Of a stretch of DNA of 64,000 bases, positions 1-64,000 are shown in pieces. Under the pieces are notes generated by a model. That model saw nothing but the letters and a program-made list of their open reading frames with translations. It was not told where the DNA came from and did not search any database. Within the stretch, counting starts at the first letter, position 1; every line of letters begins with the position of its first letter. Source of the stretch: Beroe forskalii (Eukaryota; Ctenophora; Nuda; Beroida; Beroidae); the NCBI GenBank assembly GCA_011033025.1, contig WFMF01000063.1, positions 124,001-188,000 on the forward strand, read 5' to 3'. The position numbers and the translations under genes are program-made.

Positions 1-185
1 ATCACGTTTTTGCTCTTCGTCACGTAATAGTCATAGAATTACTGCCCAGATTGAAGATGCGGCAATTTTATCTTTTAGAATGATGAAAATCTAGTATTAG
101 GTATTACAAGATGTGGGATGGCCCATTATAAAATTCTGGTGATGAATACATGTTGTGAATGGTACAATGAATATCAGTTCATGAT

Positions 186-3100
186 TCCGCCGAAGTGGAT
201 GCAAAGTGGATGCAATGAGACAAATTTGAGACAAATTTGAGACATCGATTTTCTAGCTATAAAAACGGTATTTTGTGACTTCCAATGATACCAAATGGTT
301 TGTAGGATAGTTTTAAAGGTTGTCCAACCTGTCACGGGCCAGTTTGGTCATTTTGGGCCCAATTATGACCCAAATGGGCCCAAAAAGGCCCAATTTTCAA
401 ATTGCTCCAATCGATCTGGAAACACTTCCTATTGATTAATAAACATCCTCTGAGGTATTTTACAAAGTTTCACGGCCCTAAAGTGATATTAAGTGCCCCG
501 CTTCGCATATTCTTGCGTAAAAAGTGGATGCAAATGAGACAAATTTGAGACATTGATATTTTGGCTATACCACCGACTAAATTGGCCCCAGAGAGGTTGG
601 ACATCCTTTAGAACTGTCCTACAAACTATCTGGTATCATTGGAAGTCACAAAATACCACTTTTATAGCCAGAAAACCAATGTCTCAAATTTGTCTCATTT
701 GCATCCACTCTTTTACGCAAGAATATGCGAAGTGGATGCAGAGTGTCCGGGGCACTTAACATCAATTTAGGGCCGTAAAACTTTGTAAAATACCTCAGAG
801 GATGTTTAGAAATCAATTGGAAGTGTTTCCAGATCGATTGGAGCAATTTGATAATTGGGCCTTTAGCCCATTTGGGTCATAACTGGGCCCAAAATGACCA
901 AACTGGCCCGTGACAGGTTGAATAACCTTAGAACTATCCTACAAAAAACCATTTGGTATCATTGGAAGTCCTAAAATACCGTTTTTATAGCTAGAAAATC
1001 GATGTCTCAAATTTGTCTCATTTGTATCCACTTTTTTGAACAAGAATTTGCGAAGTGGATGCAGAGTGTCCGGGTTACTTAATATCAATTTAGGGCCGAA
1101 AACTTTGTAAAATACCTCGGAGGATGTTTATAAATCGATTGGAAGTGTTTCCAGATCGATTGGAGCAATTTGAAAATTGGGCCTTTTGGGCCCATTTGGG
1201 TCATAACTGGGCCCAAAATGACCAAACCAACATGACAGGTTGGACAACCTTTAAAACTATCCTAAAACCATTTGGTATCATTAGAAGTCACAAAATACCG
1301 CTTTATAGTTTTATAGCCAGAAAACCAATGTCTCAAATTTGTCTCTATTTGCATCCACTTTTTGCAAGAATATGCGAAGTGGATGCAGAGTGTCCGGGCA
1401 CTTAATATCACTTTAGGGCCGTAAAACTTTGTTAAATACCTCGGGAGATGTTTATAAATCAAATGGAAGTGTTTCCAGATCGATTGGAGCAATTTGAAAA
1501 TTGGGCCTTTTTGTGCCCATTTGGGTCATAATTGGGCCCAAATGACCAAACTGGCCCGTGATAGGTTGGAAATCCCTTAGAACTATCGTACAAACCATTT
1601 GGTATCATTGGAAGTCACAAAATATCGCTTTTATAGCCAGAAATTCAATGTCTCAAATTTGTCTCATTTGCATCCACTTTTTACGCAAGAATATGCGTAG
1701 TGGATGCAGTGTCCGGGGAACTCAATATCACTTTAGGGCCGTCAAACCTTGTAAAATACATCGGAAGATGTTTATGAATCAATTGCTCCAATCGATCTGG
1801 AAACACTTCCAATTGATTTCTAAACATCCTCTGAGGTATTTTACAAAGTTTTACGGCCCTAAATTGATGTTAAGTGCCCCGAACACTCTGCATCCACTTC
1901 GCAAATTCTTTACTTGTTCAAAAAAGTGGATGCAAATGAGACAAATTTGAGACATCGATTTTCTGTAAAAACAGTATTTTGTGACTTCCAATGATACAAA
2001 TGGTTTGTAGTTCTAGTTGTCCAACCTGTCACGGGCCAGTTTGGTCATTTTGGGCCCAATTATGACCCATAAAACCGAAAAGGCCCATTTTCAATTTGCT
2101 CGATGAAACCTCACTGATTAATAAAACATCCTCTGAGGTATTTTTACAAAGTTCACGGCCCTAAAGTTAAATGCCCCTGTATTCTTGCGTAAAGGGATGC
2201 AAATGAGACAAATTTGAGACATTGATATTTTGGCTATACCACCGACTAAATTGGCCCCAGAGGTTGGACATCCTTTAGAACTGTCCTACAAACTATCTGG
2301 GTATCATTGAAGTCACAAAATACCACTTTATAGCCAGAAAACCAATGTCTCAAATTTGTCTCATTGCATCCACTCTTTTACGCAAGAATATGCGAAGTGG
2401 ATGCAGAGTGTCCGGGGCACTAACATCAATTTAGGGCCGTAAAACTTTTGTAAAATACCTCAGAGGATGTTTAGAAATCAATTGGAAGTGTTTCAGATCG
2501 ATTGGAGCAATTTGATAATTGGGGCCTTTTTTGGGCCCATTTGGGTCGCAACTGGGCCCAAAATGACCAAACTGGCCCGTGACAGGTTGGACAACCTTTA
2601 GAACTATCCTACAAACCATTTGGTATCATTGGAAGTCCTAAAATACCGTTTTTATAGCTAGAAAATCGATGTCTCAAATTTGTCTCATTTGCATCCACTT
2701 TTTTGAACAAGAATTTGCAAGTGGATGCAGAGTGTCCGGGGCACTTAACATCAATTTAGGGCCGTAAAACTTTGTTAAATACCTCAGAGGATGTTTAGAA
2801 ATCAATTGGAAGTGTTTCCAGATCGATTGGAGCAATTTGATAATTGGGCCTTTTGGGCCCATTTGGGTCATAACTGGGCCCAAAATGACCAAACTGGCCC
2901 GTGACAGGTTGGACAACCTTTAAAACTATCCTAAAACCATTTGGTATCATTGAAGTCACAAATACCCTTTTATAGTTTTATAGCCAGAAAACCAATGTCT
3001 CAAATTTGTCTCATTTGCATCTACTTTTTTGCAAGAATATGAAGTGGATGCTGAGTGTCCGGGGCACTTTAATATCACTTTAGGGCCGTAAAACTTTGTT

Positions 3101-3470
3101 AAATACCTCGGGAGATGTTTATAAATCAAAATGGAAGTTTTTCCAGATCGATTGGAGCAATTTGAAAATTGGCCTTTTGTGCCCATTTGGGTCATAATTG
3201 GGCCTAAATGACCAAAACTGGCCCGTGATAGGTTGGAAATCCCTTAGAACTATCGTACAAACCATTTGGTCATTGGGTACAAAAATATCGCTTTTATAGC
3301 CAGAAATTCAATGTCTCAAATTTATCTCATTTGCACTTTTACGCAAGAATATGCAAGTGGATGCAGTGTCCGGGAACTCAATACTTTAGGGCCGTCAACC
3401 TTGTAAAATACACGGAAGATGTTTATGAATCAATTGGAAGTGTTTCAGATTGATTGGAGCATTTAGAATG
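186..3470. repeat. Satellite family A array with internal inversions
   Basis: Tandem units of about 325 bp. The landmark GTCTCAAATTTGTCTC recurs at about 679, 1001, 1329 and 1649. Units contain GGGCC-rich blocks, a TGGATGCA motif and AACATCCTCTGAGG. Orientation flips: roughly 186-560 and 1780-2235 read minus, 560-1780 and 2235-3470 read plus. The first ~1.7 kb is repeated as the second, including the same minus-to-plus junction at about 553 and 2220, so this is a higher-order repeat. The second copy differs largely by single-base deletions. Short ORFs here are by-products of the repeat. Confidence 0.9.
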
Positions 3471-3589
3471 TCTATGCCCTATTCGACAGTGGAATACTTT
3501 TATGGCCTCAAAAGCCGATCAATCTAAAAGCCGATCAATTCAAAAATCAGATCAGATCAATCAATGATAATTATATTTCATATTTTCAG

Positions 3590-6500
3590 ACATGATTGTA
3601 TAGCGAATGCAAGTTACTTAGGATCGTTTTTGGGAGTTTTGAGAAGTTTTGGGCCCCAATATGGCCGAAAAAGGCCCAAAAAGGCCGAAAAATAAAGTTG
3701 CTCAAATTTGATTTTTATCGACTGGAAAGTAATTCTAGACATCCTAGGAAACATTCTGCGTGGTTTTTAGACCGAAATACGCTGTTTTCCGCCTGTGAGG
3801 GATGCATCCATTTCTGAAAAACGGCCTGTAAAAAAGTGGATGCATTTTTACAAAAAGTGTGAAAATGGTTTTGTGGGAGTTTTGAGGGCTGGAAATGTGT
3901 AAAAATGGTTCAGACATGATTGTATAGCGAATGCAAGTTACTTAGGATCGTTTTTGGGAGTTTTGAGAAGTTTTGGGCCCCAATATGGCCGAAAAAGGCC
4001 CAAAAAGGCCGAAAAATAAAGTTGCTCAAATTTGATTTTTATCGACTGGAAAGTAATTCTAGACATCCTAGGAAACATTCTGCGTGGTTTTTAGACCGAA
4101 ATACGCTGTTTTCCGCCTGTGAGGGATGCATCCATTTCTGAAAAACGGCCTGTAAAAAAGTGGATGCATTTTCACAAAAAGTGTGAAAATGGTTTTGTGG
4201 GAGTTTTGAGGGCTGGAAATGTGTAAAAATGGTTCAGACATGATTGTATAATGAATGCAAGTTACTTAGGATCGTTTTTGGGAGTTTTGAGAAGTTTTGG
4301 GCCCCAATATGGCCGAAAAAGACCCAAAAAGGCCGAAAAATAAAGTTGCTCAAATTTGATTTTTATCGACTGGAAAGTAATTCTAGACATCCTAGGAAAC
4401 ATTCTGCGTGGTTTTTAGACCGAAATACACTGTTTTCCGCCTGTGAGGGATGCATCCATTTCTGAAAAACGGCCTGTAAAAAAGTGGATGCATTTTCACA
4501 AAAAGTGTGAAAATGGTTTTGTGCGAGTTTTGAGGGCTGGAAATGTGTAAAAATGGTTCAGACATGATTGTATAGCGAATGCAAGTTACTTAGGATCGTT
4601 TTTGGGAGTTTTGAGAAGTTTTGGGCCCCAATATGGCGAAAAAAGCCCAAAAAGGCCGAAAAAATAAAGTTGCTCAAATTTGATTTTTATCGACTGGAAA
4701 GTAATTCTAGACATCCTAGGAAACATTCTGCGTGGTTTTTAGACCGAAATACGCTGTTTTCCGCCTGTGAGGGATGCATCCATTTCTGAAAAACGGCCTG
4801 TAAAAAGTGGATGCATTTTCACAAAAAGTGTGAAAATGGTTTTGTGCGAGTTTTGAGGGCTGGAAATGTGTAAAAATGGTTCAGACATGATTGTATAGCG
4901 AATGCAAGTTACTTAGGATCGTTTTTGGGAGTTTTGAGAAGTTTTGGGCCCCAATATGGCCGAAAAAGGCCCAAAAAATAAAAATAAAGTTGCTCAAATT
5001 TGATTTTTATCGACTGGAAAGTAATTCTAGACATCCTAGGAAACATTCTGCGTGGTTTTTAGACCGAAATACGCTGTTTTCCGCCTGTGAGGGATGCATC
5101 CATTTCTGAAAAACGGCCTGTAAAAAAGTGGATGCTTTTTCACAAAAAATGTGAAAATGGTTTTGTGCGAGTTTTGAGGGCTGGAAATGTGTAAAAATGG
5201 TTCAGACATGATTGTATAGCGAATGCAAGTTACTTGGGATCGTTTTTGGGAGTTTTGAGAAGTTTTGGGCCCCAATATGGCCGAAAAAGGCCGAAAAATA
5301 AAGTTGCTCAAATTTGATTTTTATCGACTGGAAAGTAATTCTAGACATCCTAGGAAACATTCTGCGTGGTTTTTAGACCGAAATACGCTGTTTTCCGCCT
5401 GTGAGGGATGCATCCATTTCTGAAAAACGGCCTGTAAAAAAGTGGATGCATTTTCACAAAAAGTGTGAAAGTGGTTTTGTGCGAGTTTTGAGGGCTGGAA
5501 ATGTGTAAAAATGGTTCAGACATGATTGTATAGCGAATGCAAGTTACTTAGGATCGTTTTTGGGAGTTTTGAGAAGTTTTGGGCCCCAATATGGCCGAAA
5601 AAGGCCCAAAAAGGCCGAAAAATAAAGTTGCTCAAATTTGATTTTTATCGACTGGAAAGTAATTCTAGACATCCTAGGAAACATTCTGCGTGGTTTTTAG
5701 ACCGAAATACGCTGTTTTCCGCCTGTGAGGGATGCATCCATTTCTGAAAAACGGCCTGTAAAAAAGTGGATGCATTTTCACATATTTTGTGAAAATGGTT
5801 TTGTGCGAGTTTTGAGGGCTGGAAATGTGTAAAAATGGTTCAGACATGATTGTATAGCGAATGCAAGTTACTTAGGATCGTTTTTGGGAGTTTTGAGAAG
5901 TTTTGGGCCCCAATATGGCCGAAAAAGGCCCAAAAAGGCCGAAAAATAAAGTTGCTCAAATTTGATTTTTATCGACTGGAAAGTAATTCTAGACATCCTA
6001 GGAAACATTCTGCGTGGTTTTTAGACCGAAATACGCTGTTTTCCGCCTGTGAGGGATGCATCCATTTCTGAAAAACGGCCTGTAAAAAAAGTGGATGCAT
6101 TTTCACAAAAGTGAAAATGGTTTTGTGCGAGTTTTGAGGGCTGGAAATGTGTAAAAATGGTTCAGACATGATTGTATAGCGAATGCAAGTTACTTAGGAT
6201 CGTTTTTGGGAGTTTTGAGAAGTTTTGGGCCCAATATGGCCGAAAAAAGGCCCAAAAAGGCCGAAAAAATAAAGTTGCTCAAATTTGATTTTTATCGACT
6301 GGAAAGTAATTCTAGACATCCTAGGAAACATTCTGCGTGGTTTTTAGACCGAAATACGCTGTTTTCCGCCTGTGAGGGATGCATCCATTTCTGAAAAACG
6401 GCCTGTAAAAAAGTGGATGCATTTTCACAAAAGTGTGAAAATGGTTTTGTGGGAGTTTTGAGGGCTGGAAATGTGTAAAAAATGGTTCAGACATGATTGT

Positions 6501-6680
6501 TTAGCGAATGCAAGTTACTACGGAACGTTTTTGGGAGTTTCAGATGTTTTGGGCCCCAATATGGCCGAAAAAGGCCCAAAAAGGCCGAAAAATAAATTTA
6601 CTCAAATTTGATTTCTATCGACTGGAAAGTAATTCTAGACATCCTAGGAAACATTCTGCGTAGTTTTTGGACCGAAATAA
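3590..6680 (+). repeat. Satellite family B, ~324-bp head-to-tail array
   Basis: About nine and a half highly similar copies start near 3590, 3914, 4238, 4562, 4885, 5205, 5520, 5844, 6168 and 6484. Each has the start CAGACATGATTGTATAGCGA, a run of GGCC/GGCCGAAAA blocks, an AvrII-like CATCCTAGG and a GTGGATGCATTTTCACA segment. Variation is mostly small indels in the GGCC/A-run block and the TTTTCACAAAA hairpin. The unit length of 324 is divisible by three, so a 73-codon ORF recurs in most copies; it is not evidence of coding. The unit resembles family A in length, GGCC blocks and TGGATGCA motif, so A and B are probably diverged relatives. Confidence 0.93.
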
Positions 6681-7420
6681 GTAATAGAAATCAAATTTGA
6701 GCAACCAAATTTTTCGGCCTTTTTCGGTCTTTTTCGGCCATATTGGGGCCCAGAACTTCTCAAAACTCCCAAAACGAATTTGAGCAACTTTTTATTTTTC
6801 GGCCTTTTGGGCCTTTTTTCGGCATATTTCGGTTTGCACCTTTAAAACTCCAAAAACGATCCAAAATTTTTTGAACAAAATAAATGTATCAACTTATCAA
6901 GTGGTTTCCAGACCAATGATTTCACACGCCGAAATAGCCATTTAAATCCATTTTAAATCCAGTAAATTGAATCAAAAGGTCCACAAATTCCCGTGTGATA
7001 TGATAATTTAGGGCATTATCGTGTTATGTTATCTTTTATAGTGTTCAAGTGTCTTATTAAACACTGTATAAGCGAGGTCATAAAAGTTTCGTTTGACTGG
7101 CCTTAAATTTAACCGACCCCACTTTGAAGCCTTGACCGGTCTTTCTTGCCCGGCCCTTCGGACAAAATCTCTAAGTCTAGAAGGCCGGTTAGATAAGGGC
7201 ATGTACCAGGTAATTATTCTAAATTTGAGCAACTATATAATTGCTCAAAAACAATCTTAAGTTACTTGTATTCACTATACAAGCATGTCTAAACGATTTT
7301 AACACGTTTTCAGTCCTCAAAACTAGCTAAAACCATTTTCACAGAAAATGTGAAAATGCAACCATGTTTTTACACGCCTATTTTTTGAATAAATATTCGG
7401 GAATGGATGCATCCCTCCTC
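6680..7420 (-). repeat. Inverted and decayed satellite B fragments
   Basis: After a truncated plus copy, pieces of family B occur in reverse: AATTTGAGCAAC, TTTTTCGGCC and CCATATTGGGGCCCA at 6690-6850, then a more diverged piece at about 7245-7420. They mark the eroded edge of the array. A separate MITE relic lies within this stretch (about 7035-7215). Confidence 0.7.
7035..7215. mobile_element. Relic of the GGCC-rich TA-MITE seen at 48 kb
   Basis: The order of landmarks CATAAAAGTTTC, TGGCCTTAAATTTAACCG, CGGCCCTTCGGACAAAA, TCTCTAAGTC and AGGCCGGTTA parallels the right half of the intact MITE at 47,947-48,394. The termini are lost, so this is a decayed copy. Confidence 0.6.
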
Positions 7421-7739
7421 GGGGAAATATGTTTTTGGTTTAAACTGAATGTTTCCTATCTGTCTCCTATGCATTTGCTCCGAGAAAAGTCAGATCTGAT
7501 CAATCTTTAAATTCGACCCTTTTCGCCTATATCGACGACACAAAAATGACCAAGACTCCAAAAACGACTTTAGGTCACTTATATCGATTATTCAAACATA
7601 TTTCAGCCATTCTCATCCAGTTTTGGCAAAATGTGAAAATTTTCACAATTTCATCTGAGCCAGGTCGTCATTGTGAGCACGCGCGCATTTTCACAATTTG
7701 CATCCACTATACGGAATCATCTTCTGGGTAGATAGCACC

Positions 7740-9840
7740 GAACGCATAAATTGTGATGTAAAATTGAAATCATAAACATTTAAAACGCCGCGCGCGCCAA
7801 TTGATTGATCTGATTTGAGTTGCCGAGTGGGATTCCGCACGTGTTCATTGTTCAAGCCTATTCTTTAACTTTCAACATCAGTCAACAAAGTAATTTTGGG
7901 GAGGAAAAGTGATATCAATGCCGGTGCAGTTGGCCACTTCAGACTTAGAACTTAAAGATAAACAGCAGCAACTCGAATGCAACTTGGCACCGTATCGATA
8001 TGTTTTAGACTGATGTCAGCACCGGGTGTTTAAGAATAAACTTGACCTTAAACTAGGCGGACAGCCCGAAAATCGGGTGGCCAATATGCCACCCAAGCGT
8101 CATTAATGTTGTTGGTTGTCAGGCGTTGCCTGCCCCCTCGACGTCAGACAAGTTGTTGGGTCATCCGAAATCGTTGACATTTTTTACATAAGAATTTTGA
8201 ATCGGTTGACATTCCAAAGTTTACATACCCGTGTGGCTTCTGGTTGTCAAATGTCAACTAATTCGAAATCCCTCTTCACCATCCATAATTCCCAATTACG
8301 ATCGTGAAACTGAAAGTTTTACATCTCTGGGGTGCTAATCTCATATATCCACTCGCGTGCGCTTTTTGAAGACATTTTAGGTAGCGGGCGCGCGCGGCCC
8401 GGTAAAATATCTGCACGCTAAATTTGATATACCCACCGGATATAGCCCGGCCCGCGAGAGCAGTTCTACGCCGGTTGCAATATAGCCCGCGCCTCTTGGA
8501 AGAAAATATTTTTTGGTGCTAAACTGGCTTAGATCATTGAAAGTGTCCACAACAACAATTTTAGCAGCAAAATATCGATCATGAGGAGTTGATTATCGAC
8601 AAAAACATCGAAGCGATGAAAAGTTAAGAGTCAAAACACTGAAACTGATATTCATCATTGTTCAGCAGCTTACTGAATCATGAAATTATGAGAAGTAGTT
8701 CAACTTCGAAATAGAATTGGATAAAATTCACAGCAAAACAACATAGGTATCGATAATTAATAAATATTCAGCAAAATATGTGGCCAACAGTAGACAAAAG
8801 TCGATTCAAATAGCAGAGAAAACAGTGAACTGCAGTGATAGCAGTGATAGCAGCAATTCTGTAAAATTCTGTAAAAGCAATCATTCCGAGAAAGAGAAGT
8901 AAAAATATACAAAATCAAAAACGAGAGAATGAAATACAATATCATGAAATAAAGTTAGGAATTTGCATTTGTGTTGATCATTAATTGCATTGCCATGTTG
9001 TCATGGTTACACATTAATAATAAAACACTGTAATTGCCAAGTTCCACAACACGAATAACCACAACGAGCTGACTTTTTAATGCAAAGTACACATTCTTCG
9101 GAAATAGCAAGAGGTGAGTGAGAGCAATACGTCATTATCATTAGTAACAATGGTGCATTATTTTTTTCTCACACAGCGGATACGATGTAAAAATAAATGC
9201 CGCCTAATTACCGCGACACTCTGATACATTGTGCAACTTCTCATGAGAAAAATTTTGAGGGACACTTTATTCTATTGACTTACCATATTCAACCATGGTA
9301 ATTACGTCATTCTCATTTGTCTATTACAACAGTGCTGCAGAGTTTCACCAAATGGAAATACGCTCATTTTAACCCATTTTCTTTCATCGTTTTGTATCTC
9401 TTTTCTTCTTTTCAAGTTCTGCTGTAACTGATGCGTTTCACAAAGTGACATGCTACCATTTTCCCCTTTGTTTGTTTTTCCAATTATTGTTTGTTTTTCC
9501 AAGATTGCTAGTGTTTTAAGTTTAATTAACAGCATCTAACCACATTTTTAGCCAATAATCCTTCGATTGCAAGACCTTTGAGATTGACCCATGCTTAGAT
9601 TCGATTTGCATTTAAAATTTTCGGGCCCTCGGGCTCATAACTTCTACAAGTACATAAGTTTTACCAACCCCTTCGATCAAATACTTAGGGTGCTTAATCG
9701 TGTTTGTATTGCATTTGTGAAAAATTAAATTTTTGTTAATTAGAGAAAAACTCAATATTATTGTTGCAAAACCTTCTGTGTGTTCAAATCTTTGAGGATT
9801 TACTTGAACATTCAACTTTTTTCATCTTAGATATGCCATT
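7740..9840. other. No gene recognised
   Basis: AT-rich DNA without convincing ORFs or splice-linked exons. A GC-rich patch of CGCG and GGCCCG motifs lies at about 8340-8490. A segment at 8116-8141 (TTGTCAGGCGTTGCCTG and CCCCCTCG) recurs inverted at about 63,412-63,440, indicating a dispersed repeat. Confidence 0.6.
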
Positions 9841-9887
9841 CTCCCAAAAAGCTCACGCGAGTGAGATATACCATATACCCTCGCCTC

Positions 9888-10022
9888 ATGGCTGAATTTC
9901 GTATAGCACTCGGGCTCTGAGCCCTGCGTGTTATACGATATATCCCACTCGGGCTAGCGCCCTCGAGGGATATATTTTCATATCGCACGCGCATGCGCGT
10001 GCGATATGAAATTCAGCCCTAG
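9888..10022. repeat. Nested palindrome with a perfect 36-bp core
   Basis: Positions 9976-10011 form a perfect inverted repeat whose left half is TTTCATATCGCACGCGCA. Imperfect outer arms (GGCTGAATTTCGTATAGC near 9892 and GCGATATGAAATTCAGCC near 10001) extend the symmetry to about 135 bp. A second hairpin-like block, GGGCTCTGAGCCC, sits at about 9913. It could extrude as a cruciform or be a foldback element; no coding sequence is seen. Confidence 0.85.
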
Positions 10023-10039
10023 AGCCTGCGGGTATATGT

Positions 10040-11090
10040 ATATATATATATATGGCTGTTGCAAAGTTCCCCAATTCAAAAATTCGTGCCTTGAGGACGT
10101 TCATGGAGAAGACGCGACTAAAACAACCTATATTCATTATTCATTCAAGTTGCATTGATTTCAAAATCCGTAAATTCTTACAAAAAATATACATCATAAT
10201 TAATGTTATCATAGTTAAATCTCAAAATTTGTACACCACATTATTTAATCCTTAGTTACACATAGATTTATTTAGCGACATTTGGCAATCGATCACGAAA
10301 AATACGATTTTTTTCGAAATTATTAGCTGCCTTTTAAAAACAAGAACATTATCTTAAGCTCTTACATTTCAAAATCTATTTCATAAACCAAGTTAATGAG
10401 ATAAATCACGAAATTAGCTCAGATATTCTGATATCTGTTAAAGTTAAGATCATACCAATCAATAATTAATAAATTTCACAAAATCGTTTTGAAATCTTAT
10501 CAAAACGTCACCTACAGTACTTCAAACAAGAAATTGAGAATCATGAATAATTAATAAGTTCAACATCTCAAAGTGGAAATCAAAAATAAAAACTTTTAAA
10601 GCGACACATTTCCCAACTGAATTTGAAGCTAGTTTTTATTTCGGCATTGCACGTCAAAGTTCAAACATCAAACTGCGCGTACATCAACACCGTAATGTCA
10701 AGGGTACTGTTTTCCATCTTGCTAACGAACTTTGTATAGCAAGAATTCTCCAAATTTAATTCAGTCTGGGAAATGTTAAGTACAATAATAATAATAATAA
10801 TAAATGTGGCAATAATAACAAGTCAAGAAAAAGCTTAGCTATCGACGTGTTTAATTCTAGATAGAACGTTTCAACTTTTCGTGTGAGATTAAATTTTAAG
10901 CTGTTCTTAGGCGCCAATCCTGAATTCAAAAATTCAATTAAAAAACTTAAGTGTGATTTTCATTCATGTTTTAAAGGCAGTATTATCGGTATTGGCGCCT
11001 TAAATAATCAGGCCGAAATCAATATTGATATATTTGCTGATTGCTCATTTCGCAGGGATGACATTTGTGTTATTCAATTGTAATAATATA
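10040..11090. other. No gene recognised; short trinucleotide run
   Basis: AT-rich DNA. An (AAT)n run lies at about 10,785-10,803. No splice-linked exons were found on either strand. Confidence 0.5.
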
Positions 11091-11097
11091 ACGGGTA

Positions 11098-11274
11098 GTT
11101 CGAACTGCACTTTGCACGTCTTTTGTATGCGCGGCTTAAGTTCTCGCGACGTATAGACATTGTCATTAGATATGTTGTTGTAAATAACAGTAACACATGT
11201 CTGTACGCCGCGCAAACTTAGGCAGAAAGCTGCGCACACAAAAGACGCGCAAACTGCAGTTCCAACTGCAACCA
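11098..11274. mobile_element. Foldback MITE with ~70-bp inverted arms
   Basis: The left arm starts GTTCGAACTGCACTTTGCAC and the right arm, reverse-complemented, starts GTTGGAACTGCAGTTTGCGC. Both continue with GTCTTTTGT, TGCGC and a shared GACAT/ACAGACATG segment around an AT-rich loop of about 30 bp. There is no ORF. The superfamily is not determined because the target duplication is unclear. Confidence 0.75.
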
Positions 11275-11831
11275 TAGAAGATGACCAAATTTTAATCGTT
11301 TTAACTGTCTTTCGAAGGATCTATGAATGAGTGGGTGTCAAAAAAGTGGATTCTTCGGACACTAATATATTTGATTACAATTATATTAACATATTAAGTG
11401 AGAAGGTTGATTTTGGAGCCGATGTGCGTGGATAACTTTACAATAATTTAAACTTGATACAATTATAAAACATAAATACCTGAAAATCCATCGCAATGTC
11501 CAGTTATAATCGACTAAAATAATTCAAATGGTTATAAATGCTATAATTGATTAATTTCTAAAATTGGTCTATTCTAAACAAAATTTAGGGATTTTAAGCA
11601 AAAACTACGGTTTCAATAATCGTGGTTAATGGTTATCTAAAATCTTAAGCATCTAATTAATAATTAACAATCAACAAAAAGTTATTTATTAATTGGGCCT
11701 GAATTTTCAATACGGTGACCTTAAAAGCATTTGATTTTTAATCAAATTGTTCTTCAAAAATTGCGATTCAAAATGGCAGAGTCCATGCTAATAATTGATT
11801 TGAATTGTGCCAGTCAAGTTAATCTCTTTTA

Positions 11832-12152
11832 GGGGCCATCCATAAAGGACGTCCGCAATGAGGGGGGGGGGGGAGTCTGGCTAATGCGGATGTTTGCGGA
11901 CATAGGGGGGAGGGGGGTGTTTGGCCAAATGCGGACGTCCGCAATTTTTGGAAATTTTGGTCGATTTGACGGTTATTTCACAAGAAAATCGTGAAATTTC
12001 GGGCCCACAATAATGACTCAAAAGATTTTTAAGAAAAATGCGGACGTCCTGGGGGGAGGGAGGGGTTTCTGAAATGCGGACGTTTGCGGACAAGGGGGAG
12101 GGAGGGGTCTAAAATGCTCGAAATTTTGCGGACGTCCTTTATGGATGGCCCC
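11832..12152. mobile_element. PIF/Harbinger-like (Tourist-type) MITE
   Basis: A 321-bp element with terminal inverted repeats GGGGCCATCCATAAAGGACG and TTA on both sides (11,829-11,831 and 12,153-12,155). A TTA target duplication with G-rich termini is typical of PIF/Harbinger elements. The interior holds repeated GCGGACGTCC and GCGGACAT motifs and G-runs. It has no coding capacity. A partial relative starts at 52,960. Confidence 0.8.
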
Positions 12153-12154
12153 TT

Positions 12155-12645
12155 ACTCTTTTATCAAAAACTTAGAAATATGGAAGTATTCAGTCCTCAG
12201 TCGACAGTAAGATTTACTGAAAATTGCAAGTTCATATCAGAAACTGAAACACTGTAAAAATGAGTGCGAAGTTTGGGTCGACCGGAGCAATTCAAATCGG
12301 TTCAAATCCGCATTAAGTATTGAAAATTTTCGAATACTCAAATCACGATTCATGGAATTAAGACACTTAATTAAACCTACTTAAAATGATCAAATTGTCG
12401 CGTAAAATATGAAATAGTTGGTAGTAAAAATGACCGAAAAACCTGGCACTTTAAAAGTTTAGTGGTATAGCAGAGTGGTAACGCTGCTAAGGGAATTTGC
12501 AGCTCTTCGACGGATCACGATTCTTGAGGACGGAATTTAGCTCTCATTCAATGGACTTCTCCCAGCACGGTTTAGTTTACACGCTGACACAGCCTGCGTG
12601 AAGGTGAACATGGGTTATTGGCTCCTTTCACCAAATACCTTAATC
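12155..12645 (+). mobile_element. Possible tRNA-derived SINE head (about 12,462-12,640)
   Basis: GGTATAGCAGAGTGGTAACG at about 12,463 fits a Pol III A box. About 45 bp downstream, GGATCACGATTCTTG resembles a degenerate B box. The remainder reads like a SINE body with no A-tail. The flanking 12,155-12,460 shows nothing. It could also be a decayed tRNA gene; no cloverleaf could be completed. Confidence 0.4.
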
Positions 12646-12712
12646 ACGTTCATACACAAAACAATTCATAGAGTCAATAGTCATTGATAGGCAATTGGTC
12701 AATAAGGGTAAG

Positions 12713-14799
12713 TTAACAAGTCAATAAAGGTATAATCATGAAGTAATAATATAAAGTTATTGCGCCTTGAGGACCAAACATAACCTCATTCTGATGAGAG
12801 TTGACAGCTACGAACTTCGTATCGTCGAAGACCAGCTCGAGGCACTTGTTGGGTTTGTCGGTCTCGTCGCTCATCTCTACGATGTGTAGGGCTAACACGT
12901 ACTGCTGGCCCTCACGTACCTCTATCTGCCAATTTCATGTTACAAACGGTGAAAATTAATTTGAAAGGTTGGAACCTGGAGAACAAGACCTGATTTACAA
13001 CATGAAACCGTGGAGTTAAGACTTTTTCAGGCGTATTACACCGCGCATGAGTCGTGATTTCTATTCGTAAATGTGCTTTTCCATTAGAGCATTAGCGCGC
13101 TAAAAGAAGCAAAACTCATGCGAGGCGTTATACTATAATACGCCGCGCTTGGGAAGGTCAATGGATCACAAGGGCAATGGATCACAAACTTACCATGTTT
13201 CCTTCTCGCTTGCTCGTGGTGAACTTTGGAGTTTTGAATGATATCGGCTTCCTCGTCCACGCCAATCCTGAAAGATAAAAGGCGGCTTAGTTTCTGATAT
13301 AAATGAATCATGTGATATAAATGAATTATGTATATGTTGGCCAAGGTGAACAGTTGAAAATTAAAATGTTGAATTGAATTAGGTCTGTACTTTGCGAAAG
13401 TATTCCTGTAATTTGTTACCTTGACAGGGGGTGTCAGGATGGTAGTACAGCACACACTCACTCTCTTCATCTGCCGGACCTGCGTCCACCCACCTGGATA
13501 TGATAAGAATTATTAGCAACAATGAAAAGACAAAGAATATCGAAAATTTCATTCTCAATCCAGATCATAGTTAAATACCGAATGTAGGTGAAAGGAATAA
13601 TAGGAATACAGTTCAAATTCAGGCGTAGGTAACATTTACAAAGCTTATTCAATAACAATAACACACCGGGTTGCCCAATGCCCGAAGACACTTGCCTTTG
13701 GGAGAGTCTGCTGTAGTGGTATTTCCTGTCAGAGATGGGGAGGACCCTCATGAAGATGTGGTAATACAGCATGGGAAGGAGACCACTCACTCGCACATTG
13801 AAGTTAGGAAACATCCTCCTGGGGATTTGGAGAAGCATAAACACGTGGCAATCCTGACACAAGAACCTGATACCTAGTCTACTCTAACATTGACACCAGT
13901 TCACTCTGACACCAGCCTGCTTAGACACCAATTCCTTCTGACACCAGTCAGCTCTGACACTAGTTCACTCTGACACCAGTCTGCTCTGACACCAGCTCAC
14001 TCTGACGCCAGTCTATAGGACACCAGTTCACTTAAACACCAGCCTGCTCTGACACCAGTTCACTCTGACACCAGTCTGCTCAGACACCAGTTAACTCTGA
14101 CACCATTCTTGGCAGACACCAGTTCACTCTGACACCAGTCTGCTCTGACACCAGCTGCATGTTTATTTCATAGTGTAATCCATGCCAGTACAATACCATT
14201 TCATGGAACCACTGATATTATTCACTATCGACCAGCTTAATATCACAAGGAGCTATTTTAGATATGAGACTCATACCTGCCCTGTGGCTTGGCTACCATC
14301 TCGTTAGGGAGAGGGTACAGTTGTTTCCAGAGATCCCCTTCCAGAACAGCAGTAACGTTCTCCGCATCGATCGTATTGCAACTGTCCTGAAAGTAGATTA
14401 TAGTAAGCAGTTATAATGGCACAGATTGTTTTCTTAGTCCAAAGGAATTGCAAATCGATTATCGAAGGAGCAGCTTCGATTAAGGGATAATTGAAAAACG
14501 CTACAAGAACATTCATAATTCGATGTAACGAAAAACCACCAGAATCCATCGGTGAGAACATAAAATGGCATCTTTTTTACGTTTCTATACCGTGGCTTGT
14601 CCTATGTACGATATGATATCGTTCATAAGATACAGACGATTGAATTTTTGAGTAAAATGTAACAGCCCAGTACACCAGTAACATCTGCATCTCTGACAGT
14701 TACCTGAGTTTTGGTATCAGTCCGACACACCCATTTGTTCGTTTCCTCGTTGATAAATGCGTGGCTACAAAGTCTTCGCAGATTCCTAGCTTCGGACAT
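12713..14799 (-). CDS. Divergent, minimal T-box transcription factor
   Basis: Six exons: 14704-14799, 14277-14386, 13696-13818, 13420-13493, 13194-13267 and 12713-12925, giving 229 residues in one frame. After a 32-residue first exon the protein is essentially one T-box. The signatures in order are LEGDLWKQL, GRRMFPNFNVRVSGL (about residues 66-81), DRKYHYS, WVDAGPAD, LYYHPDTPCQG, PISF, ALHIVEM and FVAVNSHQNE, matching the family's GRRMFP, HPDSP and FIAVTAYQNE positions. T-box proteins bind T-half sites and regulate transcription in the nucleus. Intron 3 uses a GC donor (CAAAG|GCAAGT). The segment after the AYQNE-equivalent, which normally holds the minor-groove helix, is replaced by a short hydrophobic tail and stop. 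A weak donor at GAG|GTTATG could instead lead to unfound exons. Subfamily cannot be assigned. Confidence 0.85.
13880..14155. repeat. 16-bp minisatellite in T-box intron 2
   Basis: Tandem TCTGACACCAGTTCAC and TCTGACACCAGTCTGC units alternate for about 17 copies. The reverse complement, AACTGGTGTCAGAGTG-like, matches the 16-bp units at 44.87-45.18 kb and 47.46-47.70 kb, so three loci share one minisatellite family. Confidence 0.85.
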
Positions 14800-14819
14800 G
14801 ATACCTCAACCTGGAGGAA

Positions 14820-15790
14820 TTAGGAAAGTCAGAGTCCAAAGCGCCACTTAATAATGGAAACAAAGTGCTCAAAATGACGTGACCAATCTGACTCCCAATC
14901 TTTTCATTGAAAATCCTCAAAATCTCTAAGCTTTATGACTACATCTAATCCACTCAAGAATTTCCAATTTGAATGATCAATAGTATACGAAATAACCAAT
15001 TCACTAATTTTTCTAACAACACCCGATCGAGCATGACGAATATCGGTATTTTCATGCCAATGACGTTTGGCACCATTTGAAAATTAGTTATTTCACGACT
15101 TCATGACAAAGTAATAAAGCAGATAGAGAAGATAGAGTAGTGATCACAGATACAGTAACGATACTGATTCTTATTTTCAGAGGCAAGGGTCCTGCTTTCC
15201 CAAAAATCAATATGATCTCAATTCATTCAACATCTAATAACAATACTAATCTCGACAAGATATTAGTACGTGACGACAACCTCTGTAAAACAGCCGAATA
15301 CTACTGAATACTACTGATATAGCGGAAATGCGAGGCATTCTGCAGAATAAGAAATGATTAATGGGCCACTATCTCTTCCTTATCACGCTACCACGTGATG
15401 CGTATAATGCATGTATACGCGATGCTAAAATGTCTTGAGAATGGTATTATAATCGTCGTGGCAGTTAAAACAGTCACAATTTCTAAGAGCGATAGTAGGC
15501 AATGACCCATCAGATAACTGAAATAGGGATAATTTTTTCCCACCCCATTGGCCATTTTGTGAATACAAAAAGGCAAATGAGAGGGTTGGCAGAGATCGTG
15601 GTTTGGGAAGGTGAGAATAGGGATATGTGTATATCAGGTCCAGATTTGCAATGGAACTAATGTAATTTCTGAAAAGTTCCCGGATTGCTCCTTTATAATA
15701 TCAGTCGCGAAAATAGAGTTGAATCATGAATTCAAGATATAATTTCTGACAGTTGTCACCTGGTTAGCTCGGACAGCAGGAGTAGAATGA
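14820..15790. other. Intergenic, nothing recognised
   Basis: Upstream of the T-box first exon (minus strand). No convincing exon or repeat is seen; the T-box promoter probably lies here but no core motif is identifiable. Confidence 0.4.
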
Positions 15791-15800
15791 ACTGTAGATT

Positions 15801-16183
15801 CTAAGCCAGTGCTCTGTCTTGCAGTGTTTCTGTGTGCCAAATAACGGGTCTGTCAATCAAGCCTCTCAGACGTCGGGACACTCCTCCTACACTGTAAATC
15901 CCCAATGGGAATAGGAGCGGCATCTGCTGACCATAGTGAGCACTGAAATCTGAAGGGAGGGTAGGTAGTTCAGTGAATTTGTACCCCGGGGTTGAAGAGC
16001 CTAAGATGCCCAAGAGCTGGAGAAAACGGGTAATCTAATAGCAAATATTAGTGTAGAATGTCTCTTATTAAGGAAGTTTCAAATACGAACCTGGAACACA
16101 TTTTGTCTTCGTTCTCTGACCCTTTTCTGACCAGCATCTCTGGTCCTCATACGTTTCCCGGTCAATGCCTCTGAACATGACAT
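15801..16183 (-). CDS. Small two-exon protein of unknown function
   Basis: Exon 1 is 16091-16183 and exon 2 is 15801-16016, joined in phase 0 (donor CAG|GTTCGT, acceptor CTCCAG) to give 102 residues. The start was chosen because ATGTCATG offers two overlapping starts and only the first keeps the downstream frame open. The N-terminus is very basic (GKRMRTRDAGQKRVRERR). The second exon has PTLPSDFSAHYGQQ and FPLGIYSVGGVSRR and ends TETLQDRALA. There is no signal peptide or membrane segment. I do not recognise the family. The clean splice and amino-acid composition support a real gene. Confidence 0.6.
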
Positions 16184-16484
16184 TCTACTATTGAAGTATT
16201 GAGGGTAAAATGGTTAAGTGACATAAACATTATCCTGTCGCATCTGTTATTTTTACACGCCCACAAATCATAGGCGGTTGAGATTGATCCTTTATCAGGG
16301 TTTAAAGTAGGCAAGTGATTGGGTCGAAATGCCTATTTTTCATACGCGACCTATATTAGGGTTGGGGTAGCTATAGAGTGTGTGCTGACTGTAGTGGAAG
16401 TGTAATGACCACCTGGCATACTCATACATTCCACTGTAATCTGATCCCACAAGTCCCTGACAACACTTCCATTGAGGAGCATAT

Positions 16485-16655
16485 ACCTTGCTATACATTG
16501 GTACATTTGTTATCTTGCCGTGATATACTTTGCTATACATTGGTACATTTGTTATCTTGCCGTGATATACCTACCTTGCTAGTTGCTTTACATTGATACA
16601 CTTGTTATCTTGCTATACATTGGTACACGTGCTATCTTGACGTGGTATACCCGAA
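16485..16655 (+). repeat. Short tandem repeat of about 42 bp
   Basis: Units of CTTGCTATACATTGGTACA, TTTGTTATCTTG and CCGTGATATAC recur about four times with decay. No gene lies in 16,190-17,400. Confidence 0.75.
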
Positions 16656-17455
16656 TAAGCGAATATGAGTAGGTATGATCATAGTACAGTGCTTGTTATC
16701 TCGAATACATGTCTTGTTACTGTTGCCGTACTTTGCTGTTCTAGTTGCCTTCAAACTTCCTTCGTGATACTTCCAACTTTTCAATAAAGTGACAGCTTCT
16801 CAGTATAAACTTGAATGATGAATCCATTAGTAGCTTAGTCGATAAGTTGAGGTCGTCAACACATCACTATCAAAATACACATAACACAACTGAACCAACA
16901 CCCAACTGATAATTGCATAATTTGATGTTTGGGAGAAAGCCCGACATTCGACCAACCTACGAATAAATTCATCAGTCAATAAGACAGACCAATCGAAAAA
17001 TGAACAATGTAACAATTAATATCAAATTCAAAGGCATTCTATTCAGTTTTTACTAGCACAAAGATTGGGCAGAAAAAGTTTAAAACTACCGCTTGGCATT
17101 GTCAAGGAACCATTGTCAAAGTTAGACAATTTGTTGCCGTTTGTTATTGTTTGTACACTACACGAAGTTTCACTTTTCTCTTATTTTACTTTTGAGTTTA
17201 GACCTTGGTGTCCATTGTACATTGTACGTAATAATGTATTTTCGGGAGACATTTTTTATGCTGAAGTAATTGGTTTAATAATACTTTAAAAATGCATGTG
17301 TTCGAATTCAACATTTTCAAAGACCCCAGGTCACTGATCAGCAGGTTACCTGTATCCTTTTCGGCAGTACATTTTGTTCCTGGCAAAGCGACATGAATTG
17401 CCCAAAAGTTAAGTACCCTTTTATCGAAATTGATCATTAATAAATGTTGTCGTAG

Positions 17456-17988
17456 ATGGACGAAGTGAAAGCGGAAGAGGATGAAATCGAGACAGCAATA
17501 GAAGAGTTGACACCAGAGCAGAGACATGAGATGATTCAGAGCATCCTGAGACACCACACCTACCTGATTTTAGGGGGTGTCTTCGTAGTCATATTCATCC
17601 TCATTTACTGCGTGTGCAGGTGAGCTATACAGCTCAACTTGTGTCAAACGTTTTATTTAACAAATGCTATAAATGAACCAATGAGCTGATCATCGGTTTT
17701 AAATTTAGGCACATAATACACTCTAACCATATCTATTACTCTAGAATGACAGTACTAGCCCTTAACTCTGTTTAAAATTTTCCCGTAATTCATATAATTC
17801 GTCACTGATTCTCAACTGTTCTCAGGGAGGGTAAGAAAGGGAAGAAAAAGAAGAAACCGTTGATGATTCGACCGAGACGACCACCACGAATGGCGAACTT
17901 GGACAAGAAGGATCATAAAAACGATAACATTGAGTTTCAGAATGTTTTTAGTAGTGATAAAATGGGGCAAAATGATATGGCAATATGA
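17456..17988 (+). CDS. Small single-pass membrane protein with polybasic tail
   Basis: Exon 1 is 17456-17619 (donor CAG|GTGAGC) and exon 2 is 17826-17988 (acceptor TTCTCAG), giving 108 residues. Residues 1-33 are acidic and helical (VKAEEDEIETAIEELTPEQ). Residues about 36-54 form one hydrophobic segment (YLILGGVFVVIFILIYCVC). A basic stretch follows (EGKKGKKKKK, IRPRRPPR) and then a polar tail ending QNDMAI. By the positive-inside rule the C-terminus is likely cytosolic, making it a type III-like micro-membrane protein. An in-frame TAG directly precedes the ATG, fixing the start unless that AG is a splice acceptor. I do not recognise the family. Confidence 0.7.
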
Positions 17989-18785
17989 AAAAGTAGGTAG
18001 AGAATGAGTGGAAATAATTCTGCCAACAAGTCATGAATGAGAGTGTTAAATGTAGAACAACTTCCGGCAAGATTATAGTGCATGTTAGATGATATCACGA
18101 TGGAGAAAAGGTTTGTAAGAGTCCTGAAAACGGTTGCAAGTTCAGAGGATATGATTGTACAAGGACTCTAGAGGGGTAGCAGTCTAAGATGGATGGTTGG
18201 TAAAAACAATAATACAACAGTCTGCACCATATTCCAAAAGATAAAACATTGAAGTATGAACTATGACAATTACTGTATTGAATTCAAATGAAATGATCAA
18301 GTTAAGTTCCTTTTTCATTTTGTAGTTAAACTGGTAATTATAAACGACATACCAAGTTAGAATACTTAATAAATATGTTGCTTTAAACCGTAAACATATA
18401 ATTCGTTCGATGTTCATCAGTTCCTTCGTGCAATGCTCGGGGAGGAGGGAACTATAACAGTATAACACCAAACATCGTATTCGTATTGTATCACCACCAA
18501 AACTGACGGACAGTTGGTCAAGTAAGCCCCCCCAGCCCCACAGAGTTAGAACACGAAATGAAATGATAATGAAGTGACTACATGACAACGCATGACACAT
18601 CCAAACCCATGGAGGAGGGGAGTTACTTAACACAACCGTCCATCGGTTTTGGTGGTAGGTAAAAGATACAGAGTGGATTTTAATAGACCATTGACGCAAT
18701 GTTCATTTATACCTACTAAAATTAGTCGATAGTTATATATCAAGAATGAGCAGGTCCATTGTTCAATGCCTTCATAACCAGTCTG

Positions 18786-20021
18786 CTAATTAGGAACCAT
18801 CGTATAGATGTGATTGATGACCGCACACCAGTCCATCTCTTTCAGTTGGTATTTCTTCTTGATGGTATCTGTAATAGCGATGGCATCATGATAATCCATT
18901 CCTTCAGGCTCAAATGGGTTAGGGTCAATGTACGTTTGTCTGGATATAGCATGGAATATCTTCATAGCCGAAGCAACAACTGTTTCACCCATGTCATAGA
19001 AATTACCGTCCCCTACGTCAGCCTTTGCCATGTTGGCAGTCAGTGGTTTTATCGGGAGTATCTCAATAATCTCTTTCTTGCAGCAAGCCTTTTGTGCAAT
19101 TTCAGACTTTGCTTTTTCGATCAATTCTGCAGATTTGCCCATGTTTTCAACCTCAACTTCTATCAAGAAAATGATAGAGTTAAAGACTTGTATCGTGAAT
19201 AACTTGACAAACAGTTCTATCATGCAGGTGCCCTCTGGCAGCAGTTTCCCATTGTAATTGAGAATGATGAGAAAAGTGTTCATGCCGAAACCAGACTTGA
19301 ATTTCTTCTTGAAGCTCAGGTAGTTTGCCATGGTCAGTATCTGTTGTTTTGTCACATTCTGGGCTATCTTCTCACTCTTATCAATGCTTGCTGCCACATG
19401 GATTCGCAGCCCTAAGCCGTAAACCTTGATGACCTTGATCTGGCTGTATCTCAGAGTGTCTTCTTTCACTGTGAGCATGTCCTGGATAGCCTTGGATTCG
19501 CTGGTGTCATCCATGTTGAGGTTGAGGTTAGTGTCACCACGTGCCCCTGCATACTGATCCCCGATGTAGTCTTCTATCTCCTTTCCCAGTGGGTTGAGGA
19601 AGCACTTGAAGATCATGTTGCCTAGCCTTTTGTTCTTTTCGTTAGACTTGCCCAGAATCACGATGTCGAATCGTTTCTCGCAGAATATTTTGATCTTTGC
19701 AATGAACTGGTGCTGGTCTGACATAGGCATATCCATGTACTCATTCCAGTCGTAGTCTTTCTCCGTTTCCTTCTTATCTCCAAAGTATGTTGGCACGTAG
19801 TAATGCTTGAAGCCATACCCACCAGACTCGGATTTGTCGAATGATTCTGTTGTTGAAAACTTGTTCATTTTAGTCTTTGAAGATATCATGGGTCTTTGCT
19901 TCCCATCAACAGATGAGCAGGTCGTTGCCACAGATGTCTTGCTAGCTGCCATATCACTGATAGGCTTCACACAAACTGATCTTCTCCGACTATTTGGTAT
20001 AGATATAGCGTTGCCCTCCAA
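18786..20021 (-). CDS. AIG1/GIMAP-like protein with degenerate P-loop
   Basis: An intronless ORF of 411 residues. Residues about 118-135 (FDIVILGKSN, EKNKRLGN) align with the AIG1 strand-loop-helix that normally reads LVGKTGxGKSATGN. The glycine is kept but the catalytic GKS lysine and serine are replaced by N and K. Further on, GMNTFLIILNYNGKLLPEG (about 243-261) and FNSIIFLIEVEVE resemble the GIMAP blocks GPHAFLLVL and YTIVLFT. No DTPG motif is evident. The N-terminal ~90 residues are polar and low-conservation in look. GIMAP proteins are membrane- or cytosol-associated GTPases linked to immunity and cell survival; this one looks like a pseudo-GTPase. Assignment rests on motif pattern only. 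Confidence 0.6.
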   Translation of the reverse strand: MEGNAISIPNSRRRSVCVKPISDMAASKTSVATTCSSVDGKQRPMISSKTKMNKFSTTESFDKSESGGYGFKHYYVPTYFGDKKETEKDYDWNEYMDMPMSDQHQFIAKIKIFCEKRFDIVILGKSNEKNKRLGNMIFKCFLNPLGKEIEDYIGDQYAGARGDTNLNLNMDDTSESKAIQDMLTVKEDTLRYSQIKVIKVYGLGLRIHVAASIDKSEKIAQNVTKQQILTMANYLSFKKKFKSGFGMNTFLIILNYNGKLLPEGTCMIELFVKLFTIQVFNSIIFLIEVEVENMGKSAELIEKAKSEIAQKACCKKEIIEILPIKPLTANMAKADVGDGNFYDMGETVVASAMKIFHAISRQTYIDPNPFEPEGMDYHDAIAITDTIKKKYQLKEMDWCAVINHIYTMVPN

Positions 20022-20099
20022 GATTAAGCTTTTACGTAAAAAGACAAACTCACAACTTCACAAGGTATTTCGGTTACTAATTCACTAGAGAGTGTGCTG

Positions 20100-23000
20100 A
20101 GTGGTTGTCAGGCAGGGACTTCATATCGGATGCTGACACTTTGTGAGAGGCTATGCTATAAGCAGAGGGGGCAAATTTTACTAAGTTAAATTATTATGAG
20201 GCTGTAACTGAGATTCACATGGGAACCTCAAGCTTTGTGTGGTTATATGCCAGTCGAGTCGTCAGCTATAGCTGTATTACTTCGAAAGTTACAAGTTTGA
20301 TTTGTAATCGACCAGTAGGAGGAAATTTATAGGTACATTTAAAACTATCAGAGGCTGGTGCTGGCATACCAATAGAGAATACTGAGGCACGTTCTTTTGC
20401 AAATTACCAGATATATAATTTTGTTGCTCAGGACAGTGATCTGTACTTGCAGCTTGAAAAATTGTTATGATCTGAAACAAAAATTCAGTATGAATCCAGA
20501 TTGCGGGAATTGGGAGTGCCATTTTAATTTCTTCCAGTCCGAATACCATTAAATTGCAAGTATGTTGCCAGAACGTTTAATTTACTCAAATATCTCTATT
20601 GTTGCCAAATCACGCTGAGCTTCTTCTGCTTGATATCACACTTCAGATGAGCTCAAGTGATCTCTGTGGTTTGCTTAGCACACAATATGGCTGCTCCGTT
20701 TAAAACGGCCTGATCTCACACATACACATGCACACACACATTATGTGGTGAACAGACTTCAGCACTTCTGTACTGTAGTTTGTAGATAAAAATACACACG
20801 CAAGACATAGCACTTGTCATGAGTAGGCTGAGGATTATCAAGAAACAGCTGATGCTGCTGTGAGCAACTTCAATAACTTTCCTAATTGCACTTGAAAGTA
20901 CAAAGCCATTATATATACGATAACTCCGATCGCGATCGACTGCATATCATTGTCCTCCTGCATATCACACACTTCCACCTTTCCACAAGTCAGCACTATA
21001 TTTGAATATGTCGAGTTTAATAAATAAGCGGCTAAACGGCATCAATCTATCATTCATTGAGCATGATAATGACAGTACTTATTCAGCTGTTTTTTCACTG
21101 GCGAGCAACACAGTTCACTGTTTCTGGTGTTGTTCCAGGTGCAGGAGTTGTTATTGTTTGTTTGCTTACAATTGTCATGTACACACTTTAAGAGTCTGAG
21201 CACTGCAGCTTAACTTTTACAAATCTATCTCTCTCTCGTTTTTTCCTGTGGTAAACATAAAAGAAAAACTATGCGTTTATTACCACACATGAGACTGTGC
21301 ATGTCTGATATGCGACGCGTGCTGAAGCAACCATCACATGGCAGTTTATACTGCTTTTTAAAAGTTCGGATCACGAATCAGAGGAACTATTTCACATCTT
21401 AATTTCAAAATTCTGATCTGAGAACTTCGTATTATATATCCGTTCTTTTGACTGAATCGATCATTGTGTAAAAAGTACTCTCAAATTATGCCGTATTTGC
21501 CGTGCATCGACTTTCTCCAAATATTATGACGATGCTTGATACTTCCGCGTATTGGCATCTTTATCTATCTGATTTACATTGATGTCATTTTTATCATTTG
21601 TTTAATACTTTTTACCGTTCAGTGTGGATTATATCAAGCTTACTTTAAAAGGGAAAAATTCCATAAATTTATTGCGTATCCATTTATTCAAGACAAATTT
21701 TGACTTAGAATTCTTGTTAACGTTTGGAACCTAGAATCGATTTGCAGCGATACCTTTCTTTTGCACCTATATCTTTCGGTCAGCAATACGGGTAATAATT
21801 CATGAAGGAACTGTCTCACTTCTTGTTTGATTTTTGGGTACATTTAGATCTGGAACATACAGCACAGATAGTTCCCACAACCAAATGAATTTTCATAAAA
21901 AATTCAAAATTAATCGCCATGATTAAATTCCTTATTTGAATAAGTAAATAGGTTTAGCTTGATGAATATTCTATTTCTAATACAAGAAGGATTGAAAGGG
22001 GTTAATGAATAGTTTTCATCTTATTACAAAGGTAGCTTTCATCTTGGTAATGTTGTAGTAAAGAGATTTCACCCTCGGTTCATCACTATTCATGATGCTG
22101 TGCCATGTTCGTATGATACTATGGACCATCTTAGGTTAAACATCTTAGGGAACCATATACTAAGGTGAACTATATTACCTACTTTTAATATAAATTCTGT
22201 TATACGTGATATTAATAAAAGCTTCAAGCAGAGATTAATCAATATATTATTATTACAATGAGGGCATCATGTCAGGTAGGACGTTGGGAGTGATGACATA
22301 GTCAGGCTACACAATGATGCGATGATGAAAGCATACCACCTACCCCTGCACACAACCCAGATGTATTATGACAATCTATATATTATTATCATACCCCAGC
22401 ACACACCTGATTATCATACCCCCCTCGTGAGATGTTGGGAATTAATCATACTCCACTAGCTGATAACAGCTTCACGAAGTAAACATCCCCCATCACCGGC
22501 TATATTTATATCAATATGTGTGTGTGTGTGGTCAAGCTGTAATAATGAGAATTGCGTTGTTATGGCCACAGCATCCGTTGTCATGGTAACTAAATAGACA
22601 GCTCACCTCATTAACTTGAGCTGCTTACATAGTTTACAGTTAAGGGGAAGTCACAAGCTCGATCATTCTCGTATTATATGGCGCTGCTTTGTTTTTATTT
22701 ATTAATAGAGGCAAAATATAGATGATAAGAGGAGTGTTATAATTCTGTTTTGGGTTGCTTGTGTTCGATTTTTCGAAAAAAAAAACGTTTTTATCTGATT
22801 TGATTTTTGTTTTTTAATGATCCTGATTAAAACTTCGCCATCGTGATGAGAAACATGGAAATTTAATCTTCAAAGAATTATCAACACTAGCGTTATCTTT
22901 GTAGATCACATGGCAATGCCCTGTTTACAAATATTGAGCAACTTAAACCTAGCGTGACCAGGTTTTAATCACAAAGTTTGAAGGTTATAAAAACATTAGC

Positions 23001-24180
23001 GACAAGGATCCAACTGAACCAATCGGGATGGAGACTAAAATGCGGCTCAACATTTTGATCGTCCCATGTTAGGAGCCGAAAGTTTAAAAACATCTTCGCC
23101 GAGATCGTCCTAGATGAAATAAAATTGAGGATTTAATGGATTTATAGACATAATATCTGCCCGCTTTGTTTTAAAATTACAGAGATTATAAAAGTGTATG
23201 GCGGCAGATTCGGATAAAGGCCCCATCTCAGTTTCTACAAAACACCAAGTTAGACGCCGTTTGAATTTACACCGAACTTAACTGCTTTTGAAAATCTACT
23301 TAAATATTTAAAATTAACGTAATTATAATTGAATATTGCTTGTAATGAAACTGGCAGAAGCGTGAATTATATGTTGTCGAAGTTAAAAGATGTTCAATTA
23401 TCAGTTTTGCTTGCAAATGCAGTCGAAGAAGGGCTTGTTGGTCAAATTCCGGTTTACTATCTAAATTTGTGGCGATTCGAAATCTTGTTTTGATGAAACT
23501 TTTCATTTTTTAATCCTTGATACATAAAAGCTTTATTCTGATTTTAGTGACAGAACATTTGACATAGTTCAGCTCCATGAGATGCAGCTAAATTATAGGT
23601 TGCTAGATAGTTGAATTGTCATGGTGATTTAGTTGTACATTTTTATTCCTGGCCTGGTGGTCTTCCTAGAAAGAACTGGTTCAATTCTTTTTTAATCGGC
23701 TGTTTATAAGAATAAGCATTCCGACAAGTCTACCTCTAGTATAGTACGAAACATACATAGACCTACGCCTATCGAATCCCGTTTGGAATACTTCAAGATG
23801 GCGCAGCCGAGGAATGTGTTCGGTTGAGAGTTTAGACCCGTAGCTGGGTGAGGGTCTAAACCTTACCAATATTTGGACCCGTTCAAGCAAGCATCTATTT
23901 ATCATAGATTATAACGCAAGAGGTATCTATGATACTATCAGCATTTTGCTGTTGAAGCAAATACTGAGAAATCCACGCCCACCGGGGTATTCTGAAGTAG
24001 CTATTAATGATATTGCTTTGTGTATCATCATGTGCTGACGTGTTGTAAACCACTATCGGTAGTACAGGAAATAAAACAATGTAGCAAAGTGATGAAGTCA
24101 CTATAGCATGTAATATAGGTGGCGGCACATGTTGATGTGTGTCTCCAGCAGACACTTTGACACAGACACACACTCACTAA
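20100..24180. other. Long stretch without recognised genes
   Basis: AT-rich intergenic DNA. It contains short CA/TG microsatellites (about 20,717-20,740 and 22,517-22,532). No ORF here shows splice-linked continuation or domain motifs. Confidence 0.5.
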
Positions 24181-24812
24181 CATGCAAGACAGCACAGTTC
24201 GGGGGACACTTCACTCAGCGCACTTCATACAAACACAGTAATTGTATACTCCATTGAGAGCTTTAGGGACTACTTCAGAGGTGTATGCTCGTGTCTCTTA
24301 TGCATAAGCTGGTGACGTAGAAGTATTCACTAATTTCGTAGTTAGTACTTGCTTCGTTTTTAATGTTTCAACAGCGTTTTCAGTGTTTTTGTTAACATAG
24401 TTTTCAGTGTTTTCTACATCATTTTCTGTGCCTCGTTTTCGGTTTATTTTGCTTGATAATAGCAGTGCTTGAAATGTGATTTGTAATCTAAGTACCAAAT
24501 TGAGTATCTAAGGACTCTTGTATACATTGATTTCCATCCTCTAAAATGACAAAAATTGCTATCGTATTCCAACTGAATAGATACCTAAACAACTTACACT
24601 TCAACAGAAATAACAATTTTTTTCTGATATAGCTACCGAACTCAAAGTCAAAGAAGCAATCAACTGAACAACGAAAGCAAAGCAGTCCGCATATCCAAAC
24701 ACCAGCTTGAATCAGATCGCCTTAAGTCAAGGATCTGACAAGAGAACCAGATCACACCCTAGATAAACCCTCGACACAGAATAACCGAGACCACATCACC
24801 AATAAGTCAGAT

Positions 24813-26401
24813 ATGTCTTCACACGGGAGTGTAGCAGATGCAGGTGGTCGGGGAGGCTTCAGACTCAGGGAGTTGGATGACAGCAGGCGGGGAGCCCGGT
24901 TCACCAACAAGAAGGAGGACAAGTTGCTCGAGAGAAGACTGGCATACCTTACCAAGCAGAATAAACGGGCACAGACATCGATAAATCGACAAAAAGAGTT
25001 CATCAAGACCAGAAATACTCTGGAAAATGATAAGGAGATGAACCATCTAAACAGAAGGTAAGTCAATCGTCTGAGTGCTTGGTAGTTGTGATGGAAATAG
25101 AAAATGCTTAGCATCTGAAAATCTTTGAATCAGAATTCTATCATTATGAAAAAGCAAGAAAGTTAAAAACAGACTATTATGGATCATTCTAATCCTAGAT
25201 CCCCTCCACAGGTATAAAGAAGCTATGGGATTCATCATGGACTACAAACCTCCTCTTATCGTCACCGAAGAGAAGGAACCACTTACTCTAAATCCAAAGA
25301 AGCTGGCATGGGCCAAGTGCTCAGCAATTCAGAGGTAATGAGCTATTCCAACATTTTATTCAATGTACCACTCCCGCCTCCCGTAGGGTATAACTGGGTG
25401 TGGTACAATACAACGCCACAAACGTAACTACTTATGGGTTGATAGATGAATCTTGATCGAAATTCGAAAGGTCCGAGGACCCGTGGTTTGATCCCTGTGT
25501 CCATTCCCAATTTGCTAAGGGTGAGAGATTTATCTCGAACCTAAGCAGCCCCACGGTTCACTCAGGAAACCGTACAGGAGGGATAAATGCCGAGCTGCCA
25601 TAGCAGCCAAGCCTCGGGCGGATAAAGTATGCATTACACTTCCTTAACCGTCAATGGCCTAATTACACTTGAATCCTTCGATTCTTGTCATTGGCTGTAC
25701 AGCTGTTGGAGTAGAAGTGAAACCTTGAAAACAAATTGCTTTTGTTAAGCCTCTTTTAATTCAAAATTTCAACTTATAACATTGAGTCAGCAAATTTACA
25801 CAACCTAATCCTCATCAGGATCCGGTCGGCGCCGAACAGTCTACAGATGAAGAGGAAGCACCGGCACGACTCCAACTCCTCGACCGAAGGCCGGCGTGAC
25901 GCGTGGCTGAGCCAGCGAGTGAGCAAGATGTCCCTGGACTCTGAAGCCACCTCCTTCAGATCAGACTCATCTGCCAGTGAGAGTGAGGAGGAGGAAGAAG
26001 AGGAAGAGGATGTCTTCAAGCCCTTCATGAGGGGCACTAAGAGCCAGGGGCGGATGGGGTCTAGTGGGGGCAGCACCACAGACTCCAGCAGTAAGGGGAC
26101 ACTCAGCTCCGTCTCCTCCTCGGGAGGGACACCTAGCTCGGGGAGCCGTGTGACCCTGCCCCGGGGACAGTACCACAGACCCGCCTCAGGGGTGAAGAAC
26201 GAGTCGTTCTGGTCAGTGCTCCGGAACAGCACCCAGAACAGACCGAGTGTGGTGGCGGAGACTGACGAGACAGCGGTCGGAGGGGCACGCAGCAAGCTGG
26301 CGGAGAAGGCTAAGGATATCATGATAGAGCAGAGGGTGCTCAAACTCTTCGTGGAGATAGACAAACTGAACGGCTCCAGGGTCAACCTTCCCAACATTTG
26401 A
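24813..26401 (+). CDS. Unknown protein: basic helix plus serine-rich/acidic region
   Basis: Exons 24813-25057, 25212-25334 and 25819-26401 join in phase 2 twice to give 316 residues. Exon 1 encodes a charged, probably helical segment (KKEDKLLERRLAYLTKQNKR). Exon 2 has GFIMDYKPPLIVTEEKEPL and LAWAKCSAIQ. Exon 3 is basic at first, then has a polyglutamate run flanked by serine-rich sequence (SESEEEEEEEED), long Gly/Ser low complexity and a C-terminal helical stretch (KLAEKAKDIMIEQRVLKLF). No signal peptide or membrane segment is present. It is probably nuclear or cytosolic. Family not recognised. GC content rises in exon 3, consistent with coding. Confidence 0.75.
25380..25640 (+). mobile_element. 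tRNA-derived SINE-like insertion in an intron
   Basis: CCCGTGGTTTGATCCCTGTG at about 25,481 contains a good Pol III B box (GGTTTGATCCC). Upstream TTGATAGATGAATCTTG could be a degenerate A box. The downstream region (CAGCCCCACGGTTCACTCAG, CAGCCAAGCCTCGGGCGG) reads like a SINE body. It sits in intron 2 of the 24.8-kb gene. Confidence 0.45.
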
Positions 26402-27351
26402 AGTGACTGAGTTGTGAAACCTACTGTACTGCACTGAGTGTGGGATGTGTAGGATTGTGAGGCACTTCTTGATATTTCAATGTGTCAACTGTCACAGACG
26501 AGATGAAAATGACCCTTTTACTATGCGTTATGGTTTAACCCAGCGTTGAAAGACATTTAAGGTATTGTAAGCCTCATGGCTATGATATGACTGTGTACGA
26601 GAGAAAATATTTTCAGTTCTGTCGTACGAATTTTCACACAAATTCTCCAGTATTTTGATATTATTACTTTGTGTTTTAAACTCCTGATCAAAGCAGTGAG
26701 AAGGAACGTTCAGTGCAGGCATGCCTTATCAACATGCAGTATCTGCGCAGCTAGAGATAACATTTTAACTCAAACAAAGACGAGGTTTTAATATTTCATA
26801 AAACAGAACTGGCCATGTATCAGTTCACAGCTCATATTATATTAACATAGAAAATAGATCGAATCTTCAGTGGAAGATTTGTTAAAAATAAACAAGACAA
26901 TATTAAACATATGTTCTGAGAAGCAGTTCATATGATCCCCCTGACAAAGTCAAAAGGCGTAACGAGGTCCCTTTCAAAGAGAGGGATGGATAATATTCCA
27001 GAATTATAGATGGCTTACATCATTCTCTCTATTATAAACATCAGCTGCTGCTCGCTTATTATAAAACCAGGCATGATGGTAAATGTTTTATATATTGCGT
27101 ATATAAATTAAAATAAACTTGTGGAAATGCGTAGGGGTGAGAGTGGGGGTTAACCCTCCTCCTCCCCCACATCATGACGCAACTAGGCAGTCTGTCTCTC
27201 ACTTGCGTGCGTTACGTAGCAACGCGTGATATCACGCTTAGCAACGTGACCGACAAGACGGCGACTGTGTAGGAGTCTTACAGAACAAACAATGGTAAAC
27301 ATACTGTCCAAACCAGACGGGGGAAGAGGTAGAATAACTCAGAATGTTTCG
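26402..27351. other. Convergent intergenic region
   Basis: Lies between the 3' ends of the plus-strand gene ending at 26,401 and the minus-strand SR-cyclophilin ending at 27,352. No further gene is recognised. Confidence 0.5.
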
Positions 27352-30300
27352 TCAAGAGAAGTTGATTTGTGGACTGTTGTATTCGGCAAGTAATCCGTCG
27401 GGCTTGCCTGTAGAGTAAGGAGGAATAAGTACTGCAGACTGCAGAACTCAGAGCGTAGAGTAATTCAAGTTTTTTAAACTACTCACGAATTATCACGAAT
27501 TGGAATATTGTGAAGGTAAACTGTAATGTTCCAACGACTGAATGACTTACTGTCTTTAGTCTCCAGAGCATTTGGGTATGGGAAGGCTTGCTTGTCATCA
27601 ACACTCTTGTCATCTAGGATCTTAACTTTATCATCTTCATCCTCACTCCATTTGCTCCTCATGCCTTGGAAAAGATGATACGATAAGATGTTAAACGTGG
27701 GTGATTGAGGGATGCAAAACACGGAAAAGAGGGGCAAATGGAGATGCTTGACGTCGGTGGAAGAGTTGAATATGGATTAGACCATGCATTTAAAGAGAAG
27801 TAGTGTGTGAATGTATTCGAAAATGACTTACCTCCCTTGGCTTTCACAGGCCGTCTCTCAACGACATCATCCAGCATTTTCATTGCAGGGGATTGGGCTG
27901 AAAATTGATGTCTTGTGAGCAATAGTAGCACGCTGTAGGCATCAAAACACTTGCATATCCCCAGAAAATGAAATTTTCATTAGAAATGAAGTAAAAAATA
28001 ATTTCCTTTTTCGGGTTTGATTTCCAAATCACATCTAATGATTGCCGAGAGTTTGAAATTAAAGTAGCTTCAGTTAAAGAGTTAAAGTGTTACCTTTGGT
28101 TTCCTTTTCACCAGTGCTATCGAAGGCCGGGGTATCTGAAATACAGTGCTTAAATGAGCAGTGAGCAGAAACCCGGGAGCATTCATGAGGCATTCGTAAA
28201 ACATAGCAGCAACATCATGAATCTCAATAGAAATAATAAGGCTGATTTGTGGATGCTTTGTAGCTGGGTAGGCTTAATCAATACAACAGTCTTTATGTTT
28301 ATTGATTGGCATTGCCAGCCAAGAATGTTCAATGTTGCAAAGTTACACGATTCAGCAAAGGTGAAGTGACAAAAGTGTGAACCCATACTGCGTGGATTAA
28401 CTAGAATCTAGTGTTCTAAGTTGCCCAGCATTGGCCGTGGTGCTATGATTTTAAATTCAATAAGACAAATAAAACGGACACTGAGCGATAAAAATTAAAA
28501 ATAATAATTAAATTTTCATGTGATAAATTACAAACGAAGCCTCTAAAATGATACAGATCATTCACAATTAGTCCATCAGTTTTATCTCCTAGCTGATACT
28601 CTGATAGCCTCAGTGTTCAGTGGAAGTGTGTAGTAAATCGAGAGTCACTTTGAAAATAGGCATCTTCTGCGTAGCTATAGGAATGTTGAGCAATTAAAAG
28701 TTGTATTGAAAGAATGGACAAGAGCATGGTAATTAAATAGATACCTTATTACATGAAGTTAAGGTTGTCAACTAACTAAGGTACATTTTATTAATGAACA
28801 CCAAGTTAAGGTGAAATTAATCGCCATGACCTTAATTTAATGTAACCTTACATTTGTGCTCTTATAATTGAGTGTTCACTACCTAAATTGAAGTGATCAC
28901 CTTAATTTCATGTAATAAGGTATGTATTTGCAGCATTGCAGCAGCCACTCACTCTTTTTCTCGTCCTTCTTTTCTTCTTCCTTCTTTGTTGTTCTATCGC
29001 TGCTACGATCATCCCTGAAAAGAATCAGGATTTGAATTCAACTTATCAAAAGAGCCAAAATCAAAAGAGCCAAAATAAATCGCTACAGTTTGTTGATCTT
29101 GGTAGTTTGGAAGGGCTTTTGATTTCCAGACTGCGGATTTCACTTCATACTAGAGCCAATATACCTTACTTCACCCTTCTTTATTATTAACTGACAGCAT
29201 GCTACTGTCAGGCAACCCAGCCCAAATACTATAAAAATATTCAGCTAACCTGTGATCATTCCTCGGGCTCCTGCTCTTGCTTCTACCTTCATTCCTGGAA
29301 CTGCTATTCCAGACACTCCGTGGAGCAAATCCAGCTTTGGAGTTATACCGGGACTTGTAATTAGGATCGTAGTTAGACCCCAGTCTGCCCATCATCTTCT
29401 GTTTGTAGTTGGGGTCGAAGTGTTTGCCGATGTAGCCCCTGCCTCGGCCTCCGCGGTCACTATTCCAGCCCCCTCGGTCACTGTTGCTGCCTCCCCTCCA
29501 ATGTCCACGAGGCGCATGGTACTCAGGATAGGCACGAGTACGAGCTATACCACTGTACCTGGCAGGGGAAAAATGATAGTTAGTTGCTAGCCACGGATAA
29601 TCAACGAGGTTTATTACTGGAGTAGGATAACTTACAAATCATAAATGATAAAATTCAGAAATTCCAATCTATTTCATCGAAATGAACTTTACTTGTCATC
29701 GGAGTTCCTGCTGCTACGGGAAGAAGAACTTCTAGATCTAGATCTGGTTCGTCTTGACGATCTGCTCTTGTGTTCTGAGTTTCTTCGTTTCCTCGAACCA
29801 GACCGAGACCGTGATTTCCGTTTGGTTCTACTCCTATCTTTGCTTCTGTCGGACGTCCTTTCCTTGCTTCTGCCAGTGTGCTTAGTCGAACGGTCCTTGC
29901 TTTTGCCTTTGCTTCTGTCAGATTTCGGTTTCTCTTTCGTTCGTTCCTTCTCCCGGCTTCTTGATCGTTTTCGATCATTATCGCTCTTGGGCTTGGTCGC
30001 CTTCTTCTTCTCGATTTTATGGGGGCTGGGAGAGTCGTCACGGTCAGGCGACCGGCTTACTGACTTCTTACTACGTTTTGGAACAGTTTTCACGGGTTTC
30101 TTGGCCGGAGAGATATCTTTTACTACGATCTTCTCAGCTTTGGGTGCTTTACTCGCTTTTGTGACAGAACTGAAACATAAATGACTTGGAAATAGTCACT
30201 CCATAAAGCGTCACTCCAAAAAGGAGGTCGAACAAGATAAAGATTGACCTTATTAAAATCAGCAGGAACACCGTAAATTCTGAATGGTTAGCTGCAAACA

Positions 30301-33300
30301 AATGGTTGATCAACAAACCTTTTAGACTTTTTCTCCTCTTCTTCCTTAGCCTTTAGAACCTTCTTTCTCTTCTTTTTCTTCTTCTCCTCCTCACTGGAGT
30401 CCTCGTCGGAGGAGTCATCAGAGTCGCTCGAAGAGGATGAGGAGGAAGAGGAGGATGAGGTGGACAGCCTGCATGGAGAGTCGTGAGGAACATGCACTTC
30501 AACTTACGTTTAAAAGTTGAAGTAACTTATTGATTGTCGAGCGAGAAATCAAGCAAACGCTATAGTCCGCGTTTTAAATGCAATCTCCGCTCAAATTTCA
30601 TTTGAGTGATAAAACAACAGTATATTACGCTTTCTTTAAGGCCTGCTTGTCGAGTGCCTTCTTTGAAGTTTTCTTTTTAACTGGCTTTTCTTTAGCAGCC
30701 TTGTTCTGTTTTTTAGTGGGTGGCATAATTTCCTGAAATAATAGAGTCAGGACCAGATCAAGGGGAATCCCATGATTAAATCCCGAATTTCGTAATTGAC
30801 ACAAGAATCACAAAAAGAAATTCAACTCATGATGCCGAAGGTTTTTGAGTGTTGAAACGACAGAAATTCACGGGAAAGGAATGAAAATGTAATCGGTTAA
30901 AGTCATGATTTAGTGTTTATCAAAAGGATTAGGAGTAGGAAAATTTAATAGAAGCAGCTGCGATTGATAATTACCAATAATGTCAATTAATTGATTGCGG
31001 TTGTCATGAAACAGCCGAGCAACTATTACCCACTGGCCACTATAATTGTGAGCGACATGAACTCTGATCCAACTCACATTCAAGGTAAGGTCAGCTTCAG
31101 CTGGTGAAGGTATCATGGGCTGGCTAACTCCTAGTTTCTTAGCTTTCTGAAGGCCACCGACACCTGGACCCTGCAACACAACGAAATTAAAAGAGTTGAT
31201 TTCAACATGAATAAATTTCTATTTTCAACAAAATATTAGTAAAGTAGTAATTAGATTTCATGTCCGTCACAGGATTGAAATGAATGTGTTCTGTGATAAA
31301 TTCAATTCCTGGACTATCAAGGTTAGCACGTACCACGTTTGTCTTGGACCTGTTTACAATGGCTGTGATTGGATCGATAGGACCAGTCTGAGAGAACTCC
31401 TCCATTCCCATTCCGTGCAGCTGACTGATGGGTGCCATGAGCGTGTTTGCAATCTGATGGGAGAGAGGACTTTAGCTCTCCGGGTGCTAAGGGTCCAATT
31501 CGGGTACAATGTTACCGAGATCATGGTCTCCAAATTTCAGAAATTGTTCAAACTGCTTAATTAACAAATTTACCTTTCCACGTTTAGCGAAAAATTCGTC
31601 GTCGAGAATCCTGAAAGAAAGAGCTTTTACATAAGCACGAAGTATTGGAATTGGTGAAAGGTATTTCAGCCTTCAGGCAATATGTCACGAATACAATTAC
31701 GTTCTGTTTTCAATTCGAAAACTTTTTCAGTAAGAAATGACAGGATTACAGGGTAGGGAGGGGGCCATGTGATTTGAGGCATTTGTAATGTTTCCTCGCA
31801 GAAAGTTCCATTTTTGATTTAACGAATGAAGATTGAGAGTTGCAAGGCTCTGTTTTTTTCGCGGTACTCACATTTTCAAATGATTGATGATCTTCATCTT
31901 ACTTATGTATGGTCGGTATGCTTGCCACATTTTTCGACCTTGAAATGAGATAGTAAACATTTATTAAACTCCGAAATTTGATTTACTTGTCCTCTTTCTT
32001 GGCAGTCTTGTCTTTCTTTATTTTCTTCTTTTTCGGCGGTGACTCACTGCTTCTGAACAGGAACGATTTCTTGAGTTCATCCTTCTCCTCGTTTTCTGAT
32101 GATGATAGCCTGAAAACGGATGTACAATCAACAAAAGATTTAAATTACATTGATTATTCAATATTCAAACTCAGAACATATTTAAAACTTTCAAAACTCC
32201 AAAAAAAGACAAATACATCTTGGAAATTCTCGTAAATTGAGCCAATTTTATCAATTCAATGAAGAAAGAATATACTTGTCCCCATTCAAGATTTTATCAA
32301 TCTTTTTCAGCTTCTCTTCAACACGCTTCAGCTTCTTAGCCCGGGATTTCTTCAACTTCTTTTTCTTAGCTATCTTATCTAACTTTTTCTTGATTTGTAA
32401 CAACTTCCTCTTCTTTTTCTTCATAACCTTGTTTGGATCGTCACTGAGAAAAAATGTTAGTCATTACTGAGTATTGTGGAAAATCGAAACCATTTATGAC
32501 CGATAGTCGGAATTTGAATACGACCATTTAAGAATCCGAACCCAAAAACACCATATTGATGGATATTTTCAAAAAATAGAAACCATAATCATGAAAATTT
32601 AGCTTTACTGTCACAACGCAAAGCATTTTTACAAACTCATGTTCATGTAAAAACTCACGTTTCACAGCAGATCGATAGCTTCCTATTGGCAGGCAGTTAG
32701 CTTCGAGTTAGCTTAACTCATGAAATTAAATCAGTTACCAGGTTACCCACTGGGTAATTACACGTGTTTGTTATGGCAACCTGTCATCCGAGTCATCGCT
32801 GTCATCACTGTCATCTGAACTATCATCATCTGAGTCATCACTGCTTTCCAGTTTCTTTTTCTTCTTCTTCTTCTTTTTCTCCTCTGTCATGGGAATAGCT
32901 CCCTGCTGTTGAAGGGAAGCATCCATCGGGGTACTTTCTTGGAGGAGCGGGATCTCGTTAGAAGACACTGAAATTCAAACGAGATCAACATCTGCTATTG
33001 AAAGAATTTAAAAAATTTCAGAACACAAAGTAAATTCCGATTCAATCAATATTCAATACCAGGAAGTTTTTTTTGTACCGGGTGGTCCAAGATGAAAGTT
33101 ACATAGCGCGCTGTAACTTTGGTTGTGTTTGGAGTTCCTTAATGAAACTTTGAAATGTCATAAGTTTCATCAAGATTGCTCTAAAAACCTCGAAGATATA
33201 CGCGTTTTAGTATCGCAAAAAAGTGTACATCATAGCTTCATCCTGGGTCCAATCCCCCCCCCCTGAATTTTTTAACTCCCCCCTTGCCAAAACCTCCCCC

Positions 33301-34777
33301 CTGAATTTTCAAAATCCGCCATCCCCCCCTCCCCTTTTGGGCATCCCACCCCTGAATTTCAAAAATTCGACCAACCCCCCACCAAAAACTTCGAAAATTT
33401 TTCTAAGATATGTCCATCGAGTTGATTACACAAGTATCAACCGAAATTATGAACTAAATGACAAGATTAAAGTATGTAAACTGTGTTATATCTGACAGAT
33501 AGATGTAAAGAACAAATCAGGCAGGAAATTTAGTTTATTTTAAACTTTAACACATAATAACATGATATTTCTAATACCTGAAATGGTATTGAAGTTCACT
33601 TTTTATGTCAATTAATTCTTAAATCTATAGGTAAAGCTTTTAAGTGACACTTGTCAGGGATTCATGGCATAAAATCTAGCCTCAGGAATATTGTCAGCAC
33701 AATATAAAATCATAGATAAGCTGATATCCCTTGAAAATGGCAAGCAATTGTAGCATCACAGTGATATGGCAGTCTTACAAAAGGAAAGTGGGGGTCTGGG
33801 GGCGCAGCCCCCAGAAGCCAGAGGGTCTGAGAAAAAATATTTAGCACGGACATAGGATTTTCATCTCAAATTTCGAAATTCTTCTGCCAGATCCCAATCC
33901 CCCCCTTAATTTTTTCACTCCCCCCTTCGGTTCAAATCCCCCCAGAATCATTGAAATTGGGCCAACCCCCCACCTACCTTATCTGACCCAAAATCTTCAT
34001 CCCCCCCCCTTTTCTTAGGAGGGGGGAGAAGCTATGGACTGTACATGAAGCACAATTAATGGGTACATTTACAATCTTGCATAGTTTTACATGTACAAAT
34101 ATGGAGATAAGCACCGTGTTTGTTTACATTTCATCTGTAGAGTGTGTAACAAGCTTGCTTATACGCACTTTTTTGCGTTACAAAAACGTGCATATCTCCG
34201 AGGTTTTTAGAGCAATCTTAATGAAACTTTCAGAATATAACGGGCGCTATGTTGGCAATATGATCCTGGAGTAGCTTAAATTTTTGACCTTCAGAAGCTG
34301 GAATATGGCAAATAAACCGGTTTTTCGTTGATAACTCGGGCATTTTTTAAGGTAAACATTTCAAATTTTTCATGCAAAATTGTATCGTACATACCTATGA
34401 CATCCCAAAGTTTCATTAAGAAAATCCAAACATAACCAAAGTTACAGCGCGCTAATTTGTAACGTTCATTTTGGACCAACCGGTACATCGTCCTACCGTT
34501 CAATGACCGTCCACTTCCCCCAACACATAACTAACCTACTCCAGCTGACACCATCACTGAGTTGGGCTGCGGGACATGGGAAGGCGGCAGGACGGGCATC
34601 ATGGGGACATGGGGTGGAGGAGGCGGCTCATTCTGCTGCAGCCCATACCCGGGAACTATGCCACAGTCCACAATGCGGACATCTGAGTAGGGCTTGTGGT
34701 CTGCGTCCACAGAGGTCTGCTCCATTGCGTTCACAAACCTCTCACCTTCAATCACGTGCCCGAACACAACATGAGAG
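27352..34777 (-). CDS. SR-cyclophilin (PPIG/NKTR-like), 5' part not found
   Basis: Sixteen phase-consistent exons (782 residues visible): 34536-34777, 32781-32967, 32276-32443, 31987-32109, 31574-31610, 31334-31453, 31078-31170, 30629-30732, 30319-30468, 29693-30169, 29250-29558, 28953-29014, 28094-28135, 27832-27897, 27551-27664, 27352-27407. The first holds the C-terminal end of a cyclophilin domain (SHVVFGHVIEGERFVNAMEQ, then DVRIVDCG). Then come Ser/Asp-Lys tracts, a lysine-rich helix, a Ser-rich acidic tract, an RS domain (exon 29693-30169: KRSRSREKERTKEKPKSDRS) and an RGG-like stretch (WNSDRGGRGRGYIG). SR-cyclophilins are nuclear peptidyl-prolyl isomerases tied to splicing speckles. The catalytic part, with the FFITT-type core, must lie further upstream; I found no such exons up to 50 kb. 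Two MITEs sit in its introns. Confidence 0.85.
28744..28920. mobile_element. 177-bp TA-MITE
   Basis: Terminal inverted repeats CCTTATTACATGAAGTTAAG and, reverse-complemented from the right, CCTTATTACATGAAATTAAG. TA flanks both ends (28,742-28,743 and 28,921-28,922), as expected of Tc1/mariner-type insertion. It is noncoding and lies in an SR-cyclophilin intron. Confidence 0.85.
33078..34483. mobile_element. Tc1/mariner-like MITE with a nested poly-C insertion
   Basis: Outer termini CCGGGTGGTCCAAGATGAAA (left) and CCGGTTGGTCCAAAATGAAC (right, reverse-complemented) are flanked by TA (33,076-33,077; 34,484-34,485). Inverted similarity continues over more than 100 bp, including AGCGCGCTGTAACTTTGGTT and AGATTGCTCTAAAAACCTCG. 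The middle (about 33,225-34,045) is a second inverted structure: GTACATCATAGCTTC versus GTACAGTCCATAGCTTC, each followed by C-runs. The inner part carries CTGGGGGCGCAGCCCCCAG (about 33,796), the palindrome of the 48-kb array. There is no transposase ORF. Confidence 0.75.
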
Positions 34778-34785
34778 CTGAAATG

Positions 34786-36960
34786 GAGAGGGGTTAGAGA
34801 CTTGGAAGCTGTGTGATATATCATCCATTTGAGGGAAAGCACCATGAAACCAGAGCAATAAGTAGTTTAAAGCATGTACACTGCGTCAAAATATGGAAGG
34901 TTGAAAAACAACAAGACAAAACTTAATACTGCATTATGAAAAAGTATCACAGAAAAATGCGACTAAACTGTGAACACAATTTAAATTGGAAGTCACAGGG
35001 TGAACGAACAATTTTAGCCAAGCCACAATATGGAAATGGCATCATTGACTTGACATTCACCGGACATCGAGTTGAACGAAAAATCATTGGGGGCAAACAG
35101 GGGCCAAGAGAAATTATAAGGATTATATAAGAGGGAGAACGGACTGCAATAATTTCTATTGTTATCTTTGACGCATTACAAATTGGCCGACTGCGTCACG
35201 AAGTCCAAATCTGTAGTCTTAATTTTTAAAACAATTCAATTTTAATGACTTTTCAGGGCAAAAGTTCGCTAGGTACTACATTTATGCCCAACTTTTAAAG
35301 ATTACATCCTTACCACACTGGTTGGAGTAGCTTTTTAAGTAGCTGGACAACTTAAAATGCGTCCAGTTAAACTCATTTTGAGGGTACTTACTTGTAGGCC
35401 TGTTCCAATTAAGAAAACAAATTGTCATATTATTTTTTGATTCATCATAAGAACTATAAAAAGCAACAGTGGAACCAAAATGGCTTCCACCAGAAGAAAA
35501 TGAAAACGGGACACATTAAAACAACAATTCTTGCAAGTTTGAAGTAATATAAATAAACATCATGCAAGAAGTTAACAAAGCCAATCGGGAGAAAGCGTCG
35601 TTTCCATCCATATGCTGCCTTGACATAAACCTTTCTGCGGAATAGAATTGGAATTAAATTGCCAATTTCCAAGCAATGAAGAATTTAGCTAATAAACCAG
35701 ACTTTCACATGGCATGGGAGCTGTTGAAATTTGTAAGTAGTATAATGTAGGGTTCATCAATATCTGTTTTCTTATGACTGGCATTATTGCGTTTGCGTAG
35801 TTTGAGGGAAATCATCAATACGGGATTTTTCGGAAATTTGACAAAGGATCTTGGTTTGAATAATTATACCCGTGATTAATCATATGATGTTTCCGCAAAA
35901 TTGGAACAAATTGGGTACAAAAATGATGACAAAAATGATGATAAAAATGATGATATCTGAGCGGAGATTTTTTGACACTTTGTACCCATTTTGTTCCAAC
36001 TTTTAGTATGTCATCACTTTATGCCCATTTTGATCCAATCTACAGTATGTCATCACATTGTACCCATTCTGTTCCAATTCAGGATGTGTCATCATTTTGT
36101 ACCCAACTTGTTCCAAATCAAAGTATGTCATCACTTTGTACCCATTTTGTTCCAATTTTGTTCCAAATGCGCGAAAACATTGACTCTGATTAATATGTCA
36201 CTTAAGTATCATCAAGATACTAAGTAGAGTCAACTTCGATCGTGTAACTGACCAACCGATCGATAAATTAATGAAATTGAAGTAAACGATCGATCGCTCA
36301 CCTAGAAAGCTAAGATATATCGATCGAATCGATCAGTCTATCTGATCGATCGATTATGTCAGCGCGCGCGCCGCATGCCATGCACGCAGCACGCACGAAA
36401 AAGTCGTGCAATTAAAGCCAGGTAAAGAACTTCGCGCGTTCCTGCAAGTCCACATAATTGTGACAATTTCAGTAGATGTTCTAGCCCAAAAATGTCATGA
36501 TTTTACAGGAGTTGTACCTATTGATCCTCGACAGAGCATGCGGCGCGTTCCGTAGCTGGACACGAACAAGCTCTTACGAATTTCTAAGAATATCTGTAAT
36601 CGATATCATGATACGGACATGGTTTCATTCAAGCTAGTAGACAATTGGGCGTAATCAAGCGTCCACTCTGCTCAATTAAAATTACGTCAGCCGAACCGCC
36701 TAAAACATAGAACGTGACATCGAGCAGACATATTGCAAGCCGCAAAGCCACAGGGAGCTCTTTGTTGATACTTTAATTGACGGAAATTCCGTAAAATCCA
36801 TGACAAGAATGGAGAGGAACCTCTTGTAAAATCCTGTAAAATCCTGACACTTTTATGACAAAAACGCTAGAACACCTTCTCGACAATTTTGTGACAAAAA
36901 TGTTCGAACATCTACTCCGTGGGTTTCTTTCGACGCTTCTTCAATAAAAGCACTCATCAA
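34786..36960. other. No gene recognised; minisatellite and GATC-rich patch
   Basis: The 5' cyclophilin exons were expected here on the minus strand but none with the family core was found. A possible 8-nt exon (GCCTACAA before GTAAGT, about 35,395-35,402) is too short to trust. At 36,232-36,355 there is a cluster of CGATCG/ATCGAT palindromes, followed by CG-rich DNA. Confidence 0.5.
35985..36170 (+). repeat. Minisatellite of about 39 bp
   Basis: Units of TATGTCATCACTTTGTACCC and ATTTTGTTCCAA repeat about four to five times with substitutions. Confidence 0.8.
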
Positions 36961-37039
36961 TTTTCTCTACCTGAACGAATACCAAGTGCCAAGGTTGACA
37001 ACAATCATGATCCATTCCGATTGAAACCACACATACCAT

Positions 37040-37110
37040 AATGGCTCCCAACTGACATGCCCCCATCCAAGTACTAACATTCTCCTCACCCCATACCCGT
37101 CAAATCTCTC
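37040..37110 (-). ncRNA. 5S rRNA-like fragment, possibly SINE3-derived
   Basis: On the minus strand 37,061-37,078 reads GTTAGTACTTGGATGGGG, which matches the 3' internal control region of eukaryotic 5S rRNA (GGTTAGTACTTGGATGGGAG). Similarity fades on both sides, so this is not a functional 5S gene. 5S-derived SINEs (SINE3) keep exactly this region for Pol III transcription, and its position beside the LINE 3' end fits such a relic. Confidence 0.45.
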
Positions 37111-37717
37111 CAGTCTGTCACAGTCCTGGTTGGGAAAGGATACTAACAAGCGTACCCTTATCCTGGTGTTCGACTTAGGCTAGATAAACTAACTGGTCCA
37201 CGCCCAAGTCTTTGTGTTTCTCCTCCGATCTCCTCTATTGGACTGAGCGTTATTTGCTGGCCACCCACAACCAAAGGCAGTACCGACATCCACCAATGCT
37301 TCCACCCGGGACCCAACACACCCACCCTTTACCCCTCCTGTTGGGGATCATCTGACCTGCTTGGGAGTAGAGACCGGGTAACTCATCCTGTTTTAATTTC
37401 ACTGTTATTAAGGCATAACCGTAGTTAATCACTCATCAGGTGTTTCACAACTAACTTATTATTCTCGAGCACGAATAAGCAACTCTATCCTCCCGCTATG
37501 GAACTTAAATAAAAAAAAAAATAAATCATAACATTTATTACACGCTTAGACATAGTCAAATAAATGTCAGAAGAGGGAAATATTCTAGCCATTTAAGCGT
37601 GACTAGAAAAAACAACTAAAAGCCTCTGGAATCAAAAGAGTTACAGACTTTAAATATTAGAGCTAACAGACTTTGAAGTGACTAAAGGGCATTGAAAACA
37701 CAGTGATTAATGATTAA

Positions 37718-40700
37718 TTATATACTTATATTATCTTTAAAAGCTTTCTCAAATAAGTGTGTTTTCAACTGTTTTTTAAAATCTTTAATTTCAGGAATAC
37801 TTCTTATTGAATAAGGTAAACTGTTCCAAATTTTAGGCCCACTATATTGAAAAGCTGATTCAGTTCTTGAAAAGTTTGTTCGACAAGGTTTTTTAAGGAT
37901 GAAAAAATCATTGTCCAATCTAAGACTTACTCTCTTAGTATCTCGTAAGGAAATTAGGTCCTTCAAATAATTGGGAGCTATATTATTTATACATTTAAAA
38001 ACTAACAGGGCAATTTTAAATTGAATTCTATAAATGACTGGCAAAAAGTGTAGTTCTTTCAAATAAGGACTGATTGATGTCCATTTCTTTTTACCATACA
38101 GTTTGAAAATAAATCTGACAGCATTGTTTTGGATCTTCTGAAGTTTCTGAATATACTTCTCTGTAGCCAGTAAGTATGAAGAGTTGCAATAGTCCAAAAC
38201 AGATAAAATGTGTGCATGAACCATTTGAACTTTAAGTTCATGGGTGAGTCTTGATCCAATGCGTTTTATATTCCTAAGATTAAGATAGCAGATCTGTGTG
38301 ATATGATTGATCTGATCTTCCATAGAGAGTCGATGGTCAAAGTAAAACCCAAGATTTTTGGTTGCAAGCACTGGACTGACGGACAGATCAGAGGCAGTTT
38401 CACTTAAATCCAGGGACTTGATTGGACTGACATAGTAACCAATATGGGGGGATTGTAGCCCAAAAAAAACCAAAAAAAACCAAAAAAAACCAAGCCCAAG
38501 ATCCCAAATTTAGGGTAGGGCTTGGTTTTTTTTGGTTTTTTATTTTTTGGTTTTTTCGGTTTTTTGGTTTTTTTTTGGGTTGGATTTTTGAACTTTTGGA
38601 CATTTCACACCAATGTGTTATTTGTGTTATTTACATGTTCTTATTGATACTCAATGGTTTCCAATCATTACAGATGGCTTAAATCACTATTTTAAGGACT
38701 TTATTAGCATCCGAGGAGCATTTTAAGAGCCTTCAGTGCTTTTTTTGATAAGGTACAACGGAAAATCATAAGATAGCACGGGACCTTGGTCCAACAGTGA
38801 TTAGAGAGGAACAGTAAAGGATCAAAAGGTGTCGAATCAGACGATACTGGTCTAAACAAGAGTGCTCTGGCCACTCATTAGTCAATACTCGAGGGTCCTT
38901 CAAAAGGTCGCCCTTGGTTCACCAGGGGCCGGATGACGAAGGGCCAAGGATTCACCAAGCGTTACATCGCATCTCAGGGCGAGATAAGAGTCAAGGAGAA
39001 GGCTTCATGAGGAGGAGGTCAGACAAGTGTCACCAGAGGTTCAGAGAAGTGTTGCAAGGAGTCAACTGAGAGTCACAAGGGGCAGGAAAGGACCAACACG
39101 GCACCAGATGAAGGTCGGCCAGTTGAAAGCAATGTAAGAATTTAGCATTCTTGCTTCAATTATGATTGACAAAGGTCAGCCACAATGATCGCCAGAAGAC
39201 CAGTTTGTAGGCATGTAGTCACCAAGCAATGATAAAGGCTTTATCAGTCAGCAAGGCTTGATTATTGATGCTCACAGCTCAGCATATCTTTCACGAAGTC
39301 ACAAGGTCATCTGTGTGGCTAAGGGACAGGCAAGTGCCACCAGCTTCTTGCGAGAGTCGACTTGTTGATGAAACGTGTCCTGTGAAGTGTGAAGTCATGA
39401 TTGAGTAATTAACACTGGGAGAAGTGAGTCTCAAAAGGCTGCCGCCAAGGGTCTGGTCAGACTCTGGTTCATGTAGGAGGGTATTCGGCCAGAAGATCAG
39501 GTCAGAATCACCAGTGGGTTACTTGATCAACTAAGAGATAACAGTGGGCCAGACAAGAAGTACCAGCTGGGTCATGAGATAAGTGTTGTCACCAGTGGTT
39601 TAGGCTTTTAGGCAAGATCAGGAGACGCCAGTAGGTCAGGTAGGATCAAGGGACGCCAGTAGGTCAGGTAGGATCAGGAGACGCCAGTCTCCAATGGGTC
39701 AGGTAGGATCAGTACAGATTCCAGTAGGTCAAGTAGGATCAGTCCAGATGCCAGTAGGTCAGGTAGGATCAGGAGACGCCAGTAGGTCAGGTAGGATCAG
39801 GAGACGCCAGTCTCCAATGGGTCAGGTAGGATCAGTACAGATTACAGTAGGTCAGGTAGGATCAGTCCAGATGCCAGTAAGTCAGATAGGATCAGGAGAC
39901 GCCAGTAGGTCAGGTAGGATCAGGAGACGCCAGTTATAGGTCAGGTAGGAACCGGAGACGCCAGTAGGTCAGGTAGGATCAGGAGACGCCAGTTATAGGT
40001 CAGGTAGGATCAGGAGACGCCAATAGGTCAGGTAGGATCAGGTGAGACGCCAGTCAGGTCAGTAGGACAAGTAGGATCAGGCAGGATCAGGGGGACGCCA
40101 GTAGGACAAGTAGGATCAGGCAGGAGACGCCAATAGGTCAGGTAGGATCAGGATTCAGGAGACGCCAATAGGTCAGGTAGGATCAGGAGACGCCAGTAGG
40201 TCAGGTAGGATCAGGGGACGCCAGTAGGTCAGGTAGGATCAGGAGACGCCAGTAGGTCAGGTAGGATTAGGAGGCTCGGGTAGGATTAGGAGACACCAGT
40301 CTCCAATGGGTCAGGTGGAATCAGTCCAGATGCCAGTAGGTCAGGTAGAATCAGTCCAGATGCCAGTAGGTCTGGTAGGATCAGGAGACGCCAGTAGGAT
40401 CAGGAGACACCAGCTGTAGGTCAAGTAGGATCAAGAGACGCCAGTACACACTACACAGTAGGTCAGGTAGGATCAGTCCAGATGCCAGTAGGAGACGCCA
40501 GTTATAGGTCAGAAAGGATCTGGAGACACCAGAAGATCAGGTAGGATCAGGAGACGCCAGTGGGTCAGGTAGGATCAGGAGACGTCAGTTATAGGTCAGG
40601 TAGGATCAGGAGACGCCAGAAAATCAGGTAGAATCAGGAGATGCCAGTAGCTCAGGTAGGATCAGAAGACGTTAGTAAGTCAGGTAGGATAAAGAAACGC

Positions 40701-43700
40701 CAATGGCTAAAACAGTTACCTATTTGAGCTTTCAATCTAAGTGTCACTAGTGGGTCAGGCAAGAAGTAGCAGCTGGGTCAACAGATAAGTATCTGCTGTC
40801 ACCTATGGTCAGCCAATGGTCGAAAGTAGGTCAGATAAGATTCTTTAGTAGGTCAGGTAAGGTTGTCAGTAGGGTAGGTGAGAGACGCTAGTAGGTCAAG
40901 TAGGAGGCACCAGGAGATCAGGTAAGTGTTACCTGTGGTCCGATTGGCAGCTGGGTCATGAGGAGTCACCAGTCGGTGAGGCATTCAGGCAAAAGGCCTA
41001 ACTTGGTCACAATTTGGTCAGGCTAGAATCGCCACCTAGAACGGGTAAAGGTCACCAGTACGCCAATAGGTCAGGCAAAAGTCATTATTCAGCCAGGCTA
41101 GAGAGAAAGAGGCCCTAGTTGGTCAGGTCAGAGTCACCAGTGAGTTAGGCAAGAGTTAAAAGCTGGGTCTGGCATGGGTCACTAGTCACTGAGGCAAGAG
41201 TCACCAGTAGGTCAGCAAGGGACACCTGTTAGTCAGGCAATGTTGTGCATTTTACTGTAAGGTGATACTTAAGCCCTTTAAGCTCTGAAAGTGTGAAAAT
41301 ATCCGTTTCTATTCATCAAATTAACTTAAAGAGCCGCTGACTGTGAAAATTATGTCCAAAAACAACAGATTTTTAAGTTAAAATTCATTGGAAAAAGCCC
41401 CAGAAATTACCAAAATGTAACCCAAAAAAAACCTAAAAAAACCAAAAAAAACCAAAAAAAACCTAGCCCAAGAATCGAAAAATAGGGTAGGGCTTGGTTT
41501 TTTTTGGGCTACAATCCCCCCCAATATCTATAAACTCAGTTTTTTCATCATTTAATTTCAAAAAGTTGAACATCATCCACTCTTTCACTTCAATGAAGCA
41601 CTCTTTTATCACAGAAAGATTAGGGGTGGCACTATGTACATCAAAAGCAAAGTAGATCTGAGTATCATCAGCGTAAAGGTGGACAGAAAGACCATATTTC
41701 ATGATTATTTCCTCAAGATCTTTGGTGTAAAGAATAAACAATAGTGGACCTAAGATTGATCCTTGTGGTACTCCAATCTCTAGTAAATGTTCAGTAGAAG
41801 AACTATCATTTATAGTGACTTTGAACTTCCTTTCTGATAGGTATGATTTAAACCATTGTAATGCTGTTCCATGCACACAGTATTTCATCTGCAGTTTTTT
41901 CAAGAGCAGCCTATGGTTGATTGTATCAAAAGCTGCACTAAGGTCTAACAGCAACAGCACAACATTTTCTTTTCCATCCAACATTAGAAGTATATCATTT
42001 TGTATTTTCAGTACTGCTGTCTCACAACTGTGATATTTTCGATATGCAGACTGAAAATCACTGAAAAGACATTGATCCTCAAGGTGTTTGACTAGCTGAC
42101 TGTGAACTATTTTCTCTAGTAATTTAGAAAGATAAGGCAAATTACTAATTGGCCTATAGTTGCTAAGTACATCACTATCAAGAGAAGGTTTTTTAATGCC
42201 AGGCCTCACAGAAGCTGTCTTGAATTTACTTGGAAAATATCCTGTTTTCAGAGACTCATTGATGATATAATGAATGATCCTTATGAGTTCTGGAAGGCAT
42301 GCTTTGAAAAGTGTGACTGGAATTGGGTCTAAGGAGCATGATTTATCTGGAAGGTCTAGAGCCAATTCCATGACTTCTTCTATGGAAACTTCCTGGAAAA
42401 AGGACAAATTTTCGGTGGAATTTTTGTTTGGCAAAATCTGGTGAGTATTTGTGGACTCATTAAGGTTTTCTTCAATATTACAGTAGATTGATTTGACTTT
42501 TTCATCAAAGAAGGTGCCAAACTTTTCAGCAACTGTGAGATCATCTTTGTCATTTGGTAGTTTTTTACAGCCAATTTCACGATCAAGCAGTTTGTTGATG
42601 ACCTTGTATGTACCTTTAGGATCCCCTTTCACCATAGATAGTTTTTCATCATAGTATTGATTTCTAACCTGGTCTATAATAATAGCTTTATCAATACACT
42701 TTTCATGGAAGATTTCATTGATTTCTGGATCATCAGGATTTTTTGCTGCTTTTCTTTGAGCTTTTCGTGCCTCAGTCCTGGCATTCTGACATCTTTCATT
42801 CCACCATGGAGATCGATTGTGGTTGAATTTTTTGGAAGTCAAAGGAGCATGTTTATCTAATAATTCAATCATTGTACTCAAATATAAATCAACTGCATGG
42901 TCAATGGAATCGAAATCTGAAAGGTTAACAGGGGAGCAGAAAAGATCTTCTCTGAAGCTAGGCAAATCTATTTTTTTGAAGTCTCTTACATCTTTGAATT
43001 CAAATTTTGACTCTTTTCTAGTTATTGAAACATCAACTGGGAGAGTAAAGCTAACAAGATAGTGATCTGATGTTGTGCCAGTGTTCTTGTCAACTTTGAC
43101 ATCAGAAATTTCAACAGTATCAATAGCCGATTGTAAGGAAAACACTAGATCAAGAGTACTGCCCGAGATTTGAGTGGGACCAGTGACATGTTGTTTAAAA
43201 CCTTTGTTTTTGCAAAGAGACATGAACTTTTGAGCATTTAAATCGTTTTCATTCTCTACATGGAAGTTGAAATCTCCACATATGATTGGATATCCTGTTT
43301 TGAGGAGTAATTCATCTAAGTAAGTTTCAAATTCTTCCATGAATGTCTTTATCTTTGTTTCCTGGTATTTAAGCTTTGATTTTGCTTGAGTTGTACGGTA
43401 AATTGCACAAAGACGGATTAAATCTGAGCTGGTTTTGATTATACACTCAGTCACTTCAAAGGCTTTGTATCCAGTTATCTTATTGGCCACAGGCTTCATT
43501 TTTTCTGTATTATAGATAAAAGCAAGACCACCACCTCTCCCTTTCCGTGGTGCATTTATAACATCAAAACCTGCTTCATGAACTTCTGAAAAACGGGCAC
43601 TTTCATTAGAGGTGAACCATGTCTCAGTCACACAGCATATATCAATTTTTTGATCATTGATCATTTCTAAGACCCCTCTAACCTTATTACACATTGATTG

Positions 43701-43754
43701 TGCATTAAAACAACCCACATGTATTTTTCTATCTGATTCTGCACTAATTTTCAC
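37718..43754 (-). CDS. LINE ORF2: endonuclease-reverse transcriptase, interrupted
   Basis: Coding parts are 41521-43754 and 37718-38438, together 984 codons plus stop once the insertion and one target copy are ignored. Endonuclease motifs: FNAQSMCNK, VTETWF, ICGDFNFH and SDHYLVSF. Reverse transcriptase motifs: RPISNLPYLSKLLEK, LLLLDLSAAFDTINH, GVPQGSILGPLLFILY and the catalytic YADD. The C-terminal domain has the WNSLPYSIR-type tail common in CR1/L2 relatives. It nicks target DNA and primes cDNA synthesis. The frame opens at a GTG within ATGTGA, with no early ATG, so translation probably depends on reinitiation or frameshift. As it stands the interrupted gene should be inactive. Confidence 0.88.
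38446..41520. mobile_element. 3,075-bp non-autonomous inverted-repeat element in the LINE
   Basis: Terminal inverted repeats start GGGGGGATTGTAGCCC and continue with AAAAAAAACC units. Each end also contains a hairpin (CCAAGCCC ... TAGGGTAGGGCTTGG). The flanking 7-bp duplication CCAATAT splits ORF2. There is no transposase ORF; the interior is single-copy-looking DNA plus a large minisatellite. A 7-bp target duplication is compatible with P-like or Dada-like transposons, but the superfamily is not established. Confidence 0.82.
39610..40700 (+). repeat. ~27-bp minisatellite inside the inserted element
   Basis: About 35-40 variants of GTAGGTCAGGTAGGATCAGG followed by AGACGCCA. Decayed units (GGTCAGGC, CACCAGT) extend from about 39,100 to 41,240. 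The ORF reading MGQVGSVQ at 39,694 is a repeat artefact. Confidence 0.9.
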
Positions 43755-44566
43755 ATTACGTTTTTTGATACCAGTTCTGTGTTTTCTTTTAAGCGCTCAA
43801 TTTCTCTCAACATAACAGGACATTTTGAGTCACCAGCATTGTGGGACTTGTAGTTTTCAGCATCATCAGAATGAGTTGAGCCCAGGCATCTAGCACAACA
43901 GTGATTGGCTTGATTGTTCTTGAACTGACATGCAGATGACCTGTGTTTACCCATACAGAACATACATGTTGCATCTTTGCTCCTATTTGGACAATCATTC
44001 GAAATATGGCCAATCATCTGGCAGTGATAACAATGTTTTACATGATACCTATCTTTTATCTGATACCGACTGTTTCCAAGGTATAAGTTTCCACTTTGAT
44101 GGCTCAAAATAGCAAGCCTTATAGCTGGAGAAACTTTCAAGCCAATTGAGACATGTTTAGTAGCTGGATTCTGATTGATATAAATAACATCAATGGTATG
44201 ACCAGAATTATGCAAATTTGCCACACTGGGGTTCTTGGCAAGAATCTTTTCAACAATAACACTTTTTTCCTGTAGTCTTATAGCATTACTGTTCCCTGAT
44301 CTATCGATACCTTCTAATACATCTTCAAGGACATTTGGCAAATAGATTTTAGGGAGCATCTTACTGCCAGACTTGGTATGATAATTTAGGTTCTCCAGTA
44401 TTTTAGAAGAATCTATCTTGTCTTTTCCTTCATCTCTAGAAATTTTGTCCTTAAAACCAATAACAACTTTCATGCTCTTTGGATTAGTTCTTATGAATTC
44501 AACCTGGGTGTCACTGAGCTTCTTCTCAATCACTTTCTTAACAACATTCATTGAGGAAAACGTCAC
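43751..44566 (-). CDS. LINE ORF1: nucleic-acid-binding protein with zinc knuckles
   Basis: 271 residues. The C-terminal third has a CCHC knuckle (CYHCQMIGHISNDC, about residues 183-196), a second Cys/His knuckle (CMFCMGKHRSSAC) and a further Cys/His-rich segment (CCARCLGSTH). Such ORF1 proteins coat LINE RNA and act as chaperones during retrotransposition. The N-terminal region is lysine-rich and lacks a recognisable RRM. The stop overlaps the beginning of the ORF2 frame (ATGTGA). Confidence 0.85.
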   Translation of the reverse strand: MTFSSMNVVKKVIEKKLSDTQVEFIRTNPKSMKVVIGFKDKISRDEGKDKIDSSKILENLNYHTKSGSKMLPKIYLPNVLEDVLEGIDRSGNSNAIRLQEKSVIVEKILAKNPSVANLHNSGHTIDVIYINQNPATKHVSIGLKVSPAIRLAILSHQSGNLYLGNSRYQIKDRYHVKHCYHCQMIGHISNDCPNRSKDATCMFCMGKHRSSACQFKNNQANHCCARCLGSTHSDDAENYKSHNAGDSKCPVMLREIERLKENTELVSKNVM

Positions 44567-44869
44567 TTGATTATAAAGAACCCTTCCCTAAATAAAGTGA
44601 CTTTGAAAATTTCAAAAGCAACCATCTGTAAAGCCTGAGTCACGTTTGTTGATTTCTTGTTAATCCACTAGTGAATTTTGCTCGAAGATAACTTATTCAA
44701 AATTATCGCCGATGAAATTTTAACCTCCTATTTCGATGTGAGGTTTAGAATTGGCCTTTATCAATACCACATTAATCGTTGAATAGATCAGTAATAATCT
44801 TAAATGTAGTGATGTGTACGTCTAAACTACTAAGTTACGTGTCGGTATTATACTTATCCTGACAACACT

Positions 44870-45185
44870 TTACCCAGTGAAGTGTTGTCAGGGCAAAATG
44901 GTGTCGATGTAAAGTGGCGTCGAGGTAATGCGTTGTGAGGGTATTAAAGTGGTGTCAAAGTAAAGTGGTGTCAGGGTATGATGATGCCATGGTTTAGGAA
45001 AGTCAGGATAAAATGGTGTCGGTGTAATGTGGTGTCGAGGTAATGCGTTGTCAGGGTATTAAGGTGGTGTCACAGTAAAGTGGTGCTGAAGAGTCAGGGT
45101 AAAATCGTGACAGGGTAAGGTGATGCCAGGGTTTAATGAAGTCAGGGTAAAATGGTGTTAGAGCGAAATGGTACTAGAGTAAACA
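44870..45185 (+). repeat. 16-bp minisatellite (GGTGTCAGGGTAAAGT type)
   Basis: Tandem AAGTGGTGTCAGGGTA-like 16-bp units, about 18 copies. Same family as 47,460-47,705 and, inverted, the T-box intron. Confidence 0.85.
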
Positions 45186-45189
45186 GGAT

Positions 45190-45505
45190 TAAACAGGATT
45201 AAACAAAAATAGTCCAAAGAAGCCCTAACACTTCTGTTTGGACGGAATATACATGACATTGAATCTGAAATGATATATTAAAATTGAAATCTCGAATTAT
45301 AAAGTGACTTTAATAATTTAAATAGTGAAAAAAGCTTAATACACGAAAAGTCCAGTCAATAGCCAAATACATTAAACAACGAAATAATTTAAATAGAAAA
45401 GATGAAAGACCCAACATGCCCAAAAACACACAAACCCTACCAATGAAAAGATAACAACAAAAACAGTGACACGCACATACACACACACCAACACGCACAC
45501 ACACA
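45190..45505. other. No gene recognised; CA-rich end
   Basis: AT-rich DNA followed by a CA microsatellite at about 45,475-45,506. The LINE's own 5' limit lies before 44,870, so this is not LINE sequence. Confidence 0.5.
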
Positions 45506-47015
45506 CCTTCCAAAAGTGGGTAGCAGGAGTAGCACTGCTACCGAGGGGATTTTGTTTTCAAAACCGAGGGGATTTTCAAGTCAAGATGCACGCACGCGCA
45601 GCGCGCGTGCCTCGCCGAAATCTCGAAAAAAAAAATTGATAAAAATTGTATTTATTTGCAACTAATGCGTTCTAATATGTAACAATGTAGATCAATTGTA
45701 ACTGTAAAGATGCATATGTGAAGGGAATACAAACATACAAAGGGACATGAGGGGAAGTGATCATAAGGTGAGGGGAAGCGGCTAGTGAAGCACTGAAGCA
45801 AGGGGAAGTGAAGTAGAGGGGAAGATGGTGTGATGGTCAGATGGGCTGAGGGGAATAAAGTGACGTTAACTGAGTGAAAGTAAGGGGACTTTAGTAACTA
45901 AGATGAGGGGAAGTGGGGTGAGGGGAATTAACTTATTAAGGTTAGGGGAAGTATGGTGAGGGGAATTAACTTATTAAGGTGAGGGGAAGTATGGTGAGGG
46001 GAAGTATAGTGAGGGGAATTATGGTGAGGGGAATTATGGTGAGGGGAAGTATGGTGAGGGGAATTACAGTGATTTGTGATGAGATGTAAGGTGAGGGGAA
46101 AAGAGGTGAGGGAAAAGCGATATGACACACACGAGGTAAATACTGACCATTTTAAACTTTTGTAATAGTTCAATGATAAATAATCGATAGAAAACGCCTT
46201 TGGCAAGAAAAGGAATGTTAATCAAATTAAACATTACCAGATTGATCTCAGAGGCAAACTCACGCACAAAACCTTAAAAATTTTCGCCTGCGGCGGGCTG
46301 TTGTGATCCAATTATGTCACAAAACAGATCCTAGACACATTCTAAGGCATAAAACCTTCACAATTTTTGCCTACCGCTGGCTGTTTTAATCACATTATAC
46401 AATAAATAGATTGATGTTAGAGGCAGATTCAGGTGCAAAACCTTAAAAATTTTCGCCTGCGGCGGGCTGCACTGATAGAATTTTGCCACTTAATTGATCC
46501 TACTCAATCTCAGGTGTAAAACTTTCACAATTTTTGCCTTTGGCTGGCTTTTTTAATCACATTATCCATTAACTAAATTGATCTTAGTATAGAGGCAGAT
46601 TCATGTGCAAAACCTTGAAAACTTTCGCCTGCAGCGGGCTGTTGTGATCCTATTATGCCACTAAATTGATCCTAGACACAATCTAGGGTATGAAACCTTC
46701 ACAATTTTTGCCTACCGCTGGCTGTTATAATCACATTATACAATAAATAGATTGATGTTTGAGGCAGATTCAGGTGCAAAACCTTAAAAATTTTCGCCTG
46801 CGGCAGGCTGCACTGATAGAATTTTGCCACTTAATTGATCCTACACAATCTTAGGTGTAAAACTTTCATAGTTTTCGCCTATGGCTGGCTGTTTTAATCA
46901 CATTATACATAAACTAAATTTATCTTAGAGGCAGATTCATGTGCAAAACCTTGAAAATTTTGAAACCGAGGGGATTTTGAAATCTGCTACCGAGGGGATT
47001 TTCCTTTTTGGAAGG
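45506..47015. repeat. Composite repeat block bounded by CTACCGAGGGGATTTT
   Basis: The outer ends are inverted (CCTTCCAAAA at 45,506; TTTTGGAAGG at 47,006) with CA-rich DNA on both sides. Just inside, ACCGAGGGGATTTT occurs twice at each end in the same orientation (about 45,539, 45,566, 46,962 and 46,989). The interior holds a GTGAGGGGAATTAT minisatellite (about 45,740-46,110) and an ~85-bp array (46,255-46,950). It may be a transposon with internal expansions; no transposase is seen. Confidence 0.7.
46255..46950 (+). repeat. Dimeric ~85-bp tandem array
   Basis: TTTTCGCCTGCGGCGGGCTG occurs at about 46,279, 46,449, 46,625 and 46,793 (A units). The related TTTTTGCCTACCGCTGGCTG type occurs at about 46,364, 46,535, 46,709 and 46,878 (B units). 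This gives an ABAB order with a ~172-bp dimer. Confidence 0.85.
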
Positions 47016-47265
47016 TAAGCGCACACACACACAAACCCACGCTGACAGCCAAACTCCCTAACACACAGAAAAGAAACACAGGCAAAACATAAGCTCAAAG
47101 AGAAACACACAATGTTCAAAGTCACACGCACACAACTCACACACTCTCGCCATCAAAGAAACGAAGACATTACACTAAAACCAAAGCTACACTCAAAAAA
47201 TGTCTTAGATAAGTGCATTCAGTGTGCTGTTTGAAGTGAAACCGCACAAATATAGAGCAGCTTCC

Positions 47266-47454
47266 TCATGGTGGCTTGCTGGTAGCGCTGGTACTGAGAG
47301 TGATTCCATCATCTTTGGCTCCATCATTGGCATCATCATTTTCTTCTGTTCTTGGAAAACGGAGGCAGTGGCAGCGTGATAGGTATCTGGCGAGCTCTCG
47401 AGTGGTCTTTGAATCCGAGAAGATGCTCTTGAGTGCGTCTGGTGAGTCTGACAT
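47266..47454 (-). CDS. Possible short gene or last exon, unknown
   Basis: 62 codons from an ATG at 47,454: MSDSPDALKSIFSDSKTTRE, then ELARYLSRCHCLRFP, an acidic EENDDAND run and a Ser/Thr-rich end. Composition looks coding and the upstream edge is the 16-bp minisatellite. ACTAAG just before the ATG could be an acceptor. No partner exon or family was identified. Confidence 0.4.
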   Translation of the reverse strand: MSDSPDALKSIFSDSKTTRELARYLSRCHCLRFPRTEENDDANDGAKDDGITLSTSATSKPP

Positions 47455-47459
47455 GATCT

Positions 47460-47705
47460 TAGTCAGGGTGTAAAGTGGTGTCAGCATTAAGTAGTGTCAG
47501 GGTAAACTGGCGTCATTGTGAAGTGGTGTCGGGGGTGCAGTGGTGTCAGAGTCAAATAGTGTCAAGGTGAAGGAGTGTCAAGGTGAAGGAGTGCCAGTGT
47601 TAAGTTGTGTCATGGCGAAGTGGGGTCAGAGTTAAGTGTTGTCAGGGTTAGATTGGTTTCAAGTTAAAGTGCTGTGACGGTAAAGTGGAGTCAGGGTCAT
47701 GTTAT
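47460..47705 (+). repeat. 16-bp minisatellite, second block
   Basis: Units such as AAGTGGTGTCAGGGTA with decay. Together with 44,870-45,185 it brackets the 45.5-47.0 kb composite block and the small ORF. Confidence 0.85.
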
Positions 47706-49085
47706 TGTCATCTCAATAAGATTTTACTTTTAAGCTTTTATTTCAGTCTACAGTAATTTCAAAGCATTTGCTTGACCTGTTGGCCGTACAAATATTATGT
47801 AAATTTGAAATGAAGAAGAATGAAATCCAGTAGGCAGGGGTCCCCAGAAGCTGGACGCTTTTAACTGAATAGAATTGTCATCTCAATAAGATTTTAACTT
47901 TCATTTCAGTCTAATTTCAAAGCATTTGCTTGTCCCAAAGGCCGTACCTTATTGGCCTTTATTTAGCCGGCCTTTTTATTAACCGGCCCTTTTTTTAACC
48001 GGCCCTATGGACAAAAAATGGGCCCTTTTTGAACCATTTTAACCGGCCCCTTGGACAAAAAATTTTTCAAGTATTTACCAAATTGAGACATTTTAGCTCA
48101 AAAAAGTCATGAAAACCAATTCATACTCTACAAGTTGCATCAAAAACCTACATTCCGGTCTGTTATTATCATTTAGGTCATTAGCTGTCTTATACAATGA
48201 CGGTTAAAATGAATTAAACAATGCATAAGCCAAGTAATAAAAGTTTCATTGGGCCTAAATTATCTGGCCTTTAATTAATTAATTGGCCCCATTTTAACCG
48301 GCCATTTTTTTAACCGGCCCTTTGGACAAAAATCTCAAAGTCGTTTTTGTCCTTAAGGGCCGGTTAAATTAATAAGGCCAATAACTCAATAAGGTATTTT
48401 AAATGAAGAAATTCCACAAAGATGAGAATGAAACCAGTAGGCAGGGGTCTGGGGGCGCAGCCCCCAGAAGCCGGACGTTTTTTAATGATTAGAACTGTCA
48501 TCTCAATAAGATTTTACTCTTATTTCAGTCTAATTTCTTATTAATTTCAAAGCATTTGCTTGACCTTTTGGCCGTAAATTTGAAATGAAGAAGAATGAAA
48601 TCCAGTAGGCAGGGGTCTGGGGGCGGCAGCCCCCAGAAGCTGGACGTTTTACTGAATAGAATTGTCACCTCAATAAGATTTTAACTCTTATTTCAGTCTA
48701 ATTTCGAAGCATTTGCTTGGCCCAGAGGCCGTATTTTTAAATGAAGAAATTCCACAAAGATGAGAATGAAAACAGTAAGCAGGGGACTGGGGGCACAGCC
48801 CCCAGAAGCTGGAAGTTTTTTTAATGAATAGAATTGTCATCTCAATAACATTTTACTCTTATTTCAGTCTACTTTAGAAGCGTTTGCTTGACCTGTTGGC
48901 CGTATTTGAAATGAATAAGAATGAAATCCAGTAGGCAGGGGTCTGGGGGCGCAGCCCCCAGAAGCTGGACGTTTTTTGATGAATAGAATTGTCAGCTCAA
49001 TAAGATTTTAACTCTTATTTTTGAAGTCTAATTTTAAAGCATTTGCTTGGCCCGTAGGCCATATTTTAAATGAATAAGAATGAAA
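47706..49085 (+). repeat. ~160-170-bp tandem array with a GC palindrome
   Basis: Five copies of ATAGAATTGTCATCTCAATA, CTTATTTCAGTCTAATTTC, AGCATTTGCTTG, GGCCGTA and GTAGGCAGGGGTCTGGGGGC. Palindrome positions are about 48,448, 48,616, 48,786 and 48,942; the copy near 47,838 has lost its palindrome centre. The CTGGGGGCGCAGCCCCCAG core also occurs at 33.8 kb. Confidence 0.9.
47947..48394. mobile_element. 448-bp GGCC-rich TA-MITE inserted in the array
   Basis: Termini are CCTTATTGGCC (left) and CCTTATTGAGTTATTGGCC (right, reverse-complemented), with TA at 47,945-47,946 and 48,395-48,396. The sister array copy near 48,730 reads GGCCGTATTTTTAAATGAAG at the same point, giving the empty site. Internal ACCGGCCCTTTGGACAAAAA hairpins occur in both arms. 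It shares its CCTTATT terminus and TA duplication with the MITE at 28.7 kb. Confidence 0.88.
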
Positions 49086-49089
49086 TTCA

Positions 49090-50098
49090 GGTTATAGGTA
49101 ATTACTAATTACTGCATGCATTTTAAAATGTATGCATTCAAAACGTATTCATTTACTGGGATAATTCCTCAGAACGCGAATTATTGTAAACTTTCAGCCA
49201 ACTTTTTTGGCTGAAAAATTATACATTTTGGCAATTTCGCAAAATCCTCCCAGTATCAAAAAATATCCTCCCATTAGCACTGCTAACCGTGCTAACTGCT
49301 TATGGAAACAAAGGTACTAGTTATATAATGACAATAAATGTATAGTACATCGATCGATCGAATGGAATTGAGTTAAACAATAATTTTTGAGCTAGTATGG
49401 AAACAACTATTACATTGATTAATTTTTTCAACCATGAGTCAAGTCATTTGGGACCCCGACCAGAAAACACATCAGTCGTTCAAATGGACTTGGAGTTGAT
49501 TAATCGATCAATTGCATTATAAGGATCTGTAACGTGAATTTAGTATAAACTTATTTCAAAATCAAAGTTATACCATTTCCTTTATTCAATCATAAATATT
49601 TACACAGTTCAAGATCGTTCACTTTGTCATTGCAACCTTGTACTTATAGATTGAAAACTACTAGATTGGAACTATATTGATAAAGATTGAAATGTTAAGT
49701 TGAATGCCAAGCAAAGGGGAACTTAATTTCAACAGATCTGAGTGAGCGATCACATAACTCTGGTGTCAGAAAATAATTTGCGGTTAATACAGTTTATAAA
49801 ACAGAAAATATTGCAGTATAACTGAAGATCTGCAGCGATAACAGATAAAACCATTACCAAGTCGTCGATAAAATAAAAGACCTCGTTCTTTTTATACAGA
49901 TTATTGACACAATATAATGATTTCAAAGCCTCATTCTCGATAAATACATTTTATCTAGAGACAGGTGGTAAGTTTTAAACGATTTTGACGAGTATCAGCG
50001 TTCCACGCATGTGTCTTCATAGGTCGAACAGAATAAAGAACAGGTAGACCATCAAGTTTGGATGGTCTTCCCTACAGGAACTGTACTTATAGTTATTG
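49090..50098. other. No gene recognised
   Basis: AT-rich DNA between the 160-bp array and the 62-bp repeat; no coding signal. Confidence 0.5.
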
Positions 50099-50409
50099 TC
50101 ATACCATGATATACCAAGTCATGAAGGGTCTGATTTGAGCCCTTTTACCCACCCATTATAGTCATACCATGATATACCAAGTCACGAAGGGTCTGATTTG
50201 AGCCCTTTTACCCACCCATTATAGTCATACCATGATATACCAAGTCACGAAGGGTCTGATTTGAGCCCTTTTACCCACCCATTATAGTCATACCATGATA
50301 TACCAAGTCATGAATGGTCTGATTACAGCCCTTTTACCCACCCATTATAGTCATACCATGATATACCAAGTCATGAAGGGTCTGATTACAGCCCTTTTAC
50401 CCACCCATT
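50099..50409 (+). repeat. 62-bp tandem repeat, five copies
   Basis: TATAGTCATACCATGATATA, CCAAGTCATGAAGGGTCTGA and TTTGAGCCCTTTTACCCACC form a unit repeated at about 50,096, 50,157, 50,219, 50,284 and 50,346. Copies 1-3 carry GATTTGAG, copies 4-5 GATTACAG. The last copy supplies the C-terminal codons and stop of the coiled-coil gene. Confidence 0.92.
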
Positions 50410-53400
50410 CGACCATTATGAGCACGTACACATCCCAGTCACTCTCAGACGAGCTGTCTGAGGACGGTCTTGAGGGATCCGGGGAGGGAACTACCGAGGG
50501 ACAACATGCGGGACTTAACTCGTGGAGTACCTCGTCGTAGAGCTGGAGTTGCTCCTTGCACCTCGTCAAGTCCTCCTCCTGTTTCGTCACCTGCAACGGG
50601 GGGCTATGTTAATCTACACAGTACAAAGTTGCAGTGATTCGATCGTGTTTCTAAGTCGTGCTTCTAAGATATAAGGTATTCGATGGTAGGTAGAATGTCC
50701 AGTCAATCTAATTTCAAATTCAAAAGGAACCATACGTATATATTATATCCATTATACAGTCAATATAAAATGGCTAAGTATTTTCCCAAAAATCAAGTAG
50801 ATGTGAACTACGATGCCTCTGCTGAAGGGGAAAAAACCGAAGGAGTTCCAATAGTCGCATGTACCTTGTTGAGGTGGCTCTCGTTGTCGCTCCTTAGCCT
50901 CTCATTGACAGCTGCCACCTCTGCCACCTGTTCCCTGAAGTAGTCGGCACACTCCTCCTGGGAACGGAGTTGGTCCTGGTACTGCAGCACCGTGTCAGTC
51001 AGCATCTTGTTGTTTGTCTTACGTTCCTCTGATCTGGACAGGAGAGAGGTATTCAGGACAGGAGGACTCGCAGTGGTTTCAGGACGGTTAAGAATCACAA
51101 TGAATTTAGTCAAGGTTAATGATTATAGCTGGACAATTCTGTAATTTGTAATACATCGTATCTTAAACCATGCCTTTTTGAATTGAATATAATACCATTT
51201 TGCTGCACAGTTTAAACAGCCAAATACCTTTTGGTTTGTCCGGCTAGCGATGTCCTGAGCTCTTCCACAGTCCTCTCCAGTGCAGCCTTATCGTCCTTGA
51301 GCGCGACCAGTTGGCGCCGTGTTTCCTTGTTAATGGACACAGATCCCGCCAGATCCTCCAATATCTGGACTGCATGTATCACGAACAGCACGCTCCCTGG
51401 AAAAGTGACGGAACTGTTTGATTACCTGTTTGAGCTAATAATAATGAGTAGCTATGTGATGGCACCTCCAACCACTCAACAGACTGCTGTGTATCATTTA
51501 CAATACTGTGTGAATGTAGTGCATAGCAACGTGGAATGTGCATGGACTATGGGGCACCACTTTCAATCAAGGTGGAAACGCACCAGCTTCTTGTATAATG
51601 TGTATACTTGTATACAATGTAAAATGTACAGTTCGCTGCACTATGTGCCTCACCAATGAGAGGAGGGCAGGAGGGGTTGACCGTGTACGGGGTGTTAATT
51701 AATGGTTACTGCGGCTAGTTCCTCGCTCTCGGCAACCAGCTTCGTATACTTCTCCTGGGAAAGGTCAGTGTTAATTTCGTCACAGCAAATAATAATAATA
51801 AACAGGGATGGATTCATAAGTGCAAAAATTAAACGTTTCAATTCCGATCTATAATTAGAATGGCCAACCGAACAGAATTATAAAAAGATGTACCTAATAC
51901 CTAACTTAATTTGAAACTTGAAATGAAATCAGTCATTAAACAACGTTTTGATGTACCTGTAACTCTTCGTCCGTTACTTTGAGCGCCTCCAGTTCCTTGC
52001 GAGCCTCCGTGAGCTGCTTGTACATTTCCTCCAACGTAACCTCCCTCGTATCCCTCTCGTCCATCAGGAATTCCATCTCCATACGGATCCGGGACTTGTT
52101 CATCTTCACCTGCTCGTAGTCCTGTTTCAGCAGGTCAGCATCACTCGAGGATTTCTTGAGCGAATCCAGCTCCTCCTCCAGTTTGGAGACCTGTTTCTTG
52201 AACATCGTACATCGCTTGTTGGTATCCGTCAAGTTGTCCTCCAGATCCCGTTTATCTTCCGACAGTCGCGTAACTTTGTTGTTTTGGCGGTCTAGGTTCG
52301 ACGAAAGATGGCAGATTTGGAGTTCCAGCTCCTTGTGGGAATTCAGAAGTATTTCGTAATTTTGACGTTCTTCGAGTAAAGTGTCCCTGGAAGAACACGT
52401 CTCACCGATACAAATCTTGGATTCCCGTAGCACAGCAAACTCTCTTTCCATCCGAGCCATTTCATTCCGATACTTTTCATGTTCTGCGGACAGTGCCTCG
52501 AGCTCGAATCTGTATTTGCGGGTTGATGCCGCGTTCTTATCACGCTCAGTGTTCGATCGGAGTAGCTTTTTCTGGAGTATCGCGATTTGGGTTCGTTCGC
52601 TGAGGCCTTTCAGTTCGCAATCCGTGTTCTCGGAAACCTTCATGCTTCGTTGGAATGAGGCGTGTAGAGATTTCTCTTCTTTCCTGAACGAGGTTTCAGG
52701 TAATGGTATAAGACTTTATACTCAACAGGGGGACGAAGGGAGATATAAGGACATGTTGTCAAACTTCAAAACAAATTAAAACACCGTCATCTTAGGGATA
52801 TTTTGACAAATTCTTTGAAGAATTTGTCTGAATATCCCACTGTTAACGGCGTTTTATTTTGAAGTTTATTTTGCTACTCCGCTTCCCAGGTCCCACATAA
52901 TGATAACTTGTCGTGGATTGTCAATGTTTCAACATGTAGATTGTATAACATATAAATAAGGGGCCATCCGTAAAGGACACCCAAAAAATTTCGGCCATGC
53001 TAGACCCCTCCCTCCCCCAGATGTCCGCATTTTCCTGAAAATTAATTTAGATTTTGTTGTAGATTTCGGGTGTGTTGTACGTTAATCAGTTTATGACTTA
53101 TCTCACATGAAGTAAGATACTGAGTTATTTTCCCACGCAATCCTGTCAATTTTTGAGCTCGGATGTGCGCAGCCAAAGAATGGTCTCAATTTTGCCTGGA
53201 TCGGATACATTTGGCGGGTTTTTCAAAATCAGTACTAATTAATTCGACTGCGCGCGGCTTTCAGAAATAACTTTAGATCAAGTTTTGTCTATTCGGCAAT
53301 CGCGCCTTCCATCAAATTAGAGAAATTCCAAAGGAATTGCAAAAATGTATAAGTACTTTTTATGGTAAGTACACTCAGCTAATTCCATAAGATACTGCGC

Positions 53401-53758
53401 CTAGGATTTCGAAACTCAAGCGTAGGATTTTGGAAAGAACAAAACAAGAAACATTGCTGATTCAAACTTTTTATTTGAAATTCTTTTTAATGAGACTGGT
53501 TTCAATGAAAAAGTCTGGTGTCTGGGCCCCCTGACCACCATGTTTATTTATGTGAAATTATCTGCGCGTCATGTTTCTTACAACTAGAGTTCCACATAAA
53601 TCGAAATTAATTTCTGATCCCCTTCTACATGCAGCAATACTCACAGTTGTTCTTGGTAAGATGTGTGTAGGTCCTCAATGTAGGATTTCAGTACTTCTAC
53701 TTCGGCAGGGTTTGATCTCTTGATTTTAACGTTGATATCGAGTGGTGTGAGTGGGGTT
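50351..53758 (-). CDS. Coiled-coil protein, unknown family, 5' end open
   Basis: Exons 53645-53758, 51957-52683, 51710-51754, 51228-51364, 50865-51033 and 50351-50590, all phase-consistent (476 residues visible). Nearly the whole protein is heptad-rich helix: KSYIEDLHTSYQEQL, KKQVSKLEEELDSLKKSSSD, ELRTSLAGQTKR, SQEECADYFREQVAEV. It then has a Ser/Pro-rich acidic end (SRPSSDSSSESDWDVYV). There is no signal peptide or membrane segment, so it is likely a cytoskeletal or centrosomal scaffold; that is inference. The fourth exon's acceptor (CAGTCCAG) was chosen because it is the only one keeping phase 0. The first listed exon enters in phase 2, so further 5' exons exist. The last ~20 residues are encoded by the 62-bp tandem repeat. 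Confidence 0.8.
52960..53030 (+). mobile_element. Partial copy of the 11.8-kb PIF/Harbinger-like MITE
   Basis: GGGGCCATCCGTAAAGGACA, then a C-run and CAGATGTCCGCATTTTC, parallel the MITE at 11,832. TAA precedes it. The right terminus is not found. It lies in the first visible intron of the coiled-coil gene. Confidence 0.75.
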
Positions 53759-53799
53759 CTACGAGGTAAGGAAGTTATAAGGGGTGGTTTAGGAGGGAA

Positions 53800-54010
53800 A
53801 GGGGTCCAAAGAGGGATTTAGAGAGGGAAGCAGGTCCAAGGAGGGGTTTAGAGAGGGAAGCAGGTCCAAGGAGGGGTTTAGAGAGGGAAGCAGGTCCAAG
53901 GAGGGTTTTTGGAGGGGAAGAGGGTTCAAGGAGGGCTGAGGGGGTCCAAAGAAGCAAAGAGGAGAACAAGAAAGGGTTTAAGAGGGGAAGGCGGTTCAAA
54001 GGAGGGAAGG
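53800..54010 (+). repeat. 30-bp purine-rich minisatellite
   Basis: Units of GGGTTTAGAGAGGGAAGCAG and GTCCAAGGAG, with near-identical copies at about 53,813, 53,843 and 53,873 and decayed ones after. Confidence 0.85.
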
Positions 54011-54059
54011 GTGTACAAATTTTCAAAGAACGCAGGAGAGGATTTGAGAGCGGGGTAAC

Positions 54060-55840
54060 ATTGTAGCTCATTAGAAAACAGAAATGATCAACACACGGAC
54101 ATGGGACAAGATAACAACCTATTATTTTGTATGGTAACCTGGCAGAAGAGATTTTCCCACGGCACTTTTTGGGTACAATCGGTGTGGAGCACTGGGAATG
54201 ATTTATTGTTAGCTTTATTTCAATTATTCAGCAGGTTACCATTACCTAAAATCGATACATTGAACGATGTTGGAGTAAATCGACATTCAAAATTTTTATC
54301 AAATTTCAATGACATTTCTGAAAATAAATACATCGTACCGGGGAACTTACCATGGAAGGAACCATGTTCTCCTTGTTTTGAAACTGCATCATACTTGGTG
54401 GACTCAAATTTGGAAAGGAATACGTTAGGGAAACCGTATATTTAGGAAAATGTTCATAAGAATTTCAATTGAAGTAAATGATAAAATCTCGGATACAGAA
54501 GGCGTTGTTCTGAAGCCAATTATAGAACATTTACAGTGTTGGTAATAAGTCAGCACCCCCTCTGCAGCCAAAACCATAGAATTAGAAGTTGACAACAAAT
54601 CACTTGGTGTAAAGTTATAGATTGATCTATTACGATAATCATCATAATATTATTCTAATTAAGTTATTATTGAAAGGTAACCATGGGCATCAAAAGAACA
54701 AAAGCAATAAGACAAAATTGATGGTGATGAAGTAAATTCTGTTGCAAATAACAAGGCACTGTAAATAAATTAAGGCAATTTATAAATGATAACTAGAAAT
54801 TAAGCCTAGGTTCCCAAGTCATTCAATAAAAATGTTTAAATTATACCTAACACTAAACGCTTCAAGATCGGTGAAACGTATAAAAATAACAGGGGAACCC
54901 TGGAGTACATGATCCAATTCTTAAAAACGAAATAAAATTTAAAACGAAATTTCTTGTTATTGGTTAAAATTACCTAATTACAATAAGATGAAACGTCTAA
55001 TTCCTGAAATAACAAAATAACAATTATACCTACTGCTGGTGGCAGAAATCTAAAAACGGCAATTTGCGTAAGTAATATGGAATGTGATAAAAATTTAAAA
55101 TAACTAAGTAACTATGCAGTAAAAATAGCAATATCGCTATCAAAGTATTGTAACTTGAAATTGATAATTAGATAAAAATTAAGTATTGATAAAATTCAAT
55201 TCATTATCATTAACTGTTGCTTATATATACAGCTACAAGTTTCAGTAAAACGGTAAACAAACATAGGTAATATAATAATATAAATGAGAGTTATAAGCTT
55301 CCCGCAAAAATGGTTAAGGTCAAACAGTAAAAAGTATAGTATTCGACCGGATTAAAATAATTAATTAATAAGGTCATGAAATTAAAATTTATCAAATTTG
55401 ATATAGTTCATTTATATTTATTAGCTCAAATTCGGAAACTATAAATTATAAAAACATATTTGTTAGGTCGCAATAGTTGTAAAGTAATCAATTTAAACTT
55501 TAGATCATTACAGTAAAGCATTAATATAAACTCATTGTAGGATCAGGTTCAGACCTGGCTTCAATAAAAACCATTTAACAACTAACTGATTATTGATATT
55601 AATAAAACATAATATAAAGATATAAAACAGTAAATGTAAAAAGTACCGTGAAAGGATAAAAACTTACAAACCACTGTCTCTTTGTATCGACAAGGAAGGA
55701 ATTCCACTAACATCAGAGAAGATTCCCATTACATTGTGAATGGTATGGAGCAGAACTCAATGGGAAGCAGACCGTAAGAAATTCTGTTGTGGAGGTTCTA
55801 ATGACAAAGGAAGATTGTGTAATCCTACGAATATCGGAGA
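54060..55840. other. AT-rich region, no gene recognised
   Basis: Short ORFs here (for example 54,101-54,445) show no domain or splice-linked partner. The 5' exons of the coiled-coil gene may lie in this stretch but could not be identified. Confidence 0.4.
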
Positions 55841-55845
55841 AGATT

Positions 55846-58800
55846 TCACATTTTGTAATATTGTGATTGGTATGTACTGGCATACCGTACGGCATGTTGT
55901 TGGGGATGTTGATTGACGGGAGCTGGGCAATGGAAAGAAGATGACTCATTGTAACTGAGAGGGGATTGACTGTAACCGTAGCGATTCAAGGATTGAAGCT
56001 GATTGAAGAGAGTAGAGCAATGATGACAACTAATCCGTGCCCGTGGTTGGTTGTAGACAGGTTGATGGAAGGTAGCGGCAGGCTGATGGAAGGTGGAGGC
56101 AGGCTGATGTAAGGTGGAGGCAGGCTGATGGAATGAAGTGGCAGGCTGATGGAAGGTGGAGGCAGGCTGATGCAATGTGGAGGCAGGCTGATGGAAGGTT
56201 GAGGCAGGCTGATACAATGTAGTGGCAGGCTGATGGAAGGTTGAGGCAGGCTGATACAATGTAGTGGCAGGCTGATGTGAGGTGGAGGCAGGCTGATGGA
56301 ATGAAGTGGCAGGCTGATGGAATGAAGTGGCAGGCTGATGGAAGCTGGAGGCAGGCTGTTGGAAGGTGGAGGCAGGCTGATACAATGTAGTGGCAGGCTG
56401 ATGTAAGGTGGAGGCAGGCTGATGTAAGGTGGAGGCAGGCTGATGTAAGGTGGAGGCAGGCTGATGAAAGGTGGAGGCAGGCTGATGTAAGGTGGAGGCA
56501 GGCTGATGAAAGGTTGAGGCAGGCTGATGGAAGGTGGAGGCAGGCTGATGGAAGGTGGAGGCAGGCTGATGGAAGGTGGAGGCAGGCTGATGTAAGGTGG
56601 AGGCAGGCTGATAGGTGGAGGCAGGCTGGATTGGTGCAGCATGGCCTGGGAAGGCGCTTTCGAAGGAACTACTCACGCAGGTACTAGGAGACCCCACTTC
56701 ATCGTACAGCTTAACTCTCTTTGTGTGTCGGGGGTAGCCTTTGGGTTTAGCGTTACGCTGCAAACCGTTCCTCTTGAAAACAATGAAAGACACATTGAGA
56801 TCATGTGACGCTTTCATTGTAGCACAACACTCGTTCGGAGCGTGGAGGTTTGGATCTACGTGGGCGGTGTAAGAGGGCAACACGTATAACTGAAATGGGG
56901 AAAAATGTAAGAACTTTAAAATCAAAACATCAAATTGTATATGCATCGAGCCGACAACCCACCATGGCAACTGACTCGAACTGGCAATCCGTGATCTTAT
57001 GTCTACCCCATGAGGTGAATTACTTAACAAGCTATGGTTGGTTGGCAACCCGGTCGTAGTAACTATCTCGATCTACTTAAATCCAATACTGTAACTCTTT
57101 AATTGACCCTTACCTCGGTCATGTAACAGCTGTTCTTGGCCACATTCCTGACCCAGTGTGTCGTATTTCCACCGATGTTGTCCATGTACACAAACAGCGA
57201 TCCCTTGGCCATGTTTTTCAGGATGAATTCCAGGTTCTTCTTAGCTACCTCCTCGTTCGCTTCCACAGCACTCAGAAACTTGGACATGCAGATTATGTCC
57301 TGGGTCTTCACGTACTCCTGGGGTGAAACACGTAATCAACAGGGGTGTCAAATAAACTGAGATTATGCCAATTTTTAATTACTTATGGGTGATAGTAAAA
57401 ATTTTCAAATTGTACCATTGGAAGGAATGAAACTTTCGGAAGAACATGTGAAACCGGGTAAAACGCAAAATTCCCAATCAGACGCTACAGGATTCGGGTT
57501 ACTTGATCTTTTAATCAGCTTACCAGGACGTCCTTTATGGATGAACCCAGAAAGTCAAGTTGCCCGTATCTGAGTCCGATTCCGCAGAAGTGAGCGAGCT
57601 CCGTGGCTACTTTGCTCCACTCGACACATTTATCCAAAACGTTGAACCTGAGGGTAATACTGCAGGGTGAGGGTGAATCTCTTGCATAGTTCGTGATCAT
57701 ACTTACGAAATGATTTGAATGAAGTCGCACAAATAATGTTCTGATCCTCTCTACCAACGCCTAAACGCCTAAAACGTCTAAATCCCAATCCACCTTATCA
57801 CACCACATCACGTCATCACAACACATCAAACTATGATAATGGTTTTATAAGAGGCCTCTCTCAACCTCCCATGACAGTAATCATCGATAAAATTTTGAAA
57901 AATACTTGAACAAATGGTTTTTGTAATGGAAATTCTACTACATCGATAACTTCAGTGATATTGCCTTTTCTGATGTTCTGATTTGTTCCCAAAATTTGCC
58001 TCATTTTTTCAAATTTGAAAATAGGGAAAAATCCCCATATATTTTATTTGGGGTACGAAAATTGGGGATTTTAGAGAAAAAATCCCATATTTTCGAACCT
58101 CCAAAATTTCGATCCTCGGAATTATTGTCCCATGTTATTTTGTCTTATAAGGTAAATCGTATTTTGCAACATGTACCTATAACGAATGTCAAAAGGCCAA
58201 AATATGATTGAGTTTACCATTTAGAGTGTAAGTGTTTGACAGTACCATCTGACGCCTTAAAAAGTTGGTAAAGGTAACACATCAACCCACGTCAACAAGG
58301 TAATTGTTCTCTCCAGTATCAAGATTGGAGCAAGAAGGTGGCGGATTTTGAGAGTCAAAAGATACCACTTAAGTTGAACAATGAAAACAATCTCAGTTAA
58401 AGATTATCTTGAGAACACAAAAGCATGGAGCCGAGAAAAAAAAACATATAAGTGGTAGGTGCCATTAAAACATAAATGAGTAAAGGCTCCATTTCATGAA
58501 TACAGTATATTGTAATGAGAAAATGAAACCATTCAAGAAATGGAGCCGTTGCAATTATCAAACCGAGCAATCCATTTCGAAATGAAATTTATTTTGTTGC
58601 TTGAACTACTGTGGGTTACTTTAACGATTGCTGAGGGCTGCCTTGAGAAAGCAGAGGATGTTACTGAGGCCAGTAAATCAGGAATTCACATAGTTTTGGA
58701 CCAGTTCGGTCATAAACTCTGTTTGGCACGAGGCCAAAACCGATTTACAGTTGAAGGTAAGGAAGCATACGAAGTAGTTCTAAGGGCGTGTACCTTACAA

Positions 58801-61800
58801 GATAAGTGGATTATACACATGAGGAAAGATTCAGTCGAGAGTAAAGTACATTTAAATAACGCTCTCGTAGAGGTTTCTCTTAAAGACTCGGATTTAGTGC
58901 TGGACTGGACGACTAGGACAGATGGATTTTCTATTGCTTATTTGACCCATAAGGAGAACAGATCCTTGAATCGTGGATTGATTCTTGACACCACAGAATT
59001 TGAATACGATCTATGTCGGATCGAGGGAGTGGATCTATCAGCAGATGCAAAGAAAGCAGGAAGGGTCTTTATGCTCCGCATTGGAACGAACATGACATCA
59101 AAGCTCGTAGCCATAGAAAGCTTAAGCTATGTGAAATTTTCCTTGCCATCCCCAGGAAGTTGCTACTTGAGGAATTTTACAGTGCCGAATGGACGCCTGC
59201 AAGGCATAAAGAACGCGGGAGTGGTGGTCCTCCCTGGAAGCATAGTTACAATCAGGTGCAATCCTGGGTATGGAGTCCGGGCATTGAACTTCTCAACTGT
59301 GCAGAAAATACCGTGTGAGGAGGATGTTCGCCCAAAACCGTGTACTAAGATCAAGCCACCAAAATGCAGAGAGATGGAAAAACAATTCATATGCGACGTC
59401 TACAAACTTTCTCTCATGATTATGGGTATCTTGCTCGTTACAGTCCTGGTGGTGTCCCTTTACCTTCGAAAACTTCCGAGCTGTGGTCAGAAAAAGGTTG
59501 CTGATAAATCTGTACAGACAGAAGAATTAGAAATAGAAATGAACACACTTCATTAAGGAGTAACTTTTTCATTTTTATCAGAAAAGGAATTCATCAGAAA
59601 ACACTTTGCTGCTTTTACTGCTTTTAACGTAGGTCGATTCGTGATTCACGAATTATATGTAACTTCAAAATATGTGTTATGTTCCACAATGTTTACTATG
59701 TTAAATCTTGACGTTAACGAGATGGCTTTGTACTTTTGTAGTTATCATAACTTGCAGTAGCCACTAGGTATATGATAAAAAATACTCCTTGTATCAGTCA
59801 ATAACGTTTAATTAATAAGCTCCTACCACGTAAGGAACTCCTTTAATATGTCCTAATACTGTCCTAATATGTCCTAATATGTCCTAAATATAAAATCTCA
59901 CTTTAGCTGGCTGGAGATGCCCTCAAAGCGTAGCCAAGCAGCAATGGCAGCTATATCACTCCCAGGTCCACCTCCGAAACATGTCACAGTTACCACTTCT
60001 GCACTAAGACAATCCAAAAAATCGTTCACCTGGAAAATACTTTATCAATTATTTTAGAATAACACCTAGATACCAATAGGGGGACTGCTCACGTATTTCA
60101 GAATCTGATAAATAATATTTCTTGGTGTGCACTACAATCAATTTATAAGATAAATATTCATATTTCAGAAAAGTTTGTTATTTTTTATACCATTGATACT
60201 AAAGAAAGGACAACCCGAAACAAGCCGAATCCAACAAAAATTCATTCTTTGGGTGGGTTTGCCTGGTTGGGTTCGTTTCGGGTGGGTTCAGGTGGTTTTG
60301 AATGGTTCCATCTCAACCCAAGTAAACCCACCCAAACCCTAACCATAACTCTCACCATAACTCTCACCATAGCCCTAACCTAACTGGGTTAGGGTCAGAG
60401 TTGGGGCCCAACCATATATATACACGCCTCTTGTTGTAATAAGTATAATATATACCACTCAAAATTAGGTGCTAGAAATGAATCAAATTATAGACATCAT
60501 CATTTGATTTTGACATAATGAAAATACCTTCAATAAAACTCACAGAGGTGCTTCAGAAGTAAAGAGAAAGAAATGGGGCATACCTCCTGATAGTAAGTCT
60601 TTGTGGGAGGTTGAAGAAGGGTGAGGCCTCGCCAACCAGAGGCAGAAAGGAGAAGTTCACCAAGAATCAGAACATGACTTGTGAAGTACCTGGTAACAGG
60701 CACAATCTAAGATATGCATATTGGTGTTTCAATTATAAATCTTTAATATAAAATAGTAGTTGAGAGTATGGAATTGGTGTTGGTGTGTGTGTGTGTGTGT
60801 GTGTGTGTGGGTTATTGTATCGGCATCATAGACTCATAGATTAGACTGGGAAAACCGTGTGTATGGACACTGTGTCATGGTGTGTATGGATTTTTTGTGT
60901 CGGCGTGTGTGTGTGGGTTTTGTGTCGGCATCATAGATTAGAATGGGGAAATAAATGTGTATTATAAGGGCACTGTGTTGATGTGTTGATGTGTTTATGG
61001 GTTTGTGTCGGCATGCACATGCAGATAGGGAAAAAAGCCAGTGGTGCTAAAGCTATGGTTAAATGCAAAAAAGGTAAATTTCATTTCTTGCTTTGCTTAT
61101 TTTGATAACTTTGGTTCTGATTCAAGTTTTTCGAACCGCATAGTGCATAGGTCCAAAATTTGTGAACAAGACTCTGCATAGCAGCGCCAAATGGGCCTGC
61201 AAGTAATAAAAATGGATACTTATTGATTGCTCTAAAACTATAATAGGTCTAAACTAAAAGACGCAATGTCAAAAAGAAGTAGCCCAGTCATCTAACGTGT
61301 CTCATAAAAATACAACCAAACCACTAAAGCATGAATTCCCAAGCATTGAAATATCTTCGCATGTTAACTCATGGTTTGTGTAACCAAGTTAAATACATTA
61401 TGAAATAATATGTATTTATTTTCTTTTAAAACCTTGGACCACAAAGCTTAATTCATAAGGAAGTCCTCTCTGAATATTAATGCTCTATCAGTTTGAAATA
61501 GTTAGGAACATTGGGGACATCTAACAAGAATATAATTTTCATTTATGGAAACTCAACAAAATTTTGGTATATTTTAATCCTTCAACTTTGGTTTTAGTGT
61601 TATTGATTTTGTTCTACATATTGGTTATATCTACATTGCCCTCGCCCTTTTCACTTTTCAGTTTTTATAGTGAATTAATGAACCAAATTATTTCAATTAA
61701 CTTATCAACTTATCAGTTATCTTAATTAAATCATCTTAATGTAAATAGACACTCACTTATACAAATATGCAAATTGACATTCCTTGTCATTAAAATCAAT

Positions 61801-62723
61801 TGCTCCAGACTTGTTTTGGAGACCTTCTTTGGAGTAAGCTTCTTTGACCAATGCATGCCCTAATGGAGGATCAGACTTTCATTGATTCACATGGTACTGT
61901 TATGCCATGCTATCTGTACCTAAAATAGATGAGCAGAACTTAAAGATGAGCAGAACTTTAAGATTATAGTCTTTAAGAAAATAAAATTTTCTGTCATTAA
62001 TGAATAAACTTATTCACTTTGTAACATGATTTAATCATCAATTATTGCTGTCATAATTTATCTCAAAAAACCTTTATAAAAGTGTTTCAGGCGATCCTGG
62101 TATGCTAAATCTTTGCCTTTTCCAAGACACAGCTCTACAGATTTCATCAGATTTCTAGTCAGCATCACAACTCTGTTACTCCATTGCCCACCATTGGTTG
62201 AAGATTGTTGTTGCTGAAAGGAAAATCACCTGACATGGATTAAATTTGAGGTGTAAAAATCTAAGTATTGATAATTATATTTGAATCAAAAAGATATTAA
62301 ATTGATATTAAAATTGATATTATAAATTATAAATTCGAATAATTGTAATTATAATTGTTACCCATGTGTGCAGACCACTTGATTGAAAAAGGGCTTGATA
62401 GAGACGTGCAAAAATTGTGTGCTTTTGACGGAATTTGCATAGAAAGTTGAAGCATGCAGAAGAAATCCATGTGTCTTTATTGAGGCCTCTGTCAATCGAG
62501 CGGTCTGCACATATTACAGTTATTGATTAATATTGGTATGAAATCAATTCACATACCCTCAAGAATCCTAATCTAGAGCTATTATACTCACAAAGAAGTT
62601 CCTTTTTCTAGTAAATTTTGAATGTAATTTGGAGACAATTATCTTGGCTTTACTCCATCCTTTATTGATAAATTTGTGTGGGCTCCGATGAGCTTTGGCC
62701 GTTTTCATCAACTTTTTACCCAT
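55846..62723 (-). CDS. Class I methyltransferase-like protein with heptad-repeat tail
   Basis: Nine phase-consistent exons (684 residues): 62592-62723, 62072-62213, 61757-61859, 61137-61196, 60584-60689, 59902-60029, 57524-57659, 57114-57317, 55846-56889. Residues 1-180 are helical and basic at first (ATG chosen at 62,723; the exon could extend to 62,734). VTCFGGGPGSDIAA (about 196-209) is the SAM-binding glycine loop. ITLRFNVLDKCVEW matches strand 2 with its acidic end, DIICMSKFLSAV the strand-4 region, and GSLFVYMDNIGG strand 5. Residues about 422-617 are roughly 28 heptads of HQPAST type, followed by a Cys/Tyr/Gln-rich end. The substrate is unknown. Exon 61137-61196 uses a weak donor (CG|GTTCGA). 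The intron 57,660-59,901 contains an oppositely oriented gene. Confidence 0.82.
56050..56635 (-). repeat. 21-bp coding minisatellite (HQPAST heptads)
   Basis: About 28 tandem 21-bp units, on the plus strand GGCAGGCTGATGGAAGGTGG. All length changes keep the frame. Variants give LHQPAST, FHQPAST, FHQPATS and LYQPATT. Other frames are also open over part of the array but are not preferred, since only this frame continues the spliced gene. Confidence 0.92.
58540..59556 (+). CDS. Type I membrane protein with sushi-like domain, intronless and nested
   Basis: 338 residues. A hydrophobic signal (MKFILLLELLWVTLTIAEG) begins at residue 15, so the second ATG may be the real start. The extracellular part has N-glycosylation sites (NRS, NMT, NFT, NFS) and paired cysteines. 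Residues about 207-276 resemble a sushi/CCP module: CYLRNFTVPNGRL, then VLPGSIVTIRCNPGYGV and a C-terminal Cys-Pro-rich segment, though the spacing is loose. A transmembrane helix follows at about 289-309 (LSLMIMGILLVTVLVVSLYL), then a short tail (ADKSVQTEELEIEMNTLH). It likely acts as a surface receptor or adhesion molecule. It lies wholly inside an intron of the methyltransferase-like gene on the other strand and has no introns, which fits origin by retrocopy or insertion. Confidence 0.75.
   Translation: MEPLQLSNRAIHFEMKFILLLELLWVTLTIAEGCLEKAEDVTEASKSGIHIVLDQFGHKLCLARGQNRFTVEGKEAYEVVLRACTLQDKWIIHMRKDSVESKVHLNNALVEVSLKDSDLVLDWTTRTDGFSIAYLTHKENRSLNRGLILDTTEFEYDLCRIEGVDLSADAKKAGRVFMLRIGTNMTSKLVAIESLSYVKFSLPSPGSCYLRNFTVPNGRLQGIKNAGVVVLPGSIVTIRCNPGYGVRALNFSTVQKIPCEEDVRPKPCTKIKPPKCREMEKQFICDVYKLSLMIMGILLVTVLVVSLYLRKLPSCGQKKVADKSVQTEELEIEMNTLH
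60190..60430. repeat. Imperfect inverted GGGTTGGG/AACCC-rich block
   Basis: GGGTGGGTTTGCCTGGTTGG on one side and AACCCAAGTAAACCCACCC on the other, followed by CCCTAACC-like and CTCACCATAA repeats. It lies in an intron of the methyltransferase-like gene. Confidence 0.5.
60783..60809 (+). repeat. TG dinucleotide microsatellite
   Basis: An uninterrupted GT run of about 13 units, with further interrupted TG-rich sequence to about 61,015. Intronic. Confidence 0.95.
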
Positions 62724-62734
62724 CTTCCGGGCCT

Positions 62735-63880
62735 CTAGAAACATAGAGACCAGATTAATTATATGAAATAGCTACAACATGCAGATGAAAGAAATCACGC
62801 TCCATTAATTTCAGATGCAAACATAACTGTGCACAACAGTTTTGGACCAAAAGTGCAGTGCAAAAATTTAGACTATTTCACTCATGAAACCATTTGTGAA
62901 TGTCCAATCGATATCAAACTTTGCAAGGATACAGTTTGTGGCATATTATTTGTGGCATAAGACAGCACCTTTGAAGCATTTTTGTCCAAAAATGATGAAG
63001 ATGTTGAACTTGATTGCTTATAGCATTGACTGAGGGGGACCCCATAGTGAAACACTGAAAATGAAATAATGGATTCAAATCAGATCTACTTTACACCACC
63101 GATTTACTGCCAGTTTCGAGAATACAACATTAAAAATGATTACATTATCTCTTGTCTTCAGAAAACTCCATTTGGCGATAAGCACCTTCTTCAGTTAGTG
63201 AGTTTAATACATGTTGTGTTGTAAGTTTAAATGATGAAGATATTGCAAAATAAAGTCAGTTTCAGACCGAAACTGGCAGTTTCGGTTTGAAACTGACTAA
63301 AGTTTTGGTCAATTTAAAATGAAAATGCTTCAAATTTTCACAGACACTGTCTCATTCCATTAACTGTATCCTTGCAAATTTTGGTATTGATTGTATTGGC
63401 TCTGTAGTCGGGGCGCGAGGGGGCCAGGCAACGCCTGACAAGTAGTCCCAGCCATTGGGCCTGCAGTCCTGCAAACAAATAGCTCACTCGAGGAGCTGCT
63501 TCATTCACAAATTGTAAATATCACCAATCCAATTGATTGGATACTTTATACAGCATCAAAAAATCCAATAAGATCAATGCTTATGAGCAGAAAAATCAAA
63601 TATTCAACTTTATGAAGGAGCATAGAGGAAAATAAAACTTCGTTGGCTAAATGGTAAGTCTTAATTGAGAGTTGTGCTAAACCATTTGACGTTTCTTCCA
63701 TTTTGATTGATGATTATTCATTATTCTGACATGACAAGTGATTCCCGTCTGATATTGGAAAATGTTGTTTCATTGTAAATGGATTTCACCTTCATCTAAC
63801 CAGGGGCTTGCCACGCCGCGCACGCCGCGCACTCCGCGCGCGTAACCAGGGTCCTGGTCAGGGCAAGTCAACGATCGCTA
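62735..63880. other. No gene recognised upstream of the methyltransferase-like gene
   Basis: May contain its 5' UTR and promoter. CGAGGGGGCCAGGCAACG, then CCTGACA, at about 63,416 repeats, inverted, the sequence at 8.12 kb. Confidence 0.4.
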
Positions 63881-64000
63881 TCAACAACATCTTGTCATAT
63901 TGCTAAACACGTATACCCCTGCATCGTCGTTCGGCCCGGCGCGCTTCAATTCTTGCTAAACACGTATATACCATTATCCCTTGCTAAACACGTATATCCC
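63881..64000 (+). repeat. Start of a TTGCTAAACACGTATA tandem repeat
   Basis: TTGCTAAACACGTATA occurs at about 63,900, 63,953 and 63,981, running into the window edge. It is preceded by a GC-rich stretch of CGCGCACGCCGCGC type at 63,810-63,842. Confidence 0.75.

Follow-up and report, generated by a model that had tools for sequence, protein, structure and literature searches.

In the window (the 64,000-nucleotide stretch of Beroe forskalii DNA that we analyzed), a LINE on the reverse strand is split by an inserted element of 3,076 bp (38446-41521, forward strand). The 5' part of the LINE's ORF2, which encodes the endonuclease and the reverse transcriptase, is at 41528..43754 on the reverse strand (RVT_1, 4.9e-33; Exo_endo_phos, 8e-09). 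The 3' part of ORF2 is on the other side of the element, at 37718..38445 (reverse strand); it has no Pfam match by itself, and it is recognized from the joined frame. An ORF1 with a zinc knuckle is at 43751..44566 on the reverse strand (zf-CCHC, 3.5e-04). Removing the element and one copy of the flanking duplication gives a LINE frame of 986 open codons in the joined stretch, so the healing of the frame, which was part of the preliminary description, is confirmed, and a single open LINE frame is restored. The predicted healed sequence also exists elsewhere: among 19 matches to the joined junction, 17 cross it without interruption, and the other two are the window's own two halves. These LINE paralogs lack the insert and span the joined flanks, which makes them paralogous, not allelic, empty sites.

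The termini of the element are a perfect inverted repeat of 28 bp (38446..38473 on the forward strand and 41494..41521 on the reverse strand; 100% complementary) that starts with GGGGGGATTGTAGCCC and is followed by A8CC runs. Each end also contains a palindrome. The left one (38459..38579, forward strand) consists of (A8CC)n, AAGCCC, a loop, GGGCTTGG, and (T8GG)n; the right one (41452..41507, forward strand) contains a loop that resembles the left one and has the same orientation. As folded DNA, the left end (38446-38595) reaches -37.9 kcal/mol (z = -5.1) and the right end (41404-41521) reaches -16.6 kcal/mol (z = -3.4), and at neither end was any of 200 dinucleotide shuffles as good. Both the inverted termini with their A8CC runs and the hairpins at both ends had been noticed beforehand, and both hold up.

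A minisatellite in the middle of the element (39616..40704, forward strand, identified with TRF) accounts for about 35% of its length. The unit (GGTCAGGTAGGATCAGGAGACGCCAGTA) measures about 28 bp, and the array also has higher-order periods. With up to 3 mismatches allowed, we found 17 matches to the 28-bp unit in the window and none in each of 100 shuffles. The earlier estimate that the array makes up about a third of the element was accurate, but the unit had been given as 27 bp. On either side of the array is a unique interior without a recognizable gene: the left one (38583..39615, forward strand) is common to the family described below, and the right one (40705..41421, forward strand) includes degenerate unit-like stretches.

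Target-site duplication and the genome-wide family

Genome-wide, we found 162 matches to the end of the element with at most 2 mismatches, as compared to 0 for a reversed-pattern control. Our statistics on copies rest on 22 complete copies that were fetched whole, and all of these have the same type of ends. The duplication is also present in every one of them. With the ends fixed at G6...C6, it is exactly 6 bp in 20/22 copies, and in the remaining two it is 5 bp, or 6 bp when a single G or C of the terminus is counted as part of the duplication as well. If sharing with the terminal runs is allowed (21 copies), then the duplication is 6 bp in 13 cases, 7 bp in 6 cases (including the window copy), and 8 bp in 2 cases. 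At the window locus, CCAATAT occurs at both edges of the element and was originally taken to be a 7-bp duplication, but its first C coincides with the final base of the terminal CCCCCC. No length other than 6 bp fits every one of the 22 copies, and we therefore corrected the duplication to CAATAT (38440..38445 and 41522..41527), which also agrees with the joining of the LINE flanks. The element therefore ends at 41521 instead of 41520; its start at 38446 is unchanged.

The 22 duplications are all different. Among the 20 exact sites, position 1 is A in 13 and position 6 is T in 15. Taken together, the inverted ends, the duplication, the healed frame, the empty paralogous sites, and the homologous copies across the genome bear out the original proposal of a mobile insertion.

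The median identity across all pairs of the 22 copies is 93%. Identity to the nearest relative ranges from 72 to 99% and is 98% or higher for 7 copies, including the window copy, so some of the movement was recent. All 22 copies contain the minisatellite, with 14–41 core units per copy. This implies that the founder of the family already had the array and that the number of units varies. The minisatellite did not originate at the LINE insertion site, and the idea that the element grew it there was mistaken.

No recognizable transposase gene of the family's own is present in the copies that we read, in agreement with the preliminary description. In the window copy, the longest ORF (111 amino acids) is not longer than in base-shuffled sequence, and 5 of the 10 longest ORFs were compared to Pfam without a family above the cut-off (a weaker match to Maf_N, at 0.21, was regarded as chance). 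More broadly, the longest ORF is matched by shuffles (4 to 30 of 30) in 20/22 complete copies. One exception, copy L059, has long ORFs within a nested Harbinger-type transposon (see below). The other, L051, has a 205-amino-acid ORF with no Pfam match; a match of a repetitive ORF of L051 to DUF3587 (5e-04) is below the cut-off and was also regarded as chance.

The family had not been recognized initially, and we likewise found no name for it among the published descriptions that we compared. The terminus had 0 exact matches in viral_contigs and genome_contigs. Among the papers listed in a literature search for the terminus sequence, none is on transposons, as judged by titles, and no title or abstract listed for foldbacks, internal tandem repeats, or duplications of 6 bp describes the combination of features seen here. 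A repeated element with terminal inverted repeats, a duplication of fixed length, and no transposase of its own is very probably a non-autonomous inverted-repeat DNA transposon.

Local clustering and the search for a transposase

Neighboring copies on a contig are often siblings in sequence. For 5 of 29 left ends, the nearest neighbor in sequence is on the same contig (the mean for shuffles is 0.42, and 3/2000 shuffles reach 5); for right ends, this is true for 5 of 26 (mean 0.40; 2/2000 shuffles reach 5). Also, the ends that were listed (100 of 162) were assembled into 72 elements, and 14 pairs of these are within 100 kb of each other, while 2.4–3.4 are expected, although what counts as a pair on C441 could be one long element. 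Six comparisons of flanks within a contig found nothing in common, which indicates that the siblings on the same contig are separate insertions. Such siblings with unrelated flanks are signs of local hopping. Clustering could also arise in part from a regional preference for targets or from regional survival. As for the window copy itself, its closest relatives are mostly on other contigs, and its left flank has nothing in common with that of L002, so these two are separate insertions as well. Given the exact ends and duplications, the partly recent copies, and the signs of local hopping, a working transposase was probably present not long ago.

We searched the genome for transposases of the Harbinger-like (27 matches), hAT (23), MULE (46), Merlin (35, as IS1595-type DDE), and rve (at least 150; 150 scored of 200 candidates) families. 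Distances from genes to ends were compared by eye, using the listed ends, which include 100 of the 162 matches. Among the transposase genes listed, the only one inside an element with listed ends is the nested gene in L059. By this comparison, no hAT gene is within 25 kb of any listed end; no Merlin match is inside an element or within 20 kb (the nearest is about 24 kb away, on C514); and the nearest MULE match is about 28 kb away. None of the listed rve matches is inside an element with listed ends, and just one is within 10 kb: it is on C757, in a frame of 1,553 amino acids, about 6 kb outside the element. Thus, the proposed search for autonomous relatives that share the ends and have a transposase found none among the listed ends and the copies read.

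We also looked for different families with this terminus. Searching for GGGGGATTGTAGCCC not followed by A, with at most 1 mismatch, gave 188 matches (7 for the control). Among the 100 of these 188 that were listed, 94 are from the G6-end family (with A next), and the other 6 have no inverted pair. GGGGGATTGTA with A, C, or T as the next base gave 54 matches (81 for the control), with no inverted pair. One GGGGGATTGTA match, on C414, faces a family end at a distance of 2.4 kb; it probably belongs to a copy of the family whose end has changed.

Some pairs of ends are far apart. L082 and L083 (10.5 kb and 7.0 kb between the ends), which were partly read, have other inserted sequence inside. Ten ORFs from these two lack Pfam matches above the cut-off, and weaker matches to PRF (0.0046) and CagD (0.051) were regarded as chance. 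Three more long pairs (5.2 kb on C236, 6.3 kb on C256, and 16 kb on C441), and a number of normally spaced pairs, lie outside the copies read whole.

Proposed mode of movement and comparison with known transposons

We are confident that this is a non-autonomous family of cut-and-paste DNA transposons (class II, with inverted repeats) that is moved in trans with a 6-bp stagger. A transposase that is encoded elsewhere, presumably a DDE-type enzyme, would bind both ends and excise the DNA. The excised DNA would be joined to target strands that were cut 6 bp apart, and repair of the gaps would give the 6-bp duplication. The palindromes at the ends may have a structural role or a role in binding. 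The minisatellite may vary by slippage or unequal exchange, which would be incidental to movement. The transposon ferries a minisatellite to new loci, and because the arrays there differ (14–41 core units), its copies can serve as sister loci in which to study how tandem repeats change.

Which superfamily would supply the enzyme is a separate question. The ends and the duplication together match none of the superfamilies that we fully compared; Mutator and hAT are possible.

It is rather unlikely that the family is a Mutator or foldback-type derivative, similar to Tetris of Drosophila virilis, a foldback element that its authors assign to Mutator. The architecture fits, with inverted repetitive ends, internal tandem repeats, and no genes, and MULE genes are present in the genome. 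Tetris is also non-autonomous, without a conserved ORF, and its transposase was not found (PMC4079207). The range of 4–10 bp for duplications by IS256 and MuDR together (PMC10045372) includes 6 bp, but a survey of MULEs gives 8–11 bp (PMC6446971) and Tetris has 8–10 bp (PMC4079207). Furthermore, the tandem repeats of Tetris lie within long terminal inverted repeats (PMC4079207), while the minisatellite of our family is central, between short palindromic ends; each of these ends folds on itself, instead of the two forming a single long inverted repeat. The distance to the nearest MULE match also argues against this explanation.

We also view it as unlikely that an rve-type (retroviral-integrase-like) or Dada transposase is the mover. 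Polintons (Mavericks) are large elements with integrase and polymerase genes, and their ends are AG..CT. The length of the duplication fits Polintons, but the family has no long ORF of its own. Both Polintons and IS3EU/GingerRoot are described as having 6-bp duplications, but the termini of IS3EU/GingerRoot are TA..TA, or rarely TG..CA (PMC10045372), rather than GGGGGG..CCCCCC. Dada's duplications of 6–7 bp (PMC3706591, PMC8869645) span our 6 bp. In contrast to our family, with its perfect 28-bp inverted repeat and a copy within a LINE, Dada-U6 is described as lacking terminal inverted repeats (PMC3706591), and Dada elements insert mostly into RNA genes (snRNA or tRNA; PMC3706591, PMC8869645). 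The combination of G6 ends and dispersed targets matches neither the rve-type groups nor Dada, and the listed rve matches are all outside of the elements.

Similarly improbable, in our view, is an undescribed superfamily of transposase that recognizes the GGGGGGATTGTAGCCC ends and the A-rich palindromes, prefers ANNNNT-like targets, and cuts with a 6-bp stagger; its partner element would be missing from the assembly or would be among the unread copies. If the enzyme is outside all known superfamilies, then it would be a new type of DNA-joining enzyme.

We doubt even more that the family derives from the Merlin superfamily with a changed stagger. Merlin termini start with GG, as ours do; their inverted repeats are 24–462 bp; some families have internal tandem repeats (PMC8101967); and the genome has 35 matches to the IS1595-type DDE domain. 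On the other hand, Merlin duplications are 8–9 bp (PMC8101967), as opposed to the 6 bp that fits 22/22 copies. Merlin elements have their own transposase gene, which the family lacks, and no Merlin match is near the listed ends.

For hAT transposons, the reported duplications of 5–8 bp (PMC4482050) include 6 bp, and no hAT gene is close to the listed ends.

Finally, we rejected the Harbinger genes of L059 as the autonomous partner. This 8-kb copy has G6 ends, a 6-bp duplication, an uninterrupted DDE_Tnp_4 ORF, and a Myb/SANT ORF, but it is very improbable that the family arose from it by deletion: the gene stretch has a sharp border within sequence that is continuous in other copies, about 38 further matches start at the same base, and at five fetched loci with both ends legible, the stretch runs from GGGCCGGATTACACAA to TTGTGTAATCCGGCCC and is flanked by TTA/TTA or TAA/TAA. 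The genes are part of an independent PIF/Harbinger family that has ends of its own and the usual 3-bp duplication, and one member of it is nested in L059. PIF/Harbinger (PHIS) elements are described as having 3-bp TWA duplications, with 0–4 bp across groups (PMC4482050, PMC10045372), as compared to the 6 bp of our family, which is linked to PIF/Harbinger as the host of one nested member.

Insertion of the element into a LINE

The element at 38446-41521 of the window (3,076 bp) splits a minus-strand LINE, which has matches to RVT_1 (4.9e-33) and endonuclease (8e-09) and an ORF1 zinc knuckle. When the flanks are joined with a single CAATAT, they form one open frame, with 986 codons in the joined stretch. 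We compared the 120 joined bases with LINE copies elsewhere, and 17 of the 19 matches crossed the junction; the remaining two were the window's own halves. The best junction-crossing matches, on contigs C253 (85%) and C852 (84%), both cover positions 6-118. These matches represent empty sites in paralogues rather than an allele that lacks the insert. The mobile insertion claimed in the preliminary description is real: the LINE frame heals on joining.

The element ends in a perfect 28-bp inverted repeat (38446-38473 and 41494-41521), with more inverted arms at either end and hairpin tips that are flanked by A8CC/T8GG runs. As single-stranded DNA, both ends fold better than 200 of 200 shuffles (z of -5.1 and -3.4). 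Despite the outer inverted repeat, the hairpin tip and loop have the same orientation at both ends, which makes them a direct repeat, in all 22 complete copies (the window copy and 21 fetched from the genome). The single mismatch in the right tip (CCTAGCCC versus GGGCTTGG) is kept in all 22 as well.

The window has other repeats. Large tandem arrays with a period of 323-324 bp lie at 594-6679 (9.6 copies at 96% match in 3585-6679). At 56058-56628, 27 copies of a 21-bp repeat keep a frame open, with HQPAST-like seven-residue units; this 400-aa frame is at 55846-57048 on the minus strand.

A family with an inherited minisatellite and 6-bp target duplications

A 24-base end pattern, with up to two mismatches, was found at 86 + 76 places in the genome (reversed control: 0). 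Our census rests on the 100 places listed of these 162 end matches. They gave 72 elements, of which 28 were paired at under 11 kb, with lengths of 2,545 to 8,035 bp (median 3,265). Each of the 37 end loci (L002-L038) is followed by the interior of the family, in some cases with other insertions, and this interior is common to the 21 complete copies that we compared among themselves.

The element was initially described as having grown a minisatellite. The tandem array of the window copy is at 39616-40704, and all 22 complete copies contain the 28-bp minisatellite, whose core units number 14 to 41. So, the founder had the minisatellite, the family inherited it, and the arrays diverged afterwards. 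In two sister copies on contig C187 (L044 and L045), the array is partly inverted, with 5 and 3 core units, respectively, on the opposite strand (0 in the other 20 copies). A 5,754-bp copy, L049, has extra tandem arrays with periods of 133 bp and 143 bp (element positions 322-876 and 1490-2239), which the window copy lacks. On the window's own contig, C725, a 151-base stretch from the minisatellite of the window copy recurs at 97-99% identity in at least four further places (around 290510, 345620, 386567, and 547218).

The seven bases CCAATAT, previously taken as the target duplication, are readable at both sides of the window copy because the duplication begins with a C that adjoins the terminal C run. 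Comparison with the other copies fixes the length at 6 bp, one base shorter. Among 22 copies (20 complete copies fetched, one with an 8-kb body, and the window copy), 20 have exactly 6 bp at the terminal GGGGGG and CCCCCC runs (G6/C6). The exceptions, L044 and L045, have 5 bp, or 6 bp with one terminal G or C shared. If sharing with the terminal runs is allowed (21 copies), then 13 read as 6 bp, 6 as 7 bp, 2 as 8 bp, and none as fewer than 6. The 8-bp readings come from L048 and L049, the latter with a T in place of its last terminal C. Among the 20 exact sites, the first position is A in 13 (binomial p = 0.002) and the last is T in 15 (p = 4e-05), both against an assumed 0.3. A strand-transfer complex with two-fold symmetry would be expected to give such a symmetrical preference.

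Signs of local movement and the search for a partner

Sibling copies tend to be close together. We compared L002-L059 and the window copy, keeping those in which 75% or more of the compared stretch was found and merging loci of one element. The nearest sequence neighbour was on the same contig in 5/29 cases for the unique part left of the minisatellite (0.42 expected; reached by 3 of 2000 shuffles) and in 5/26 for the part to its right (0.40 expected; 2 of 2000). Also, 14 pairs of the 72 elements are within 100 kb, versus 2.4-3.4 expected under uniform placement in 216 Mb or an assumed 150 Mb; one of the 14, a C441 pair 16 kb apart, may be a single long element. No shared flanks were found in six same-contig comparisons, nor between the left flanks of the window copy and L002, the one C725 copy tested (at 289170). 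The copies compared in this way are therefore not segmental duplications. Counter to local hopping, most of the copies nearest in sequence to the window copy lie on different contigs (L051, L053, and L029), with L002 tied for second-closest on the left side. The window copy and L051 are 98.8% identical over the compared stretches, and the best pair, L055 and L056 (same contig), is 99.1% identical. A relative at 98% or more exists for 7 of the 22 copies (median pair, 93%).

Cut-and-paste transposition in trans yields duplication-making, partly recent, local movement of a gene-less DNA segment. Here, the segment is very probably cut and pasted in this way, by a putative enzyme encoded elsewhere. 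In 20 of the 22 complete copies, base shuffles reached the length of the longest ORF (4 to 30 shuffles of 30); this did not hold for L059, nor for L051, whose 205-aa ORF has no Pfam match. Of the window copy's ten longest ORFs, five had no Pfam match over the cut-off.

L059 (contig C553) contains frames for DDE_Tnp_4 (372 aa) and Myb/SANT (321 aa), the two genes that PIF/Harbinger elements carry (excerpt of PMC4482050). The gene-bearing sequence begins abruptly at L059:1028, within a stretch that is continuous in other copies, and some 38 other matches start at this same base. Ten loci were fetched, and in all five with both ends readable (L075-L078 and L080) the sequence is bordered by GGGCCGGATTACACAA...TTGTGTAATCCGGCCC, with TTA or TAA on both sides. 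The nested element spans L059:1028-5713 plus GGCCC beyond; the outermost bases of its left end are missing, and relatives elsewhere have GGGCCGG... ends. We rejected these genes as the partner: they belong to a separate PIF/Harbinger family, with its own ends and TTA/TAA duplications, that inserted itself into a G6 element.

Harbinger, hAT, MULE, Merlin, and rve-type genes are present in the genome. Our search covered these five types (for rve, 150 scored of 200 candidates) against the 100 listed ends of 162, and reading between the listed end pairs covered all but three long ones and several of ordinary length. By eye, no listed transposase match lay inside an element with listed ends except the nested L059 gene, and only one other match, an rve frame about 6 kb outside a C757 element, lay within 10 kb of a listed end. 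Among the matches listed, no other family has the same terminus. On C189, where two G6 ends are separated by 10.5 kb, the stretch between them holds a 127-aa frame (L082:5667-6047, minus strand). By eye, we take it to resemble a Penelope element's nuclease end; no Penelope nuclease match came out of a Pfam scan.

Comparison with known groups

Polinton ends are unlike those of this family. Polinton and IS3EU make 6-bp duplications, as here, but their genes and the IS3EU ends differ (excerpt of PMC10045372). Merlin has similar GG ends but duplications of 8-9 bp (excerpt of PMC8101967), and the PHIS groups make duplications of 0-4 bp (excerpts of PMC4482050 and PMC10045372). The Dada duplication is 6-7 bp long, but the U6 families of Dada lack terminal inverted repeats and Dada targets are mostly small RNA genes (excerpts of PMC3706591 and PMC8869645).

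Membership in hAT is possible, as the quoted range of 5-8 bp covers 6 (excerpt of PMC4482050). It is unlikely that the family is a Mutator/foldback-type derivative: Mutator and foldback forms share its architecture, but duplications are 8-11 bp in a MULE survey and 8-10 bp in Tetris (excerpts of PMC6446971 and PMC4079207). We keep Mutator as a candidate because 4-10 bp is given for IS256 and MuDR together (excerpt of PMC10045372). Given these likenesses and mismatches, we file the family above the superfamily level, as a non-autonomous inverted-repeat DNA transposon; the preliminary description rightly left it unnamed. The find is one more non-autonomous family, and its interest lies in a putative transposase with a 6-bp stagger that was active not long ago and that our search did not find. 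The family works like Tetris-type elements, a likeness that does not by itself place it in Mutator.
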